Shown here: positions 1-64,000 of the stretch, in pieces
How positions within the stretch are numbered: the first letter of the stretch is position 1
Layout of the letters: every line of letters starts with the position of its first letter
Assembly (NCBI GenBank): GCA_002239105.1
Contig: MPNQ01000008.1
Location: 62,001-126,000, forward strand
Reading direction: 5' to 3'
From: a marine group bacterium Sva0996 bin134
Lineage (GTDB): Bacteria; Actinomycetota; Acidimicrobiia; Acidimicrobiales; Bin134
DNA: 64,000 nucleotides
Notes under the pieces: generated by a model
Seen by the model: the letters and a program-made list of their open reading frames with translations, nothing else
Databases searched by the model: none
Told to the model about the DNA's origin: nothing
Program-made: the position numbers and the translations under genes

Positions 1-222
1 TTGGCGGAGATGACCCTCAACGGCTTCGCGTTCCATGATGGGGTCACTGGTGCCCCCATATTGGACTGCGCCCCCGCCTATCTCGACTGCGTGGTACGCG
101 ATGCGGTGGTGACCGGCGCCCATACTCTGTTCATCGGCGAGGTGGTGGACTGCGGCTTCCAGAGCGAAGAGGACACCCCAGTCCTGCGCATGGAGGACAC
201 CCGTATGAACTACGGGGGCTAG
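1..222 (+). CDS. Flavin-reductase-like FMN-binding protein, C-terminal fragment
   Basis: Only the last 73 codons are inside the window, and the reading frame is open to base 1, so this is a 5'-truncated gene rather than a short one. The tail HTLFIGEVVDCGF matches the last strands of the flavin-reductase-like split-barrel family, where a consensus HTLFIGEVV-type strand is followed by a variable stretch and a short terminal segment. Such proteins bind FMN and reduce free flavin or act as the reductase partner of a monooxygenase. The substrate cannot be told from this fragment. The stop lies six bases before the mobA start, so the two genes are probably co-transcribed. Confidence 0.6.
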   Translation: MAEMTLNGFAFHDGVTGAPILDCAPAYLDCVVRDAVVTGAHTLFIGEVVDCGFQSEEDTPVLRMEDTRMNYGG

Positions 223-228
223 CAGTCC

Positions 229-801
229 TTGGAGCGCCCGCAATTCACCGGTGCGGTGTTGGCTGGCGGGCAGAGCCGGCGGATGGGCATCGACAAGGCG
301 TTTTTGGAAGTGGGGGACAGGTGGCTCATTGCCTACGCACTGGACGCGCTGGCCGGGGCGTCGCAGCGGCTGATCGCCGGCGGGGCAGACGCCCGATTGG
401 AAGAGGCGGCGGCAGCTGCCGATGCCGTTCATGTTCCCGACCTATGGCCCGGTGAAGGTCCCTTGGGTGCAGTCGCCTCAGTGCTAAAGGAGGCTCAGTA
501 CCCAATTGCCGTGATCTTGCCCTGCGATATTCCCGGAATCGGCCCTGATGATGTTGCCGCCCTAGTGCAGGCCATCAGCTTGAGATCCCCTGACGACACT
601 CCATCTGCTGCGGTATTCATCGACCAGCGCCGCCACTACCTGCCCATGGCCATCGAATCCAGAGCAGCGGCACTGGCCGAGCGCCTGTTCGATTCTGGTC
701 GGCGCGCCATGGCCTCCCTTCTCGATGAAGTAGATGTCGTCGACGTGCCGGCTCCGCCGTCAGCGGTAGCCGACATCGACAGCCCCGAAGACCTCGGCTA
801 G
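229..801 (+). CDS. mobA: Molybdenum cofactor guanylyltransferase (MobA-like)
   Basis: The 190-residue protein opens with the NTP-transferase signature LAGGQSRRMGIDKAFL (about residues 12-27). PGEGPLGAV and LPCDIPG follow, where MobA places its G-loop and metal-binding Asp. The family transfers GMP from GTP to molybdopterin in the cytosol to make the bis-MGD cofactor. Length is typical of MobA (about 190-200). The start is a TTG seven bases after the preceding stop, and no better start lies close by. No other molybdopterin genes are in the window, so a related nucleotidyltransferase (MobA-like, MocA) is a weaker alternative. Confidence 0.8.
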   Translation: MERPQFTGAVLAGGQSRRMGIDKAFLEVGDRWLIAYALDALAGASQRLIAGGADARLEEAAAAADAVHVPDLWPGEGPLGAVASVLKEAQYPIAVILPCDIPGIGPDDVAALVQAISLRSPDDTPSAAVFIDQRRHYLPMAIESRAAALAERLFDSGRRAMASLLDEVDVVDVPAPPSAVADIDSPEDLG

Positions 802-846
802 CGAGGTCGGCCAGACGGGCAGTCACCACCCACTAACCTCTCCAAG

Positions 847-1167
847 GTGGAAATCCCTGAGATCAGCGTCGCGGAGCTGGCTGAGCTGTTGTCGGGAGAC
901 ATATCGCTCATCGACGTGCGAGAACCCGACGAATTCGCCGAAGCCCATGTGTCCGGAGCGGTTCTAATTCCTTTGGCCACTATTCCCGAGCGGGCCGCGG
1001 AATTGCCCGACGAGCACCTGTACATGATCTGCGGCGTTGGAGGACGAAGCCTCAAGGCCGCTGAATACCTGACCGCACAGGGCTGGAGCTGCACAAACGT
1101 AGCCGGGGGCACCAAAGGATGGGTTGAGTCCGGTTACCCCTTCGATACCGGGCCCGCAGTCGATTGA
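847..1167 (+). CDS. Single-domain rhodanese-like protein
   Basis: This 106-residue protein is one rhodanese domain. LIDVREPDEFAEAHVSGAVLI holds the CH2A and central motifs. The active-site loop CGVGGRS, with Cys at about residue 62, keeps the catalytic cysteine, so sulfur transfer is possible. Family members move sulfane sulfur or bind oxyanions in the cytosol. The GTG start is 45 bases after mobA. The stop overlaps the TTG start of the RNase D gene (TTGA), suggesting translational coupling. Sulfur supply to molybdopterin is a possible link to mobA, but that is an inference from position only. Confidence 0.85.
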   Translation: MEIPEISVAELAELLSGDISLIDVREPDEFAEAHVSGAVLIPLATIPERAAELPDEHLYMICGVGGRSLKAAEYLTAQGWSCTNVAGGTKGWVESGYPFDTGPAVD

Positions 1168-2357
1168 GCCGCAAATCCGTGCTCCCCGAGCCGGTTGTCA
1201 CTCGGCGCGAGCTGGCGGCGGTGGTGGCCGATGCGGCCACTGCCGACGCCTACGCGATAGATACCGAGTTCCACCGCGAGCGCACCTACTACCCCCGGCT
1301 GGCGCTGGTTCAAATCGCCTGGCACGACCAGTTGGCTGTCATCGATCCGTTGGCCGTTCCCATCAAGCCATTGGCCGAGCTGCTGGACGGCCATGGCCTT
1401 GCGGTGCTCCATGCTGCTGAGCAAGACCTGGAGGTGCTCTTCCACGAATGCGAAACGCGGCCGCGACAGATATTCGACACCCAGATCGGGGCCGGGTTCA
1501 TCGGGTTCAGCTCGCCATCGCTGGCCACGCTCCACGAGCGTCTGCTGGGAGTGGAGCTGGCCAAAGAGGCTCGACTTTCCGACTGGTTTCAACGGCCTCT
1601 GCCCGATCACATGCTGGCCTACGCGGCGGCTGACGTAGAGCGCTTGTTGGAAATCAGCGACATGCTGCAAAGGGACCTGCACGCCCGAGGTCGCCTGAAA
1701 TGGGCTGAGGAGGAGTGCGAACTGTTGCTGGAGCGAGCCGATTCAGGGCGATCTCCCGAAACGGCCTGGCTCAAGCTCAAAGAGGTTCGTCGCATGGAGG
1801 GGCGCCCCCGAGCCTTGGGCCAAGCGGTGGCCCGATGGCGAGAAGAGTACGCCTCTCGCCTGAATCAACCCGTCCGCCACCTTCTGTCGGATCTTGGGGT
1901 GGCCGTGGTGGCCCAGCGCATGCCCAAGTCCATCGAGCAGTTGCGGGAGATCAGGGGCGTGGAGCCCCGCAATCTCCGAAAGGGGGCCGACAAGGACCTA
2001 TTGGCGTTTCTCAATGAGATCAGGGGGGCCGATTTACCGATCGAGCCCGCCAGCAAATCGTCCAAGCTTGATCCGGCACTGAAGCCCGCAGTCAGCCTCA
2101 TCACCTCGTGGGCCGCCCAGCACGCCGCCGAATTGGATCTTGATCCGACACTGGTGGCCACTCGCAGCGACATCGAGGCCCTGCTGCGAGGCGACCCCGA
2201 CTGCCGGTCCCTCAAGGGGTGGCGGGCCGAAATCATCGCCGCACCTGTCCAACAACTATTGGAAGGGGCCGCAGCAGTAGCCTTCGACGGCCAGGGGAGG
2301 CTCACGCTGGAAGAGCGCTCTGGGCGCGCGATTAGTCCATTGAAAGGAAGCAGATGA
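1164..2357 (+). CDS. rnd: Ribonuclease D (3'-5' exoribonuclease with HRDC domain)
   Basis: The 397-residue length is close to the family norm. The N-terminal DEDDy exonuclease domain shows DTEFHRERTYYPRLALVQ (D33 and E35), a middle Asp in EQDLEVLF and FDTQIG, and the YAAADV box near residue 160 that gives the Tyr and last Asp. An HRDC-type helical region follows at about 210-290 (ALGQAVARWREEYA, LREIRGVEPRNLRK). RNase D trims the 3' ends of tRNA and other stable RNA precursors. It overlaps the rhodanese gene before it and the phosphoribosyltransferase gene after it by four bases each. Confidence 0.9.
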   Translation: MSRKSVLPEPVVTRRELAAVVADAATADAYAIDTEFHRERTYYPRLALVQIAWHDQLAVIDPLAVPIKPLAELLDGHGLAVLHAAEQDLEVLFHECETRPRQIFDTQIGAGFIGFSSPSLATLHERLLGVELAKEARLSDWFQRPLPDHMLAYAAADVERLLEISDMLQRDLHARGRLKWAEEECELLLERADSGRSPETAWLKLKEVRRMEGRPRALGQAVARWREEYASRLNQPVRHLLSDLGVAVVAQRMPKSIEQLREIRGVEPRNLRKGADKDLLAFLNEIRGADLPIEPASKSSKLDPALKPAVSLITSWAAQHAAELDLDPTLVATRSDIEALLRGDPDCRSLKGWRAEIIAAPVQQLLEGAAAVAFDGQGRLTLEERSGRAISPLKGSR

Positions 2358-2866
2358 CCGAGACGGCAGAGCGGGAATGGTTGGACTGGGACTCTTACGG
2401 CCGAGCCGTGCGGGAACTGGCCGCGCTGGTCGCCGATGACGGCTACCGGCCGGAGATGATCCTGGCCATTGCCCGAGGCGGACTGTTCTGTGCTGGGTCG
2501 CTGGGCTATGCCCTGTCGATCAAGAACATCTACGTGATGAACTGCGAGTACTACACCGGGGTGGACGAGCGGCTTCCCGTTCCAGTGATGCTCCCTCCCT
2601 CCGTCGATCTGGTGGATCACCGAAACTCCAAGATCCTCATCGCCGACGACGTGGCCGATACCGGCCACACTCTCAAGATGGTCTACGACTTCTGCGCAGA
2701 CCGGGTGGGCGACGTGCGCTCGGCGGTCCTCTACGAGAAGTCGCATTCTCTGGTGAAGAGCGACTACGTATGGAAGCGGACCGACCAGTGGATCAATTTT
2801 CCATGGTCCACCGATCGACCGTTGGTGAGCGCTGAGGAGGCCCGCCACAAAGTGCTCGACGCATAG
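2354..2866 (+). CDS. Purine-type phosphoribosyltransferase (Hpt/Gpt-like)
   Basis: The 170-residue protein carries the PRPP-binding loop of type I phosphoribosyltransferases, ILIADDVADTGHTL, at about residues 95-108. Upstream is ILAIARGGLFCAG, the start of the fold where pyrophosphate binds. The family joins PRPP to a nucleobase; the small size and the ARGG segment favour a xanthine/hypoxanthine-type salvage enzyme. The exact base is not evident. ATG overlaps the RNase D stop (ATGA). Some members of this group act on other substrates, so the specific activity is left open. Confidence 0.8.
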   Translation: MTETAEREWLDWDSYGRAVRELAALVADDGYRPEMILAIARGGLFCAGSLGYALSIKNIYVMNCEYYTGVDERLPVPVMLPPSVDLVDHRNSKILIADDVADTGHTLKMVYDFCADRVGDVRSAVLYEKSHSLVKSDYVWKRTDQWINFPWSTDRPLVSAEEARHKVLDA

Positions 2867-2953
2867 TGGCTCGCTTGCTGCGGAATCCTCGTTGGGGGTG
2901 GCAGTGTGCAAAACACGGCTAGCGAGTGGTTAGACTGGCCTTTATGAGAGGTT

Positions 2954-2972
2954 AGGGGGCGGAGTTCCCCCT
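2954..2972. terminator. Possible hairpin after the phosphoribosyltransferase gene
   Basis: AGGGGG (2954-2959) and CCCCCT (2967-2972) form a 6-bp GC-rich stem around a 7-base loop. It sits in the 152-base gap between the phosphoribosyltransferase gene and the next small gene. There is no T-run after it, so intrinsic termination is uncertain. The rest of this gap shows nothing I can name. Confidence 0.3.
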
Positions 2973-3018
2973 GCTGCCGGTGCTGAAAGGCATCCGGCTT
3001 GATTTAGCGGAGCCGCCC

Positions 3019-3237
3019 ATGAAAAAGGGACGCCACCGTCGTTATGAAGAGGCTCGTGCGCTGAAGCACACAAGCGACGACTTCGACGTAATGTTCGAAG
3101 ACAACGAGGATCCATGCGTGGAGTGTGGAGCTATCCCCGGAGAGGAATGCCGACTCGTCAAAGTAGGGGCCAAGCCATGGTGCGAGTACCGGGACCCTCC
3201 GGCCACCGACAGCGTCGACGAGCTATTTCCCAATTGA
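3019..3237 (+). CDS. Small Cys-rich (zinc-ribbon-like) hypothetical protein
   Basis: The 72-residue protein starts MKKGRHRRYEEARALK and ends in a cysteine cluster: CVECGAIPGEEC, then a Cys in KPWCEYR. The CxxC plus later cysteines could bind zinc. I place the start at the ATG at 3019; the frame is open 13 codons further upstream, but only via a CTG. I do not recognise the family. It could bind nucleic acid through its basic N-terminus, but nothing in the sequence fixes this. It is convergent with the ClC gene. Confidence 0.6.
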   Translation: MKKGRHRRYEEARALKHTSDDFDVMFEDNEDPCVECGAIPGEECRLVKVGAKPWCEYRDPPATDSVDELFPN

Positions 3238-3254
3238 GGCTGTCTGTTTGGGAG

Positions 3255-3272
3255 GTGTGACCCCGGTCACAC
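3255..3272. terminator. Palindrome between convergent genes, possible bidirectional terminator
   Basis: GTGTGACC (3255-3262), two bases, then GGTCACAC (3265-3272) is a perfect 8-bp inverted repeat. It spans the stop codon of the ClC gene and lies 18 bases after the stop of the small Cys-rich gene. The position between two convergent genes suits a bidirectional terminator, but there is no clear T-run and the loop is very short. Confidence 0.4.
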
Positions 3273-4979
3273 TCCTTCAGTCTCGTCGAGGATCTCGTCG
3301 AGGCGGAGGATGTCGTCGGCTCGAACCACACCGATAAACGTGCCGTCATCGTCAGTCACCGGAAGCTGATCGGTGTCGTTGGCATCCATCTGAGCCACTG
3401 CATCGCGCAACGTCCATGACGGCCGAGCTGTGGGCAGATCGCGTCGTGCGATGTCGGCGACCAGCGTGTCGTTCCACACGTCGCGCTCCAGGTCGCTCAT
3501 CTGCTCTAGGCCACACATCCCAAGGTACGTTCCGCCGTCGACCACCGGAACCTCCCGCTCGCGTCGACCGAGAAGGTGGATGTACACCAACTCGCTCACC
3601 GTGGCGTCGGGGGGCACAGTGAGGGTGTCGGTGGTTAGCGCGGAGGTGAGTGGCAGGGCGAGCCGGCGCTCGACGAGCCCTTCTCTTTTCTCGAGCTGAT
3701 AGGAGGCCACTGAGCTGGATCCGACTACCAGCTGCGATACCGCGGCAGCTATTAGCGCGGGGACCACGAACACCGACGCGCCGGTGCTCTCGGCCACGAA
3801 CATAACCGCAGTAATGGGTGCCCGATAGCCGGCCCCCAAGAAGGCGGCCAGCCCCAGGGTGCGGTAAAGCCCGATGTCGGCCACGCCCAGGGCCTGACCC
3901 ACAAAGCTGCCAACGATCACTCCCTGAACAGCCAGGGGAATGAACAAGCCACCGGTTCCGCCAGCGCCCACGGTTGTGAGGGTGGCGACCACCCTGAAGA
4001 CCAGAAGGCTGCCGATGAGTAGCAGCGTGTGCTCTCCGTCTCGCAGCCACTCGGTGGCCTCCACGCCGGGGCCCAGGCTCAAAGGCTGGTCGAAAACGGC
4101 TTCGGTAGCCACCACCAGTCCGGCCAGCACTGCACCGCCAAGCAGGATTCTGACCCCAATCGGGTATCGCTGCTCCAGACCCTTGGCCTGGCGCACCAAC
4201 CAGGCGAATCCCCGGCCCCCCAGCCCGGCTACCAAACCGAGCAGCGCCCCTCCGCCCAAGTGGATGATGCTGAGGTTGCCGGTATTGCTGCCCAGATCGA
4301 TGACCGGGTCGGTGCCCAGAACAGCCACGTACACCAGGTAGCCCGATGCGGAGGCCAGCAGCGCCGGTAGCAGCGCCCGGCGGGCCACGTCATCGCGATA
4401 GGGCGCCTCCAGGGCGAAGATCACCCCGGTGGCCGGGGTCTTGAACACCGCGGCTATGCCAGCGGCTGCCCCCGCGGTGAGCAGCAACTTGGCTTCCTCC
4501 CGCCGCAGCCACCGGCCGAACAGGCCCTGGGTGCTGTGGCCGACGGTGGCGCCGGCATAGACCGAGGGGCCCTCAAGTCCCACCGAACCTCCCAGGCCTA
4601 TGGTGGCCACGCCGGCCAGCAGCTTGGCGGGAAGCTGGGAGAGGGGCAGCCGGGGGTGGCGCTCATGGAAGGCCCGCACGTATTCGTCGGATGTCGACGG
4701 GGTGGCGCCCCGCCCGATATAGCGCAAAATGGCCACCGCGGCGAACAGGCCGACTGCTGGAGCCGCCGCCTGCCACCACAGAGGGCCATGCAGAATGCGC
4801 TCCAACAGCACCTCGACAGTCAGCTGCTCGAACCCGGCCACCAACAATCCCACCAAAGCCCCGGTGAGGATAGAGAGCACCATCATCGCCGGGAAGGCCC
4901 GTCTCGGCCGGAAGGAGGCCAGCAGCCCCACTCCTGATCGCGCGATCCTTCCGCCTAAAAGAGCTTGGAGTGCTTGCAT
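3267..4979 (-). CDS. ClC-family chloride channel/transporter with CBS domains
   Basis: The 570-residue protein is a ClC core followed by a regulatory tail. Motifs include GGSVGLEGPSVYAGATVG, in which the gating Glu of the GxEGP motif is kept, and GGLFIPLAV, matching GxFxP in the second half of the pore. About ten hydrophobic segments run from residues 30 to 420. A CBS pair fills roughly residues 435-570 (TDTLTVPPDATVSELV; TLRDAVAQMDANDTDQLPV), where adenosine nucleotides usually bind. It moves chloride across the cytoplasmic membrane as a channel or Cl/H antiporter. It is transcribed away from glcD with a 34-base spacer, so the two promoters must be close or overlap. Confidence 0.92.
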   Translation of the reverse strand: MQALQALLGGRIARSGVGLLASFRPRRAFPAMMVLSILTGALVGLLVAGFEQLTVEVLLERILHGPLWWQAAAPAVGLFAAVAILRYIGRGATPSTSDEYVRAFHERHPRLPLSQLPAKLLAGVATIGLGGSVGLEGPSVYAGATVGHSTQGLFGRWLRREEAKLLLTAGAAAGIAAVFKTPATGVIFALEAPYRDDVARRALLPALLASASGYLVYVAVLGTDPVIDLGSNTGNLSIIHLGGGALLGLVAGLGGRGFAWLVRQAKGLEQRYPIGVRILLGGAVLAGLVVATEAVFDQPLSLGPGVEATEWLRDGEHTLLLIGSLLVFRVVATLTTVGAGGTGGLFIPLAVQGVIVGSFVGQALGVADIGLYRTLGLAAFLGAGYRAPITAVMFVAESTGASVFVVPALIAAAVSQLVVGSSSVASYQLEKREGLVERRLALPLTSALTTDTLTVPPDATVSELVYIHLLGRREREVPVVDGGTYLGMCGLEQMSDLERDVWNDTLVADIARRDLPTARPSWTLRDAVAQMDANDTDQLPVTDDDGTFIGVVRADDILRLDEILDETEGV

Positions 4980-5013
4980 CCTGTCGGTCTCACTGCCGGT
5001 ATCCTACTGGCCG

Positions 5014-6465
5014 ATGAGGTTTCGTCGGACCACCAAGGCAGACCCGCTGGTAGACGATCTCCGGCGTGTGCTGCCTGCCGACCGGGTTAGGGCCGCTTCA
5101 TTGGAGCGCTCGATCATGGGCCGGGACGCCTCCATCTTCGAAGGGGGCCAGGCCGGTCCAGTGTGTTTTCCGATCAGCACCGAAGAGGTGCAGGGTTGTG
5201 TGGACGCGGCCCGGCGCCACGGCCGGGCGGTGGTTCCCCGGGGAGCGGGCACCGGGTTGGCCGGGGGGTCAGTTCCGTTAGACGAACCGGTAGTGGTGGT
5301 CACCACCAAGATGAATCGCCTGCTCTCAGTGGATGTAGATCAGAGGTTGGCCTGGGTGCAGCCGGGCATGATCAACCTTGACCTCAGCCGGGCTATCGCG
5401 CCCCACGGCCTGCATTTCGCTCCCGATCCCTCCAGCCAGCAGGTGTGCTCGCTGGGCGGAAACGTGGGCACCAACGCTGGCGGTCCCCATTGCCTGGCCC
5501 ACGGGGTGACCAGTGCCCACGTCCAGGCCGCAGAGGTGGTACTCATGTCGGGCGAAGCCGTGGTGTTGGGCGATCCCGACGGCTGGGCTCCGGGCTTGGA
5601 TCTGCGGGGGGCGTATGTGGGCTCGGAGGGGATGATGGGAATCACCACCGCTATCGCCGTGCGGCTCACCCCCAACCCCCCCGCAGTGCAGACCCTGCTG
5701 TTGGCCTTTGACTCGGTGGACGCGGCGGCGCATACGGTGAGTGCGGTGATCGCCGACGGCATAGTGCCTGCGGCCATTGAGATGATGGACAAGAACATCA
5801 TTTGGGCAGTGGAGAACTTCGTTGGCGCTGGGTTCCCCACCGACGCTGCCGCGGTGGTGATCGTGGAGGTAGACGGCCTGCCCGGTGGGGTGACCGCTGA
5901 GGCCGACCGGGTGGCCGAATTGGCCGAAGAGCGCGGCGGAAGGGTTCGCCGGGCGGCCGACGACCAGGAGAGGGCCCTGATTTGGAAGGGTCGCAAGAGC
6001 GCTTTCGGGGCCATTGCCCAGATCAAGCCCAACTATTACCTGCACGACACGGTGGTGCCCCGCACTCGACTGGCCGAGGTGATGAACCAGGTGTACGAGA
6101 TCGTGGAGGAGCACGACTTGCAGGTGATGAACGTATTCCACGCCGGTGACGGCAACCTTCACCCGCTTTTGCTGTACGACCGCCGTGAGCCGGGGGTAAT
6201 GGAACGAGTGCATGCCGCGGGGTCGGCCATCATCGAGGCGTCACTGGCTGTGGGCGGCGTGTTGTCGGGCGAGCACGGCATCGGCATCGAAAAGCGCGAC
6301 TTCATGCCGCTGATGTTCAGCGAGGCCGACTTGGACGCGCAGGGCAGGCTGCGACGGGCGTTCGACCCCGACGAAATGGCCAACCCCGGCAAGGTGCTTC
6401 CCACCGGTGCAAGCTGTGCCGACGTGAACGCGCTCACGAAGGTCCCCGAAGGGGTGTGGGGATAG
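5014..6465 (+). CDS. glcD: Glycolate oxidase subunit GlcD (FAD-linked oxidase)
   Basis: The 483-residue protein has the PCMH-type FAD-binding domain: PRGAGTGLAGGSVPLDEPVV at about residues 74-93 and GGNVGTNAGGPHCLAHGVTS near 149-168. The C-terminal FAD-oxidase domain has FHAGDGNLHP and GGVLSGEHGIGIEKRDFMP. These are hallmarks of GlcD, which oxidises glycolate to glyoxylate and passes electrons to the Fe-S subunit. The frame is open further upstream into the ClC gene, but the homology begins at the ATG at 5014. glcE and glcF follow directly, so this is a three-subunit enzyme. D-lactate dehydrogenase of the same family is an alternative. Confidence 0.88.
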   Translation: MRFRRTTKADPLVDDLRRVLPADRVRAASLERSIMGRDASIFEGGQAGPVCFPISTEEVQGCVDAARRHGRAVVPRGAGTGLAGGSVPLDEPVVVVTTKMNRLLSVDVDQRLAWVQPGMINLDLSRAIAPHGLHFAPDPSSQQVCSLGGNVGTNAGGPHCLAHGVTSAHVQAAEVVLMSGEAVVLGDPDGWAPGLDLRGAYVGSEGMMGITTAIAVRLTPNPPAVQTLLLAFDSVDAAAHTVSAVIADGIVPAAIEMMDKNIIWAVENFVGAGFPTDAAAVVIVEVDGLPGGVTAEADRVAELAEERGGRVRRAADDQERALIWKGRKSAFGAIAQIKPNYYLHDTVVPRTRLAEVMNQVYEIVEEHDLQVMNVFHAGDGNLHPLLLYDRREPGVMERVHAAGSAIIEASLAVGGVLSGEHGIGIEKRDFMPLMFSEADLDAQGRLRRAFDPDEMANPGKVLPTGASCADVNALTKVPEGVWG

Positions 6466-7377
6466 GTGATCGGCGACAAGGCGGGAGCGGCGCTGGAGTC
6501 GTTCGCCGCCGAAGTGGGATCGGATGATGCGGTCGCTGTGGTGGGTGGGCGCACTCACTGGGAGGTCGGAGGGAGTTGTCCGGAAGAGACCCGCCTGGTG
6601 CGGGCCCCGACTGGAGTGCGCGGCTTCGATCCTGCCGACATGACTATCAGGGTGGGGGCAGCGACCCCGGTCACCGAGCTCGATGCCGCGCTGGCCGAGG
6701 TTGGCCAGCGGGTAAACCTGCCGGTGTTGCCGGGAGCCACGGTGGGCGGAGTGCTGGCCGTGGGCCGCGACGATGTGCATGCCCTGGGCCGAGGGCGACT
6801 CCGAGATGCCCTCTTGGAGGCGGTCTATGTGGCCGACGACGGCGGCCTGGTGACCGCGGGCGGCCCCACGGTGAAGAACGTGTCGGGTTTCGATCTATGT
6901 CGCCTGCTGGTGGGATCGCTGGGCACGCTGGGGCTGCTGGGTGAAGTGATCCTTCGCACTTGGCCTCGGCCAGCGACTCAGCAATGGCTGGCGGGATCTT
7001 GCGATCCGGCAGAACTTCGCCGCCGTCTGTTCTGGCCGTCGTCCATTCTGTGGAACGGCCAGTCGGTGTGGGTCCACCTGGAGGGCCACGAATCGGATGT
7101 GGAGGCCGAGGCTGAGCTGGCTCAGTCGTTGGGATGTGAGCCAACCGATGGCCCGCCACCCCTGCCCGACTACCGGGTGCCGACTGGAGTACTAGAGGCG
7201 GATGAGTCCTCTGGCAGCTACGTGATCCAAATTGGCACCGGATTGGCGTATGCGGCGGCGCCCTGCCCGATTCCCGACCCTGACCCAACGGTGGTTGCGC
7301 TGCACCGGCGGCTGAAAGCCGAATTCGACCCCCGGGGTCGCTTGAATCCCGGGCGCGACCCGTTGGCGGCATCATGA
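6466..7377 (+). CDS. glcE: Glycolate oxidase subunit GlcE (FAD-binding)
   Basis: This 303-residue protein is a shorter paralogue of GlcD, with only the FAD-binding half well conserved: LPVLPGATVGGVLAVGRDD and GGPTVKNVSGFDLCRLLVGS (about residues 84-150). GlcE has no independent activity and is required to assemble GlcDEF. The GTG start follows the glcD stop with no spacer, and the stop overlaps the glcF ATG. The C-terminus ends in a typical FDPRGRLNPGR motif that places the final FAD-oxidase turn. Confidence 0.87.
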   Translation: MIGDKAGAALESFAAEVGSDDAVAVVGGRTHWEVGGSCPEETRLVRAPTGVRGFDPADMTIRVGAATPVTELDAALAEVGQRVNLPVLPGATVGGVLAVGRDDVHALGRGRLRDALLEAVYVADDGGLVTAGGPTVKNVSGFDLCRLLVGSLGTLGLLGEVILRTWPRPATQQWLAGSCDPAELRRRLFWPSSILWNGQSVWVHLEGHESDVEAEAELAQSLGCEPTDGPPPLPDYRVPTGVLEADESSGSYVIQIGTGLAYAAAPCPIPDPDPTVVALHRRLKAEFDPRGRLNPGRDPLAAS

Positions 7378-8537
7378 GTGCAAGGGTCTCCCTGGGAATC
7401 GACCCTGAGGAACTGGCCTCGTGCGTGGCGTGTGGGCTGTGTTTGCCTCACTGCCCGACGTTTCGGGTAACCGGCGAAGAGTGGGCCTCGCCCCGAGGCC
7501 GTATTAGCGCCATGCGCCAAGTGCAGGACCAGGGCGCCGCTATCGACCAGGCGTTCCTGTCGTCGATGGACACCTGCGTGCAGTGCCGGGGGTGTGAGCC
7601 GGCCTGTCCATCGGGGGTGCCGTTCGGCTCAATGATGGAGGCCACGCAGGCCGAGCTGACCCGTCGCCGGCGACTGGACTGGCGTCGGTGGGGGTTTCGA
7701 GTTCTCGGCCATCGGCGGCTCCTGAATTTGCTGTCGCGATTGCTGGGCGTCGTTCAGAGGCTTCGGTTGCTCCCTTCCAAGCGACTGGGACTGCCCAAGA
7801 TTCCGCTGGCTCAGGAGCGGCTGCGGGCTACGGGAAGCGACGTGTGGCTGTTCACCGGTTGTGTGATGGACGCTTGGCAGCGTTCGACCCATGCCGCGGT
7901 AAAGCGAGTGGTGGAAGCGGCCGGGGCCGGGGTGGCCCTGCCGGGCGCAGGAGCTGCATGCTGCGGTGCGTTGTCGCTGCATGCCGGTTTGGAAGACCAT
8001 GCCCGCTCGTTGGCGATTCGAACAATGAGGGAGCTGGAGGGTTCAGCACCGATTCTGGTTGATTCAGCCGGTTGCGGGGCCGTCCTCAAGGAGTACGGCA
8101 AGCATTTGGGCACCCCTGAGGCCGTTGCCTTCAGCGAGCGGGTGCTGGACGTTCACGAGTGGCTGTCGGACCGCAGCGACCGGCTGCCGTCAGCGGGGGA
8201 GCGGGGCCAAGACTTGATCGTCGCGGTCCACGACCCCTGCCATCTGCGCCATGTGCAGCGGGCCCACCAGCCGGTGGCCGAAGTGCTTTCCCACTACGCC
8301 ACCGTGGTGGCTTTGGACGACGATGGCCTGTGCTGTGGGGCCGGTGGCGCCTACGCGGCCATGCAGCCAGACCTGGCCGTGTCCATCCGCGAGCGCAAGC
8401 TGGAGGCCATTGGGCGCTCCGGCGCCAATATCGTGGCCAGCGCCAACCCCGGCTGCACCATTCACTTGGCCAATGCCGGGGTGGCCGTGCGTCACCCCCT
8501 GGAAATAGTGGACGAGGTTCTGGATCATGACGGCTGA
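7374..8537 (+). CDS. glcF: Glycolate oxidase iron-sulfur subunit GlcF
   Basis: The 387-residue protein has two 4Fe-4S motifs near the N-terminus, CVACGLCLPHCPTF (about residues 21-34) and CVQCRGCEPACPSGVPF (about 67-83). Two Cys-rich CCG domains follow (AACCGALSLHAG and DGLCCGAGGAYA). This is the electron-carrying subunit that passes electrons from the GlcD flavin toward the quinone pool at the membrane. It overlaps glcE by four bases and the downstream small ORF by eleven, completing an operon. Confidence 0.9.
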   Translation: MSARVSLGIDPEELASCVACGLCLPHCPTFRVTGEEWASPRGRISAMRQVQDQGAAIDQAFLSSMDTCVQCRGCEPACPSGVPFGSMMEATQAELTRRRRLDWRRWGFRVLGHRRLLNLLSRLLGVVQRLRLLPSKRLGLPKIPLAQERLRATGSDVWLFTGCVMDAWQRSTHAAVKRVVEAAGAGVALPGAGAACCGALSLHAGLEDHARSLAIRTMRELEGSAPILVDSAGCGAVLKEYGKHLGTPEAVAFSERVLDVHEWLSDRSDRLPSAGERGQDLIVAVHDPCHLRHVQRAHQPVAEVLSHYATVVALDDDGLCCGAGGAYAAMQPDLAVSIRERKLEAIGRSGANIVASANPGCTIHLANAGVAVRHPLEIVDEVLDHDG

Positions 8538-8706
8538 GCACATTCGCGAGCAGCTGGAGCAAATCGCCGAGCAACTGGACGATCTGGCCATGTCGGTGCT
8601 GCGCGACGCAGTGGAGGAAGGGGCGACGTCGCGCCCCGAAAGGGAGAAAAAGCTGACCCGGGCTCGCCGATCGGTCGAAAAGGCTATTTCGATCTTGGAG
8701 AGCTAG
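8527..8706 (+). CDS. 59-residue coiled-coil hypothetical protein at the end of the glc operon
   Basis: An ATG at 8527 inside the last codons of glcF opens a 59-residue frame: MTAEHIREQLEQIAEQLDDL, then SVLRDAVEEG and KKLTRARRSVEKAISILES. It is highly charged, has heptad-like Leu/Ile spacing and no Cys, Pro or Gly run, so it should be an all-helical coiled coil. The 11-base overlap implies translation coupled to glcF. I do not recognise the family. A role in assembly of the oxidase is a guess from position only. Confidence 0.6.
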   Translation: MTAEHIREQLEQIAEQLDDLAMSVLRDAVEEGATSRPEREKKLTRARRSVEKAISILES

Positions 8707-8710
8707 CGGG

Positions 8711-11008
8711 CTAGACGGACACCGCGTCGTACAGAGTGGTGCGCTGTCGAAGGGTGCGGCCCAGGGGAGCGCAGAGGGCGCGGAGGTCGTCCTCGGTGAT
8801 CTCCTGGCCGTGGGACGCACCCGCGGCCCGGGAGATGTTCTCGTTGATGAGCGTGCCGCCCAAGTCGTTCACCCCGGCTTGGAGAAACTGGGCCGCCCCG
8901 GCCTGGCCTAACTTCACCCACGACGCCTGAATGTTGTGAATCCAGCCGTGGTAGGCGATCCGGCCCACTGCATGCATCAGCAGAGCCTCCCGGAATGTGG
9001 GACCCCGCCGGGACCGTCGCTGCAAATAGATGGGGGCGGCCATGTGGACGAAGGGCAGGGGCACGAACTCGGTGAACCCGCCGGTCTCCTTTTGGAGCTC
9101 GCGGGTGCGGACCAGGTGGCGGGCCCAGTGGAGTGGCTGTTCGACCGTGCCGAACATGATGGTCACGTTGGACCGCAGACCAAGACCGTGGGCGGTGCGG
9201 TGGGCATCTAGCCATTCGCCGGCATCGATCTTGTCGGGGCAGATAACCGCCCTGATCTCGTCGTCGAGGATCTCGGCCGCGGTTCCCGGCAAGGAGCGGA
9301 GACCGGCGTCCATCAGCCGGCGCAGATACTTGGCCAGTGGCTCCTCGAGGCGTTTGGCGCCCTCGGTGACCTCAAGGGCGGTGAAGCCGTGAACATGGAT
9401 GTCGGGTACGGCGTCCTTGACCGCCCGGGTGACGTCGATGTAGTAGTCGCCGTCGAAGTTGGGGTGGATGCCACCTTGAAGGCAGACCTCGGTGGCGCCG
9501 GCCTCGGCTGCCTCCATGGTGCGCTCGGCTATGTCGTCCAAGCTCAGCAGGTAGGGGTCGCCTCGCAGATTGAGCGACAGAGGGCCCTTTGAGAAGCCGC
9601 AGAACCGGCACTTGAAGGTGCACACGTTGGTGTAGTTGATGTTGCGGTTGGACACCCAGGTGACCTCATCGCCCACCGCGGCCTTGCGGAGTTCGTCGGC
9701 CAGCGCGGCTACGGCCCGAACTTCGGGGCCTCGAGCACCGAACAGGGTGACGATCTCGTTGATGCCCACCTCTTGGCCGTTTCGCACGCCGGCCAGCACC
9801 TCGCCCACCGCTCCTCCAGCGGTGGCGTGGGCAGCAGGGGTGCCGTTTGAGCCTGGTGAAGCCAGGATCATCGGCGGTGAAGCGTCGGCACCTGAGTACC
9901 AGCCGGCGTCGTCGGGACGTCCGAGGCCCTCGGCGTCGCTGCGGTCGAGCATGGGGAATCTCATGTCGGCGTCTAGCCACCGCTCGGGATCAAGGGCGTA
10001 CTCGGGATACACCGTCAGCCGGGGAGCCAGGGCAAACCCTTTGGCCTCGGTGACCGTTCGCAGGCGATCGAGGGCCGGCCAAGGGCGCTCGGGGTTCACA
10101 TGGTCGGCAGTGATGGGGGAAACCCCGCCCCAGTCGTCGATGCCGGCATCTAGCAGCTCGCCGAAGTCGTCAGACAGGTTGGGCGGACCCTGGAGATGGA
10201 TCTCTTCGGGCAGGATGAGGCGGGCCAAGGCGATGGCCTCCAGATACTCGTCGTGATCGCAAGGCGCGGTGGCGTGCATGGCCGTGCCGCGCTTGGGCAG
10301 GAAGTTCTGGACGATTACCTCTTGGATATGGCCCCAGCGCCGATGGGACTCGGCGATGGCCTCCAGCGCGTCTACCCGGTCGGCCCTGGTCTCGCCGATT
10401 CCCACCAGGATGCCAGTGGTGAACGGGATGGCCAGCTTGCCAGCGGCATCCAGAGTGGATAGCCGCCGCTCGGGGGATTTGTCGGGCGATCCCCGGTGGC
10501 AGTCCAACTCAGCCAGCGTCTCCAGCATCATCCCCTGGGAGGGCGCAGCTTCGCGGAGCAAGGCCAGCTCTTCAGAGTAAAGCGCGCCGGCGTTGGCATG
10601 CGGTAGCAGCCCGGTCTTTTCGACCACCAGGCGGGCCGTGTGGGCCAGATAGTCCACTGTGGAGGCGAAGCCGTGGTTCTCCAGCCATTTGGCGGCATCG
10701 GAGTAGCGCAGCTCAGGCCGCTCCCCCAAGGTGAACAGGGCTTCGTGGCAGCCAGCAGCCGCTCCCGATTCGGCGATGGCCAGAACCTCGTGCTCGTTGA
10801 GGTACGGCGACTCCAATCGGGCGGGTGGCTGGGCGAAGGTGCAGTAGCCGCACTTGTCCCGGCACAGCATGGTGAGGGGGATGAACACTTTGGGGGAGTA
10901 GGTGATCCGGGTGCCGTGCACCCGATCTCGAACAGCCCGGGCTTCGGCCATCAGATCGGCCAGACTTCGCTCCAGCAGGTTGTGGCCCGTTCCGCCAGCA
11001 ACCGTCAC
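8711..11008 (-). CDS. fbiC: FO synthase, fused CofG-CofH radical SAM enzyme
   Basis: At 765 residues this is the fused actinobacterial form of FO synthase. The N-terminal CofG half has the radical SAM cluster motif CRDKCGYC at residues 49-56. The C-terminal CofH half has CTFKCRFCGFSKG at about 465. Together they make 7,8-didemethyl-8-hydroxy-5-deazariboflavin, the chromophore of coenzyme F420, from tyrosine and 5-amino-6-ribitylaminouracil. GTG at 11008 overlaps the transaldolase stop, so it ends a tkt-tal-fbiC transcription unit. The gene implies F420-dependent redox chemistry in this organism. Confidence 0.95.
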   Translation of the reverse strand: MTVAGGTGHNLLERSLADLMAEARAVRDRVHGTRITYSPKVFIPLTMLCRDKCGYCTFAQPPARLESPYLNEHEVLAIAESGAAAGCHEALFTLGERPELRYSDAAKWLENHGFASTVDYLAHTARLVVEKTGLLPHANAGALYSEELALLREAAPSQGMMLETLAELDCHRGSPDKSPERRLSTLDAAGKLAIPFTTGILVGIGETRADRVDALEAIAESHRRWGHIQEVIVQNFLPKRGTAMHATAPCDHDEYLEAIALARLILPEEIHLQGPPNLSDDFGELLDAGIDDWGGVSPITADHVNPERPWPALDRLRTVTEAKGFALAPRLTVYPEYALDPERWLDADMRFPMLDRSDAEGLGRPDDAGWYSGADASPPMILASPGSNGTPAAHATAGGAVGEVLAGVRNGQEVGINEIVTLFGARGPEVRAVAALADELRKAAVGDEVTWVSNRNINYTNVCTFKCRFCGFSKGPLSLNLRGDPYLLSLDDIAERTMEAAEAGATEVCLQGGIHPNFDGDYYIDVTRAVKDAVPDIHVHGFTALEVTEGAKRLEEPLAKYLRRLMDAGLRSLPGTAAEILDDEIRAVICPDKIDAGEWLDAHRTAHGLGLRSNVTIMFGTVEQPLHWARHLVRTRELQKETGGFTEFVPLPFVHMAAPIYLQRRSRRGPTFREALLMHAVGRIAYHGWIHNIQASWVKLGQAGAAQFLQAGVNDLGGTLINENISRAAGASHGQEITEDDLRALCAPLGRTLRQRTTLYDAVSV

Positions 11009-12147
11009 CGGGCGCCTTCCATAAGTCCGGAGGAATCGGGCTCGGCTCGGGCGCCTTCCATCAAGCGGTCAGCGGTGGTGGTCAGGCTCTCCAGCAGATC
11101 GTCGAATGACTTCACGAATGCCGACACCCCCTCGTCTTCCAGTCTGTCGGACACGGCATCAAGATCCACGCCGACATCGGTGACTCTATCCAGAAGCAAC
11201 TGGGCGGCGATGGGGTCGGCGTCGACGGTGCGGGCCAGGGTGCCGTGGTTGGTGAACGCCTCCAAGGTGGCGTCGGGCAGTGTGTTCACGGTGTCTGGCC
11301 CGATGAGCTGGTCGACATAGAGGGTGTCAGGATAAGCCGGGTTCTTGGTGGAAGTGGAAGCCCACAGAGGCCTTTGCGCGCGAGCGCCTCGGGCGGCCAG
11401 GGCCTCCCAGCGGGGTCCGGAGAACTCTTGGCTGAAAATCTGGTAGGCCACTTGGCCCTGGGCCACCGCGGTTTTGCCACGTAGGGCTAAGGCTTCAGGT
11501 GTCCCGATGGCCTCGAGCTGGCGATCGACCTCGGTATCGGTGCGGCTTATGAAGAACGACGCCACCCCGGAAACCGAAGACAGATCCCCTTCGCAGGCCT
11601 CCAGCCCGCAGAGATAGGCCTCGATCACCTCGGCGTAGCGGGAAAGGGAGAACAGAAGGGTCACGTTGATGCTGCGGCCCTCAGAAGTCATGGCTTGGAT
11701 GGCGGGCAGGCCCTCGGCAGTGCCGGGGATCTTCACGTACAGGTTTGGACGGTCGACCCGCTGATGCAGGGCCCGGGCCGCGGCCAGGGTGCCATTGGTG
11801 TCGCGGGCCAGCTTGGGGTCGACCTCCACCGAGACGAAGCCATCCAGCCCGCCGCTGGCCTCGTGAACGGGGGCCAGCACGTCGAGGGCGCCGCCGATGT
11901 CCGTCAGCACCAGCTCCCAGTAGGCGTCGGCCACGCTCATCCCGTCGGCCAGCAATTCGGCGAACTGTTCGTCATAGTCGTTGCCCGCCGTCATGGCCTT
12001 TTGAAAGATGCTGGGATTGGAGGTGAGTCCCCTCACCCCGCGCTCCGCCCATCGAGCCAGTTCCCCGTTGTTGATCCATTCCCGGCGCAAGTTGTCCAGC
12101 CATGGACTCTGTCCGTATTGGCTGTACAGATCGTGGAGACTGCTCAT
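11005..12147 (-). CDS. tal: Transaldolase
   Basis: The 380-residue protein matches the long actinobacterial transaldolases: LTSNPSIFQKAM (about residues 35-46), NLYVKIPGTAEGLPAI with the Schiff-base Lys, and INVTLLFSLSRYAEV. It transfers a dihydroxyacetone unit between pentose-phosphate-pathway sugars. I chose the ATG at 12147 (MSSLHDLYSQYGQSPWLDN) because the family begins there; the frame is open further upstream without homology. The C-terminus is odd, with LMEGAR occurring twice 13 residues apart, the second copy being the last residues before the stop. Confidence 0.93.
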   Translation of the reverse strand: MSSLHDLYSQYGQSPWLDNLRREWINNGELARWAERGVRGLTSNPSIFQKAMTAGNDYDEQFAELLADGMSVADAYWELVLTDIGGALDVLAPVHEASGGLDGFVSVEVDPKLARDTNGTLAAARALHQRVDRPNLYVKIPGTAEGLPAIQAMTSEGRSINVTLLFSLSRYAEVIEAYLCGLEACEGDLSSVSGVASFFISRTDTEVDRQLEAIGTPEALALRGKTAVAQGQVAYQIFSQEFSGPRWEALAARGARAQRPLWASTSTKNPAYPDTLYVDQLIGPDTVNTLPDATLEAFTNHGTLARTVDADPIAAQLLLDRVTDVGVDLDAVSDRLEDEGVSAFVKSFDDLLESLTTTADRLMEGARAEPDSSGLMEGAR

Positions 12148-12158
12148 TTTCGTCGCTC

Positions 12159-14126
12159 CTAGCTTCCGATTAGTGCAGTGGCTTGGGCCACCACGTTGGC
12201 CGAGTTCATTCCCAGCTTGTCCAGCACAACCGAGCCCGGAGCCGAAGCCCCGAATCGGTCGATGCCCACCGGGAGGTCCACCCATCGTTCCCAGCCGAGG
12301 GTTACCCCCGCCTCCACCGAGAGCCGGGGCACACCTTCTAGTAGTACCTCGGCCTGGTAGACGGCGTCTTGGGTGGCGAAAAGCTCCCAGCAGGGCATCG
12401 AGACCACTCGCGCGGCCACGCCCTGCTCTTCCAAAGCGGCGGCGGCGTCCACACAGACCGAGACTTCGCTGCCGGTGCCCACCAAGATCACGTCGGGGTC
12501 GGGGCTGTTCACGAGGGTGTAGGCACCCCGGGCCACCCCGTCGGCCGTGGCGGTGCCCTCCAGCGTGGGTACGTTCTGGCGGGTCAGGATCATGGCGCTG
12601 GGGCCGTCCATATCGACGGCCAGCCGCCATGCCTGGGCTACTTCGTTGCCATCAGCTGGCCGGAAGACTCGCAGGCCGGGAATGGTCCGCAGCGACATCA
12701 CGTGCTCGATCGGCTGGTGTGTGGGGCCGTCCTCGCCGACCCCCACAGAGTCGTGGCTCCACACGAAGATACTGTGGGCCCCCGACAATGCGGCCAAGCG
12801 CACGGCGGGCCTCATGTAGTCGCTGAACACCAGGAAAGTCCCGCCTACGGGCACCAGCCCGCCGTGCAGTGCGGCCCCGTTGAGCACTGCGCCCATGGCG
12901 TGTTCCCTGATGCCGAAGTACATCTGGCGGCCGGCGGGATGGGCGGCGCCCAGCGGGTCGACGTTGGAGAGGCTGGTGCCGGTATTGCCGGTGAGGTCGG
13001 CCCCTCCGGCAACCAGGCCGGGGACAACATCGGCCATGGCGTTGAGGCAGGCAGAGCTGGCCTTGCGAGTGGCCACTGACTCGCCGGCCGGCCACGTAGG
13101 CAGCTTGTTCTCCCAGCCCGGCAGTCCCCGACCGGACAGGCAAGCTTCGTATTCCGAGCGTTGGGTGCCGAGGGCATCCACGTTCTGTTGCCAACTCGAC
13201 CGCTCAGCGGCGCCCCGACGACCGGCTGCCCGGTAGGCATCTGCCACATCAGCGGGCACATAGAAGGACTCGTCGGTGGGCATCGCCATGACGGCCTTGG
13301 TGGCGGCTATCTCGTCGTCGAACAGCGAGTAGCCGTGGGCCTCGTGGTTGTCGGTCTGGCCAGGGGAGGGGAAGGCGACATGGCTGCGCACGATGATCAG
13401 CGACGGCGCGTCGTCAACCGCCATTGCCGTACGGATGCCCGCCTCTAGGGCATCGAGGTCTTCGGCGGCCTCGCCCAGGTCCAAGACATGCCATCCATAG
13501 GCCGTGAACCGCTGGGCAGCGTTGTCGGACAGAGAGAGATCGGTGGGTCCGTCGATGGTGATCCGGTTGTCGTCGTAGAAGCAGATCAGCCGGTCGAGAC
13601 GCTGATGTCCGGCCAATGAGGAAGCCTCGTGGCTGATTCCCTCAGAGAGGTCGCCGTCGCTGCACAGGGCGAACACCCGGTGGTCGCAGACATCTGCGCC
13701 GAAACGGTGGCGCAGCCAGCGCTCAGCCAAGGCCATCCCCACAGCGTTGGCGATTCCCTGTCCCAGAGGACCGGTGGTGACCTCCACGCCCGGGGTGTGG
13801 CCAACCTCCGGATGTCCGGGAGTCTGGCTGCCCCATTGGCGAAAGTCCCGGAGGTCTTCGAGGGTCAATCCCTGGCCGGTGAGGTGGAGCATGGAGTAAA
13901 GCAAGATGGAGGCGTGGCCGGCGCTGAGCACGAACCGGTCGCGGTCGGGCCAGGCCGGATCGTCGGCGTCGTAGCGAAGGATGCGGGTCCAGAGCACATG
14001 GGCCAGCGGGGCCATGGCCATGGCGGTTCCCTGGTGCCCAGAGCGGGCTTGGTGGGGAGCGTCCATGGCCAGGCCGCGAATAGCGCTGATGCCTGGGTCT
14101 TCGAGAGCGGCGGGGAACGCAGCCAT
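12159..14126 (-). CDS. tkt: Transketolase
   Basis: The 655-residue protein has all three transketolase domains: the ThDP-binding PP domain (ARSGHQGTAMAMAPLAHVLW, SAGHASILLYSML, CSDGDLSEGISHEASSLAGH), the Pyr domain (RQMYFGIREHAMGAVLNGAA, WSHDSVGVGEDGPTHQPIEH) and a C-terminal domain. It transfers two-carbon ketol units in the pentose phosphate pathway. The ATG at 14126 (MAAFPAALEDPGISAIRGLA) fits; 14 upstream codons are open but come from a duplicated end of the FIST gene. The tal gene follows 11 bases downstream. Confidence 0.94.
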   Translation of the reverse strand: MAAFPAALEDPGISAIRGLAMDAPHQARSGHQGTAMAMAPLAHVLWTRILRYDADDPAWPDRDRFVLSAGHASILLYSMLHLTGQGLTLEDLRDFRQWGSQTPGHPEVGHTPGVEVTTGPLGQGIANAVGMALAERWLRHRFGADVCDHRVFALCSDGDLSEGISHEASSLAGHQRLDRLICFYDDNRITIDGPTDLSLSDNAAQRFTAYGWHVLDLGEAAEDLDALEAGIRTAMAVDDAPSLIIVRSHVAFPSPGQTDNHEAHGYSLFDDEIAATKAVMAMPTDESFYVPADVADAYRAAGRRGAAERSSWQQNVDALGTQRSEYEACLSGRGLPGWENKLPTWPAGESVATRKASSACLNAMADVVPGLVAGGADLTGNTGTSLSNVDPLGAAHPAGRQMYFGIREHAMGAVLNGAALHGGLVPVGGTFLVFSDYMRPAVRLAALSGAHSIFVWSHDSVGVGEDGPTHQPIEHVMSLRTIPGLRVFRPADGNEVAQAWRLAVDMDGPSAMILTRQNVPTLEGTATADGVARGAYTLVNSPDPDVILVGTGSEVSVCVDAAAALEEQGVAARVVSMPCWELFATQDAVYQAEVLLEGVPRLSVEAGVTLGWERWVDLPVGIDRFGASAPGSVVLDKLGMNSANVVAQATALIGS

Positions 14127-14154
14127 ATGAGAGTCGATCCTTTCAGTCGAATAC

Positions 14155-14248
14155 GGGAGCAGCACCACCGAAGCGGTGAACCCGTGTAGGAGATGGAGGC
14201 CGGGCGATCATGGGAACAGCACCACCGAGGCGGTGAACCCGTGGAGGA
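14155..14248. repeat. 57-bp tandem duplication of the FIST gene 3' end
   Basis: Bases 14155-14191 and 14212-14248 are near-identical 37-base copies, differing at a few positions, with a 57-base period and weaker similarity in the remaining 20 bases. The second copy encodes the last residues of the FIST protein (minus strand, HGFTASVVLFP). The first is an untranslated echo of it between that gene and the transketolase start (readable as VVLLP). Confidence 0.85.
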
Positions 14249-15332
14249 AATTGTGGCCGCCGATCGGTCCGAGCTCGCCGGCGCAGAACATCCCCGCTAC
14301 CGGCGCTGCATTCAAGGCCTCATGGACCACGGCGGCATCATGGTCGGGGCCGTCGAACAAATGGGTGCCTCGGCCATTGCAGGTGAACACCAGAGCAGAT
14401 CCCGCGGAAGCATCGGCCATCAGCTCGCGCAGGTCTTCATCAGCGGTGGCCGCGTCTCGCACCTGGAACTGGACCGTGGTTCCCACGTCTACCGAGTCGC
14501 CTACCGCCAACGAGCCAGTCTTCTCATCGGCGCCGATCAATCCGCGGATCAAGAAGTCTCCCCGGTCGAATTCAGACTTATGTTCGTCGATGACAATGCC
14601 GATGTGAAGCCCCTTGGCCACTAGGGCCCGATCGGATTCGTCCATCGCCAGCAAAGTCTCCCTCAACCGGTCCACCGCCGGGCGACCTCCCATTTCAGAC
14701 ACGATGTTGCCCTCTGAGCTGGTCACCGTGAAGGGTTGGCCGATGGGGCGGCAGCCCTGGGAAACAACTGTGTGAACTTCGACCGCGGGGTCGAGTAGGA
14801 CGCCCACTGCCCCGTCATTGAAGACTTGGCTGCCCAAGACGAGGCGGTTGCCTCCTGGGCGTCCAGCAGCAGAAGCCAACCCTCCCACCACAGTCAACTG
14901 CGACCCTGCTCCTAGCAGCGCATCGCTGGGGAAGGTAAACGGGTCGGGAATCACCAGCAGGGTTCCTCTTGCATCGGTCGGCATGCCGCCAACTGCCCAT
15001 CCGTCGGGGCCTCGAATTGCTTCGAGCCGAACCAACTGGGCGGGGCATTGGGCCGCAGCCCATAGGGAGAGGGCGGGGCGCTCCTCGACTTCGTTGGGGC
15101 CGCCGATTACCGACACCGCGGTGGCTCCGAGTAGAGCCGACGGGGCCAGTGCCTGGTGGATGGTATCGGCGACCTCGTTTATCTGCTCGCGGTGGGAGGC
15201 AGAAGTGAACAGCACGGCCAGGTCGGGCGATGGACCCACCGCTTCGAGAATCTCGCCGATTACCTCGCCGACGGCGCTAGCCGAGTCGGGATGTTCGGAT
15301 AAAGCGGCCCCATACCTGCTCACTACCTGCAC
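14208..15332 (-). CDS. FIST-domain sensory protein
   Basis: The 374-residue protein has the FIST_N pattern from residue 6 on (RYGAALSEHPD, DLAVLFTSASHREQINE, LLGATAVSVIGG, VVGGLASAAG) and a FIST_C domain ending FTCNGRGTHLF, VAGMFCAGELGPIGGHNF, HGFTASVVLF. FIST domains are thought to bind small ligands, perhaps amino acids, and are often fused to or encoded near signalling proteins. Here the domain stands alone, with no kinase or cyclase next to it. The start is a GTG. The true ligand and output are unknown. Confidence 0.85.
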   Translation of the reverse strand: MQVVSRYGAALSEHPDSASAVGEVIGEILEAVGPSPDLAVLFTSASHREQINEVADTIHQALAPSALLGATAVSVIGGPNEVEERPALSLWAAAQCPAQLVRLEAIRGPDGWAVGGMPTDARGTLLVIPDPFTFPSDALLGAGSQLTVVGGLASAAGRPGGNRLVLGSQVFNDGAVGVLLDPAVEVHTVVSQGCRPIGQPFTVTSSEGNIVSEMGGRPAVDRLRETLLAMDESDRALVAKGLHIGIVIDEHKSEFDRGDFLIRGLIGADEKTGSLAVGDSVDVGTTVQFQVRDAATADEDLRELMADASAGSALVFTCNGRGTHLFDGPDHDAAVVHEALNAAPVAGMFCAGELGPIGGHNFLHGFTASVVLFP

Positions 15333-15382
15333 GCTAGCCCGGCGAAGTGCCCAGCCAGCGGAAAAAACGCTGTGTTACTAGG

Positions 15383-15409
15383 GGTTTAGGGCTGTTGCGA
15401 GCCTAAACC
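15383..15409 (-). terminator. Hairpin terminator after the desaturase gene
   Basis: GGTTTAGG (15383-15390) pairs with CCTAAACC (15402-15409) around an 11-base loop. On the minus strand the stem begins at the desaturase stop codon. A run of six T follows about 15 bases after the stem, a distance longer than usual for an intrinsic terminator. Confidence 0.45.
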
Positions 15410-16155
15410 TCAACTGAGGTGGTTGTGCGGGAGGCTAGGGAGTCGACGTCGGCATGGCGGATTCGGGCCAATCCCAGGCGGCTGGCCACACTGATAAACC
15501 ACCAGCCCAGGTCGAAGTGGTGCCAACGGCGGGCAAAGCGGGCCGAAGTCGGAGCAGCGTGGTGGTTGTTGTGATAGCCCTCTCCGCAAGTCAGCCAGGC
15601 CAGCCAGGTGACGTTGGTAGCGCTGTTGTCAAACGGTCGGCGCCCGAAGGTGTGGGCCACACTGTTAACCGAGCCGCCCAAACCGATATAGCCCACGGTA
15701 TGGACCACTACGGCCACCACGCCGGGCACCACGCCCAGCCACCAGACCAGGATGGCGACTCCCAAGGCCAATCCGATGATTCCTCGGTTGAGAAGCCACC
15801 GGTCGGCCACCGTGACCGGAATGTCTTTGGCGTAGCGCTCGGTGGTTCGGGGGTCGCGGGCCGAACGCCGATAAAGGGCGGCATTGGTGAGCTGGACTCT
15901 CAGCCAGCCCAGCCGGGCAGGAGAGTGGGGGTCTTCGTGGGTATCGGTGAACGCATGGTGCTTCCGGTGGACAGCAGCCCACTGCCGAGCGGAGATCCCG
16001 GTTGACATCCACAGGAACACTTTGAAAAAGCTGCGGAGAGCGGGATGCAGTTGCACCGCCTTGTGAGCCAGATCACGGTGCAAGTACACGGTTGTGGCCA
16101 AATTGCCCAACTGGGTGAGGGCGAGCCCCACAGCGATCGCGATCACTATCTGCAC
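15403..16155 (-). CDS. Membrane fatty-acyl (acyl-CoA) desaturase
   Basis: About 250 residues with the three histidine boxes of membrane di-iron desaturases: HRDLAH near residue 26, HRKHH near 62, and HNNHH in GEGYHNNHHAAPTSARFA near 190. Hydrophobic segments separate them. The enzyme introduces a double bond, probably delta-9, into acyl chains using O2, and is set in the membrane. I use the GTG at 16155, preceded by GGGAG at a good distance; a TTG five codons upstream is the alternative. The protein is shorter than full-length stearoyl-CoA desaturases, which is common in actinobacteria. Confidence 0.88.
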   Translation of the reverse strand: MQIVIAIAVGLALTQLGNLATTVYLHRDLAHKAVQLHPALRSFFKVFLWMSTGISARQWAAVHRKHHAFTDTHEDPHSPARLGWLRVQLTNAALYRRSARDPRTTERYAKDIPVTVADRWLLNRGIIGLALGVAILVWWLGVVPGVVAVVVHTVGYIGLGGSVNSVAHTFGRRPFDNSATNVTWLAWLTCGEGYHNNHHAAPTSARFARRWHHFDLGWWFISVASRLGLARIRHADVDSLASRTTTSVEV

Positions 16156-16236
16156 AGCTTGAACTCCCAATAGGTCAGGGCCGACTGCTGTCTACCACAG
16201 CCACGGGTGTGACCCTAGAGGACAGGCAGGGGTTAC

Positions 16237-16374
16237 ATGACGTTTTGGTCTTGCGACACTGTATCGGTCAAGCCCGTGCTGGCCGAGACTGTGCTGCCCG
16301 AGCCTGTTCAGGCCGAGACTGTTCAGGCTGGTGCGGTGGCCGGCGGCGTGAGTGGAGACGGGATGGGCGGGTAG
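16237..16374 (+). CDS. Putative 45-residue peptide with pentapeptide repeats
   Basis: An ATG at 16237, seven to eight bases after an AGGGG-type ribosome-binding sequence, opens a 45-codon frame: MTFWSCDTVSVKPV, LAETV, LPEPV, QAETV, QAGAV, then a Gly-rich end. The repeat units are 15 bases long (16279-16338). It ends 10 bases before the ATP-grasp gene. Expression is unproven; the support is the start signal, the in-frame repeat and the position. Confidence 0.3.
   Translation: MTFWSCDTVSVKPVLAETVLPEPVQAETVQAGAVAGGVSGDGMGG
16279..16338 (+). repeat. 15-bp tandem repeat, four units
   Basis: Units begin at 16279, 16294, 16309 and 16324. The first three share the pattern C(T/A)GNCCGAGNCTGTK; the fourth is diverged. 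The period is a multiple of three and would encode (L/Q)(A/P)E(T/P)V in the putative 45-residue peptide. Confidence 0.7.
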
Positions 16375-16384
16375 TTTGTCGGCG

Positions 16385-17029
16385 ATGGGGGTGTTGTCGG
16401 AATTCGAGTCGAAGCAGCTCTTGGCCAGCCATGGCATCGTGGTGAGTCGGGACAGGCTGGCTCGGTCGGCCAATGAAGCCGTGGCCGCGGCGGCGGAGAT
16501 CGGCGGTTCGGTAGCGGTGAAGCTCTGTGGGCCGTCGTTGGCCCACAAGAGCGAGCGGGGTTTGGTGCGGTTGGGCCTGGATAACGCCGATGGGGTGCGG
16601 TCCGCGGCCGAGGACCTACTGGTTGCGGCCACCGAGGAAGACGGCGAGGTGGCCTTGTTGGTTTCGGAGATGGTGTCAGGAAACCGGGAGCTCATCGTTG
16701 GCGTGGTGCTCACCGAGCAGTTTGGCGCGGCGCTCATGCTTGGAGTGGGAGGGATTTTGGCCGAAGCGGTGGGGGAGGCCGTATTCCGGCTCCTGCCGGT
16801 GACCAGGCCCGATTGCCAGGACATGATCGATGATCTGGGGATGGACGCTCTGTTGGGTCCACTGAGGGGCGAGCCAGCGGTAGACAGGAATGCGCTGGTG
16901 GACGTTCTGCTGGCCCTAGCCGATGCCGCTAGCCGGGACGGGATCGAAGCTATCGATGTGAACCCCCTGGTGATCCGCGAAGGCCTGCCGGTAGCGGTAG
17001 ACGCCCTGGTCGTGATGAGCAGTAGATGA
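16385..17029 (+). CDS. ATP-grasp (beta) subunit of an NDP-forming acyl-CoA synthetase
   Basis: The 214-residue protein is an ATP-grasp domain of the acetyl-CoA synthetase (ADP-forming) type: SEFESKQLLASHGI at the N-terminus, VAVKLCGPSLAHKSE with the nucleotide-contacting Lys, LVSEMVSGNRELIVGV, and IEAIDVNPLVI at the end. Such subunits phosphorylate ADP while an acyl-CoA is cleaved, or the reverse. The partner alpha subunit follows with a 4-base ATGA overlap. The start could also be a few codons upstream. The acyl substrate is not evident. Confidence 0.85.
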   Translation: MGVLSEFESKQLLASHGIVVSRDRLARSANEAVAAAAEIGGSVAVKLCGPSLAHKSERGLVRLGLDNADGVRSAAEDLLVAATEEDGEVALLVSEMVSGNRELIVGVVLTEQFGAALMLGVGGILAEAVGEAVFRLLPVTRPDCQDMIDDLGMDALLGPLRGEPAVDRNALVDVLLALADAASRDGIEAIDVNPLVIREGLPVAVDALVVMSSR

Positions 17030-18498
17030 ACACGGACAGCTTCGACCTCTTGTTCAATCCCAAGGGCATTGTGGTGGCCGGTGCCTCCACTCATCCGGGC
17101 AAGTTCGGCTTCGTCGCCCTTCACAACGTACTTGCTGGAGGATTCGAGGGGCCGGTGTTCGCCACGAACCCGGACCAGCCCACAATACTGGGAGTCGAGA
17201 ATCTGGCTTCGGTCAGCGAAGTGCCCGCGGGGGCCGCCGACCTGGTTATGGTCTGCACTCCGCCCCAGGCGTGCCCCGACATCTTGCAGACGGCGGCCAG
17301 CCGGGGGATCGGCGCGGCTTTCATCGCCTCAGGAGGATTCCGAGAGGCCGGTGCCGATGGAGCTCGAGCCGAAGAGGAGTTGGTCGAATTGGCGCGTTCG
17401 CTGGGCATGGTGGTGGCCGGACCCAATGGACAGGGGTTGATCTCCACCCCGGCCAAGTTGGCGGCGCAGATCGTGGCCCCGGTTCCCCCTCCCGGCCCGA
17501 TTGCGGTCGCGAGCCAGTCGGGCAATCTCGTGTCTGCATTCATGAACTACGCCACCCACAGTGGGGTGGGCATTAGCCGAGCGGTGAGCGCGGGCAATGC
17601 GGCGATGGTTGGCGTAGTCGACTATCTGGGCTGGTTTGCCGACGATTCCCATACCAAGGCCATGGTCGCCTATGTGGAGGGGGTGGAAGACGGTCGAAGA
17701 TTCGCGACCCACATCCGAATGGCGGCCGAGAAGAAGCCGGTGGTGCTGGTCAAAGGAGGTACTACCCCTCGCGGAGCGCTGGCCGCGGCCAGCCACACTG
17801 GAGCGCTGGCCACCGACGACCGGGTGTTCGACGGCATGGTTCGCCAAAGCGGCGCAGTTAGAGCCAGCACCATCGAAGAGGCGTACGACGCGGTGGCCGC
17901 CTTCGCTACTCAGCCGCTGCCCGCCGGGCCTCGCACGCTGGTGCTCTCCAGCGCGGGCGGCTGGGGGGTCATTGCCGCAGACGCAGTGACGAAGTCGAGT
18001 CTGGAGCTGATTGCCCTTCCCGCCGATCTGGAAGCAGCCATCGATGAACTGGTGCCGCCCCGCTGGAGTCGAAACAATCCGATCGACCTGGCTGGAGGCG
18101 AGAGCCGCGACACCATTCCCGAGGCAATCAACCTGGTGGTAGATCATCCTGAGGTCGACGCAGTGGTCTATCTGGGAATGGGCATCCAGGCCAATACCGC
18201 GTCCCACTTGCGGGCAGGTCCGTATTTCGAGCCGGCTGAACTAGCCCGTATCTGCGAGTACCACGAACGCCAGGACAGCCGCTTTGCCCAAGCCGCGGCT
18301 GAAGCCTCGGCTCGCACCAACAAACCGATTCTGGCGGCCACCGAGTTGGCGATCACCCAACCCGGCAATTCCGGTCCCGCCACGATGGCCGCCGACAGGC
18401 GCTACTGCTTCCCCTCTGCCGACCGGGCAGTGCGGGCTCTACACCACCTGTGGTGTTACGCCCGATGGCGCAGGCGCCACCTGTCCGCGGGGACGTGA
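17026..18498 (+). CDS. CoA-binding (alpha) subunit of an NDP-forming acyl-CoA synthetase
   Basis: The 490-residue protein starts with a CoA-binding Rossmann domain (NPKGIVVAGASTHPGKFGFV) followed by succinyl-CoA-ligase-like domains (VAGPNGQGLIST, IAVASQSGNLVSAFMNYA, KPVVLVKGG, AASHTGALATDD). The His in the last motif is where the family carries its phosphohistidine. The pair with the upstream ATP-grasp gene reproduces in two polypeptides what many bacteria encode as one fused protein. It interconverts acyl-CoA with free acid and ATP. Confidence 0.87.
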   Translation: MNTDSFDLLFNPKGIVVAGASTHPGKFGFVALHNVLAGGFEGPVFATNPDQPTILGVENLASVSEVPAGAADLVMVCTPPQACPDILQTAASRGIGAAFIASGGFREAGADGARAEEELVELARSLGMVVAGPNGQGLISTPAKLAAQIVAPVPPPGPIAVASQSGNLVSAFMNYATHSGVGISRAVSAGNAAMVGVVDYLGWFADDSHTKAMVAYVEGVEDGRRFATHIRMAAEKKPVVLVKGGTTPRGALAAASHTGALATDDRVFDGMVRQSGAVRASTIEEAYDAVAAFATQPLPAGPRTLVLSSAGGWGVIAADAVTKSSLELIALPADLEAAIDELVPPRWSRNNPIDLAGGESRDTIPEAINLVVDHPEVDAVVYLGMGIQANTASHLRAGPYFEPAELARICEYHERQDSRFAQAAAEASARTNKPILAATELAITQPGNSGPATMAADRRYCFPSADRAVRALHHLWCYARWRRRHLSAGT

Positions 18499-18556
18499 TG
18501 AGCGAGATGGTTGGTGGTGCGCCCGAATGCGCAAGGGCAATCTAGGATGATCACCA

Positions 18557-20092
18557 GTGCGTCGAATTCTGATGCCCATTCTGCTGCTTGCGGTTGCTTT
18601 CGCGGCGCTTTTTGGCTCTAACTATCTGAGCGACCAGCTCCACGAGGACCTGGGAGAGGTTTCCGCCGACGGCACAGTCCCCCCCGGTTTGGGGACCCCT
18701 CTGGTTTCCACCCGCCGGCTTACCCCGATGCTGGCCCCGTCGCTTACCGAGCCTGGCTTCTTCTCCACGCTGGACGACATCATGGCCTCCGCCCCAACGT
18801 CGGCCTGCGTCCACGTCACTCTCGATGGCCGAGGCCCCTCGTTCTATGAAAGCGGCGGCAATATCCAAGTGATGCCCTCAGATGCCTTCTTGCTTCTCAC
18901 GCTGGCCACTGCTCATCAAGAGCTCGGACCCGACCACACCTTCACCACTTCGGTCCTGTCGATCGTCCCGATGGAAGACGGGGTGGTCAACGGCGACATA
19001 TACCTGGTCGGCGGAGGTGATCCGCTGCTTTTGACCACGGAGTATCTGACCACCCTTGAGGATGGGGTGAATCGGCTCCATACTCCCATCGAGGAGCTGG
19101 CGCAGGATCTGGTGGACGATGGCATGGCTCTGGTGACCGGCGCAGTGGTGGGCGATGCCACTCGCTACGACGACTTGCTGTACGTCGGCTCGTGGCCCGA
19201 GAGGATCATCCAAGCCGAGAACATCGGTACCCTGCTGGCCCTGCAATTCGATGACGGCTGGGTGCAGTTCCCCGTTTCGGAGTCGGAGCTGGAAACCGAT
19301 GACACTGCTGCTGGAGGAGCCGAGGAAGAGGTCGGCTATCAGGCCGCAGAGGACCCGCCCTTCTACGCGGCAGCGTTGTTTGACGACATGCTCGAAGCCC
19401 GCGACGTGGTAATCCGCCGCAGCCCTCGTTCCGAAGCGGTCCCCGAGGGAGAAGAACTCAACATCTTGGCGTCGATTGAGTCGGCGCCCCTAAAGGACCA
19501 CTATCAGCAAATCCTCGATAATCGCGACGTCGAGACCGTTGAGCTGTTGCTGAAGGAAATCGGCCGGGTCACGTCGGGTACGGGCAGCACCCGAGCGGGA
19601 GCCAGTGCAGTTGAGACCGTCTTGGCGGAAATCGGGGTTGACGTGGAGGAGTTCCAACTCCTCCAATTCGACGGTTCGGGACTGGATCCGGCCAATGTTG
19701 CCAGCTGCCCGGTGTTCACCTCGCTTCTAAACAGCGATGAGTTCAGCCCCCTATTCCACGAGCTTCTGCCTTCCGCGGCCGAGCCAGGCCCACTTCAGAG
19801 CCGCTTCGCCAGCGTCAACAATCCCGCGAGGATAAGGGCTCTGTCGGGCGGAACCGCGACCACCTCGTTGTTGATGGGATATATCGACATTGGGCGCGGC
19901 CAAGAGTTGACGTTCGCATTCATTGCCAATCAAGCCTCCACTACAGATCAAGCCTCCACTACCGATCAACAGAGCACAGCAGACAATCAGGCCCTACGGG
20001 AGCTGGAAGAGCGAATCGTTCGCCAACTGGCCAGCCTGGAATCCAAGCCGAGCCTTGACGACCTCGTTCTCGAACCGCTCCGCCTCGGCTGA
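18557..20092 (+). CDS. PBP4-like (peptidase S13) protein lacking catalytic motifs
   Basis: This 511-residue protein, with an N-terminal signal anchor (about residues 5-20), follows the D-Ala-D-Ala carboxypeptidase S13 fold. Recognisable segments are LGPDHTFTTSVL, GDIYLVGGGDPLLLT, DGSGLDPANVASCPVFTSLL and RIRALSGGTATTSLLMGYI. The active-site motifs are not intact. SxxK is S108-D-A-F111, KTG is replaced by L429-S-G, and the SxN region reads DNRD. It should sit outside the membrane and probably binds rather than cuts peptidoglycan or a partner protein. An acidic insert (ETDDTAAGGAEEE) and a repeated ASTTDQ tail are unusual. The start is a GTG. Confidence 0.8.
   Translation: MRRILMPILLLAVAFAALFGSNYLSDQLHEDLGEVSADGTVPPGLGTPLVSTRRLTPMLAPSLTEPGFFSTLDDIMASAPTSACVHVTLDGRGPSFYESGGNIQVMPSDAFLLLTLATAHQELGPDHTFTTSVLSIVPMEDGVVNGDIYLVGGGDPLLLTTEYLTTLEDGVNRLHTPIEELAQDLVDDGMALVTGAVVGDATRYDDLLYVGSWPERIIQAENIGTLLALQFDDGWVQFPVSESELETDDTAAGGAEEEVGYQAAEDPPFYAAALFDDMLEARDVVIRRSPRSEAVPEGEELNILASIESAPLKDHYQQILDNRDVETVELLLKEIGRVTSGTGSTRAGASAVETVLAEIGVDVEEFQLLQFDGSGLDPANVASCPVFTSLLNSDEFSPLFHELLPSAAEPGPLQSRFASVNNPARIRALSGGTATTSLLMGYIDIGRGQELTFAFIANQASTTDQASTTDQQSTADNQALRELEERIVRQLASLESKPSLDDLVLEPLRLG
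19931..19984 (+). repeat. 18-bp tandem repeat in the PBP4-like gene tail
   Basis: Units at 19931 and 19949 differ at one base; a third, diverged unit starts at 19967. They encode QASTTD, QASTTD and QQSTAD just after the last core strand. Confidence 0.8.
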
Positions 20093-20124
20093 CGGGGCTT
20101 GATGGGCGACCGGAAGACAAGGAC

Positions 20125-20763
20125 ATGACTGACACGGCCACGATGGCCATGTTCCCTTTGGGGATGGTCCTCCTACCCACAATGGTGGTGCCTATCCACG
20201 TATTTGAGCCCCGCTACCGGCAGATGACCAAAGACTGCCTGGACAGTGACCGGGAATTCGCGGTGGTGCTCATTGAGCGGGGCAGCGAAGTCGGTGGCGG
20301 CGACACCCGCACCCACGCTGGCACAGTGGCCAGGATCATCGAAGCCCAGGAATTCCCAGACGGCCGATGGGGCCTGGTTGCCGGTGGGATTCGTCGAATC
20401 CGGGTTTCCCGATGGTTGGAGGACGATCCCTATCCCCGGGCCGAGGTCCAAGATTGGCCCGATGCCGAGCAAAGCGAGGAAGACCTCGACTATGTAGCCG
20501 TCCAACTGCCTCCGACAACGACTGTGTGGCGGCGGGTACTGGCGTTGCAGTCTGAGTTGGGCGCCCCAGGGCCTCCGGCCGCCTTTGAGCTGTCTGATGA
20601 CCCGGCGGCCGCGGTATGGCAGCTCGCCGCGCTGTCTCCTTTGGGACCGTTGGATCGGCAACGGCTGTTGACCGCGGAGGGCACGGCTCACCGTTTGGGT
20701 CTGTTAGCCGAGTTCCTGGCCGATGCAGAGGAGGTCATCCGAGCTCGAATCGAGATGGGGTAG
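20125..20763 (+). CDS. Stand-alone LON substrate-binding-domain protein
   Basis: The 212-residue protein corresponds to the N-terminal domain of Lon protease without the ATPase and protease parts: FPLGMVLLPTMVVPIHVFEP at residues 10-29, RYRQMTKDCL, GTVARIIEAQEFPDGRW, LVAGGIRRIRV. Single-domain forms of this family are common in actinobacteria and their role is not well defined; substrate recognition for proteolysis is the usual suggestion. It lies 32 bases downstream of the PBP4-like gene. Confidence 0.85.
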   Translation: MTDTATMAMFPLGMVLLPTMVVPIHVFEPRYRQMTKDCLDSDREFAVVLIERGSEVGGGDTRTHAGTVARIIEAQEFPDGRWGLVAGGIRRIRVSRWLEDDPYPRAEVQDWPDAEQSEEDLDYVAVQLPPTTTVWRRVLALQSELGAPGPPAAFELSDDPAAAVWQLAALSPLGPLDRQRLLTAEGTAHRLGLLAEFLADAEEVIRARIEMG

Positions 20764-20805
20764 GGGAAACCGCCGGGTTAGGCTGATCGTTTGCAGGAGG
20801 AAGCT

Positions 20806-21147
20806 GTGCCAGATCGCCCAAAGGCCACCAAAGGGTCCAACACACCCAACAAGGTGGTGGCCGAATTGAAGACGCTGCTCATCGGCTACGCCCGACAAGA
20901 GATCGTGACGCCGTTGACTCAGCTTGGGAGAACGCTGAAGCTCGGCATTCTCGGCGGGCTGAGCATCGGCGTCGGGCTGGTTTTCTTGGCCGTTGCCGGA
21001 CTGCGCTTGCTCCAGACCGAGGCCTCCGGAGTGTTCGACGGCAACATGAGCGCCTTGCCTTATGTGGCGGTGCTCATCGGTGTGGTGGCTGTACTGGCAG
21101 CCGCGGTTGTGGTGAGAGCTCGGATGTCGAGAGGAGGTCACCAATGA
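20806..21147 (+). CDS. Small membrane protein, actinobacterial holin-like superfamily
   Basis: About 113 residues with a charged N-terminus (VVAELKTLLIGYARQEIVTP) and two hydrophobic segments at about 45-70 and 84-104. This layout matches the actinobacterial phage-holin-like/DUF1469-type membrane proteins, but the match is by pattern only. I place the start at the GTG at 20806, five bases after an AGGAGG sequence (20795-20800); an earlier in-frame TTG would put that ribosome-binding site inside the gene. It overlaps the next gene by four bases. Confidence 0.6.
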   Translation: MPDRPKATKGSNTPNKVVAELKTLLIGYARQEIVTPLTQLGRTLKLGILGGLSIGVGLVFLAVAGLRLLQTEASGVFDGNMSALPYVAVLIGVVAVLAAAVVVRARMSRGGHQ

Positions 21148-21365
21148 GCGATCAGGACCTAGGCCAGGATTCCATCGACCGGGACGACATCAAGGCCAAA
21201 TTTGAGGAACTGAAGGGCAGCCTGGATCACACCGCCGAGGCGGCCCGCACCCCGATGCTGGCCGCGGGCATCGCGGCAGTGGTGGTTCTAGTGGTGCTGG
21301 CCTTTTTCTTGGGTCGACGGCGCGGCCGGTCTAGCCGTACCGTGGTCGAAGTTCGCCGGGTTTGA
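21144..21365 (+). CDS. 73-residue single-pass membrane protein, unknown
   Basis: The first 35 residues are hydrophilic (DDIKAKFEELKGSLDH). A transmembrane segment follows (MLAAGIAAVVVLVVLAFFLG, about 38-57), with a strongly basic tail (RRRGRSSRTVVEVRRV), so the C-terminus is probably cytosolic. I know of no function. It is translationally coupled to the holin-like gene by an ATGA overlap, so the two may act together at the membrane. Confidence 0.65.
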   Translation: MSDQDLGQDSIDRDDIKAKFEELKGSLDHTAEAARTPMLAAGIAAVVVLVVLAFFLGRRRGRSSRTVVEVRRV

Positions 21366-21378
21366 TCAGGCTCAAGAC

Positions 21379-21603
21379 ATGCCTGATCCCCTCAGCTATC
21401 TTCGCCGACAGGCCATCGTCCGGGGCGTTATGGGCGGGAGCCGGGGATGGCTCCTCCTGGGCGGTGCAGCCTGGGCGATCCGCCTGCTGAGCCGAGTGAT
21501 CAGCACCCGTCGGCTGCGAACGGTGCTTAGCCAAGAGCTGGGCCCCGGCGAGAGCCTGCTCGTTTCCCATTTGTCCGATGAATCGCATGGCAGGAGCAAG
21601 TGA
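21379..21603 (+). CDS. 74-residue hypothetical protein
   Basis: MPDPLSYLRRQAIVRGVMGG, then a moderately hydrophobic segment (GWLLLGGAAWAIRLLSRVI) and a polar end (LSQELGPGESLLVSHL). The GPGE(S/T)hhV segment is like those in short actinobacterial membrane-associated proteins, but I cannot name the family. It lies 13 bases after the previous gene and 25 before trmI, in the same direction. Confidence 0.6.
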   Translation: MPDPLSYLRRQAIVRGVMGGSRGWLLLGGAAWAIRLLSRVISTRRLRTVLSQELGPGESLLVSHLSDESHGRSK

Positions 21604-21628
21604 CCTCTATCGCGGTTGACGAATCGCA

Positions 21629-22402
21629 GTGAGTCGGGAACTCGAAGCCGGCGAACTCGTCTTGCTCACCGACCGAAAAGGCCGACGATATTTGGTCTCT
21701 CTGGTTGAGGGCGGCGATTTCCACACCCATGCGGGATTGGTGTCCCATGACACGCTGATCGGTGGCACCGAGGGAATGCAAGTGCGCACGACCCGCAACG
21801 CCGAGCTGACCGTTTGGCGACCGACCCTCCGCGAATACGTGCTGAAGATGCCTCGGGGTGCGCAGGTGGTCTACCCCAAAGACAGCGCGGCCATCTTGAT
21901 GCAGGCCGATGTGTTCCCAGGGGCCCGGGTGCTGGAGTCGGGAGTGGGCTCAGGGGCGCTGTCATTGAGCCTATTGAGAGCAGGGGCGGTGGTGCAGGGC
22001 TATGAGATCAGAGAGGACTTCGCCCTAAGAGCGATCGAGAACGTGACGGATTTCATGGGCACTGAAGTCACCGAGCGCTATCAGGTGGAGGTCAGGGACT
22101 GTTATCAGGGAATCGAAGCCGAAGGACTGGACCGGGTGGTGCTTGATCTGCCCGAACCATGGCAGGTCGTACCCCATGCGGCCGCCTCGCTCGATCCCGG
22201 GGGCATTCTGGTGGCCTATACACCGAGCATCGTGCAGGCCGCTCAGTTGAGGGAAGCCTGTGAGGCTGGGCCTTGGGCCGCGGCTTCCACATTGGAAGTC
22301 CTGCACCGCGGATGGCATATCAAAGGCGACGCGGTCAGGCCTGAGCACCGAATGGTGGGCCACACCGGTTTTGTGACGTCAGCCCGCCGACTTGCCGATT
22401 AG
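21629..22402 (+). CDS. trmI: tRNA (adenine-N1-)-methyltransferase TrmI
   Basis: The 257-residue protein has the TrmI N-terminal barrel (GELVLLTDRKGRRYLV, HAGLVSHDTLIGG), the family segment RPTLREYVLKMPRGAQVVYP, and the SAM-binding motif ARVLESGVGSGALSLSLL at about residues 100-117, followed by LDLPEPWQVV. It methylates A58 in the T-loop of tRNA as a tetramer. Actinobacteria often carry this gene close to the proteasomal ATPase gene, as here, with only a ferredoxin gene between. The start is a GTG. Confidence 0.92.
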   Translation: MSRELEAGELVLLTDRKGRRYLVSLVEGGDFHTHAGLVSHDTLIGGTEGMQVRTTRNAELTVWRPTLREYVLKMPRGAQVVYPKDSAAILMQADVFPGARVLESGVGSGALSLSLLRAGAVVQGYEIREDFALRAIENVTDFMGTEVTERYQVEVRDCYQGIEAEGLDRVVLDLPEPWQVVPHAAASLDPGGILVAYTPSIVQAAQLREACEAGPWAAASTLEVLHRGWHIKGDAVRPEHRMVGHTGFVTSARRLAD

Positions 22403-22412
22403 CGCTTCAGGA

Positions 22413-22437
22413 GTTGGCCAGCCGGCCTATGGCCAAC
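22413..22437. terminator. Hairpin between convergent trmI and ferredoxin genes
   Basis: GTTGGCC (22413-22419) and GGCCAAC (22431-22437) pair perfectly over 7 bp with an 11-base loop, about 10 bases after the trmI stop and 26 bases beyond the ferredoxin stop on the other strand. The location suits a shared terminator. There is no strong T-run on either side. Confidence 0.5.
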
Positions 22438-22463
22438 GGGCAATAAGAGACAATGGACGAGGA

Positions 22464-22697
22464 TCAGACCTCGATGAAGATGCACTCTCCTGGGCATTCC
22501 TCAGCTGATTCGATGGTGGCCTCTTCCTGCCCGTCGGGCACGATGGCCAAGCCTTCGACTCCACCAGGCTCGCTATAGACCGTGTCACCCTCTTTGACGT
22601 AGGCAAGACCATCGTCGAGCAGAGTGAAGACATCGGGAGCGATCTCTTCGCAGAGACCGTCACCTGTGCAGAGATCCTGATCAATCCAGACCTTCAT
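22464..22697 (-). CDS. Small [3Fe-4S]-type ferredoxin
   Basis: The 77-residue protein starts MKVWIDQDLCTGDGLCEEIA. The cluster ligands are in CTGDGLC, where the usual third cysteine of a 4Fe-4S motif is Asp (CxxDxxC), plus a distant CPGEC. This suggests a 3Fe-4S or convertible cluster. It is very acidic, as expected for an electron donor to P450s or other monooxygenases. No P450 is nearby, so the partner is unknown. ATG at 22697 is preferred; a second ATG two codons upstream is equally possible. Confidence 0.87.
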   Translation of the reverse strand: MKVWIDQDLCTGDGLCEEIAPDVFTLLDDGLAYVKEGDTVYSEPGGVEGLAIVPDGQEEATIESAEECPGECIFIEV

Positions 22698-22849
22698 TTG
22701 CATCGGTGCAGTGGCCCTTTCGTGACAGACAGCGGACGGCGGAAATGGTAGACGCTGGGTGCCCACTCAGTGTAACCGACCAAGAATGGATCTCCGCTAC
22801 GCAGCGGAAATTCCCCAGAGGCCGAATAGACCCGGGCGGCATTCTTGCG

Positions 22850-22876
22850 TCTACAACCTAGTTGGGCGCGTGTAGA
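22850..22876. promoter_or_regulatory. Inverted repeat upstream of the proteasomal ATPase gene
   Basis: TCTACA (22850-22855) and TGTAGA (22871-22876) are perfect 6-base arms 15 bases apart, 12 bases before the arc start. They could be an operator or part of a promoter. The remainder of the 190-base gap back to the ferredoxin start shows only a weak 5-bp hairpin near 22791. Confidence 0.3.
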
Positions 22877-22887
22877 GTCGGGTTGGT

Positions 22888-24648
22888 ATGGCAGACAGCG
22901 ACTCGGCGGCGGAAGCAGAAAACCCGCAGGAGGAGATTCCTCCGGCAGAGCAAGTGGCGGCGCTGGCAGAAGAGGTGGCCGTCCTCCGCCAACGGCTTCA
23001 AGACGCCCCCAAGCGGGTCCGCACTCTGGAAGAGCGGCTGTTGGAAACCAAGGGCCAACTGGCCAAGGCGGTCTCACAGAACGAGAAGCTCACCTACACC
23101 CTGCGTGAGGCCCGAGAGCACATTTCGGCCCTCCGGGACGAGGTGGACAAGCTCACTCAGCCGCCGTCGGCCTACGGGACATTCTTGGGTCGGAACGACG
23201 ACGGAACGGTGGACGTGTTCTCCGGAGGCCGCAAGATGCGGGTTGCGCTCCATCCTGAGATCGAGGCCGTCGAGCTCAGCCGGGGCCAAGAAGTGGTTTT
23301 GAACGAATCGCTGAATGTCGTGCTCTCCCGGGTGGGCGACGGCACCGGCGAGGTGGTGACCATCAAAGAGGTGCTGAGTGGCGGCCTGCGGGCACTCATC
23401 GTTGGTAGGGCCGACGAGGAGCGGGTAGTGGAGTTGGCCACAGAGTTGATCGACCAGCCTCTGAAAAGCGGTGATACCGCGTTGATGGACTCCCGCTCGG
23501 GACTCCTCGTTGAGCGCCTGCCCCGGCCCGAGGTGGAAGACCTCGTGCTGGAGGAAGTGCCCAATGTCACCTATGAACAAGTCGGCGGGCTAGACGAGCA
23601 GATCGAGCAGATCACCGACGCCGTCGAATTGCCCTTCATGCATCAGGACCTGTTCGCCGAGTACCAACTGCCCGCGCCCAAGGGCATCTTGCTGTACGGC
23701 CCCCCGGGCTGCGGCAAGACCTTGATCGCAAAGGCGGTGGCCAACTCGCTGGCGGGCAAGGTGGCCGAAATCAGCTCCGACAAGGAGGCCCGCTCGTATT
23801 TCTTGAACATCAAGGGCCCAGAGTTGTTGAACAAATACGTGGGAGAGACCGAGCGCCAGATCCGGCTGGTGTTCCAACGGGCTCGGGAAAAGTCGGCCGA
23901 GGGATGGCCGGTGATCGTGTTCTTCGACGAGATGGAGTCGCTGTTCCGCACCCGCGGTACTGGGATCAGCTCTGATATGGAGTCCACTGTGGTTCCGCAG
24001 CTCTTGGCTGAGATCGACGGTGTAGAGACGCTGAAGAACGTGATCGTGATCGGAGCGTCCAACCGGGAGGACCTCATCGACCCGGCCATCTTGAGGCCTG
24101 GGCGGCTCGATGTGAAGATCAAGATCCAGCGACCAGATGCCGATGCGGCCTGCGCCATATTCGCCCGCTATCTCACCTCTGATCTGCCCATCGCATCTGA
24201 GATGGTGGAGACGCTCGGCGGCGGAGATCCGGACAAAGCCATTCAAGCCATGGTCGAGCAGGCCGTAGCCGAGATGTTCTTGGAAGAAGAGCGCAATCAG
24301 TTCTTGGAAGTCACCTACCAGAACGGCGACAAAGAGGTCATGTACTTCAAGGACTTCGCCTCTGGCGCCATGATCGAGAACGTCGTGCGGAGGGCCAAAA
24401 AGCTGGCCATCAAGCGCTTGCTGGCCGGAGGTGGCCCGGGCATCCACGTCAATGACCTGCTCGACTCAGTACACCAGGAGTACCGGGAGCACGAGGATCT
24501 GCCCAACACCACCAACCCTGATGACTGGGCCAAGATCTCGGGCAAGAAGGGGGAGCGAATCGCGTTCGTCCGCACGCTGCTGTCCAATGAGGAGACGAGC
24601 CAAGGCGGGCGCTCCATTGAGGCAATCGGCCCGGGGCAGTACCTCTGA
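22888..24648 (+). CDS. arc: Proteasome-associated AAA ATPase ARC/Mpa
   Basis: At 586 residues this is a full-length ARC/Mpa. An N-terminal coiled coil (about residues 25-90) captures Pup. OB-type interdomain segments follow, then the AAA domain with Walker A GPPGCGKT at about 271-278 and Walker [13 protein letters not shown] near 342-353. The C-terminus is GQYL, the motif by which Mpa docks into the 20S proteasome. It forms a hexamer that unfolds pupylated proteins into the PrcAB core. The Glu/Ala-rich first 30 residues are poorly conserved in the family. It leads the dop-pup-prcB-prcA-pafA series. Confidence 0.96.
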
Positions 24649-24696
24649 TTTCGATTGCCGCCCGACCCGCGGTTCCAGTCAACTAGCGTGCCGAGC

Positions 24697-26220
24697 ATGG
24701 CGGTCCCCAAGATCTGTGGCATTGAGACGGAATTCGGGATCGCTCATACCGGCACCGAGGATGCCAACCCGATCGCCGCTTCTTCCCTGCTGATCAACTC
24801 CTATTTGTCGGAGGTGGAGCGCACCGGCGAGGGTGGCCCGGCGACCGGGGTGACCTGGGACTTCGAAGATGAGATGCCGGGCAACGACATCCGGGGAATC
24901 GCCCCGCTGGGATCACTGGCTCCCGAGATTGAGACCCATCTGGTAAACGCGGTGCTCACCAACGGCGCTCGCTACTACGTGGATCATGCCCATCCTGAGC
25001 TGTCCACCCCTGAGTGCAGCAACGCATTGGATATAACCCGCTACGACAAGGCGGCTGAGTTGATCCTGATGCGCTCCATGGAGGCGGCCGCTCAGCTGCT
25101 GCCCCGGGGCCAGGCACTAGTGGTTTACAAGAACAACTCCGACGGGAAGGGCAACAGCTATGGCTGCCATGAGAACTATCTCATGGCCCGCGCCACACCC
25201 TTCTCCCAGATAGTGGTACATGGCACCGCCCACCTAGTGACCCGTCAGATCTTCACCGGTGCCGGCAAGGTGGGGTCCGAGGCGCCCGGACTGACCACTG
25301 CGGAGGTGCCGTTTCAGCTCACCCAGCGGGCGGACTTCTTCGAGGAGGAGGTGGGTCTTGAAACCACGCTCAAGCGGCCCATCATCAACACCCGCGACGA
25401 GCCCCATGCCGACGCCCGGCTCTACCGCCGGCTGCACGTCATTGCGGGCGACGCCAACATGTCGGAGGTGGCCACCTTCCTCAAGGTGGGAACCACCGCC
25501 ATCGTGTTGGCCATGGTCGAGGACAACTTCTTGCCCCGGGAGTTCCGCTTCCGGACCCCGGTGCAGGCCATGCGGCAGGTTTCCTACGACTTGAGCCTGG
25601 CCAAGCCGCTGGAGTTGGCCGATGGAACCAGCGCCACCGCGCTGGAAATCCAATGGGATCTGCTGGACCAGGCCCGCAAGTACGCCGACAGCCACGGACT
25701 CGACGCAGTGGGCGGCCCGGTGGGCGAAATGGTGATCGATCGATGGGAGCAGGTATTGGCCGGTTTGGAGGCCGACCCCATGGGTTTGGCCCTACAGCTC
25801 GACTGGGTAGCCAAGTACCGGCTGATCCAGGGCCTGGCCGAGCGCCATGGCCTTCGGCCCGACGATGCCCGGTTGGCCGCGCTTGACCTTCAGTACCACG
25901 ATTTGCGGCCTGAGCGGTCGGTGGCCGCTCGGGTGGGGTTGGAAACGCTGGTGTCTGCTGAAGACGCCCGAGCGGCAATCTCTGAGCCACCGACCGACAC
26001 CCGGGCTTACTTCCGAGGCCAGTGCCTGAAGAGGTGGGCCCCCAGCATCGTGGCCGCCAACTGGGACTCGATCGTGTTCGACGTGGGTGACGAGCCGTTG
26101 AGACGGGTGCCCATGATGGAACCCGCCCGGGGCACCGCCGACCATGTGGACGAACTCCTGGCCGACTGTGATACCGCCGCCGATCTTCTGAACCGATTGC
26201 GGGATCCGAGTTCGCGCTAA
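24697..26220 (+). CDS. dop: Pup deamidase/depupylase Dop
   Basis: The 507-residue protein has the glutamine-synthetase-like fold of the Dop/PafA family: CGIETEFGIAHTG at residues 7-19, RYYVDHAHPELSTPEC with the catalytic Asp, [20 protein letters not shown], and [40 protein letters not shown] and the following stretch form a longer N-terminal loop than in PafA, as expected for Dop. Dop converts the C-terminal Gln of Pup to Glu and can remove Pup from substrates. ATG at 24697 is the family start; the frame is open 14 codons upstream. Confidence 0.95.
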   Translation: MAVPKICGIETEFGIAHTGTEDANPIAASSLLINSYLSEVERTGEGGPATGVTWDFEDEMPGNDIRGIAPLGSLAPEIETHLVNAVLTNGARYYVDHAHPELSTPECSNALDITRYDKAAELILMRSMEAAAQLLPRGQALVVYKNNSDGKGNSYGCHENYLMARATPFSQIVVHGTAHLVTRQIFTGAGKVGSEAPGLTTAEVPFQLTQRADFFEEEVGLETTLKRPIINTRDEPHADARLYRRLHVIAGDANMSEVATFLKVGTTAIVLAMVEDNFLPREFRFRTPVQAMRQVSYDLSLAKPLELADGTSATALEIQWDLLDQARKYADSHGLDAVGGPVGEMVIDRWEQVLAGLEADPMGLALQLDWVAKYRLIQGLAERHGLRPDDARLAALDLQYHDLRPERSVAARVGLETLVSAEDARAAISEPPTDTRAYFRGQCLKRWAPSIVAANWDSIVFDVGDEPLRRVPMMEPARGTADHVDELLADCDTAADLLNRLRDPSSR

Positions 26221-26299
26221 TCCAGCCCTTCGATTTGCCCGCGAGCCGGGGTGGCCGCGATATCGTGATCGACACGTAATTGGGCACGAGGGGAACGAG

Positions 26300-26494
26300 A
26301 TGGCGGAGAGAGAGCAGATCAAGAAGCCGGCACCTCAGCGAGAGCAGTCTGAGGTCGAAGAGGCTCCGGAGGTCTCGGAGCAAGGCCAGGAGCTGAAGGC
26401 CGAGCTTGACGAGCTGTTGGACGAGATCGACGAGGTGCTGGAGTCCAACGCCGAGGACTTTGTGAAGTCCTACATCCAAAAGGGCGGGCAGTAG
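26300..26494 (+). CDS. pup: Prokaryotic ubiquitin-like protein Pup (Gln-ending)
   Basis: The 64-residue, very acidic, disordered-type protein ends YIQKGGQ. The terminal GGQ must be deamidated by Dop to GGE before PafA can ligate it to lysines. The C-terminal half (LDEIDEVLESNAEDFVKSY) is the helix bound by the ARC coiled coil. A GAGGGG ribosome-binding sequence precedes the ATG. The 79-base gap to dop and 59-base gap to prcB are larger than elsewhere in the locus. Confidence 0.97.
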   Translation: MAEREQIKKPAPQREQSEVEEAPEVSEQGQELKAELDELLDEIDEVLESNAEDFVKSYIQKGGQ

Positions 26495-26553
26495 CCCTTC
26501 CCCGTCAGCTTGGACCCGCGCGATTCAGACCCCATCGCGGTAGTCTGCCATCT

Positions 26554-27354
26554 GTGACGTTGCCCCTTTTTGAAGCCGGGGGCGACCCGGGCCCAAACTT
26601 TGCGGCGTTGCTCCGCTCCAGCGGACTGGCGCCGCCCGTGCCCGACGCCCCGGCTACCGATTTGATGATTTCCCATGCCACCACGGTGGTTGCCATCCGC
26701 TGCCAGCAAGGGGTGGTGATGGCGGGTGACCGGCGGGCCACAGCCGGACACCTGATCAGCCATAGGAGCATCGAAAAGGTCTTCCCCGCGGACCGCTATT
26801 CCGGAGTGGCCATCGCTGGGGCCGCAGGACCGGCCATGGAAATGGTCCGACTGTTCCAATTGCAGCTTGAACACTACGAAAAGGTGGAGGGCAAGGCCCT
26901 CAGCCTCGACGGCAAGGCCAACCAGCTGGGCATGATGGTCCGCAACAACCTGCCCGCGGCGATGCAAGGCTTTGCCGTGGTCCCGCTATTTGCCGGCTAC
27001 GACACCTCTCGAGGAGTCGGCCGCCTTTTCCAATATGACGTAACCGGCGGCCGCTATGAGGAGCGAGAGTACGCGGTGGGGGGCTCGGGAAGCCTCCATG
27101 CGGGAACGGTGATCAAGCTGGGCTATCGATCCGGCGCCGATGCCGACGAGATGATCGACTTGGCGGTATCGGCTTTGTTCCGCACGGCAGAAGAGGATGC
27201 GGCCACCGGCGGCCCCGATCTGGTGCGGGGCATCTACCCGGTGGTGGCTGTCATAGGTGCCGACGGATTCGAGCGGGTAGTCGACACCGATGTGGAATCC
27301 CGGTTCCGCAACCTTCTCGCCAGCTTGGAGAACCGCGGGGGTGATTCCCAGTGA
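26554..27354 (+). CDS. prcB: 20S proteasome beta subunit PrcB
   Basis: The 266-residue precursor has a propeptide of about 42 residues, then TTVVAI; Thr43 should become the N-terminal nucleophile. Further motifs are GVVMAGDRRATAGHLIS, with the Asp and Arg of the active site, LEHYEKVEGKAL and PLFAGYD. The residue before the cleavage site is Ala (SHA-TTVV), where Gly is usual. PrcB forms the two inner heptameric rings of the proteasome and carries out proteolysis. The GTG start is followed by prcA with a 4-base GTGA overlap. Confidence 0.95.
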   Translation: MTLPLFEAGGDPGPNFAALLRSSGLAPPVPDAPATDLMISHATTVVAIRCQQGVVMAGDRRATAGHLISHRSIEKVFPADRYSGVAIAGAAGPAMEMVRLFQLQLEHYEKVEGKALSLDGKANQLGMMVRNNLPAAMQGFAVVPLFAGYDTSRGVGRLFQYDVTGGRYEEREYAVGGSGSLHAGTVIKLGYRSGADADEMIDLAVSALFRTAEEDAATGGPDLVRGIYPVVAVIGADGFERVVDTDVESRFRNLLASLENRGGDSQ

Positions 27355-28028
27355 CCATGCCGTTTTACGTTGCGCCCGAACAGCTGATGAAGGATCGGGC
27401 CGACTTCGCCCGCAAGGGCATTGCCCGGGGGCGGGCGCTGACTGCACTCAGCATTCAGGACGGAATCTTGATCTGCGCGGAGAACCGGTCGAACTCCTTG
27501 CGCAAAGTAAGCGAGATCTATGACCGCATCGCGTTCGCGGGCGTGGGGCGCTACAACGAATTCGACCAGCTCCGCATTGCCGGGGTGCGCCACGCCGACC
27601 TCAAGGGCTACACCTACAGCCGCGAGGATGTTGACGCCCGGAGCTTGGCCAACCAGTACGCCCAGTTGCTGGGCCAGACCTTCACCCATGAGATGAAGCC
27701 GATGGAGGTGGAGATCTTGGTGGCGGAAGTGGCGATGGAATCCAGCGGCGATCAGATGTTCCATGTCCTCTACGACGGCACGGTGAACGACGAGTCCGGC
27801 TACACCGTTCTGGGAGGGGAAGCCGATTCCATCGCCGAGCGGTTGGGCCAGAGCTATGACGGGGGCTGGGCCGTCGGCGATGGGGTACGGGCTGCTTCGG
27901 CAGCGCTATCCGGACAGGAGCGCACGTTTGAGGCCGACGACCTCGAAGTTGCGATCCTGGTTCGGGAAACCGGTCGACGGGCGTTCCAGAGAATCGAAGG
28001 CGAAGAGTTAGCCGAGATGTTGGGCTGA
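27351..28028 (+). CDS. prcA: 20S proteasome alpha subunit PrcA
   Basis: The 225-residue protein has the alpha-type N-terminus [20 protein letters not shown] that gates the pore, then [39 protein letters not shown] and [20 protein letters not shown]. It lacks a propeptide and catalytic Thr, so it is structural and forms the outer rings that dock ARC. The gene is coupled to prcB and its stop shares one base with the pafA start, a very tight operon. Confidence 0.95.
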
Positions 28029-29386
28029 TGGAACGGCGGATTTTTGGGATAGAGAACGAATATGGCGTTACGTGCGCGCTTCGGGGCCACCGTCGGCTGA
28101 GTCCAGACGAGGTGGCCCGCTATCTGTTCCGCCGGGTTGTGTCTTGGGGACGCAGCAGCAACGTCTTTTTGGTGAATGGTGCCCGGCTGTACCTCGACGT
28201 GGGTTCGCACCCCGAGTACGCCACTCCCGAGTGCGACTCGGTCTACGACCTGGTGGCCCACGACAAGGCAGGCGAGCGCATCTTGGAGACGCTCATCGAG
28301 AGCGCAGAGCAGAGGCTGCGGGAAGAGGGGATTCAGGGCGACATCTACCTCTTCAAGAACAACACCGATTCAGCCGGCAACAGCTACGGCTGCCACGAGA
28401 ACTACCTGACCAGCCGGCGCGACGATTTTTCTGAGTACGCCGAGGTGCTTATCCCATTCTTTGTCAGCCGCCAGATTTACGCCGGGGCCGGCAAGGTGCT
28501 TCAGACCGCCCGTGGAGCCACCTACTGCATGAGCCAGCGGGCCGAGCACATCTGGGAGGGTGTGTCCAGCGCCACCACCCGCTCTCGGCCGATCATCAAC
28601 ACCCGCGACGAGCCTCACGCCGACGCGGAGCGGTACCGGCGGCTGCACGTGATCGTGGGCGACTCCAATATGAGCGAGTACGCCACGTTCTTGAAAACAG
28701 GAGTGACCAGCATTCTGCTTCGCATGCTGGAGGACCCGTCGGTGGCACTGCGGGACATGACATTGGACAACCCCATTCGGGCCATCCGCGAGATCAGCCA
28801 CGACCCGACCTGCACTCGGCGGATCCGACTGGCCAGCGGCCGCGAGGTCAGCGCTTTGGAAATCCAGTCGGAGTATCTAGACCGGGCACTCAAGTACGCC
28901 GAAAGCCGGGAGTTGGAACCCCAGGACAAGCAGGCCTTGCAAATGTGGGAACACTGCCTGACCCAAATAGCCAAAGACCCCCTCGGTCTTTCGCGGGAAT
29001 GCGATTGGGTGATGAAGTTTCACCTGATCGAGGCCTACCGGAAACGCCACGATCTCGGTCTCAGCGACTCCAGGGTGGCTCTTCTCGACCTTCAGTACCA
29101 TGACGTGAACCGGTCACGCAGCTTGTTCTACCGGATGCAGAATCGGGGCATGACCGAGCGGATGTGCGTCGACGACGAGATCATGCACGCTATGGAAAAC
29201 CCTCCAGCCACCACTCGGGCTCGACTCCGGGGCGAATTCATTCGCCGGGCCAAGGAGCGCAAGCGCGACTACACCGTGGACTGGGTGCATTTGAAACTGA
29301 ACGACCAAGCCCAACGAACTGTTCTGTGCAAAGACCCGTTCCGAGCCTACGACGAGCGGGTAGAAAAGCTGATCGAATCCCTGTGA
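28028..29386 (+). CDS. pafA: Pup-protein ligase PafA
   Basis: The 452-residue protein opens [20 protein letters not shown]. It carries [20 protein letters not shown] with the catalytic Asp, [20 protein letters not shown] and [20 protein letters not shown]. PafA uses ATP to phosphorylate the terminal Glu of Pup and joins it to substrate lysines. The absence of the longer N-terminal loop distinguishes it from Dop in this same locus. The start overlaps the prcA stop by one base. Confidence 0.96.
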
Positions 29387-29418
29387 TGGCCAGGCGAAAG
29401 CCGGAGCATCCGAGTTGA
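29386..29418 (+). CDS. Possible 10-residue leader peptide before pafB
   Basis: ATG at 29386 overlaps the pafA stop and opens [10 protein letters not shown], whose TGA (29416-29418) overlaps the pafB ATG at 29418. The peptide resembles the first residues of PafB (MAARPRRKPEQ), so it probably arose by duplication of the pafB 5' end. If translated it would hand ribosomes directly from pafA to pafB. Confidence 0.3.
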   Translation: MARRKPEHPS

Positions 29419-30383
29419 TGGCTGCTAGGCCCAGGAGAAAGCCGGAGCAGGTCAGACTGGAGCGCTTGCTTCGCCTCATAGCCGCTTTGATTGAGACGTC
29501 TCGGTTCTTGTCCATCGAGGAGCTGCACAAAAGGGTCGGCATCGCCCGGGGGGAGGACTCGGCTGGCTATCCGGAGAATGAGGCAGCGGCCAAGCGGGCC
29601 TTTCATCGGGATATGAACGAATTGGCCGATGCCGGCATTCCGGTCATCTCCGGGCCGGTACCAGGTCAAGAGCGGGAGACCTGGGGGTACCGAATCCGCA
29701 AGCAGGACTACTCGCTGCCGGAAATGGACTTTGAGGCCGATGAGCTGGCCGCACTCCACCGGGCGGCCACCGCGGTTCGATTCGACGGAGTATCGGGAAG
29801 CGAGGCGCTCTGGAAGCTAGGCGGCAGGGTGGGGGAGGGGACCGATGCTGAACTGGCTGCGGTGCCGGTACACCCTGCGCTGGCGGATCTGTTCCAAGCG
29901 GTCACCGAGCAGCGAGTGGCCGACTTTGCCTACGGCGGGCAACCCCGTTCGGTGGAGCCATGGACCCTGGCCTTCGATCAGGGCCATTGGTATGTAGTTG
30001 GTCACGATCGGGGGCGCGACGACAAACGCACATTCCGAGTTGACCGCATTGAGGGCGACGTTGCCCTGGGTTCACCCGGAGGCTTCGAGCAGCCGGAGGG
30101 CACCGCGGGCTGGGTTCCATTCCAGCCGTGGAAATTCGGAACAGGTCCGGCAGTCGCCGCCCGGCTCAGAGTCGATCCCGACCAGGCAGTTTGGGCCGCT
30201 AGGCGACTTGGACAGGAGCCCGCGGAGAAGGAGTCAGACGGGTCTGCGGTATTCGAAGTGGTGGTGCGCAGCCCAGACGCCTTTAGGTCACTGGTCTTGG
30301 AGTTCTTGGAGCACGCTGAGATTCTCGGCCCCCCCGAGCTGAGGGCCGACATGGTGGCCTGGCTGGAGGGCATAGGCACATGA
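29418..30383 (+). CDS. pafB: WYL-domain transcriptional regulator PafB
   Basis: The 321-residue protein starts with an Arg/Lys-rich end and a winged-helix domain (RLLRLIAALIETSRFLSIEE; RAFHRDMNELADAGIPV). The WYL domain follows (WTLAFDQGHWYVVGHDRGR; RTFRVDRIEGDV) and then the WCX extension. In actinobacteria PafB forms a complex with PafC that activates the DNA-damage response independent of LexA. ATG at 29418 is taken; a TTG just before it is possible. It is coupled to pafC by an ATGA overlap. Confidence 0.92.
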   Translation: MAARPRRKPEQVRLERLLRLIAALIETSRFLSIEELHKRVGIARGEDSAGYPENEAAAKRAFHRDMNELADAGIPVISGPVPGQERETWGYRIRKQDYSLPEMDFEADELAALHRAATAVRFDGVSGSEALWKLGGRVGEGTDAELAAVPVHPALADLFQAVTEQRVADFAYGGQPRSVEPWTLAFDQGHWYVVGHDRGRDDKRTFRVDRIEGDVALGSPGGFEQPEGTAGWVPFQPWKFGTGPAVAARLRVDPDQAVWAARRLGQEPAEKESDGSAVFEVVVRSPDAFRSLVLEFLEHAEILGPPELRADMVAWLEGIGT

Positions 30384-31336
30384 GTCGGTTGAGTGCGGGC
30401 GACCGTTTGCGGCGAATGCTGGAGCTGGTTCCCTGGGTCATGTCCCAAGGCGGAGCCGAGTTGAACGAGGTGGCCCAGCGGTTCGACTATCCCGAAGCCG
30501 AGCTTCGCGAAGATCTCGTGAGGGTGCTGTTCGTGGTGGGGCTGCACCCATTTACCCCTGATGAGCTGATATACGTGATGGGCTTGGATGAGGAGGACAA
30601 CGGGGGCTGGGTGGCGATCAGCAATGCCGATTATTTTTCCCGTCCGCTCAGGCTGACGCCTGGCCAAGCCCTCGGATTGATTGGAGCCGGGGAGGCTCTA
30701 TTGTCCGGGGGTGAACCCGAGGGTCCATTGAGCCGGGGGCTCGCCAAGCTAACCGATGGACTGGGGGTGAGCGTCGGCGAGGATCTGGCCATAAGCCTCG
30801 GTGAGTCGGCCGACGAGTGGGTCGAGCCGCTGCTCTCGGCGGCCACTGGCCGTCGCCAGGTGCGGATTCGCTATTTCAGCTTCGGACGAGGGCAAGAATC
30901 TGACCGCGTCATCCACCCGCTCCGGGTGTTCTCGGAGATGGGAAATTGGTATGTGCAGGGCCATTGCCAGCAGGCCGGCGGTGTGAGGGTCTTCCGGATC
31001 GACCGGATCAGATCTCTGGAAGTGCTGGCAGCCCACTTTGATCCGCCCGCCGAGACGGGGGCACCCTCGGCCTTTGAAGCCCGCGAGACCGACCCCCGGG
31101 TGGTGCTGCGGCTGGCCCCAGGAGCGTCATGGGCCATCGAGCGGTATCCCACCGAAGAGCAGGTGGTTCTGGACAGCGGGGAGATCGACGTCACCATGCC
31201 GGTGAGCCAGATAAGCCGGTTGGAGCGTTTGTTGCTGCAACTCGGGACCGAAGCCGAATTGCAGCATTCCGATCCTCCGGTGGCAGCTGACCAGGCTCGG
31301 CTCGTCGCCCAACGGGTGCTGGACCGGTACAAGTAG
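30380..31336 (+). CDS. pafC: WYL-domain transcriptional regulator PafC
   Basis: The 318-residue paralogue of PafB has a winged-helix start (LRRMLELVPWVMSQGGAELN, DYPEAELREDLVRVL) and a WYL domain near residues 150-220 (GNWYVQGHCQQAGGVRVFRI). It pairs with PafB as a heteromeric activator of DNA-repair genes. The WYL pocket is thought to sense a single-stranded nucleic-acid signal. The gene is coupled to pafB and followed 15 bases later by the signal peptidase gene. Confidence 0.9.
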   Translation: MSRLSAGDRLRRMLELVPWVMSQGGAELNEVAQRFDYPEAELREDLVRVLFVVGLHPFTPDELIYVMGLDEEDNGGWVAISNADYFSRPLRLTPGQALGLIGAGEALLSGGEPEGPLSRGLAKLTDGLGVSVGEDLAISLGESADEWVEPLLSAATGRRQVRIRYFSFGRGQESDRVIHPLRVFSEMGNWYVQGHCQQAGGVRVFRIDRIRSLEVLAAHFDPPAETGAPSAFEARETDPRVVLRLAPGASWAIERYPTEEQVVLDSGEIDVTMPVSQISRLERLLLQLGTEAELQHSDPPVAADQARLVAQRVLDRYK

Positions 31337-31351
31337 AGGGCTCAGCAGGCC

Positions 31352-31999
31352 ATGAGTATCGACGAGCCTGGGCAACAGGCGAATCCAGTGGCATCGTCGG
31401 GTTCTGATAATCGCGAGGAAGACCAGACAAAGGAAGGACGGCAGAAGTCGGCCGCGCGTGTCACTGCCGAGTGGGTGGCAGTCTTAGCGGGGGCATTGGT
31501 GCTGGCCCTGGTACTGCGGTCAGTGCTGTTCCAGGCTTACTACATTCGATTCACTTCGATGGAGCCCACCTTGAGCAACGGCGACCGGGTGTTGGTGAAC
31601 AAACTCGGCTATGACCTCAGTGATGTGAACCGCGGCGACTTGGTGGTCTTCGAGCGGCCTCGGGGAGTGAGCGGCCGGCAAGAAGACGACCTCATCAAGC
31701 GGGTTATCGCCCTCCCGGGCGAAGTCATCAAGTTCGTCGAGGGGGATGTGTACATCAACAGCCGGCGGCTTCACGAGCCCTATCTTGAGTCTTCAGGCAT
31801 CACCACCGGCAACATTCCTTCAGGGTGCGCGGCCATAGTGGACGGAGGCTGTTTGGTCGGGTCGGGTGAGGTATTCGTCATGGGCGACAACCGGGCTAAC
31901 TCCACCGATAGCCGGTCGTTTGGCCCCATCTCTGAGCACTTAATCGTGGGACACGCCTTCCTCAGGCTCTGGCCGGTCCCCGAGTTCGGTCGGCTCTAA
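31352..31999 (+). CDS. lepB: Signal peptidase I
   Basis: The 215-residue protein has a polar N-terminus, a single membrane anchor (about 41-60) and an external catalytic domain. The catalytic Ser69 lies in FTSMEPTLSNGDRVLVNK and the general base Lys116 in IKRVIALPGEVI. Box E reads GDNRANSTDSRSFGPI. It cleaves signal peptides from exported pre-proteins. It sits between pafC and a divergent-oriented pair of genes, close to the tat genes, so several export functions cluster here. Confidence 0.94.
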   Translation: MSIDEPGQQANPVASSGSDNREEDQTKEGRQKSAARVTAEWVAVLAGALVLALVLRSVLFQAYYIRFTSMEPTLSNGDRVLVNKLGYDLSDVNRGDLVVFERPRGVSGRQEDDLIKRVIALPGEVIKFVEGDVYINSRRLHEPYLESSGITTGNIPSGCAAIVDGGCLVGSGEVFVMGDNRANSTDSRSFGPISEHLIVGHAFLRLWPVPEFGRL

Positions 32000-32036
32000 C
32001 CGCCGGTCAAATAGGAGAGTGCCGCCCGCTGGGGGG

Positions 32037-32885
32037 CTAGGAGTCGGGGTGATCATGGCCGTGGCCGTGATCGTGGCCGTGGCCGTGATCGTTGAACACG
32101 TGGATCACCCCGGCGGAATGATCGTCGTGTTCGCCGTGGAATACGCAGTCATCGGCATCGCCATGGGCCATCCTCAAACCGAAGGCCGCTTGCATGTTCT
32201 TGTTGTTCAAAACCTCTTGGGGGGTTCCCGCGGCAATCAGCCGATTGGCCAACAGCAGAACTTGGTCGCACATTTCGGCCTCATCCATGTGGTGGGTGGA
32301 GATGACCACGACACGGCCCCGCTGGCGCTCCTCATCGACGATCCGCAAAATCGTGGCCTGGCTGGGCAGATCCAACCCCGTGATGGGCTCGTCCATCAGC
32401 AATATCTGGGCGTCTCGGGCCAAAGCTTGGGCGACCAGCACCCGCTGGCGCTGTCCACTGGACAACTCACCGAATTGACGGTTTTTCAGATCGGCGACAT
32501 CCAAGCGCTCGGCCGCTTCGCCGATGAGATCGCGATCCTTGGCATTGAGCCGTCTTACCAAGCCTTGATCGCTGAAGCGGGACATGCGCAGCACATTGGC
32601 CACCGTCACCGGCACCCAGGTCCGGTTGCCGTGTTGCTGAGCCACCAATGCCACCGACTTCTTCGCCGGCAACGGGCTGATGGTGCCCGCCGATGGCTGG
32701 GACAAACCGCTTATCAGGCGGAGCAGGGTGGTCTTTCCCGAGCCATTGGCTCCGATCAACGCCGAAGAGGTGCCGTATTCAAAGCTACAGCTCACGTCGG
32801 TCAGCGCCTTGGGACCGGTCCCGTACCGGGCCTCTACCCCCTCAAGAGTGATTGCGTCGGCCTGTTTCCCCTCAGTCGCGCTCAT
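32037..32885 (-). CDS. Zinc/metal-type ABC transporter ATPase with a His-rich C-terminus
   Basis: About 282 residues with Walker A GANGSGKTT (about 45-53), the signature LSSGQRQR and Walker B ILLMDEPITGLD. Order and length match ZnuC/MntB-type ATPases. The last 45 residues are rich in His and Asp (ending in two HGHGHD repeats), which would bind zinc or nickel in the cytosol. No permease or solute-binding gene is next to it, so it must work with subunits encoded elsewhere. ATG at 32885 is used; a GTG two codons upstream is possible. It overlaps the GDPD gene by 14 bases. Confidence 0.87.
   Translation of the reverse strand: MSATEGKQADAITLEGVEARYGTGPKALTDVSCSFEYGTSSALIGANGSGKTTLLRLISGLSQPSAGTISPLPAKKSVALVAQQHGNRTWVPVTVANVLRMSRFSDQGLVRRLNAKDRDLIGEAAERLDVADLKNRQFGELSSGQRQRVLVAQALARDAQILLMDEPITGLDLPSQATILRIVDEERQRGRVVVISTHHMDEAEMCDQVLLLANRLIAAGTPQEVLNNKNMQAAFGLRMAHGDADDCVFHGEHDDHSAGVIHVFNDHGHGHDHGHGHDHPDS
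32051..32093 (-). repeat. 18-bp repeat encoding the His-rich tail
   Basis: Units starting at 32051 and 32069 differ at one base; a third, partial unit starts at 32087. On the minus strand they encode alternating His-Gly-His-Asp residues at the end of the ABC ATPase. Confidence 0.8.
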
Positions 32886-33648
32886 GCTCACGGTGTGCAG
32901 GGTAGCAGTCGTCTAGTGCCTTCCTCATGCGCTCGACGTAGTCGCTGTACACCCCGTCGACCCCCATATCCAGCAGTTCTTTGAGTACTCGGGGTTGCTG
33001 GGCATCCCACCCAAAGCACAGGATTTCGAATCGGTGGAAAAGGGTGACCAAGCCGCCGGACCAGTCGGTTTGATGAAGGTTCACCGAGTCGATGCCGGCC
33101 TCGGCCAACACCGCCGCCCTGCGCTCTGGCCCTCCGTCCATGCGACTAAGCCTGGTGGAGTTGCACAGGCGTACTTCGGGCCACCGGTCCCGCAATCCGG
33201 CCAGGAGGTCCACATTGGGATGACACAGCCAGAGTCGTTGGCGAAAGGGGAGACCGGTGCGATCGGAGGCTTCGTCTACAGAGTCGATCACCGAGGCAAC
33301 TGCGTCGGGATCCTTGAGGTCGAGCGACAGCTCGAAGTCGGCGCCGCAGGTGTAATACAGCTCGGACAGGGTGGGAATGTGCCCGGGCAGTTCGTCGCGA
33401 TGGCATTCGGGAATGCGGCGCCTTCGCGGCCAGCGGCCCATCCGCACCAGGCCGTCATGGTCGAGAACTGCTTGGCCGTCGGCGGTCATCCACACATCGC
33501 TCTCCAGCCCGGTAGCCCCCATTTCGAGGGCGAGGGAGAACGCGGCCAGGGTGTTCTCCCGCTCCAGAGCTCGCGCCCCACGATGAGCGAAGCCAATCGG
33601 CGGTGTTAGGAGTGGGGATATCCGGGGACCCCGCCTGCCCTCAGCCAT
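32872..33648 (-). CDS. Glycerophosphodiester phosphodiesterase (GDPD family)
   Basis: The 258-residue protein shows GFAHRGARALERENTLAAFS, with the catalytic His and Arg, then LESDVWMTADGQAVLDHDGL with the metal-binding Glu/Asp and second His; it ends in GVDGVYSDYVERM. GDPD enzymes hydrolyse glycerophosphodiesters to glycerol-3-phosphate and an alcohol. ATG at 33648 is taken because the homology starts soon after; the frame is open about 47 codons upstream. The gene runs into the ABC ATPase gene and is divergent from tatA. Confidence 0.88.
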   Translation of the reverse strand: MAEGRRGPRISPLLTPPIGFAHRGARALERENTLAAFSLALEMGATGLESDVWMTADGQAVLDHDGLVRMGRWPRRRRIPECHRDELPGHIPTLSELYYTCGADFELSLDLKDPDAVASVIDSVDEASDRTGLPFRQRLWLCHPNVDLLAGLRDRWPEVRLCNSTRLSRMDGGPERRAAVLAEAGIDSVNLHQTDWSGGLVTLFHRFEILCFGWDAQQPRVLKELLDMGVDGVYSDYVERMRKALDDCYPAHREHERD

Positions 33649-33718
33649 GACGTCATCTTCGACTGCTGCCCGTTGGTTGGACAACCCCACAGGTGAAATC
33701 GGGCGGTAGCCTCGGGAC

Positions 33719-34078
33719 GTGGGAAACCTCGGATGGGCCGAAGTCGTGGTGATTTTGGTGGTGGCTCTGGTGGTTCTGGGGCCTGACAAACTGCCTGGAG
33801 CTGCCCGTCAGATCGGCAATGTCGTCCGCCAACTCCGCCGGATCTCCACCGGGTTTCAACAAGAACTGCAAAACGCGCTGGACGAACCCGTTGAGGCTGA
33901 AGCCCGCAAGCGCGGGCAACTGGCGGTGGAGCAGAGCAGGCAGGAAAGCGCCCAAAAGAGCGAAGGCAGCAACTCCAACGTAGCCGTATCAACGGCAGAT
34001 CAGGGCGAACCGGGAAGCGCCCAAAAGAGCGAGCCGGGGAGCGAACAGGCCAGCGACTCGACTCCTAGCAGCCAGTGA
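33719..34078 (+). CDS. tatA: Sec-independent translocase TatA/TatB-type subunit
   Basis: The 119-residue protein has a short external end, a transmembrane segment (about 7-21), a hinge LGPDKLPG, and an amphipathic helix (AARQIGNVVRQLRRISTGFQ). A Ser/Glu/Gln-rich tail follows, with a repeated SAQKSE. The hinge GPDKLPG is intermediate between TatA and TatB, and no other such subunit is present in the window. With TatC it moves folded twin-arginine proteins across the membrane. GTG start; overlaps tatC by four bases. Confidence 0.85.
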   Translation: MGNLGWAEVVVILVVALVVLGPDKLPGAARQIGNVVRQLRRISTGFQQELQNALDEPVEAEARKRGQLAVEQSRQESAQKSEGSNSNVAVSTADQGEPGSAQKSEPGSEQASDSTPSSQ

Positions 34079-34938
34079 GCGACCCGGACGCGGGCCGCTC
34101 TCGGTCCGACGACGGCACGATGCCCTTGATGGAGCATCTGGTGGAGCTGCGGTCGCGGCTCATCAAGTGCATCCTGGCCGTGGTCGCCGGGGCGATCGTG
34201 TGCTGGGTGCTCTACCCCCAGATCCTTGACCTGTTGGTCCAGCCATATTGCGATTTGGTTCCCGAAGAAGCGGTGGCGGAGGAAGCGGCCCGGCAGAATC
34301 TCTTCGGTGGTTGCGAGCTTCTGGTGCTGGACCCGCTGGAGCCCTTCTCGGTGAGACTGACTGTCGCGGGCTATGGAGGGCTGACCCTGGCCGTTCCGGT
34401 GGTGCTCTGGCAGGTGTGGAGGTTCGTGCAACCTGGCCTGTATCCCCGCGAGCGCCGCAACGCGGCCGCGTTCACGGTGGTCGGCGCCCTGTTGTTCGCA
34501 CTGGGTGCTGGCCTGGCCTACTGGAGCATTCCCCGAGCGCTCAACTTCTTGTCCACCATCGGCGGTGAGGACCTGGTTACCGGCTTTTCACCAGCCAAAT
34601 ACCTGGGGTTCGTGATCAAGATGATGGCCGCCTTCGGGATCGGTTTCGAGTTCCCCATCCTGCTGGTGTTCTTGCAAATGAGCGGGATCATCCATTATCG
34701 GCAGCTGATACGGGCACGGCGCTTCGCCATCGTTGGCATCGTGTCCCTGGTGGCGGTGATCACTCCCAGCGGCGACCCGTTCACGCTCATGGTTCTGTCG
34801 GTGCCCATGTACCTGTTCTACGAGGCCGCCATCGGCATCGGCTGGCTGCGGGCTCGCCGAGAACGCCGCGTCGCGGCTGAAGAGACCTCTGAGGATGCTC
34901 CAGTGCCGGTCGAAGATGGTTCGGCCGGCGAGGACTGA
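34075..34938 (+). CDS. tatC: Sec-independent translocase TatC
   Basis: The 287-residue protein has six hydrophobic segments and the TatC landmarks MEHLVELRSRLIKCILAV at the N-terminus (about 16-33), LDPLEPFSVRL, and FGIGFEFPILLVFL near the fourth or fifth segment. It is the receptor for twin-arginine signal peptides. It is coupled to tatA by a GTGA overlap. The C-terminal 30 residues are Arg- then Glu-rich and should be cytosolic. Confidence 0.95.
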   Translation: MSDPDAGRSRSDDGTMPLMEHLVELRSRLIKCILAVVAGAIVCWVLYPQILDLLVQPYCDLVPEEAVAEEAARQNLFGGCELLVLDPLEPFSVRLTVAGYGGLTLAVPVVLWQVWRFVQPGLYPRERRNAAAFTVVGALLFALGAGLAYWSIPRALNFLSTIGGEDLVTGFSPAKYLGFVIKMMAAFGIGFEFPILLVFLQMSGIIHYRQLIRARRFAIVGIVSLVAVITPSGDPFTLMVLSVPMYLFYEAAIGIGWLRARRERRVAAEETSEDAPVPVEDGSAGED

Positions 34939-34942
34939 GGCA

Positions 34943-35554
34943 ATGCCCATTCGACGGGGCGAGGATTGGGGTGAGCCCGGCGGCCTGGGACCGGACGGAG
35001 TGTTGGTGGACAGCGACGATGAGGCACGCTCCCTGATCGAGGAGGCTCGCCGGGCCAACCGTCCGTTGCCTGAGATCGGGCTGCTAGGAGGCGATCTTTG
35101 CCGATCCCTCGGCGGCCGGGGTGACCCGAGCTTTGTCCGGTCATCAGAAGCGTGGCGGTTCGCGGTGGATCTCGGGGCGGTGCTGTTGGACGGCCGGTTG
35201 TTCTGGTTCTGTGCTCATATGGTGGCCCGGCGTAGAGGGTGGGCCGGAGAAGCCCTGGTAGCCATGAATGCAGCATGGCGGGGAACCTGGAATCTGGGGC
35301 CTAGAGCTCATCCCGGCGACGGACTGCTGGACATCTCACACGGCCGGCTGTCTACTGGGGACCGGCTTCGAGCGCTTCGCCGAGTTAGCACTGGAGACCA
35401 CCTTCCCCATCCCCAGATCAGCTATCGCCGTGTAGGCGCATTCCAAACAGTGCTTGAGCAGCCGCTCATGGTGGAGTTGGACGGACGGCCGGTGGTGCGG
35501 GCCTCCAATTTGTCGATTCGAGTGGAGCCAGCTGCGCTCACCGTGGTGGTGTGA
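34943..35554 (+). CDS. Diacylglycerol-kinase-like protein without the nucleotide-binding half
   Basis: The 203-residue protein corresponds to the later part of a YegS/DAGK-type lipid kinase: GLLGGDLCRSLGGRGDP, then AWRFAVDLGAVLLDGRLFWF, NLGPRAHPGDGLLDI, and a C-terminal strand pair VELDGRPVVRASNLSIRVEP. The GGDGT-type ATP site of true kinases is absent. It may bind lipid or be a relic. It starts five bases after tatC, a position where actinobacteria often carry a diacylglycerol-kinase gene, which supports the assignment. Confidence 0.6.
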   Translation: MPIRRGEDWGEPGGLGPDGVLVDSDDEARSLIEEARRANRPLPEIGLLGGDLCRSLGGRGDPSFVRSSEAWRFAVDLGAVLLDGRLFWFCAHMVARRRGWAGEALVAMNAAWRGTWNLGPRAHPGDGLLDISHGRLSTGDRLRALRRVSTGDHLPHPQISYRRVGAFQTVLEQPLMVELDGRPVVRASNLSIRVEPAALTVVV

Positions 35555-35575
35555 TGGACACACTGCATAACCGCG

Positions 35576-36787
35576 ATGAGTTACGACCGGACAAGTAGCA
35601 TTCGCCCCGTGACCCCCGACTTGGCCAAGCACCAGATGGCCGCGAATGTCGATGCCTTGGCCTCTCGCCTGATCGAGGTGTCCCACCAGATTCATGAGAC
35701 CCCTGAACTCTGTTTTGAGGAGAACGCCGCCCACGATCTGCTCTGCTCCGTGTTGGAGGGAGCCGGACTCGACGTGGAGCGATCGGCATACGGGGTCGAC
35801 ACCGCGTTTGTAGCCCGGGCCGGAAGTGCCGGCCCCCAGGTGGCGGTGATCTGCGAATACGACGCTCTGCCGGAGATTGGGCACGCGTGCGGCCACAATG
35901 TGATCGCCGCCGCCGGGCTGGGGGCAGGGTTGGCGGCGGCCTCGCTGGCCGACAAACTGGGGGGCCGGGTAAGCATTATCGGCACCCCCGCCGAGGAGGG
36001 TGGGGGAGGCAAGTGCTACCTGCTGGAGCGGGGAGCGTTCGAGAACATCGGTGCGGCCATGATGGTCCATCCCGCCAACCATGAGCTCACCGGAATGAAC
36101 GCCATTGCGGTTGAGCAAATCGAGGCCACTTATGTCGGCCAATCGGCCCATGCGGCCGCCTCGCCCCACAAGGGCCGCAATGCCCTCGACGGTGCAGTCC
36201 TGGGGTACATGAACGTGGCCGCGCTCCGGCAGCACATCCGGCCCGACGAGCGCATCCACGGCATCTTTACCCGCGCTGGCGACAAGCCGAACATCGTGCC
36301 TCGTGATGCGGCTGCTGAGTGGTATGTGCGCTCCCCAAAGCTCGACAGCTTGGCCAAGCTGCGGGCCAGGGTTGTCGCCTGCCTCGAAGCCGGAGCCGCG
36401 GCCGCCGGGGTAGAGGTCGAATGCCGGTGCAAAGCGCCCATCTACGCCGACATGATCGACAATCGGGTGGTGCTGGACTTCTACATCCGCAATGCCGCCG
36501 CGGCTGGTCGCGTCTCAGGCGAGCCTCAGTCAGCCTCTGCGGTGGTGGGGAGCACCGACATGGGCAATGTCAGCTATGCCGTGCCGTCTATCCATCCCAT
36601 GATCAAGGTCGCCCCCGATCACGTGCCCATCCACACCCCGGAGTTCGCCGAATATGCGAGGTCGGAGAGCGGCGACCAAGCAGTGCTCGACGGGGCGAAG
36701 GTGATGGCCATGACGATCGCCGATCTTTGGTTGGATCCCGACGCCCTAGACCGGGCTTCTGAAGAACTGGCCCTCAGACTGCAATGA
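35576..36787 (+). CDS. M20-family amidohydrolase
   Basis: The 403-residue protein matches M20 peptidase-like amidohydrolases of the p-aminobenzoyl-glutamate hydrolase group: HQIHETPELCFEE near residue 40, CEYDALPEIGHACGHNVIA with metal-binding Asp/His, and IIGTPAEEGGGGKCYLLERG with the catalytic Glu pair. The dimerisation domain is in the middle (YVGQSAHAAASPHKGRNALD). The substrate is unknown; an amide-linked amino acid or folate catabolite is likely. The start at 35576 has no clear ribosome-binding site; a GTG at 35609 is an alternative. It overlaps the next gene. Confidence 0.85.
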   Translation: MSYDRTSSIRPVTPDLAKHQMAANVDALASRLIEVSHQIHETPELCFEENAAHDLLCSVLEGAGLDVERSAYGVDTAFVARAGSAGPQVAVICEYDALPEIGHACGHNVIAAAGLGAGLAAASLADKLGGRVSIIGTPAEEGGGGKCYLLERGAFENIGAAMMVHPANHELTGMNAIAVEQIEATYVGQSAHAAASPHKGRNALDGAVLGYMNVAALRQHIRPDERIHGIFTRAGDKPNIVPRDAAAEWYVRSPKLDSLAKLRARVVACLEAGAAAAGVEVECRCKAPIYADMIDNRVVLDFYIRNAAAAGRVSGEPQSASAVVGSTDMGNVSYAVPSIHPMIKVAPDHVPIHTPEFAEYARSESGDQAVLDGAKVMAMTIADLWLDPDALDRASEELALRLQ

Positions 36788-38400
36788 CCCAGTACGTCGC
36801 TGAGCAGTTCACCCCCGAGGAAGGTGACATCCTCCGTCGGTATTTCACCAACCTGGACAAGCCGGTGTTTGCCCTGGTGAATCTGCCGGAAGTGGTCAAG
36901 GGTGCACTCTTTGCCCGCTACAGCCGGTCGCCGAAATCGCTGCGAAGGCTCTTCTTGGACGAGTTCGTTGGCGAGCTGGACATCAGCGGCGACGTGACCA
37001 TCGACGCCACAGTCGGGCTGAGGCGGGCCGAGGAGCTGTACGACCGGGTTTTCTTCGAGTACGGAGACGATTCGGTAGCCCAGCTGGGCGGCGTCCACCT
37101 GGCCTGCGAGCAGGCCTCCAACATCTTGACCAAGGTGCTGGAGTGGGGGCGCTTGATGTCGTATCTGGAGCAGTCAACCCGGTACATCGACTATCTGGCC
37201 CGAATCGGCGGCCGCTATCGCTATTACCGCGATCCCGAGGTCGGGGAGTCGCCCCTGTCGGGTCGCTATGTGGGCGACATGGACCGAATGTTCGAGGCTT
37301 ATGGCGAACTCCTGCCAGCCATGACCGAGTTCTACCGCCGGCACACACCCCAGGACCCAGACGCCCCTGATTTCGCCTACCGCCAGGCGATCCGGGCCAA
37401 GGCGCTGGACTCGGTTCGGGGAATGCTGCCGGCGGCCACCGTGTCCAACGTGGGCATCTATGGCACCGGCCAGTCCTACGAGCTGCTCTTGCTTCGAATG
37501 CGGGCCCACGATCTGCCCGAAGTCCAGACCTACGCCGATCTGATGCTCACCGAACTGCGCAAGGTGATCCCCTCATTCCTGAAGAGGGTAGATCTGGATG
37601 ACCGGGGGGTGGCGTGGAGCGACTACATGGGTGACGTGCAGGAGTCTATGGAGAGCGTGGCGAACTACCTCTTGCCCGCCGACATCCCGGCTGAAGAGGC
37701 CCCGACGGTGCGGTTGGTGGACTACGACCCCGAAGCCGAGATCAAGATGGTGGCCTCCATGCTGTATCCCTATACCCACTTGCCAGAAGAGCAACTGGAG
37801 CGGGAGGTCGGCGCGATGGGGGCCGAAGATCGCCTGTCAGTGGTAAGGGCCTATGTGGGGGACCGGGCCAATCGCCGCCACAAGCCGGGGCGGGCGCTGG
37901 AACGACCTTTCTACCAGTTCGACATATTGGCCGACTACGGCGCCTTTCGAGACTTGCAGCGCCATCGAATGCTCACTCTGGAATGGCAGAAGCTCAACCC
38001 CAGGCATGGCTACACCCGGCCTGACTCGGTAGGCGCAGCGGGCTGCGCTCCGGTATTTGACGAGGTTATGGAGCGATCGGCCGCTCTGTATGACCTCTTG
38101 ACCCGGGATTTTCCCGAGCAGGCTTCCTACGCGGTGAGCTTTGCCTACAAGGTGCGTTTCGCCATGGGAATTAACGCCAGGGCGGCCATGCACCTCATTG
38201 AACTGCGGACGACCCCTCAGGGCCACTCGGTGTACCGGGGGATCGGGCAGGAGATGTGGCGCCTTATTCGGGACGAGGCGGGTCACGCGGCTGTGGCCGA
38301 GATGATGCGATTCGTCGACCTCAGCGAGGAGCCACCACTGGGCCGATTGGACGCCGAGCGCCGAGCCGAGGAGCGCCGCCAAGTTCGTGAGCGGGCGTGA
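36784..38400 (+). CDS. Two-domain ThyX-like protein (alternative thymidylate-synthase-like)
   Basis: The 538-residue protein is about twice the length of ThyX and reads as two ThyX-like halves. The first (about 1-260) has SYLEQSTRYIDY at residues 126-137, matching the end of the RHRxxSxNEQSxRY motif, but WGR stands where RHR belongs. The second (about 300-520) has RHRMLTLEWQKLNPRHGY at 393-410, with RHR kept and the rest changed. This layout is a known ThyX-like family in actinobacteria whose activity is not established to my knowledge. A canonical thyX or thyA is not in the window. It is coupled to the M20 gene by an ATGA overlap. Confidence 0.75.
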   Translation: MTQYVAEQFTPEEGDILRRYFTNLDKPVFALVNLPEVVKGALFARYSRSPKSLRRLFLDEFVGELDISGDVTIDATVGLRRAEELYDRVFFEYGDDSVAQLGGVHLACEQASNILTKVLEWGRLMSYLEQSTRYIDYLARIGGRYRYYRDPEVGESPLSGRYVGDMDRMFEAYGELLPAMTEFYRRHTPQDPDAPDFAYRQAIRAKALDSVRGMLPAATVSNVGIYGTGQSYELLLLRMRAHDLPEVQTYADLMLTELRKVIPSFLKRVDLDDRGVAWSDYMGDVQESMESVANYLLPADIPAEEAPTVRLVDYDPEAEIKMVASMLYPYTHLPEEQLEREVGAMGAEDRLSVVRAYVGDRANRRHKPGRALERPFYQFDILADYGAFRDLQRHRMLTLEWQKLNPRHGYTRPDSVGAAGCAPVFDEVMERSAALYDLLTRDFPEQASYAVSFAYKVRFAMGINARAAMHLIELRTTPQGHSVYRGIGQEMWRLIRDEAGHAAVAEMMRFVDLSEEPPLGRLDAERRAEERRQVRERA

Positions 38401-38516
38401 GTCCGAGATCCGTTTTGGGGCGGTTTGAAGATTGAACGGTTAAGTCCGCACATTGCGGGCGCGCGGGTGTCTATGATCCGCGCTGATCGTTTTGCCTGAG
38501 GAGGTAGCAGGGGAGC

Positions 38517-39020
38517 ATGACAGACCCTGAAGAACACGACGAAATGCCGGACGATGAGTTCGACGAAGGCGACATCAAAGATCTGAGTGAGGACATCAGC
38601 GACGACCTCGATGAAGAATTCGATGCTGTCCTCGGAGACGACGATCTCGAAGTCGATCTAGAAGACAGCGTCGACGAAGAGACTGAAGAAGCCGAGGAGA
38701 GTCCCAAGAACGGGCCTACTCGAAATTCAACTATGTCCGAAGACGAGGACACCGACGGGGAGGACATAGACCCCGACAATGTTGAAGCCGATCTCGACAC
38801 CATTTTGAAGGATCGCCTAGCTGCCGGAGACGACGAGGATGAGGACGAGGACACCCCCGACCCCTCGCCTGAAACCACCGGCCAAGTGGCCCCCAAGCGA
38901 GACAACGAGTGGACCTGTGAGGGGTGCTTCCTGATCGTCAGCTCCAGCCAGTTCGGACCCCGCGACAACCCCCGGTGTCCGTCGGGGGAGGAGCCTTGCC
39001 CGTCGTTGGTCCGGTTGTGA
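38517..39020 (+). CDS. Acidic protein with C-terminal zinc ribbon (DUF4193-like)
   Basis: The 167-residue protein is extremely acidic for the first 130 residues (runs of Asp/Glu such as DDEFDEGDIKDLSEDISDD). It ends in a Cys-containing module: NEWTCEGCFLIVSSSQFG, then PRCPSGEEPC. The layout of acidic linker plus a TCxxCFL zinc ribbon resembles the actinobacterial DUF4193 family, which has no known function. A clear AGGAGG sequence lies about 13-18 bases before the ATG. The 116-base gap before it holds a TATGAT (38472-38477) that could be a -10 element. Confidence 0.65.
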   Translation: MTDPEEHDEMPDDEFDEGDIKDLSEDISDDLDEEFDAVLGDDDLEVDLEDSVDEETEEAEESPKNGPTRNSTMSEDEDTDGEDIDPDNVEADLDTILKDRLAAGDDEDEDEDTPDPSPETTGQVAPKRDNEWTCEGCFLIVSSSQFGPRDNPRCPSGEEPCPSLVRL

Positions 39021-39253
39021 GCTCGACCGGTACCGCCGACTCCTCCCGGGAGGCGCTGGACCGGCTGCTCGATGCGGTGCTCTACGCGCCGGTGGGACTG
39101 CTGTTGTCGACGGACACATCGTCAGAGGAGTTGGCGGCCCGGGGTCGTCGACACGTCGAGGCGGCCCGCATACTTGGTCGTATGGCTTTGGGCCACTCCT
39201 CCGCGCCCCCAGATTCCCAGGCCGACTCTCAGGCCGATCCTGAGCCTGGGTGA
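39017..39253 (+). CDS. 78-residue hypothetical protein
   Basis: From the GTG at 39017, which overlaps the previous stop (GTGA), the protein reads SSREALDRLLDAVLYAPVGL, then LSTDTSSEELAARGRRHVEA and a Pro/Asp/Gln-rich end. The first 60 residues should be helical and are similar in style to small actinobacterial proteins whose job is unknown. The coupling to the acidic zinc-ribbon gene suggests joint expression. Confidence 0.65.
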   Translation: MSSTGTADSSREALDRLLDAVLYAPVGLLLSTDTSSEELAARGRRHVEAARILGRMALGHSSAPPDSQADSQADPEPG

Positions 39254-39256
39254 ACG

Positions 39257-39754
39257 ATGAGCGACCGGCCCAAGGACGGCGCGGCCCGTCCCGCCCATCC
39301 CGACGATTTCGACGCGATAGCCGGATTGGCCCGGGAAGCCCGCCGCGAGGCCTTGGAATACCGGGGTGGAGAGCGGTGGATGGCATCCGAGGCCGCTCCT
39401 GAGCCGCTAGAGGGCCATCTCGCCGAGTTGATTGCTGATCCCGAAGCCGTATTGGTAGCGGGGATCTGGGACGACACGGTGGTGGGGTACGGATGGGCTC
39501 GGCGAATCATCCGTCTGGACGGATCCCCGATTGCCCGGATCGAGGAGCTGTTCGTCACTCCCGACGGCCGTTCGGTGGGAGTGGGGGAGTCGCTGTTTGA
39601 CTATCTGAAGCAGTGGGCTCGAGATCAGAAGGTGGTGGCGATCGACGCCTTCGTGCTGCCGGGCCACCGCGAAGCCAAGAACTTCTTTGAGACGTTCAAA
39701 ATGACGGCCCATGCCCTGATTGTCCACACCCAGCTTGATCTAGACCAAGAATAA
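39257..39754 (+). CDS. GNAT-family N-acetyltransferase
   Basis: The 165-residue protein has the GNAT order: HPDDFDAIAGLAREARREAL at the N-terminus, a central strand VLVAGIWDDTVVGYGWARR, then IEELFVTPDGRSVGVGESLF. In the last segment, RSVGVG stands for the acetyl-CoA pyrophosphate loop (R/QxxGxG/A). The protein ends with FVLPGHREAKNFFETFKM, the usual motif D region. The acceptor is unknown. It is four bases after the previous gene and shares one base with the Nudix gene. Confidence 0.85.
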   Translation: MSDRPKDGAARPAHPDDFDAIAGLAREARREALEYRGGERWMASEAAPEPLEGHLAELIADPEAVLVAGIWDDTVVGYGWARRIIRLDGSPIARIEELFVTPDGRSVGVGESLFDYLKQWARDQKVVAIDAFVLPGHREAKNFFETFKMTAHALIVHTQLDLDQE

Positions 39755-40152
39755 TGAGCGGGCCGGAGCTGTGCGTTGGGGCTGTGGTAGTGCGCGACGA
39801 CTCCATACTGCTCATCCGCCGAGGCACCCCGCCGGGGAAGGGGCTGTGGTCGGTGCCTGGGGGCCGGGTTCAGAGAGGGGAGACCCTGGCCGAAGCCGCC
39901 TGTCGGGAGCTGCAAGAGGAAACCGGCCTGGATGGGGAGGTGGGCGAAGCCGTGGGCTGGACCGAGCTAATTGGACGCCGGCGACACTATGTCGTGGTGG
40001 ACTTCTGGGTCACCGTGGCCTCCGACGCCGAGCCGACGGCCGGAACTGATGCCTCCGACGCAGCCTGGGTGGCTCTCGGCGAACTAGAGGAATGGGACTT
40101 GGTGGACGGCCTGCTTCAGTTCTTAACCGACCACCGGGTTATCTCCGGCTAG
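39754..40152 (+). CDS. Nudix hydrolase
   Basis: The 132-residue protein has a complete Nudix box, GRVQRGETLAEAACRELQEE followed by TGL (about residues 37-59), which binds Mg2+ and cleaves nucleoside diphosphate-X compounds. The start LCVGAVVVRDDSILLIRRGT is typical for ADP-ribose or mutT-like members. The substrate cannot be read from the motif. Its end overlaps the convergent hypothetical gene on the other strand by 14 bases. Confidence 0.88.
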   Translation: MSGPELCVGAVVVRDDSILLIRRGTPPGKGLWSVPGGRVQRGETLAEAACRELQEETGLDGEVGEAVGWTELIGRRRHYVVVDFWVTVASDAEPTAGTDASDAAWVALGELEEWDLVDGLLQFLTDHRVISG

Positions 40153-41548
40153 CCGGCTTTGCTCCCGCCCCCCGGCGGCTGCGCCTCGGGGGTGGGGTGG
40201 GTTCTATGCCGAACAGGGCGGCGATGTGGGGAATCCGCTCGGACAGCTTTGTGACCTCGGCCAACAGCTCTTTGTCGGGATTCGCCGGGACTCCCAGTGG
40301 CTGGACGGTTCGGCGAACCGGTGAGAATGCCACCGCACCCAAGACGGTGGTCCAGCGCTTGGACGGCGTGTCGCTGGTCAATGCCGCGTTGGCCGCCTCG
40401 GTAAGCCGGGTGACCATGTCCTGGGGAAGGGGCACACCGGCTTTCGGGGGCCGGGAGCTGAGCCTCAGTGCTCGGACCATTCGGCCATCGGCCAGCGTGG
40501 CCGCCACCTCGGCCAGCCATTCGGCGTGCTCTTTGTCGACCCGCTCGGTGAGCTTGTTGCGCAACTCCTCGGCCAACGCTTTGGCCTCCTCGTCAGCGGC
40601 ACCGTCCTCTGCGGCGACTACGACCGAACGCAGATCGCGCAGATCAATGTCATCGATGCCGGCCAGTGCAGCTTCAACCCGGTCCCGCCACTCGGCGGTT
40701 CGCATCCGGGATAGCAGCTTGGCCGCCGCGGCCAGGAATTCATCGGCCGGCTCGGAGTCGGACTTCTTTGCCTTCACTGCGGCTTTCTCTAGCGTTGCCC
40801 CCGCTTCAGCAGACTCTGCCTCTGCGACCTTTTCCTCGGTGGTCGGTTCCGATGAGGTGACCTCTTCAGCAGTCGATTCTTCTTCGGCTTTAGCGTCCTT
40901 CTCGGCCGTCTCTTTCTCGGCCGCCGCCTTCTCGGCGGTTTCTTTCTCAGCCGTTTCTTTCTCGGCCGCCGCCTTCTTGGCTTGGGCGGCGTCGCGAGCC
41001 TTCTTGCGCTGGTCTCGCAAGGCTTGTTCCACCGAGGCGATGCCGTCTCGCATCATCTTCTCGGCCACGGGCTTCTGTTCTTCAGCCAAGCCGTCGATCA
41101 GCTCCTGGCGGTGGGTGCGGCCGGGCCGCAGGCGCTTGGCCTTGGGCCGGTCGTCGTCGCGGCGGGGTTCCTGGCGGTCGCGATCCCTTCGGTCACCCCG
41201 GCTGCGTCGATCCTGACGGCCCCTGCGATCACCGGAGTCCCTGTCTCTGTCCCGGTTCTTGCGGTTGGACACCAACTGCGTGGTGACCAGAGGTTGATCC
41301 CGGCCGGAGCCCAAAATCTCCAGCGTCTCGGGCAGGGGACGCTTTGACTTGGGCTCGAAAGCCTCGATGATCTCGATGCCGTCCATATGGAACTCAGCCT
41401 CAACGGTCAGCTCATCGCCAACGCTGGCGCCAAAGGCGATCAAGTCGCCGGCCATCTCACCCTTGGGCTCTCTCGCCCCCGCAGCCCTCCACGTCCAGGA
41501 ACCGTCAGGCCGCTGGCTGGTCAGCTCAATCTCAATCCTGCGAGACAC
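40139..41548 (-). CDS. Hypothetical protein with basic and Lys/Glu/Ala-rich central region
   Basis: The 469-residue protein has three parts. A beta-rich N-terminal domain of about 90 residues (IEIELTSQRPDGSWTWRAAG, VGDELTVEAEFHMDGIEIIE) leads into a basic linker rich in Arg-Asp dipeptides (about 95-145). An alanine-glutamate-lysine low-complexity stretch (about 180-270) has EKETAEKETAEKAAAEKETA-type repeats. A helical C-terminal domain of about 190 residues comes last. The basic linker suggests RNA or DNA contact. I do not recognise the family. GTG start. It precedes the Tad cluster on the same strand only in position, being downstream of it. Confidence 0.65.
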   Translation of the reverse strand: MSRRIEIELTSQRPDGSWTWRAAGAREPKGEMAGDLIAFGASVGDELTVEAEFHMDGIEIIEAFEPKSKRPLPETLEILGSGRDQPLVTTQLVSNRKNRDRDRDSGDRRGRQDRRSRGDRRDRDRQEPRRDDDRPKAKRLRPGRTHRQELIDGLAEEQKPVAEKMMRDGIASVEQALRDQRKKARDAAQAKKAAAEKETAEKETAEKAAAEKETAEKDAKAEEESTAEEVTSSEPTTEEKVAEAESAEAGATLEKAAVKAKKSDSEPADEFLAAAAKLLSRMRTAEWRDRVEAALAGIDDIDLRDLRSVVVAAEDGAADEEAKALAEELRNKLTERVDKEHAEWLAEVAATLADGRMVRALRLSSRPPKAGVPLPQDMVTRLTEAANAALTSDTPSKRWTTVLGAVAFSPVRRTVQPLGVPANPDKELLAEVTKLSERIPHIAALFGIEPTPPPRRSRRGAGAKPASRR

Positions 41549-41599
41549 CGGCGGTCACGCTACCGCATCGGCGCTCAGGTGCAGAACTGCTAGCACTCT

Positions 41600-41971
41600 T
41601 CAGCACACCGCCAGTGCAGCGGTTGCCGGAATGCCCAACCCGCCGAGGGCGACGGCAACCATGGCGGTGGCCGGGGTGAGGCCAGTGAACACCTGCGGAT
41701 GCCAGGCCACGCGGGCCTCCACTCGCAATACGGGACTGCCCCCAGCCTGGCTGACGCACCCGGACAAGATGGTGCCGTCGAGGCGGGTGGTGTTCACCAT
41801 GTTCGAATCGCATCCCCGGCTTCCACAACCCTCGATGAAGGTTCTTGCCGCCCGCTCAGCCCGGTCGGCGGCCAGGTTGCGGCTGGTGATCAGCTCGGAA
41901 TGGTCGGCCAACGAGCCCGTGGCCACGGCGACCGCCATGCCCAGCGATAGCAGCACTATGGCGGTGTACAT
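41600..41971 (-). CDS. TadE/Flp-minor-pilin-like protein 3
   Basis: The 123-residue protein opens with a hydrophobic segment (MYTAIVLLSLGMAVAVATGS) and includes LITSRNLAADRAERAARTF, the pattern of TadE/TadF-type pseudopilins. A cysteine pair (EGCGSRGC) and another in SGCVSQ could form disulfides outside. It ends hydrophobic (ALGGLGIPATAALAVC). Probably a minor subunit of the Tad pilus or secretion apparatus. It is the last gene of the operon, three bases after the previous stop. Confidence 0.55.
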   Translation of the reverse strand: MYTAIVLLSLGMAVAVATGSLADHSELITSRNLAADRAERAARTFIEGCGSRGCDSNMVNTTRLDGTILSGCVSQAGGSPVLRVEARVAWHPQVFTGLTPATAMVAVALGGLGIPATAALAVC

Positions 41972-41974
41972 CTG

Positions 41975-42394
41975 CTAGCCCACGGGCTCGACGCTGGCGG
42001 CGACGACTTGATTGGTTTTCAGCAGCCCACCCAGACTCACAGGGCAATTGACCACCACCGCTACCGATGGCGACCCACTGGGGTCGTGGGGAGGCAGGGG
42101 TTGGGAGATCAAGGTGATGTTGAAGGCGGCATCGGTTTGGTTGCACACTCCCGCAGTCGCGGCTCGGCCGGACTGTTCCACGGTGGCGTTCACTTCGCCC
42201 CACCGGGCGCGGGCTGACGGTTCGGCACCCGCGGTGGGGGATTCGACCAGGGTGTTGGCCGCGTGGACGGCTGCGGCCTCCGCAAAGGTGGATGCCCGGT
42301 AGCTGGCCGTCCCCAGGGTTCCGGCCGCGTTGAGCACCGCTAGGCCCAGTATCAACGCGGGCAGGATCAACAGGAAGGCGATGGCGTCGCTCAT
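41975..42394 (-). CDS. TadE/TadG-like minor pilin 2
   Basis: The 139-residue protein starts with a membrane segment (DAIAFLLILPALILGLAVLN) followed by an AS-rich helix (ASYRASTFAEAAAVHAANTL), the signature layout of TadE-like proteins. Cys in AGVCNQ and VNCPVSL may pair. It would sit in the membrane with its bulk outside. The next gene on this strand follows after three bases. Confidence 0.6.
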   Translation of the reverse strand: MSDAIAFLLILPALILGLAVLNAAGTLGTASYRASTFAEAAAVHAANTLVESPTAGAEPSARARWGEVNATVEQSGRAATAGVCNQTDAAFNITLISQPLPPHDPSGSPSVAVVVNCPVSLGGLLKTNQVVAASVEPVG

Positions 42395-42404
42395 GGGGCT
42401 GCGT

Positions 42405-42806
42405 TCAACACGACCCGGGGACGCTCAACGCCGCCGCCCTTGACGCCGACCGGCAGGCCACAGCGGTGGTGTGGAGTGCCGAGACCCGGGTGCTCAGCGG
42501 AGCGGCCGTGACCGCGGCAATCAGGTTGCAGGCGTCGGCCCGCACCTCAACCGCCACCGGTTGCACTGCCAGATGGTGAACCTGGCCCAAGACCGCCCGG
42601 GCTGCGGCGGTCAATGCCTCTGATGGGGGAGTGGGTTGGCACTGCCATCCGACCGCATTGGCGGCGTGGGCGGCCGCGGCGGCGGCTGACTGAGCGGCGG
42701 CGTCCACCGAAAGCCGGGTGACATGGCGCACGTATAGCCCGGTTATCAGGGCCAGCAGGAGCATCAAGAGGACCGCAGTGCGCAGGACGACAATGGAGGA
42801 GGTCAT
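42405..42806 (-). CDS. TadE-like minor pilin 1
   Basis: The 133-residue protein has an N-terminal hydrophobic segment (VVLRTAVLLMLLLALITGLY), the helix RLSVDAAAQSAAAAAAHAAN typical of TadE/G, and two Cys-containing loops (WQCQPTPPSE; DACNLIAA). It is preceded by a GGAGG ribosome-binding sequence inside the gap to the pilin-like gene. Function by family: pseudopilin needed for Tad assembly. Confidence 0.6.
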   Translation of the reverse strand: MTSSIVVLRTAVLLMLLLALITGLYVRHVTRLSVDAAAQSAAAAAAHAANAVGWQCQPTPPSEALTAAARAVLGQVHHLAVQPVAVEVRADACNLIAAVTAAPLSTRVSALHTTAVACRSASRAAALSVPGSC

Positions 42807-42812
42807 GGCTGG

Positions 42813-43016
42813 TTAGGCACAGGAACCCGGCGTCCCGGCCGTCCAGGCACCCCCCACCGCTTTGCACAATGTCTCGGTAGTGATCCGGGTGTTGTCGATG
42901 TTGTCCCCGGTCTCGGGCGCATTTGAGCTGAGCTGGGCGTAGACGATGATGGACACGATGGCGGCGGCCGCGATGCCGACGACGATCAGGATCATTTGGA
43001 CGATGGCTGATTGCAT
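42813..43016 (-). CDS. 67-residue pilin-like protein without a prepilin leader
   Basis: The protein starts MQSAIVQMILIVVGIAAAAI, a hydrophobic helix, followed by a polar part with two cysteines (TLCKAVGGAW and TPGSC) 15 residues apart that could form a terminal loop. It occupies the place of the Flp pilin, but has no leader and no Gly-xxxx-Glu prepilin-peptidase site. An AAGGAAA ribosome-binding sequence just before the ATG argues that this is the true start. It could be the major pilin of a non-standard type or a small structural subunit. Confidence 0.55.
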   Translation of the reverse strand: MQSAIVQMILIVVGIAAAAIVSIIVYAQLSSNAPETGDNIDNTRITTETLCKAVGGAWTAGTPGSCA

Positions 43017-43052
43017 TGGTGGGTTTCCTTGGATTGCGATTGCCGACGGGCT

Positions 43053-43766
43053 TCAGAGCACGAAGATCACGGCGGCCATGACGACGAGACCAGCGATGGC
43101 GGCCACCAGGGTGACCGTGGTTCCGATGGCCCGGCTGAGCTGGTCGATCGCCAGGCGTCTTTCGGACTCGAGGGTCCGAACCGATCGGGATAGAGACTTG
43201 TCCAACAAGTCCGATGACGCCGCCCCAGCCCGCTCCGCGGCCACCACCGAGGCCAGCAGCGGCTGTGCGGGGGAGCCGGCGATAGCTGCGGTGACCGCGG
43301 GCAAAGGGTCGCGTCCGGCATCCAGGGCCGCCCCAATGGCACCCTGAGCCACGGTGAAGGCCCGGCCCGACACGGTGAGAGCGGCGTTGACCGCGGCGGC
43401 GTTGATGGGTTGGCCAGCCGAGGTCAATAGCCTCAGCTTCCGCATCCACTCCAGCATTTTCTGGTCCCTCTCACTGCGATAAGTGGCGGATGCAAAAGTC
43501 CGAATAGCGGCCGGGACGATTCGGGGGAGCCAGGTTCCGGCGATGATGGCCAGGGCGAGGCCCTCAGCCCATCCCGACATGGCTCGTCCGACCAGGCCAC
43601 CGGCGCCCGCTCCGGTGGCAGCCAGGAGCCAGCCCGCCGTGGAGATCTGGTTGGGCGGCCAACCCATGGCCGCCGCCTGAATGGCGGTCAGGCTGCTGGC
43701 TCTGGGAGGCGACAGCACCAATACCGCCACCGCGGCCACTCCCGACAACCCGACCAGCAGAATCAT
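43053..43766 (-). CDS. tadC: Tad pilus platform protein TadC
   Basis: The 237-residue inner-membrane protein has a type II secretion F domain: LLTSAGQPINAAAVNAALTV, GRDPLPAVTAAIAGS and VVAAERAGAASSDLLDKSLS, then a C-terminal membrane segment (VTLVAAIAGLVVMAAVIFVL). With TadB it anchors the TadA ATPase. I chose the ATG at 43766 because it gives a 4-base overlap with tadB, the pattern throughout this operon; a GTG five codons upstream is possible. Shorter than usual TadC (about 300). Confidence 0.78.
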   Translation of the reverse strand: MILLVGLSGVAAVAVLVLSPPRASSLTAIQAAAMGWPPNQISTAGWLLAATGAGAGGLVGRAMSGWAEGLALAIIAGTWLPRIVPAAIRTFASATYRSERDQKMLEWMRKLRLLTSAGQPINAAAVNAALTVSGRAFTVAQGAIGAALDAGRDPLPAVTAAIAGSPAQPLLASVVAAERAGAASSDLLDKSLSRSVRTLESERRLAIDQLSRAIGTTVTLVAAIAGLVVMAAVIFVL

Positions 43767-44578
43767 TGGCCCATCCGCCACGCGGGCGCCAGCACCCGAG
43801 CGCAGAGCGCCGCGGTCAACACGGCCAGAAGAAGCAGGAATTGCTGGCCGACGAGCGAGGTCAACCAGCGGCCCACGTCTTTGGCGGCAAAGCCGGTGAT
43901 GGCCAACATGCCGACGGCCATCACCACGGTCACCGCTATCTGGGGCATCAGAGCGGCCACGTAGCGGTGGAAGTGGCGGGCGGTGTCGGCTGCCTCGGTG
44001 GCCTCATCGGCCAACACCACGGCCAAGCCCACCCACTGCGAGCCGCCTCGAAACGCTTCGGCCAGCACTGTGGCCAGCATCTCGGCAATGGGCCGCTGAA
44101 TGGTGGTGGCAAAACGGTTGGCCGCCTCCACCAAGCCGCCGGTCTCACACTCTGCGGCCATGAGTTGTGCAGCAGCGCCGACCCGGCCGGGAATTAGCGG
44201 TGAGGCTTGGCGGACAGCCTCCACCACGGTGGGAGCCACCAGCGCCTGGTTGGCCAGCCCATTGGTCAACTGGGCCAGTTCGTCGGCCTCCCGCAAGCTG
44301 CGGCGAGACCTCACCTGAACGGCGATTGCCCAAACACCGACGCCGGTCAGCGCCATGGCGGCCACACCGGTAGTCGTCCCTACCAGAATCAATCCGGCAA
44401 TGAACCCGAGGGCAACCGCGACAGCAGCCAGCAGCGGTCCGACCCGAAAAATGCGCCGTTGAGCGAGTACCAGGCTGCCCAGCAAGAATCCCGAGGGACG
44501 CCCGGTCGATGTCGGCCACCCGATCACAGCCATAAGCACGAGTCCTGCGGTTAGGACCACTACGCCTTGAGCGCTCAC
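43763..44578 (-). CDS. tadB: Tad pilus platform protein TadB
   Basis: The 271-residue protein has three membrane segments and a type II secretion F domain (NGLANQALVAPTVVEAVRQA; ATVLAEAFRGGSQWVGLAVV; AADTARHFHRYVAALMPQIA). It begins SAQGVVVLTAGLVLMAVIGW at the GTG at 44578, which overlaps the tadA stop as GTGA. The open frame extends upstream but is antisense-like there. Function: inner-membrane platform of the Tad apparatus. Confidence 0.8.
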   Translation of the reverse strand: MSAQGVVVLTAGLVLMAVIGWPTSTGRPSGFLLGSLVLAQRRIFRVGPLLAAVAVALGFIAGLILVGTTTGVAAMALTGVGVWAIAVQVRSRRSLREADELAQLTNGLANQALVAPTVVEAVRQASPLIPGRVGAAAQLMAAECETGGLVEAANRFATTIQRPIAEMLATVLAEAFRGGSQWVGLAVVLADEATEAADTARHFHRYVAALMPQIAVTVVMAVGMLAITGFAAKDVGRWLTSLVGQQFLLLLAVLTAALCARVLAPAWRMGQ

Positions 44579-46203
44579 TGGTCTCCCATCGCAGCAGGCA
44601 CCCCCACAGGGGGAGATCCAGCCAAGCCCCAGGCGGCGCCCTCCGGCTGAGCGTCCGCCGCGAGGAGGTCGATCCCAACCGACTGATAGAGCCGCTCGAT
44701 CTGCCCGTGGGGGCGGCTTGCGGGGGTGGCCCACCGCTGGCCGGGACGGAGAGCCCAAAGGCATCGGGTTTCGACGGTGTCGCGGTCGTCGTCGTAGCTG
44801 ACGATCTGGGTTACATCGGAGATAACCCGCTCGCCGTATTCGTTGCGGCCCATCCACACCAGCAGATGGACGGCAATGGCGATCTGTTGGCTCGCGAACC
44901 GGGGATCAGCCCCCTCGCTGCACGCATAGGACAGCAGTTTGGCCAGCACCCCTGGACCAGGCTGGCTGTGCAATGTGACCAAGCAGCCGTTGAGTCCGCT
45001 GCTCATGGCGTCGAGCAGCGCGAGGGTGCCCTCTCCTCTGGTCTCGCCGATGACCAGCTTGGAGGAGTTGGCCCGTTTGGCGTCGCGGATGTGATCGCTC
45101 ATAGAGAGCTTGCCTACGCCGTCGTTGTTGGCGTCCCGGGTGAGGCGTTCGTAGCTGTTGGGGTGAATGCCGTACTGGGCCAACCGGAGTTCGGGGGTGT
45201 CCTCGATGGTGTCAATCCGCTCCGATCCGTCGACGGTGGCCAGAAGGGCCTGGCAGAGCGTTGTCTTGCCCCCTCCCATGGCGGCGGCCACCACGATGTT
45301 GGCCCGGACCGGTCCAGACACTGCTCCGACCAGGATCTTCTGCAAATGCGGCCCGGCCACGTTGAGGTCGTCCAGGGTGGCCTTCCCGGCCATATTCGAC
45401 CTCAGCACCATGGTGGGCGGATGGCACATGAACGCCTCGGCATGGAGTCGCCACCGGTCGCCCAGTCGGATGTCCAAGCGGCTATCGAGCATGTCAAACC
45501 GCTGGGGCTGCCCTCCGGAGAAACTGGCCAGATGCCGGGCGGTCTCAATCAGCTCATCATTGGAGGCAAACGGCGAGTTGCGGCGCTCGCGCTGTCCTTC
45601 AGACCGATGGACGATCATGCACTCGCCGCCCCGGATCTGAAACTCCTCGACCCCGGTTTCATCGAGCAAGTCGGCCAGCCGGGTCTGAGCGGCCTGCGAA
45701 GCCGACCACAGATGGGTCTCGCGGTCGAGCGGGTCGAGCCTGCGGGGCGCCACCGCAGTCCACGCCAACCGGCGCCCGAGCCGGTGCAGTCGTCGGCGGT
45801 GGGTTCCAACGGGCTCAGGGGGCACCCAGAGGGTGAGCACCCGCTGGCGGCGGGAGCGGCCAGGGTCTGGCTGATCGTCGGACACCACCACCGACACGAT
45901 CGGGGTAGAGCGGCGCGAACCAGTGTCCAGGCGAAGAAGCGAGCGCACATCGGCGCTGTCGGAGGTGGTGATCCACAGCACGGCGGCGGCCGACGCCACC
46001 GCCGACTCGAGGCGGAGTTCCGGCTCGTCGTCCCGCAAGGACAGCACCGTGGGATGACCGGCAGCCGAAGCCTGGTCGACCTCGGCGGGGGAGTTGGCCA
46101 GCACCACCCCAGGGGCGGTGCTTGATATGCCCTCCAGCACCGCGCCCATCACCTGCTCAACGGCATTGGCGTCTAGCCACCGATCTCCTACGGCCAAGAG
46201 CAT
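44575..46203 (-). CDS. tadA: Tad/CpaF-type secretion ATPase TadA with an extra N-terminal domain
   Basis: The 542-residue protein has the CpaF ATPase in its second half: a Walker A VVAAAMGGGKTTLCQALLAT at about 305, IDTIEDTPELRL (Asp box), KLVIGETRGEGTLALLDAMS with Walker B, and NGCLVTLHSQ with the His box. The first 160 residues have alternating beta-alpha character (GVVLANSPAEVDQASAAGHP; AAVLWITTSDSADVRSLL) and look like a receiver- or TadZ-like domain. A separate tadZ/cpaE is absent, so the two functions may be fused here. It powers pilus assembly or secretion. Confidence 0.83.
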   Translation of the reverse strand: MLLAVGDRWLDANAVEQVMGAVLEGISSTAPGVVLANSPAEVDQASAAGHPTVLSLRDDEPELRLESAVASAAAVLWITTSDSADVRSLLRLDTGSRRSTPIVSVVVSDDQPDPGRSRRQRVLTLWVPPEPVGTHRRRLHRLGRRLAWTAVAPRRLDPLDRETHLWSASQAAQTRLADLLDETGVEEFQIRGGECMIVHRSEGQRERRNSPFASNDELIETARHLASFSGGQPQRFDMLDSRLDIRLGDRWRLHAEAFMCHPPTMVLRSNMAGKATLDDLNVAGPHLQKILVGAVSGPVRANIVVAAAMGGGKTTLCQALLATVDGSERIDTIEDTPELRLAQYGIHPNSYERLTRDANNDGVGKLSMSDHIRDAKRANSSKLVIGETRGEGTLALLDAMSSGLNGCLVTLHSQPGPGVLAKLLSYACSEGADPRFASQQIAIAVHLLVWMGRNEYGERVISDVTQIVSYDDDRDTVETRCLWALRPGQRWATPASRPHGQIERLYQSVGIDLLAADAQPEGAAWGLAGSPPVGVPAAMGDQ

Positions 46204-46859
46204 CAGCTAGACACCTCGTTTTTGATGTCGGAGGCAATGGGATCACTGGCCACTGTGCGGTCACACAAAGGCCAGCCGCCGGGGGGCGATTCCCAGATCC
46301 ACCACTGCTGGTCCGACAGTATGGCGGCCAGTTCAGGGTTGGCCTCCACGGTCACCCGCCGATCGGCGCCGGCTTCGGAGGCCGCTACCAGGGTCACCAG
46401 GGCGGCGGCGCATCCTCCCGGCGAGGAGGAGAAGACGGCTCGGTCTCCGGGGGTTGGGCCAGGATCGGGCCAAATCACGTCGCTCACTGTGAAGCGCATC
46501 AGCGCGGTAGTGCGGGCGTCGTCGCTGCTTTGGCGGCTTCGCAGCATCTTGGGGGAGATCAGCGTTCCTTCGGGCACATCGACGGCCGCCATGGTTCCGT
46601 CCAGCTCTGAGGGGTGCACGAAGAGAACTGCCAGAGGGGCGGGCATGTTCACAATGGCGTGATCACCGGGTGGATGTCCCTTTGTCCACCGTTGAGCCGC
46701 AGCTACCACCGGCACATCCACCACGTCATCGCCGCTGCGGGACAGGGCCGCTATCGCCGCCGCGGTGGCGACCAGGACCAGGGCCGCAGCCAGCAAACGC
46801 CACCGAAAGCTCACCGGCCACGAAGTGGGTGACCACTGCTCGGGGTTGGGACGGCTCAC
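46203..46859 (-). CDS. CpaB/RcpC-like SAF-domain pilus assembly protein
   Basis: The 218-residue protein has one membrane segment near residue 20-42 and then a SAF-like domain: VVAAAQRWTKGHPPGDHAIV, VDVPEGTLISPKMLRSRQSS. The second half is a poorly conserved extension ending in a Cys/Trp-rich part (QQWWIWESPPGGWPLC). CpaB proteins couple the inner-membrane machine to periplasmic or wall partners. I use the GTG at 46859, which overlaps the upstream stop as GTGA. Its stop overlaps the tadA start (TGATG). Confidence 0.65.
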   Translation of the reverse strand: MSRPNPEQWSPTSWPVSFRWRLLAAALVLVATAAAIAALSRSGDDVVDVPVVAAAQRWTKGHPPGDHAIVNMPAPLAVLFVHPSELDGTMAAVDVPEGTLISPKMLRSRQSSDDARTTALMRFTVSDVIWPDPGPTPGDRAVFSSSPGGCAAALVTLVAASEAGADRRVTVEANPELAAILSDQQWWIWESPPGGWPLCDRTVASDPIASDIKNEVSS

Positions 46860-48120
46860 CACAGGGTCACCTGCTCACCCAGGTACCCGGTCGGCTCCCG
46901 AAACCAGGAGAGGTCAGCGGCCAGAATCTCGGTGTGCTGGTCACCCTCTTCGGAGGTGTAGTTGACCTGAAGCTTCCATTCCCAGAAACCGCGGCGGGGG
47001 ATCGACCAGCGGCAATTCCCATAGCGGCCTTCCCAGTCGAGGGACAGGGACAGCACTCCATTGGCAGGCACTGTCCATGGGGGCAGATCGGCAGGCGAAC
47101 ACCAAACAGCCGGCGGACCAACACGGGGAAAGGCGGCTTTGAACCACAGTTTGCGCTCGGGGGTCAATCTGCCCCACAGGGTAGCGGCTTGCTGAGCAGC
47201 TACCGCAGCGGCCGAATTGCCGGGCGATCGCAGTTTGGCCAGATCAGAAGGCTCATAGGGGAGCAGTTCTCGAAAGGAGACTCCCACGGAGGTCGCCGTC
47301 CACTGGCAACCGTTGTCCGGGTCGTCTACGACGTCGAGAGTGGTGCCCGCTCGAATAGCCGTCCAATGAAGAGCGGGGTTGGCGGCGGTGGAGGCTGCCG
47401 TCAAGAAAAGCCGCCCACCGGGTACCTCCGGGTGGTGAACACCGGTGAAGCCGCTGCCATAGGGAACGATCGACTCCCATCGCAGACGGCTAAGGAGGTC
47501 TTGGCGGGTAGCGCTTCCCCACGCGGTCGTGCACACCTTGGGATCGGGGAGCGGTTCGGTTTCCCAGGGGCAGTTGTTGGCGATCCCGTCAGTAATGCAC
47601 GAAGGCAGGCAACCGCCGTTGGAGCATGGATTGAAATCGCTCCAGGCGATTTGGGGAGGGGCGGAGATTCTTCCTCATCGTGCTCATGTTCCATCGGTTG
47701 CCTTCGCTGACCGGACCACCGGTAGTTGGCATTGCGATGGCCATTCCATCTGGTCCATGTGCCGGGGCCGGTGGGTTGGGGGGTGCTGCTGTGAGGTCCA
47801 TGGCCGCAATTGCTTGAGCTTTGACACGAACTGGTGGCCGAAGTCGAGGTCACGCGAATCCCGCATTGATCGATGATGTCGACGGAGCAATTCGAGGGCA
47901 CTCTGGCGGTGTAGTGGGTCCAAGAGTTCACATGCGTCCACGTCGAGGTGCAGTTCTGCACGTCAGAAGGGCACCTTCCGGTCCCGCTGGCGGGAACGAG
48001 CACGCTTTGCTCGTGGGCTGAGGCGGGTTGGGGGCCGGGAGCTACGAGCACAAGTCCCCCGACCAAAAGAAGGGCAAGCACCAGGGTCCACGCGGCGCTA
48101 GTCCGCCATGAAGCCATCAT
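46856..48120 (-). pseudogene. Exported protein of the Tad operon, frameshifted
   Basis: Two frames together make one protein of about 421 residues. The first, from ATG 48120, has a signal peptide (TLVLALLLVGGLVLVAPGP, cleavage after ASA at residue 35) and Cys-rich segments (CPSDVQNCTSTW, CSVDIIDQCG). It stops making sense near EHEHDEEE. The second frame takes over from 47674 with WSDFNPCSNGGCLPSC, then ITDGIANNCPW and on to a beta-rich end (EWKLQVNYTSEEGDQH). That frame has no ATG, GTG or TTG before 47536, so it cannot begin a gene with the Cys-rich part. One extra A at the GAAGAATCT around 47668 would restore one frame. It may be a mutation, a sequencing error or programmed frameshifting. 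Confidence 0.65.
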
Positions 48121-49202
48121 GGGGTGGCCTCAAAGGCGCGGTAGTGGCAATTGATGGCCAGGTCGCTGGGCGGGCGGCTCTCCCGCTCGGTCTGCCGAGC
48201 CCATACATAGCCCAACAACGCGTGGTAGCAGTCGTGAGGGCTGTCGGGCAGGCCGATGTCGGCGTTCTCGGTGGCATGGTCCTCAATGATCTGGACAAGC
48301 GGATGCCAGCAGGAGGGAAGCGGCTCGCTGGACTGGGCCGGGTCGGTCGGGTAATTCGGGTTGGGATTGGCGGCCACGATCTCCGCGCACTGCCGCGCCA
48401 GCCAGCCCGAGGATCGGGGCTCAGACGGGTCGTATCCGATCGACGTGCACACCGTCAGCGGCCGGGGCTGAGCGTCGCCAAGAAGGGAATGGGTCGCCAC
48501 TGCGTCGGCCAAGCAGGCCACACCAGCTTCGGTCCACCAATACCGGGCCAAGAGCTCGGCGAGGTGAGCAAGCCCGCCCAGACAGGAGTAGACACTCTGG
48601 GCAGTCACCGCCCCGTACACCGCAGCAGGAGCGCCAAGGGCTTGATCCGAGTAGCGGCGAGCGCACTGCTCCACCCACAAGCGGGTCCCCTGAGTGTCCT
48701 CGATACTACCGTCCCAGTGGCCTCGGAGACTTCTGACTTCGTCTAAGGCAGGGTGTCCAACAGGCACCTTGAGGATGACGACTCTGCGGTCGTCATCCCA
48801 GGTGTACACATCGTCGCCGAACTGATGAAACGTGCTGTCCTGGGCAGCCTCGAGGAGCGTGGCCGCTACCGGCCGATTTGCGGTGGGGGTCGAAGTGATC
48901 CTGGCATCTGGGACTGCCGGGACGGTGGCGGTAGGTCGCACAGGTACCGGGCCTGCCGTGATAGTGAAGCCAGGTCTTGGCCCAGGTATCCGGCCTGCCG
49001 TGACGGAGGCGCTAGGTTTTGCCACAGACACCGGGGTTGCCGTGACGCTGGCGCTAAGTTTTGCCACAGATGCTGGAGTTGCGATGACATTGGGGCTAGA
49101 ACTTGGCACAGGTACGGTTGCCGCATCATCGGCGGATCCGCAGCCTGCGATGGCCAGAATGAACAAGGCAACCAGGAATTTGGACAACCAGGCGACAACC
49201 AT
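48117..49202 (-). CDS. Lipoprotein with 14-residue repeats, Tad operon lead gene
   Basis: The 361-residue protein has a lipoprotein signal (FLVALFILAIAGC, lipid-modified Cys21) and a Ser/Thr/Val/Pro repeat region, about residues 26-95, with 14-residue units (for example SVAKPSASVTAGRI). The mature domain follows, starting QDSTFHQFGDDVYTWDDDRR and containing at least eight cysteines (EQCARRYSD, VYSCLGG, CLADAV, CTSIGY, RQCAEIV, PSCWHP, HDCYH, INCHYR). This suggests an extracellular, disulfide-stabilised domain. I do not recognise it. It overlaps the frameshifted gene by ATGA and heads the operon. Confidence 0.65.
   Translation of the reverse strand: MVVAWLSKFLVALFILAIAGCGSADDAATVPVPSSSPNVIATPASVAKLSASVTATPVSVAKPSASVTAGRIPGPRPGFTITAGPVPVRPTATVPAVPDARITSTPTANRPVAATLLEAAQDSTFHQFGDDVYTWDDDRRVVILKVPVGHPALDEVRSLRGHWDGSIEDTQGTRLWVEQCARRYSDQALGAPAAVYGAVTAQSVYSCLGGLAHLAELLARYWWTEAGVACLADAVATHSLLGDAQPRPLTVCTSIGYDPSEPRSSGWLARQCAEIVAANPNPNYPTDPAQSSEPLPSCWHPLVQIIEDHATENADIGLPDSPHDCYHALLGYVWARQTERESRPPSDLAINCHYRAFEATP
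48955..49122 (-). repeat. 42-bp minisatellite in the lipoprotein gene
   Basis: Four units of 42 bases start at 48955, 48997, 49039 and 49081; a fifth, shorter and more diverged unit begins at 48916. The two middle units are the most alike. The period is a multiple of three, so unit gain or loss changes linker length without breaking the frame. Confidence 0.8.
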
Positions 49203-49414
49203 TGGCCCTCCGCTCGACACTTTTCGATGGGGGCCTGTGAGGCCGATAACCCTGGCTCAAACCAGTTGGGGAGACCCTAGCTGGTGTCTTTTCTGTTGTC
49301 TACAGCAATTGTCAATTAGTTCCCTCCACCAGAAAGTTCACGAACGTTGAGAATACACGTTATGTAAAGTTGTGGATGATTGTTGCATGTTAGGACTAGG
49401 GATATGCTCCGCAT
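49203..49414. other. AT-richer divergent intergenic region
   Basis: This 212-base gap lies between the lipoprotein gene (-) and the DUF2236 gene (+), so it must hold promoters for the Tad operon and for the oxygenase unit. It is visibly AT-richer than its surroundings (for example around 49300-49385). A small palindrome, GTTC-AC-GAAC, is at 49335-49344. I cannot assign -35/-10 boxes with confidence. Confidence 0.5.
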
Positions 49415-50647
49415 ATGGTTCTGCATGACCAGCACGATTGGTTGCTTATGAATCAGCTACCGAACAACACGCCAACCGATTATCAGCACGAAGGCTATTC
49501 GCGTGCTCAGGCCCTTGATCCGGAGATGGCCAAAAACTATGTGGCGCACACCATGATCGGCGATCCCCTAGCGGACGCAGCGATCGAAGCGCTCTCGTCG
49601 ATGAAGAGGTCGGAATCGAGTCGGATCATAGCGGCCTTCATGGAAAGCGCAGACGGGAAGGACCATGCCCACGCGCCAGATGCGGTCCACGAGTTTTTCG
49701 CTCATGCGGCGAAACCCCCGGACTGGTTCGATCAATCGGCCCTAGCACCGGGCGTCCGGATGTTCCACAGGAACTCAACACAGGTTGGTTTTGGGATGGT
49801 CGGGGGCGTTCTCATCGAGGGCTTCAAGACCAACATCAGCAGATCGTTCTTCATCACCGGACGCCTGCGCGACCAAGGCGTGCGACGCCTTCAGCAGAAC
49901 AACCGGCACATGTTGGAGATATTCATCCCGGGCGGGTTGGAGCGGTTTGGAGACGGTTGGAAGCTCTCGGTCAGAGTCCGGCTCGTCCATGCGCAGGTCA
50001 GGCACCTGCTCGCGAATACCGAGGATTGGGACACAGGCGCTTGGGGCGTCCCGGTGAGCTCGGCCCACACCGGCTTTGCCCTCGCCGCGTTTTCCGCCAG
50101 GCTTCTCAAGCATATGAGAAGCCTGGGAGCGCGCTTCAACAAGGAGGAGGCCGCCAGCTTCATGGAGGTATGGCGCTACACGGGGTACCTGATGGGGGTC
50201 CCCGAGACGATACTCGTGCAAAATGAGGCACATGCGCTGAAGCTTTACGACGTCGGTACCTTGTGCGAACCGGAGCCCGGCCCGACATCTCGCGCCTTGG
50301 CGCACTCAGTGGTCAACTCAGCCCCTCTCGTAATTGGCATCGGCGCCGAGGACCCATCCGAGCGACAGAATTTGTCGAAGTACATCTACAGAGTGTCCCG
50401 AGCACTCATCGGGAACCCGCTGGCCAATAAGTTACACTTTCCCAAGCAGTCCAAATTCGGGGTGTTGATGAGGTTCCGGGTGCCGGCAATGGTCTCCCAC
50501 ACCTTGTCGAATCGCTTCAAGAAGTATTCGCGGAAGTCCAGCTACGTCCGTTTCTCGGCGTATCTGACTGGGACGCTATACGACGAAGAGGGCATCACCT
50601 ACAAGTTGCCCGACAAGGCGTACGCTGAAGAGTCCAGTAGCTGGTAA
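49415..50647 (+). CDS. DUF2236 (mpaB / rubber-oxygenase-like) oxygenase
   Basis: The 410-residue protein has the DUF2236 hallmarks: GVRMFHRNSTQVGFGMVGGV, SFFITGRLRDQGVRRLQQNN, the core VRLVHAQVRHLL near residue 190, and MEVWRYTGYLMGVPETILVQ. Members include the rubber oxygenase Lcp and the fungal MpaB; several bind heme and cleave or oxidise hydrophobic chains. The protein has no signal peptide. The substrate is unknown. The MMPL exporter gene is 35 bases downstream. The start is ATG at 49415; an ATG at 49448 is possible. Confidence 0.83.
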   Translation: MVLHDQHDWLLMNQLPNNTPTDYQHEGYSRAQALDPEMAKNYVAHTMIGDPLADAAIEALSSMKRSESSRIIAAFMESADGKDHAHAPDAVHEFFAHAAKPPDWFDQSALAPGVRMFHRNSTQVGFGMVGGVLIEGFKTNISRSFFITGRLRDQGVRRLQQNNRHMLEIFIPGGLERFGDGWKLSVRVRLVHAQVRHLLANTEDWDTGAWGVPVSSAHTGFALAAFSARLLKHMRSLGARFNKEEAASFMEVWRYTGYLMGVPETILVQNEAHALKLYDVGTLCEPEPGPTSRALAHSVVNSAPLVIGIGAEDPSERQNLSKYIYRVSRALIGNPLANKLHFPKQSKFGVLMRFRVPAMVSHTLSNRFKKYSRKSSYVRFSAYLTGTLYDEEGITYKLPDKAYAEESSSW

Positions 50648-50682
50648 CAGTAGCTAACAGGTTGAGAAACTAAGGTCGGACC

Positions 50683-53157
50683 ATGTTCCGCTGGCATGCC
50701 CGCACGATTCGGAAGTCGCCGAAACTTGTCCTCGCCGTACTAGGCGCAATCACGCTTGCTCTACTTGGTGGATTTCTCGTTAGAGACCAGCCTGAGGGGC
50801 CAATTGACTCCACCGGCATCTTCCTTCCCGCCGACAGCGACCTTGCCAAAGCCACTGAATCCATCCGGGAGAGTTTCCCAGCCGCGGCCGACTTGCGAGT
50901 GGTGCAGATATTGGCCAAGGGCGACATCCTCACCGCAGATTCCCTCCGGGCGGTCAAAGGCCTCCAAACCGCCATCATGGACGATGCGGAAGTGGCACCA
51001 TTCCTGGCGGACGAGCCCCTGTACGGATACGTCCAACTCATTGAGCAGGGGGCGGTAGAGGCCGGCCTCAGTCTGGACACGATTACCGACACCCAGGTCT
51101 TCCTCGGTTTGGTGCAGTTGGAGCACAGCCCCGAACTCGCCGAGGTGAACGACCTGTTGGGCCGATTCGTGGCCCGCGACGACGCCAACACCCCTCTTGC
51201 CGGGCTATCGCTGGTGATCCTCGACGACGCCGGCGACGCCCTAGGTCAGGAGGCAGCGCAGTTGCGGGCCCACGAGATCGCTGAAACGGTCGACCCAGCC
51301 TCCCTCGATGTGTCCATCATCACAGTTGCGAACAGCGATGCCGAGGGCAAGGATGCACGCGAGTCGAGCCTTCTGGTGCTTACCGTTATCGCGCTTGCGG
51401 TGATCGCCGTTCTGCTGGCCGTCTTCTATCGGACCCAGTCGGACGTCCACATCACCATGATGGGCCTCGGCATCACGATTCTCTGGACATTCGGCGCCCT
51501 GTCCTGGCTATCCCCCGGCGGGGCCGGCATCGTCGACCCCGACAACATCCTGCTCGCGCTGGTCCCCGTCCTCCTTATCAGCCTGTCTGTTGACTACGCG
51601 CTGCAAATCACCGGGAGATATCGCGAGGCCCTGCGCACCGACGAAGAGCGGTCAGACGACGCCTCCGGCCGAGCAATGGCCCGGTCCGTACGGCTCTGCG
51701 GCGTGCCGCTCCTGCTGGCCGCGGGCACAACCGCCGTCAGCTTGCTGGCCAACCTGAGCAGCCGATTCGAGCCCATTGCCGACTTCGGCATCATCGCCAG
51801 CATAGGTGTGATCTCGGGCTGGATCGTTATGACGAGCTTCGTGCCATCGGTCCGGCTGGCGTTAGACCGGCGGCTCGCGGCCAAAGGACGCGATCCGGCA
51901 GTCCAGCCCGTCGCCGACACGATTCCCGGGGCCGCCGCTGTGCTGCCCCGCATTGCCACCGCCGTCGTGCGCCGCCCGTTCCAAGTTCTCACTGCGGCCA
52001 TGGTTGTGACGGTTCTAGCCATTGTGGCCGCCAGCAATCTCAGCAGCAGCTTCGCGGGCAAGGATTTCCTGCCCAAGAACTCCGAGACGGCCGAGAACAT
52101 CAACTACCTTGATGACAACTTCGACGGCAACGCCACGCTGATGACGGTGCTCATCGAGACCGACCTCTCCGACAGCCGCACCGTCCGCGACCTGACCGGC
52201 TTCCATACGATCCTGATCGACTCGGCGCGCCGGCCCGACGGAATAGTGGGATCTCCCTTGGCCTCAGCCGGATCGCTGCTTGCCGACTGGACCAGCCAGA
52301 GCGGGCTGCCCGGCGACAATTACGACCCTGCCGTGGATGCGGCCTTCGACCAATTAAACAACAGCATCAGTGCGACCAGAGCGGACACTCGGCGGGCGTG
52401 GGACCTGCTCGAGGGCGTAGACCCCTCTGGTTTCGCCGAGGTGCTGGACATTCGCGCCAACGGCATTGACCGGACCATTGTTCAGATACCGGTGGCAGTA
52501 GATAGCAACGAAGCCCTTCAAGTCTTGATCGCCGAGATTGAGACGCTCTGGGGGGGAGACGACTCAGAGATCACCATCACGGGGGGTGACGCCCTCATCG
52601 CATTGATCACCGAGGAGCTCGCCGACAGCCAGGTTTACAGCGTGGGCCTGGTAATCGCCGCCGCGCTGGCGATCCTGGCGCTGTACTTCGGCTTCAGCCA
52701 TTCCCGCCCCATGCTCGGGTTGATCACCATCCTTCCCATCGCGGTGACCCTCTCCTGGCTGCTGGGGGCCATGTGGGTGTTCGGGATCTCTTACAACATG
52801 GGCACCGCGCTCATGGTGGTGCTGACCATCGGGATAGGCGTGGACTACACGATTCACCTGACGCATCGCTTCTTGGAGGAGGAAGAGGAGTCGGCGCGGG
52901 TCGGCGACGCCGTTCAGCGGGCAATGGTCACTACTGGCGGGGCTCTCCTGGCCAGCGCGCTCACCACCGCGCTCGGCTTGCTGGCGCTGTTGTTCTCGCC
53001 GCTGACTCCCATGCAGGAACTCGGCATCCTCGCCGCGGTCACAATCATCTTGGCGCTGATCGCCACCTTCACCGTGCTCCCACCGCTGCTGGTGCTGTGG
53101 GCCCACTACCACCGCTGGCGCGCCCACGAAGCCACCCTCCCAACCAGCGGCGGCTAG
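50683..53157 (+). CDS. MMPL/RND-superfamily exporter
   Basis: The 824-residue protein has the RND layout of two repeats, each with an external loop after the first membrane helix and a block of five helices. Motifs are LALVPVLLISLSVDYALQIT (about residues 287-306) and LMVVLTIGIGVDYTIHLTHR in the second half, each with the Asp-Tyr pair used for proton relay. Members export lipids, hydrophobic compounds or drugs. It is co-directional with the DUF2236 oxygenase, so it may export the oxidised product. Confidence 0.88.
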   Translation: MFRWHARTIRKSPKLVLAVLGAITLALLGGFLVRDQPEGPIDSTGIFLPADSDLAKATESIRESFPAAADLRVVQILAKGDILTADSLRAVKGLQTAIMDDAEVAPFLADEPLYGYVQLIEQGAVEAGLSLDTITDTQVFLGLVQLEHSPELAEVNDLLGRFVARDDANTPLAGLSLVILDDAGDALGQEAAQLRAHEIAETVDPASLDVSIITVANSDAEGKDARESSLLVLTVIALAVIAVLLAVFYRTQSDVHITMMGLGITILWTFGALSWLSPGGAGIVDPDNILLALVPVLLISLSVDYALQITGRYREALRTDEERSDDASGRAMARSVRLCGVPLLLAAGTTAVSLLANLSSRFEPIADFGIIASIGVISGWIVMTSFVPSVRLALDRRLAAKGRDPAVQPVADTIPGAAAVLPRIATAVVRRPFQVLTAAMVVTVLAIVAASNLSSSFAGKDFLPKNSETAENINYLDDNFDGNATLMTVLIETDLSDSRTVRDLTGFHTILIDSARRPDGIVGSPLASAGSLLADWTSQSGLPGDNYDPAVDAAFDQLNNSISATRADTRRAWDLLEGVDPSGFAEVLDIRANGIDRTIVQIPVAVDSNEALQVLIAEIETLWGGDDSEITITGGDALIALITEELADSQVYSVGLVIAAALAILALYFGFSHSRPMLGLITILPIAVTLSWLLGAMWVFGISYNMGTALMVVLTIGIGVDYTIHLTHRFLEEEEESARVGDAVQRAMVTTGGALLASALTTALGLLALLFSPLTPMQELGILAAVTIILALIATFTVLPPLLVLWAHYHRWRAHEATLPTSGG

Positions 53158-53184
53158 CGGTCAGCGGCTAAGGGCCAGCAGCGG

Positions 53185-53898
53185 CTAAAGAGCGGCCCGG
53201 CCCGCGCTGAGTCCGCCGTCTACGTAGATGACCTGGCCGGTGACGTAGCGGGCGTCGTTGGAGGCCAAAAAGCCAACCACGTCGGCAATGTCCTCGGGGC
53301 GGCCGGTTCGGCCTAAGGGCACAGCCCGGGCCCGCTGCTCCCCCTTCTCGCCTTCATAGTTGACCTGGGTGCCCTCGGTTTGGATCATTCCCGGTCCGAC
53401 AGCGTTGGCTCTGATGCCGCGAGGGGCCAATTCGAGTGCGGTCTGCTTGGTGAAGCTCTCCACCGCGGCTTTGGACGGCGGATAGATGCCCACCCCTGGG
53501 GAGTTGGAATTGGCCGCATTCGACGAGAGGTTCACGATGGCGGAGCCGGTCCCCATCAGCGGTGCCAATGCCTGGGTGCAGTTGAACACACCCATCACGT
53601 TCACCTCCAGCACTCGGCGCACGTCGTCGGGAGTCATGGTGTCCAGCTTGGCGAATATCCAGATGCCGGCGTTGTTCACCAGCACGTCCACTTGGTCCAG
53701 CGACTCGGCCAAGGCGGCCACTGAATCAGGGTCGGAGACATCACACTGCCGCCATTGGCCGCCGAGCATTTCCGCGGTGGCCGCGGCGGTGTTCGGACTC
53801 TGATCCACCGCCACAATCTGGTGTCCATCGGCGGTCAGGCGCTTGGAGATCGCCCGCCCGAGACCCTGTCCCGCACCGGTTACAACTGCTATTCCCAT
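53185..53898 (-). CDS. Short-chain dehydrogenase/reductase
   Basis: The 237-residue classical SDR has the NAD(P)-binding TGAGQGLGRAISKRL (residues 7-21), NNAGIW, the catalytic Ser in IVNLSSNAANSNS, and YPPSKAAVESFTKQTALEL with the YxxxK pair. It ends in YVTGQVIYVDGGLSAG. The Asp after the second strand (IVAVDQS) suggests NAD preference. ATG at 53898 is used; the open frame upstream lacks homology. It is divergent from the MFS gene with 47 bases between. Confidence 0.9.
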   Translation of the reverse strand: MGIAVVTGAGQGLGRAISKRLTADGHQIVAVDQSPNTAAATAEMLGGQWRQCDVSDPDSVAALAESLDQVDVLVNNAGIWIFAKLDTMTPDDVRRVLEVNVMGVFNCTQALAPLMGTGSAIVNLSSNAANSNSPGVGIYPPSKAAVESFTKQTALELAPRGIRANAVGPGMIQTEGTQVNYEGEKGEQRARAVPLGRTGRPEDIADVVGFLASNDARYVTGQVIYVDGGLSAGRAAL

Positions 53899-53914
53899 CG
53901 AGTCAGCATGACAG

Positions 53915-53934
53915 ATCAACTGCGGAGGGTTGAT
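53915..53934. promoter_or_regulatory. Palindromic operator candidate between divergent SDR and MFS genes
   Basis: ATCAAC (53915-53920), eight bases, then GTTGAT (53929-53934) is a perfect inverted repeat centred in the 47-base gap between two divergent genes. The size and placement suit a dimeric repressor site. No regulator gene is next to it. Confidence 0.45.
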
Positions 53935-53945
53935 ACGTTGCCGAC

Positions 53946-55160
53946 GTGCTCCACCATCGCCATCCCTACCGCTGGGTGATGCTGGGGGCACTGTGGCTGG
54001 TGTACTTCTCCTTCGGAATAGCGGTATTCGGCATGACTCCGCTGGTGAACGTGATCCGAGAAGACTTGGATCTGAGCAAAGGGGCCATGGGAACGATCCT
54101 GGGGGCTTGGCCTCTGGTGTTTCTCGTTGCGGCGATGCCAGCTGGAGCACTCGTCGATCGGCTCGGACTGCGCCGCTCGCTGGGAATCGCCACCGTGATC
54201 ATCTCCGCCTCCGCGCTGTTGCGTCCGGTCGTCACCAACTTCATCGGCATGTTCGGCTCGGTGGCATTGTTTGGCCTCGGCGGGCCGCTGGTTTCCGTGG
54301 GGGCTCCCAAGTTGATCAGCGTGTGGTTCGACGAGGAAGAGCGAGCGCTGGCCATGGGGATCACCATGTCTGCACCGGCCATCGGCGGAGTCTTGCCCTT
54401 GGTTACCGCCAACAGCCTCCTCATGCCCGCTTTCGACCAGAGCTGGCGGGCGACACTTTTTGTGTACGCCCTCATCACCGTGGCGATCATCGCTGTCTGG
54501 TTGGTCGCCGCATCTGCGGGTGAGCGGCTCGCTCCTGGGGTGGACCGCGATGCCAATCCCGACCACGGCTTCTCTGGTGCCAGGGGCCTGTTGCGCCACC
54601 GAGCCGTTCAGCTCATGCTGATCGTGGCCCTTGGCATGTTCTTCTTCAACCACGCCCTCAATGGATGGCTGCCAACCGTGATCGAAGACCGGGGATTCTC
54701 CAGTTCGGCAGCGGGTTATCTGGCTGGTGCGGTCACTGCCCTCAGCATCGTCGGTGCGCTGCTTGGGCCGCGCCTGATCCCAGAGAGCAGTCGGATCGCG
54801 GTTATGGCCGGGGTTTATGCCGTGTTCGCCGCCGCCTCCATTCTGCTCTTTTTGGACATCAAGGCGGCCACCTTGGCCGGGTTGGCCATCATCGGCATCA
54901 GCAGGGGGCTGGCTGTACCGATTGCCCTTGTGGTGATGATGCAGCTCCCCGGCGTTGCCCAGCGCAATATGGGAGCGGCCGGTGGATTGTTCTTTACCGT
55001 TGGTGAAGCCGGTGGCGTAACCGGACCGATCTTGTTCGGCGTTCTCGCCGACATCGGTGGTTTCGGTGCCGGGCTCGTGCTGCTTACTGGGGTAGCCGGC
55101 CTAACCGGAATCCTCACCCTGGGCCTTCGCTCGGCAATGGCGCGCGTGAGGGTCCCCTAG
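53946..55160 (+). CDS. MFS transporter
   Basis: The 404-residue protein has twelve hydrophobic segments and the MFS loop 2-3 motif [20 protein letters not shown] (about residues 66-85). The opening [20 protein letters not shown] and the layout resemble CynX/NimT-type anion or drug carriers. Substrate unknown. The start is GTG. Its stop shares the tetranucleotide CTAG with that of the convergent isocitrate lyase gene. The divergent SDR suggests a small catabolic or detoxification unit. Confidence 0.87.
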
Positions 55161-57427
55161 GCGCCCCGACCCTGGATGAGCTCCTGCAAGGCGTCGTCTT
55201 CGCTCACCAGCTTGGTCACCACCGCCTCGTCGACGTCGGCGACGATGATCTCTCCCACCTCGTCGGAGACTGAAGCGAAGAAGCCCAGCTCCTTCATACC
55301 CACTGCCTGGCGATAGTTGTCCTCGGTTGGAGTGAGGTATTGGATCGACACCGCGTTGTAGCGGCGGGTGAGGGAAAGGTGCATGAGCGCCATCAGCCGC
55401 TTGCGACGCAGCGCCGGGCTGTGGGTGTTCTGATCCCGCACCGAGAGGATGGCCCGGCCGCGCCGGTCGGTCAGCACCCCGAACACCACGTTGGCCAAGT
55501 CGTTGTCGCCGCTGTACACCACCAGCTCGAGGATCTCCGATCCGGCGGTGTAGGGACGCAGCTTCACCTTCAGCTGGGCGTCGATGGTGTTGTGAGCCGC
55601 CCAGCGCTCCAGCCAGGCCTCGAGCTCGCGGGTGGGTACCTCGGTTTGCACCAGGTGCTGGAACTGGGTTGATCCCTTGCCCATGGCCCGGGTGGTGGCG
55701 GTGCGCCCCGAGCTGGCCATGAGCGCAGCGTCGAGCCGAGGCCCGCCAACCAGGGTTTGCGGCGTCCTGTACGGAGAGTCCACCAGGCGGAACCTCCGCT
55801 GAAGCCGAGCCAAGGCCAGCATTCCGTCCTGTTGGAGGGAGGCGGCGAACTCCTCCCCCGCCATCCCGTCCACTTGGTGACCGCCGTAGGTGATGAAATT
55901 GAACACGAACCCCAGGCGTCCCAGCTCGGCGGGGAACTCCCGCATCTCGTCTTCGCTCATACCGGTGGTGTCCCAGTTGAACGACGGCGACAGGTTGTAG
56001 GCCAGCATCTTGTCGGGATGCACCGCGTGGACGGCCTCGGCGAACTCCCGGGCATCCTCCAGGTCGGCCGTTTTGGTCTCCATCCACAGCAAGTCGCAGA
56101 ACGGGGCCACTGCCAGCGACTTGGCCACGGCGTAGGGGATCCCGCCCTGCACCTGGTAGTACCCCTCGGTGGTCCGGGCCACCTCGGGATCCCAGGCCAC
56201 ATCCAACCCCATTTCCACGGCACGTTCCCGGGCGGTGTCGGTGTCGACCGTGCGGGCGTAGCTGAGCCACTCCCCCGCATCCATTCCAAAGGCCTCCCCC
56301 TCCGCTGACCGCATCACCAGCTGGTCGGCCACCGCCTGGGCATAGGTGGCCAAGCCCGATGCCCGATGCCACGCTTCAGCCAGCGCGTCGGAGACCCGGT
56401 CCACTGCGTCGTCGGCCCGGGGATCAGGCGAGGAATGGTAGGTGACCGCCGTCTTCTCGATGATCTGGTTGACCCCGGTCTGATCGAGCCATCCCATTGC
56501 CCGCTTGTAGCGGTTCTCGGGCACGGCATAAAGCAAGTGGCCGTTCACACCCTCAATACCGACTTCGGCCAGCCGGCGCAATACCGCCAGGTAGGCGTCC
56601 TTGTACGAGGGAACCGACAGCTGGGTGGCCCCCATGATGAACGGCTGATCGCGCTCGTCGGTCCCGCCGTCTAACAGGTTGGCCGCCTCCGCGTCGGTGC
56701 GGGCCACAATGATGCCGGGCACTCCCATCACGTCGAGTTGGAATCGGGCAGCGTTAAGCCGCTTGATCTGCTCATCGCACGGCACCAGGACCTTGCCCCC
56801 CTGGTGGCCGCACTTCTTGACTCCGGGCTTTTGATCCTCGATGTGGTAGCCGGGAACGCCGGCCTCCACGAAACGGCGGATCAGGTTGCGGACATGGGCA
56901 TCTCCACCGTGGCCGGTGTCGGCGTCGGCGATGATGCTGGGCGTGAAATCGACTGCCGGATTGGCCAGGCGCTCAGATGCGGTCATCCGGGACCGGGCGA
57001 AACGCTGGTTGCGATCGGCGGTCAACAATGCGCGCACCAGTCCGGCGGCCTCGTCGGGCACCATGCCCAGTGGGTAGCTGGCCAGATCAGGACCAGGGTC
57101 CTCGTGCAAAGAGCCCTTGGCCGATGTAGCCCATCCGCCCAAGTAGATGCCCTCGATGCCCGCCCGTTTCATGGCAACGGCCTGGCCCGGCGAATAAGGG
57201 CCGAATGTGGAAACGCACTGGCCCTGGTCAAACAACTCTCGCAAGCGGGTGTAGAACCGCTCGGCGGCGACGCGAGCCACCGTGTAGCTCTGGTCGATCG
57301 CCCCGCGCTGTTCCACCACTTGGCGAGCCGAGTACAGGCGGGTCACCCCCTCGAAGCGGGGCGAAGCCATCCACGCCTTGGTGGATCGGACCTCGGCATC
57401 GAATGAACCGGCAACGTTGGCGGCCAT
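55157..57427 (-). CDS. aceA: Isocitrate lyase, long (ICL2-type)
   Basis: At 756 residues this is the long mycobacterial-type ICL2, not the usual form of about 430. The catalytic motif [20 protein letters not shown] has the active-site Cys and lies near residue 205. The last 150-200 residues form the extra domain that in mycobacterial ICL2 binds acetyl- or propionyl-CoA. The enzyme splits isocitrate into glyoxylate and succinate, the entry to the glyoxylate shunt. It is divergent from malate synthase G with 137 bases between. Confidence 0.93.
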
Positions 57428-57459
57428 GCTGATACCTCATTGGTGGCTAGAGGGTTGTT

Positions 57460-57549
57460 GTCCGGGCAGGCTAGCAACAGGACTGCTTCTAACTGCACCT
57501 TTATTCGCGGGAATTCTGATCTTGCTTGAGAAGTCAGGCTTGCCCGGAC
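57460..57549. promoter_or_regulatory. Divergent glyoxylate-shunt promoter region with inverted repeat
   Basis: In the gap between aceA and glcB, GTCCGGGCAGGC (57460-57471) and GCTTGCCCGGAC (57538-57549) are complementary at 11 of 12 positions. The arms flank the region like a pair of operator half-sites for a shared regulator. No promoter box is clear. Confidence 0.4.
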
Positions 57550-57564
57550 CTACCCTGACCTCTC

Positions 57565-59733
57565 GTGGTCTACAAGACGATTGGAACGCTTGAAGTGGCT
57601 AGCCCCCTGGCCGACTTCATTGCCAAGCGGCTGGCGCCCGGCCTTGGAGTAGACCCTGAAGAATTCTGGACCGCATTCGGTGGGATCGTTGAGCGTTTTC
57701 GACCGCAAATTCAAGCCTGCCGCAACGAGCGAGATGACCTCCAGGCCCGGATTTACGCTTGGCACCAAGACCCTGAAACCCAGACAGGGGATGCCGATGC
57801 CTTCTTGCGTTCCATTGGCTATCTGGTGGATGACACCGTTCCGGGGCCGGTGGCCACCGCGGGGGTCGACCCGGAGATCGCGCTGATGGCCGGACCGCAG
57901 CTCGTGGTGCCGGTGGACAACGCCCGCTATGCCCTCAACGCGGCCAACGCTCGCTGGGGCAGCTTGTACGACGCTTTCTACGGCACCGATGCCATCGACG
58001 AAACAGGAGGAGCTGGGCGGGCCGGGCCGTACAATCCAGTACGGGGTCAGCGGGTGATCGACCGGGTTCGATCTCTGATGGACACTCATTTCCCCCTTGC
58101 TTCAGGGTCTCACGCCAACGCATTGGCCTATGCGGTGTCTGATGGTGGGCTGCGGATTGACTTGCCCGACGGCGTATCTGCTGGGCTGGCTGATCCTGAA
58201 CAGTTCGCTGGCCACACAGGCAACGCGTCGGCTCCTGACACAGTGCTGTTGCAAAAGAACGGGCTTCATATCGAGCTGGTGATCGACCGTAGCCACGACA
58301 TCGGCCGAGACGACCCGGCAGGGATTGCCGACGTGATGATGGAGTCGGCCCTAACCACCATCATGGACTTGGAGGACTCGGTGGCGGCAGTGGACGCCGA
58401 TGACAAGGCCCGGGCCTACGCCAACTGGCTTGGCCTGATGCAGGGCGACCTCGCGGTTTCGTTTGCCAAAAGCGGCCGCTCCATGACCCGCAGTCTGAAT
58501 GCTGACACTGCGGCGATTGATCCGTCGGGGAACCCGATGACGGTGCGGCGGCGCAGCGTCATGTTGATTCGCAGCGTGGGCCTGCATATGGACACCGACA
58601 TGGTGCGAGTAGACGGCCAGCCGATTCCTGAGACGATCATCGACGTTGCGGTGGCCGCTTGGTGTGCAAAGTTCGATCTGGCCGGAACCGGACTCCACCG
58701 CAACAGCCAATCCGGGTCGGTCTACATCGTTATGCCCAAGCTGCACGGTCCCCGCGAGACCGCTCTGGTTCGGGAACTGTTCACCGCAATTGAAGACGTC
58801 CTTGGTTTGGCCCCTAACTCGCTGAAGATGGGGATCATGGACGAGGAGCGCCGCACATCGCTCAACCTCGGCGCTTGCATCGCCGAGGCCTCCGAGCGGG
58901 TGGCGTTCATCAACACGGGATTCTTGGACCGCACCGGAGACGACATCCACACCAACATGGACGCCGGTCCCATGATCCCCAAAGCGGAGATCAAGACGTC
59001 GAGGTGGCTGACTGCCTACGAGGAGGCCAACGTGGCCGTCGGGCTGGCCATGGGCCTGCTGGGCCATGCGCAGATCGGCAAGGGAATGTGGGCCAGGCCC
59101 GACGACATGGCCGCCATGCTTGACGAGAAGATCGGTCACCCTCGGGCGGGAGCGTCAACTGCATGGGTCCCCTCCCCTACCGCAGCCACCCTCCACGCCC
59201 TGCACTACCTGGAGACTGATGTGGCAGCCCGTCAACGCGAATTGGCGGCCTCCTCCGCAGAGCGCGACTCCGCCATTCAAGCCATGCTGACGCCCGCTGT
59301 GCTGCCACCGGGCCGGGAATTGTCCCCGGCGGAGATCCAGCGGGAATTGGACAACAACGCCCAGGGCATCTTGGGCTACGTAACCCGGTGGGTGGGCCAG
59401 GGAGTGGGCTGCTCCAAGGTGCCCGATATCGACAACGTCGGGCTGATGGAAGATCGGGCCACCCTGCGGATCTCCTCCCAGCACATCGCCAACTGGCTCC
59501 ACCACGGTCTGCTGTCCGAAGAGCAGGTAGTAGAGGCCATGCAGCGAATGGCCTCGGTGGTGGACAGCCAGAACGCCGACGATCCCGACTATGAGCCTAT
59601 GAGCGAGGATTTCTCGGCCAGCATTCCATTCAGCGCCGCCCTGGCCCTGGTGCTCGAAGGTCGCGACCAGCCCAACGGCTACACCGAACCCATCCTCACC
59701 GCCCACCGCCGCCGCCAAAAGGCGGCCGGCTAG
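57565..59733 (+). CDS. glcB: Malate synthase G
   Basis: At 722 residues this is the monomeric G-type enzyme. Recognisable parts are ANARWGSLYDAFYGTDAI, ITTIMDLEDSVAAVDADDKA-like catalytic segments around residue 270 (TTIMDLEDSVAAVDADDKAR), YIVMPKLHGPRETALVRELF, and LKMGIMDEERRTSLNLGACI. It condenses glyoxylate with acetyl-CoA to malate, completing the shunt with the divergent isocitrate lyase. It also accepts glyoxylate from the GlcDEF enzyme encoded earlier. GTG start. The stop shares CTAG with the convergent DUF2339 gene. Confidence 0.95.
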   Translation: MVYKTIGTLEVASPLADFIAKRLAPGLGVDPEEFWTAFGGIVERFRPQIQACRNERDDLQARIYAWHQDPETQTGDADAFLRSIGYLVDDTVPGPVATAGVDPEIALMAGPQLVVPVDNARYALNAANARWGSLYDAFYGTDAIDETGGAGRAGPYNPVRGQRVIDRVRSLMDTHFPLASGSHANALAYAVSDGGLRIDLPDGVSAGLADPEQFAGHTGNASAPDTVLLQKNGLHIELVIDRSHDIGRDDPAGIADVMMESALTTIMDLEDSVAAVDADDKARAYANWLGLMQGDLAVSFAKSGRSMTRSLNADTAAIDPSGNPMTVRRRSVMLIRSVGLHMDTDMVRVDGQPIPETIIDVAVAAWCAKFDLAGTGLHRNSQSGSVYIVMPKLHGPRETALVRELFTAIEDVLGLAPNSLKMGIMDEERRTSLNLGACIAEASERVAFINTGFLDRTGDDIHTNMDAGPMIPKAEIKTSRWLTAYEEANVAVGLAMGLLGHAQIGKGMWARPDDMAAMLDEKIGHPRAGASTAWVPSPTAATLHALHYLETDVAARQRELAASSAERDSAIQAMLTPAVLPPGRELSPAEIQRELDNNAQGILGYVTRWVGQGVGCSKVPDIDNVGLMEDRATLRISSQHIANWLHHGLLSEEQVVEAMQRMASVVDSQNADDPDYEPMSEDFSASIPFSAALALVLEGRDQPNGYTEPILTAHRRRQKAAG

Positions 59734-62648
59734 TTCGACGCTGAATCCGATGAATCTTGGCGGTTGGCGGCCATTTCAGATGGTGGGACGGGTGCGAAAT
59801 AGCCGACAATTAGCAAAAGCAGGCCCACGGCGATGAACGACACCACACGGCCTACGGTTTCTTGATTGCGAAGATCGACGAGGAACAGCTTTACCACCAC
59901 TACCCCCATGAACGACGCACCTGCTACCCAGACCGAGCGTTGAACCCGGCGCACACCCGCCACCATGGCCGACAGGGCGATGAGCGTCCAGGCGATGGAT
60001 ATTGAGGCCTGGAGCGCGGTGGAGTCATACATCGATTGGGCATCGAACGGCACATCACCCCAGTGGTGGACGGTTCTCACCAGCGTCATGGTGACGAACA
60101 CCGTGGTGAGGACGGCCAGGGTCGGTGCCCACGAGGCATCTACGATGTCTTTGACCTCGTGGTCGTCTTCGGACGCGGCTGCGCTCCGCCATAGCAGTAC
60201 GACGGCTAAGACCAGCAACGCCGCCAACTCAAGAGGATTCAGTAACGGCACGTATTTGATCGGCTCAGGGTCACCATCAGAGACGAAGATCGCTACCAAG
60301 GCAGCAATCGACAACCCGGCCACGACCGGGCCTGCGCCGCCCAGCACATAGGCCCGTCGATTCGATTCAAGCGGCCACTTCAGCGGTCGCTGGCCTCTCA
60401 GCGTTCCGCCGACCAAGACAACCGCAGCCATGAGCGCAGCCACTAGGGGCCAGGTCCCGCCCGCGACCTGATCAACCTGCCAGTACGTCTCCGCGCTAAC
60501 AAGGGTGAGAAGCACCCAGTAGCCCCCGGCATGCAGCACCGTCTCGATCTCAGGTCTTTGCCTCCGATAGAGCCTCAGCAGGCCGAAGTGGATGGCGAAG
60601 GCCGCCGGCCACACCGCCCACCCAAAGTGATCCAGGGCATGAGACTGGATTCTGAGCGATACGACCAATGCCACCGCAAGGGTGGGCAAGAGCAAGATCC
60701 CCGAGACGCTCAGCTCTTGCCACTTCACCTTGTGGGCTATGGCGGCGGCAAGCCCGAACGACAGTACGACAAAGGCAGTGGATGTGGACAGTTGGGTTGT
60801 CGCCAAGTGGTGGTCAATTTCCAGGAGCCCGGCTACCAACCACCAGCTTCCACCCCACAGCAGCGCCCCTATGCTTGCGGGGCCAATCAAGCGGTCATCG
60901 CCTCGTGCCCTCTGGAGAAGCCAGGCAGAAACGAGGCCCGTTGCGGCAATCAGCGCAGTACCAAGGAAGTACTCGTTGGCCAACCAGGCCATATCTTGCG
61001 GGTACGGGAAGAACTCTTCGAGGTGTATGTAAAGAAAGATCCCCGCGAGAAGCTGAAGTAGGAACCCTGCGCCAATCGCCAATTTCTGGACCTTGCGACA
61101 ACCCAGCCACAACAAGACCGTGCCTTGTAGCGACCAAACTGTAGAGGTGTAATAGGCGTCGAAGGCAAGAGGAACAGCAATGGCAATAAAGATCACTGCG
61201 AGGCAGGTATAGGAAAATTGGAGATCTTGGTGCTCTCTTTCCTGTCTGCGAGTCAGGAGGGCAAGAGCCCCGCTTAGCAAAGCCAACCCGGTTGCGCTCA
61301 TCTCGCTGCCGTGCTCGGTGTGCCCAACAAGGGCTTGTTGCAGCCCGAGTCCGATAAACGGGGTAGCGAAAACAAGGGGTGATTGCCAAAGTGCATCACT
61401 TGTGCTGGTGATTTTGAATGGCAGTCTGAGCGCGAAGAGTGCCGGCATAGCCATGTACATGAGAACGAATAAGGCCACAAAGGTTTGTGTCGCGACCCAA
61501 TCGTCCTCGGCATGCCTGTGCAGCATCCAAAAGCTGGTGATGCCAAATGTGAAGCCGAATCCGAGGAGGTTTAGTTCTGGCCACGTCTTGAACCAAGACA
61601 CTGCAAGTACTGCCGCGTTCAAGATCGCGTAATAGGTGAAGACAACGACATGATCGCCGGGTTCCGAATACGACAGCACCGGGGCAAGAAACCCGCCAAT
61701 GATCCCTAGTACTGCCAGTGATCGCGAGTCTTGGGAAACCGCCAGGATCCCGGCCCCAACGGTGATGGCAACGATGAACGCCAAGGCCAGAGAAGCGGCC
61801 AAAACGTCATATCCCGCGAATGCGACGAAGGTTGTCAGATACAGGGTGGCTATTCCGCCTCCCTGGAGGCTGAGCCCATAAATTGGACGACGGTGCCGGA
61901 ATCGCCATCCCACACCCAGGAGAACCCCGCCGAAAACCCCCACGGCGATCAGGATCATCTCGGCAGTCACCGTGATAACGCCTCGCTGGTTGGCCTCTCG
62001 CAGCAGCAGGCCCAGCCCGACAAGCGATACCAACACGCCCACCTTCACTGGCACATTGCCGGTAGTAGCCCAAGACTTGATCGCGTTCGCGATCCTGGTT
62101 GCCACGAGGGCCGGAGGCTCTTCTGCGACCCCCATGTCGATCTCGTCGCGGTATACAGCGTAGGCCGATGCCCGTTCTGAGACGGAGGAGGCCGGTGGGT
62201 CGGACAGGTCTGCGGGGCTGGTTGACAATGGAGAAGCCGGAGCCTTCGGCGGCGGTGGTGGAATAGACGTGTCCGGAGCCCTCGGCGGCGGTGGTGGGAT
62301 AGACGTGTCCGGAGCCCTCGGCGGCGGTGGTGGGATAGACGTGTCCGGAGCCCTCGGCGGCGGTGGTGGAATGGTCACATCTGGAGGCGGCGGCGGAAGC
62401 GGCGCTTTGGGAATTGCTGCTTGCCTACTTCTAGCTTGCTCTTTTTCGATGTGGTTTAGCCTTCGTCGCTGTTCGAAGTCTCGGCCGATCAGGTAGCCAA
62501 TCGCCCCTCCAACAAAGAACCCCGTCACTTGGGCAAGCACCGCTCCCAGCGATGCTCCGGCGATTGTCAGAAGGACGACCCAAACGGTTGCTCTTGGAGG
62601 TATTGGCCATTGATTTCCCCAGGAGGGCGTGCCGATGGGATCAGCCAT
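59730..62648 (-). CDS. DUF2339 multi-pass membrane protein with Pro-rich linker
   Basis: The 972-residue protein has a membrane segment near residue 15-45, a basic helical part (EQRRRLNHIEKEQARSRQAA) and a proline-rich linker (about 80-150) of twelve-residue PPPPPRAPDTSI-type repeats. About 25 further hydrophobic segments to the end follow, the pattern of the DUF2339 family. Its role is unknown; other members occur singly in many bacteria. I use the ATG at 62648; a TTG two codons upstream is possible. The repeat region probably acts as a flexible tether in the cytosol or wall. Confidence 0.8.
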   Translation of the reverse strand: MADPIGTPSWGNQWPIPPRATVWVVLLTIAGASLGAVLAQVTGFFVGGAIGYLIGRDFEQRRRLNHIEKEQARSRQAAIPKAPLPPPPPDVTIPPPPPRAPDTSIPPPPPRAPDTSIPPPPPRAPDTSIPPPPPKAPASPLSTSPADLSDPPASSVSERASAYAVYRDEIDMGVAEEPPALVATRIANAIKSWATTGNVPVKVGVLVSLVGLGLLLREANQRGVITVTAEMILIAVGVFGGVLLGVGWRFRHRRPIYGLSLQGGGIATLYLTTFVAFAGYDVLAASLALAFIVAITVGAGILAVSQDSRSLAVLGIIGGFLAPVLSYSEPGDHVVVFTYYAILNAAVLAVSWFKTWPELNLLGFGFTFGITSFWMLHRHAEDDWVATQTFVALFVLMYMAMPALFALRLPFKITSTSDALWQSPLVFATPFIGLGLQQALVGHTEHGSEMSATGLALLSGALALLTRRQEREHQDLQFSYTCLAVIFIAIAVPLAFDAYYTSTVWSLQGTVLLWLGCRKVQKLAIGAGFLLQLLAGIFLYIHLEEFFPYPQDMAWLANEYFLGTALIAATGLVSAWLLQRARGDDRLIGPASIGALLWGGSWWLVAGLLEIDHHLATTQLSTSTAFVVLSFGLAAAIAHKVKWQELSVSGILLLPTLAVALVVSLRIQSHALDHFGWAVWPAAFAIHFGLLRLYRRQRPEIETVLHAGGYWVLLTLVSAETYWQVDQVAGGTWPLVAALMAAVVLVGGTLRGQRPLKWPLESNRRAYVLGGAGPVVAGLSIAALVAIFVSDGDPEPIKYVPLLNPLELAALLVLAVVLLWRSAAASEDDHEVKDIVDASWAPTLAVLTTVFVTMTLVRTVHHWGDVPFDAQSMYDSTALQASISIAWTLIALSAMVAGVRRVQRSVWVAGASFMGVVVVKLFLVDLRNQETVGRVVSFIAVGLLLLIVGYFAPVPPSEMAANRQDSSDSASN
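62248..62374 (-). repeat. 36-bp tandem repeat encoding the Pro-rich linker
   Basis: Three units of 36 bases start at 62248, 62284 and 62320, with a partial fourth at 62356. The units are almost identical. On the minus strand they encode the twelve-residue repeat of five prolines followed by RAPDTSI. Confidence 0.85.
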
Positions 62649-62714
62649 TGGCAATCACCGTAGTGCACTCACAGCCTCCCAAAAGGCTGGGGGCAACTGG
62701 CCGGAGACGATGAT

Positions 62715-63485
62715 TCAGATCTTGGCGGCCAAGCCTCCGTCGACGTACAGCTGGCTGGCGTTGGTGAATCCGGATGCCTCCGAAGCAGCGAACACGATAC
62801 TTCGGGCCACTTCTTCGGCTCGGCCCACCCTTCCTTGAGGAATTCGGTCGCCGAGCACCTTGTCGGCGAACACTTGCGGACTCACACCTTCAGTTTCGGC
62901 GGCATTGGCCACCATCTCCATCAAACGGTCGGTGGCCGTCGGCCCAGGATGAACCGCCACCACTCGGACCCCGTCGGGGGCCACCAACTGCCCTGCTGAG
63001 GCGGTCACGTGTATCAGTGCGGTCACAATGCTAGCCAGCGCATAGGTGGGAGAAGCCTCGGTTCCGGCCACTCCGAGCACGTTAACCACCACGCCCGAGC
63101 GCTGCTGCTGCATCGTGGGCAGCACCGCCCTCATGGTCCGCACATAACCCATCAGCTTGAGGTCGATGGTCTCCTGCCAGGCCTGTTCGTCAGCTTCCAA
63201 AATCGATCCCCCCGTCGAAGAGCCTGCGTTGTTCACCAGTACGTCCACCCCGCCCAACCCGGCCATGGCCTCGTCCATAGCCGCTGCCACACCGGCCGCA
63301 CTCGACAGATCGGCCACCACCGGGATCCCCTCGACCTCTCCAGTCAACGCCTCCACATCGGTACGGGTGCGGGCGACCACCGCCACCCGGGCACCCTCTG
63401 CCGCAAAGAGCCGAGCCGACGCTGCCCCGATCCCTCTACTCCCCCCGGTAACGATTACGCGAGCGTTGTGGAGTCCAAGATCCAT
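62715..63485 (-). CDS. Short-chain dehydrogenase/reductase
   Basis: The 256-residue SDR has TGGSRGIGAASARLF (residues 12-26), NNAGSSTGG and a VDGG near the C-terminus. The middle is unusual: the motif expected as YxxxK reads TYALASIVTAL, with Tyr followed by Ala-Leu-Ala-Ser, so the catalytic Lys appears to be replaced. Either the family member is inactive as an oxidoreductase or it uses another residue. ATG at 63485 shares one base with the stop of the upstream gene; the longer open frame overlaps that gene. Confidence 0.82.
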   Translation of the reverse strand: MDLGLHNARVIVTGGSRGIGAASARLFAAEGARVAVVARTRTDVEALTGEVEGIPVVADLSSAAGVAAAMDEAMAGLGGVDVLVNNAGSSTGGSILEADEQAWQETIDLKLMGYVRTMRAVLPTMQQQRSGVVVNVLGVAGTEASPTYALASIVTALIHVTASAGQLVAPDGVRVVAVHPGPTATDRLMEMVANAAETEGVSPQVFADKVLGDRIPQGRVGRAEEVARSIVFAASEASGFTNASQLYVDGGLAAKI

Positions 63486-63994
63486 CACAACCCCCAAGGA
63501 CTCAGGTCGACCTCGAGCTCGCGGAGGCGGTTCATGATCATGGGGGGATCCATGGTCATGGCCGGCCAATGGTAGTCGTAGATGCGGATGTTCAGCACGA
63601 AGGCGATGTACTCGGCAACCTGGTCGACGGTGAAGTAGATACCCCGCCGACCGATCGAGGCCTCGTAAGCGGCTCCGTTCTCACGGTTCAGCACGAAGTT
63701 GGTGTGGTCGCACATGTGCTTCATATCGGCGCTCACCCAGTCCCAAATCACCTCGGTGCACAGAATCAGGGGTTCGGAGGGCTCGGCGGAGACCAGTTTG
63801 AAATCCTTCGACACCAGGGTGATGGGCTCCAGAGTGTGAGCGTCGTAGGTCCGCAACTCCACTTCCTCGCCCCGAAAGTACGGGGTCCAGGACACGCCGA
63901 TTCCCTCGTGGGCACAGCCGATATAGCTGTGGAACTCCCCGTCGATGAACATCTCCACCTGACTGGGGAACGCCGAAAACGGTGGGGCCTTCAA
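63485..63994 (-). CDS. Unrecognised protein, cut by the right window edge
   Basis: The visible 169 residues read FSAFPSQVEMFIDGEFHSYI, then YIGCAHEGIGVSWTPYFRGE, SADMKHMCDHTNFVLNREN, RGIYFTVDQVAEYIAFVLNI and a C-terminus LRELEVDLSPWGL. The frame is open through base 64000 and the TTG at 63994 is not a convincing start, so the gene likely begins outside. I do not know the family. It is directly upstream of, and coupled to, the SDR gene, suggesting a shared pathway. Confidence 0.5.
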   Translation of the reverse strand: MKAPPFSAFPSQVEMFIDGEFHSYIGCAHEGIGVSWTPYFRGEEVELRTYDAHTLEPITLVSKDFKLVSAEPSEPLILCTEVIWDWVSADMKHMCDHTNFVLNRENGAAYEASIGRRGIYFTVDQVAEYIAFVLNIRIYDYHWPAMTMDPPMIMNRLRELEVDLSPWGL

Positions 63995-64000
63995 GATGTC

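Follow-up and report, generated by a model that had tools for sequence, protein, structure and literature searches.

What does a D,D-peptidase do once the residues of its active site have been replaced? The question is raised by a gene in the window analysed here, a stretch of 64,000 nucleotides of contig MPNQ01000008.1 from a member of the Acidimicrobiales. The gene (18557-20092, with a GTG start) encodes a protein of 511 aa related to peptidase S13, the family of PBP4. It and all of the features within it that are described below lie on the forward strand.

Predicted fold

Membership of the S13 family, proposed in an initial annotation made from the sequence alone, is borne out by profile and structure comparisons. 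The protein matches the Pfam Peptidase_S13 profile (PF02113) with 145 bits against a cut-off of 22.8, and the PBP4 equivalog TIGR00666 with 112.3 bits, narrowly above its cut-off of 107.8. Its closest solved relatives by sequence are PBP4a (DacC) of B. subtilis (PDB 1w5d; E 9e-26, the best match), the Actinomadura R39 DD-peptidase (PDB 1w79) and E. coli PBP4. An AlphaFold2 model of the 511-aa protein (mean pLDDT 84, pTM 0.79, from a 30-sequence alignment), whose structure matches were also searched with Foldseek, has the three-dimensional fold of PBP4. The model superposes on R39 over residues 64-497 (Z 37.1, with 27% identity), on PBP4a with Z 32.9 and on E. coli PBP4 with Z of about 34. Only one S13 gene was found in the window's genome.

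Residues 2-31 (18560-18649) form a predicted hydrophobic helix, a membrane anchor or signal segment that is kept genus-wide. PBP4a differs in this respect, being attached to the membrane by a cluster of lysines in domain II (PMC4604126). PBP4 (DacB) of M. tuberculosis is likewise an actinobacterial S13 protein with an N-terminal signal segment (PMC10815838).

Two further departures from the family pattern had been pointed out, and both are present. The acidic insert (residues ~243-266; 19283-19354) is predicted to be disordered, with pLDDT below 50 at 248-258, and occurs throughout the genus with variable sequence. The 18-bp tandem repeat (19929-19969; 2.3 copies by TRF) encodes ASTTDQ units within the coding frame and sits in a low-confidence loop, but it is private to the window genome, being absent in the 21 other species of the genus. 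Both features are outside the main finding.

Loss of the catalytic motifs

All three catalytic motifs are changed, as the initial annotation had claimed, and alignment to PBP4a and R39 refines two of the three readings. The former SxxK is D109-A-F-L112 (18881-18892): where PBP4a has P-A-S-S-L-K and R39 has P-A-S-N-M-K, the window protein reads P107-S-D-A-F-L, placing D109 in the Ser column and L112 in the Lys column. The loss had thus been recognized correctly, but the proposed register (S108-D-A-F) was off by one. S108 was considered as a shifted nucleophile and rejected: there is no Lys three residues on, and some species have T or A in place of S108. The loss of SxN, previously read as DNRD, also stands, with the exact motif being R323-D324-V325 (19523-19531), in which R323 occupies the Ser column, V325 the Asn column, and D324 is kept. 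The former KTG is L429-S430-G431 (19841-19849), as first described. By comparison, R39 has S49-x-x-K52, S-x-N and K-T-G, the motifs of PBP4a are intact, and M. tuberculosis PBP4 keeps S114-T-N-K117, S295-D-N297 and K408-T-G410. The S13 hallmark DGSG (residues 372-375; 19670-19681) is retained in the window protein and is invariant across the genus as well as among intact orthologues.

These replacements recur across the genus and fall into narrow classes. Over 22 species, column 109 is E in 12, D in 9 and G in one, and column 112 is L in 16, V in four, I in one and M in one. Column 323 is R in 19, with G, L and N once each, and column 325 is I (15), V (6) or A (1). In the KTG region, column 429 is L (14) or F (8), column 430 S (21) or A (1), and column 431 G (19) or A (3). 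The substitutions are D/E, L/V/I/M, mostly R, I/V and L/F at columns 109, 112, 323, 325 and 429, respectively. Neither the Ser nor the Lys of SxxK, nor the SxN motif, nor the Lys of KTG is present in any of the 22 species. In contrast to this, S109, K112, S323, N325, K429 and G431 are invariant in 58 of 58 intact orthologues at the same locus, and because of this invariance the motif changes are not due to chance. Given the established chemistry of PBPs, we infer from the alignments that the window protein would not be acylated by peptidoglycan or beta-lactams.

An artefact, in which the motifs lie elsewhere or were wrongly assembled, has a negligible probability. The named relatives are metagenome-assembled genomes throughout, but 22 assemblies concur, two of them single-contig genomes, as do phmmer, two MAFFT alignments and the structure model.

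Conservation and selection within the genus

Each of the 22 species of the genus carries one copy, free of stops, with every motif lost; intact orthologues, sought among these close relatives, numbered none. The other 21 copies share 55-78% identity with the window protein. Among named genomes, Acidimicrobiia metagenome bins yielded relatives at 67-76% identity; one of these bins is Candidatus Poriferisocius aerobius, a name that suggests a sponge symbiont lifestyle for these relatives.

Nei-Gojobori dN/dS values for the closest pairs in the genus are 0.11-0.22. Over 189 pairs the median is 0.195, but distant pairs have saturated synonymous sites, and we rely on the close pairs only. The range is also 0.11-0.22 in a second lineage without the catalytic residues (family f35, below), and in neither group are values above those of intact orthologues. 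The catalytic residues are gone, and the predicted fold and purifying selection are kept across species. We consider it well supported by these sequence comparisons that the gene is a maintained pseudoenzyme rather than one in decay. The earlier idea of a conserved, exported pseudo-PBP thus holds, with 22 of 22 species lacking the motifs, purifying selection, and the N-terminal hydrophobic anchor retained.

A decaying remnant without function is very improbable. In 131 of 397 genomes of the order, about one third, the gene has no match, so the ancestral gene is dispensable in some lineages. This reading is nevertheless contradicted by the open frames in all 22 species, dN/dS of about 0.2, the retention of structural columns and the recurrence of the same state in other families. 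Where S13 was not kept, it is cleanly absent, with the flanking genes 55, 84 and 111 bp apart (L163, L176 and L164). A very diverged S13 gene hidden in the match-less genomes was therefore rejected wherever both flanks are visible.

A conserved locus

The locus order ACS-S13-LON-TrmI-Mpa-Dop is conserved across the order. With local variations, the gene lies downstream of a CoA-ligase pair or a desaturase and upstream of a LON-domain gene, TrmI, ferredoxin, Mpa and Dop, in lineages with the catalytic motifs (intact) and without them (dead) alike. In the window, the upstream syntenic neighbour is a CoA-binding/succinyl-CoA-ligase-like protein (17026-18498) and the downstream one a LON substrate-binding-domain protein (20125-20763), both identified by Pfam and both on the forward strand. 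Because the position is the same whether the copy is dead or intact, the dead gene is an orthologue in which catalysis was lost in situ. In most other families of the order that have S13, the enzyme at this locus is intact, which shows that the loss is derived and does not make the pseudo-PBP reading wrong. For example, L025, L064 and L078 share the locus, the cysteine pair and the S-x-R-R motif described below with the window protein, at ~30-34% identity, but unlike it have full SxxK, S-D-N and KTG motifs. A paralogue with an active copy elsewhere was rejected, since the only S13 gene of the genome is the dead one, at the conserved locus.

Two other genes of this region recur in other families. 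A small ORF (20791-21147) downstream of the LON-domain gene is kept at the same place in several families and has a weak match to Holin-X (PF07332; 20.5 bits, below the cut-off). A FIST N/C-domain protein (14208-15332) is a conserved member of this neighbourhood in many of the order's families.

Repeated loss across the order

The family search found S13 in 266 of the 397 genomes of the order, and SxxK is intact in 76 of 120 aligned sequences. Dead copies occur well beyond the window's genus. All four aligned copies of family f17 are dead, as are all eight of f27, in which the catalytic Ser is lost and the Lys kept. In f35, genera g35 and g202 are dead (7 of 7 copies), and the sister genus g147 is intact. 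In two genomes of f7, the second copy of a tandem pair is dead and directly adjoins an intact copy.

Some of these groups vary in how far the motifs have changed. In the f27 copies (L032, L096, L097, L098, L101, L106, L107 and L108), Ser is replaced by G, T or N and the KTG position reads KTS, KAY, HYS or similar, as if motif loss had been caught part-way. Among the f7 tandem pairs (L095 and L093, also L043 and L161), the second copy is degenerate in G084 and G391, and both copies are intact in G027 and G330.

On the tree, the dead/intact label needs three changes, and the starred branches force three. A single clade of the dead copies of f1, f17, f27 and f35 is rejected, at a cost of 51 log-likelihood units (p-AU 0.0012), a test subject to long branches and to the choice of the constrained group after the first tree had been seen. 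A single origin of the dead copies was discarded on this result. The sequence phylogeny thus shows no fewer than three losses of catalysis in the orthologous group, with f1, f17 and f27 representing one loss or up to three. The different replacement residues among the losses agree with multiple events.

The pattern of replacements also bears on the possibility of a different reaction, catalysed by acidic residue 109 together with others. Column 109 is acidic in 21 of the 22 species of the genus, and E is found there in most f35 dead copies as well. However, it is G in G004, and column 323 varies among R, G, L and N; beyond the genus, column 109 is Y, H or D in f17 and G, T or N in f27, and no common new active site is seen. 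We regard new chemistry as improbable.

Features retained by dead and intact copies

The window protein has only two cysteines, C84 (18806-18808) and C384 (19706-19708). Across 120 sequences, both are present in 106, neither in 13, and one of the two is cut off in a single sequence. This co-occurrence argues for a disulfide, which would link C84 to C384. The pair is found in 58 of 58 intact orthologues and in 41 of 41 dead copies of f1, f17, f27 and f35. Of 12 sequences classed as off-locus copies, only two have it, and both of these group with the main clade. A second group of S13 paralogues in the order, lying away from this locus (L051-L055, L058, L059, L068, L072 and L079), has intact SxxK but neither C84 nor C384.

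A juxtamembrane S-T-R-R (residues 51-54; 18707-18718) follows the S-x-R-R pattern common to intact orthologues. R54 is invariant over 30 sequences. It is present in 41 of 41 dead copies of the four families and in 51 of 58 intact ones, and is mostly missing from off-locus paralogues; R53-R54 thus follow the distribution of the cysteine pair, less strictly. Judged by these alignments, both features track the orthologous group irrespective of catalysis.

Much of the rest of the protein is also retained. Of the columns with 90% conservation or more in intact orthologues, about two thirds remain at that level in the genus; GGGDP, W213, E329, K333 and DGSG are among them. Those lost include S109, K112, S323, N325, K429 and T430.

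A proposed non-catalytic role

The protein body probably does a second, non-catalytic job. We lean, with little more than even confidence, towards a maintained S13/PBP4 pseudoenzyme, orthologous to an intact D,D-peptidase at the same locus, that acts as an anchored, probably disulfide-locked scaffold or allosteric regulator. The non-catalytic role would already have been present in the intact enzyme. Where the chemistry was no longer needed it would have been dropped, and a partner-binding role would have outlived catalysis. As a membrane-anchored extracytoplasmic protein, it would keep hold of a synthase or hydrolase of the cell wall by means of surfaces that the intact enzyme also uses. Judged from the alignment, as is the disulfide, the old cleft may have been repacked by hydrophobic L112, V325 and L429, together with an acid-Arg pair formed by D/E109 and R323. 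Our confidence falls from the lack of acylation, through the disulfide and the repacked cleft, to partner binding. The genomic neighbours (a CoA ligase, a LON-domain protein, a tRNA methyltransferase and proteasome genes) have no evident wall function, and the fold could have been retained for reasons other than a scaffold role.

The main rival is a ligand sensor, a protein that would still bind a ligand of the wall (a muropeptide, lipid II or another) without a covalent bond and act on a partner by signalling or gating. Some degenerate wall enzymes are ligand sensors, and the S13 fold is kept here with the DGSG and GGGDP segments conserved. Against this, aliphatic or charged residues have taken over the columns for binding the carboxylate and backbone of D-Ala-D-Ala, P225 and N232 are also replaced, and there is no attached signalling domain. 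Asp142 and Arg351, which we take to be the substrate-pocket residues of R39, were dropped as a test of peptidoglycan recognition, as these columns lack conservation among intact orthologues too. We consider a sensor unlikely. The peptidoglycan sensor suggested in the initial annotation finds no support, the columns that would hold D-Ala-D-Ala being now acidic, Arg or aliphatic; the scaffold suggested alongside it would fit better.

The fold family is well known. We found no conserved inactive or pseudo-PBP4 in the open-access literature searched, which excludes most subscription journals; what appears to be new relative to that literature is a genus-wide, repeatedly evolved dead form at one locus. 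For low-molecular-weight PBPs, it is usually difficult to tell non-catalytic roles apart from enzymatic ones. At this locus, catalysis has disappeared several times from a protein otherwise kept under selection, so that the conserved features common to dead and intact copies point to important surfaces.

Cell wall enzymes of the genus

The three PF00905 transpeptidases of the window genome each have SxxK and KTG. Family searches of 10 genomes of the genus identified no S11 or VanY carboxypeptidases and no YkuD L,D-transpeptidase; the genomes are incomplete, which makes single absences weak evidence but not the agreement of ten. S11 is above the cut-off in none of 30 genomes with a dead S13, and is present in eight of 11 tested genomes without S13. 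Wall trimming in the window's genus may thus be unusual, raising the question of how cell-wall pentapeptides are managed without the usual trimming enzymes. S12 proteins (PF00144) occur in six of seven genus genomes tested, so some D,D-carboxypeptidase activity, of the S12 type, could remain.

A broader proposal, which we advance tentatively and think somewhat more likely wrong than right, is that the primary function of the PBP4 at this locus in the Acidimicrobiales is non-catalytic, with the cysteine pair and the juxtamembrane R-R as its signature, and that enzyme activity is optional. Several lineages would then have kept the body only, and the window's genus would build a peptidoglycan wall without an S11, S13 or VanY D,D-carboxypeptidase and without an L,D-transpeptidase. 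YkuD or VanY members are present in other dead lineages, and their loss is thus a feature of the genus rather than a general correlate of a dead S13.
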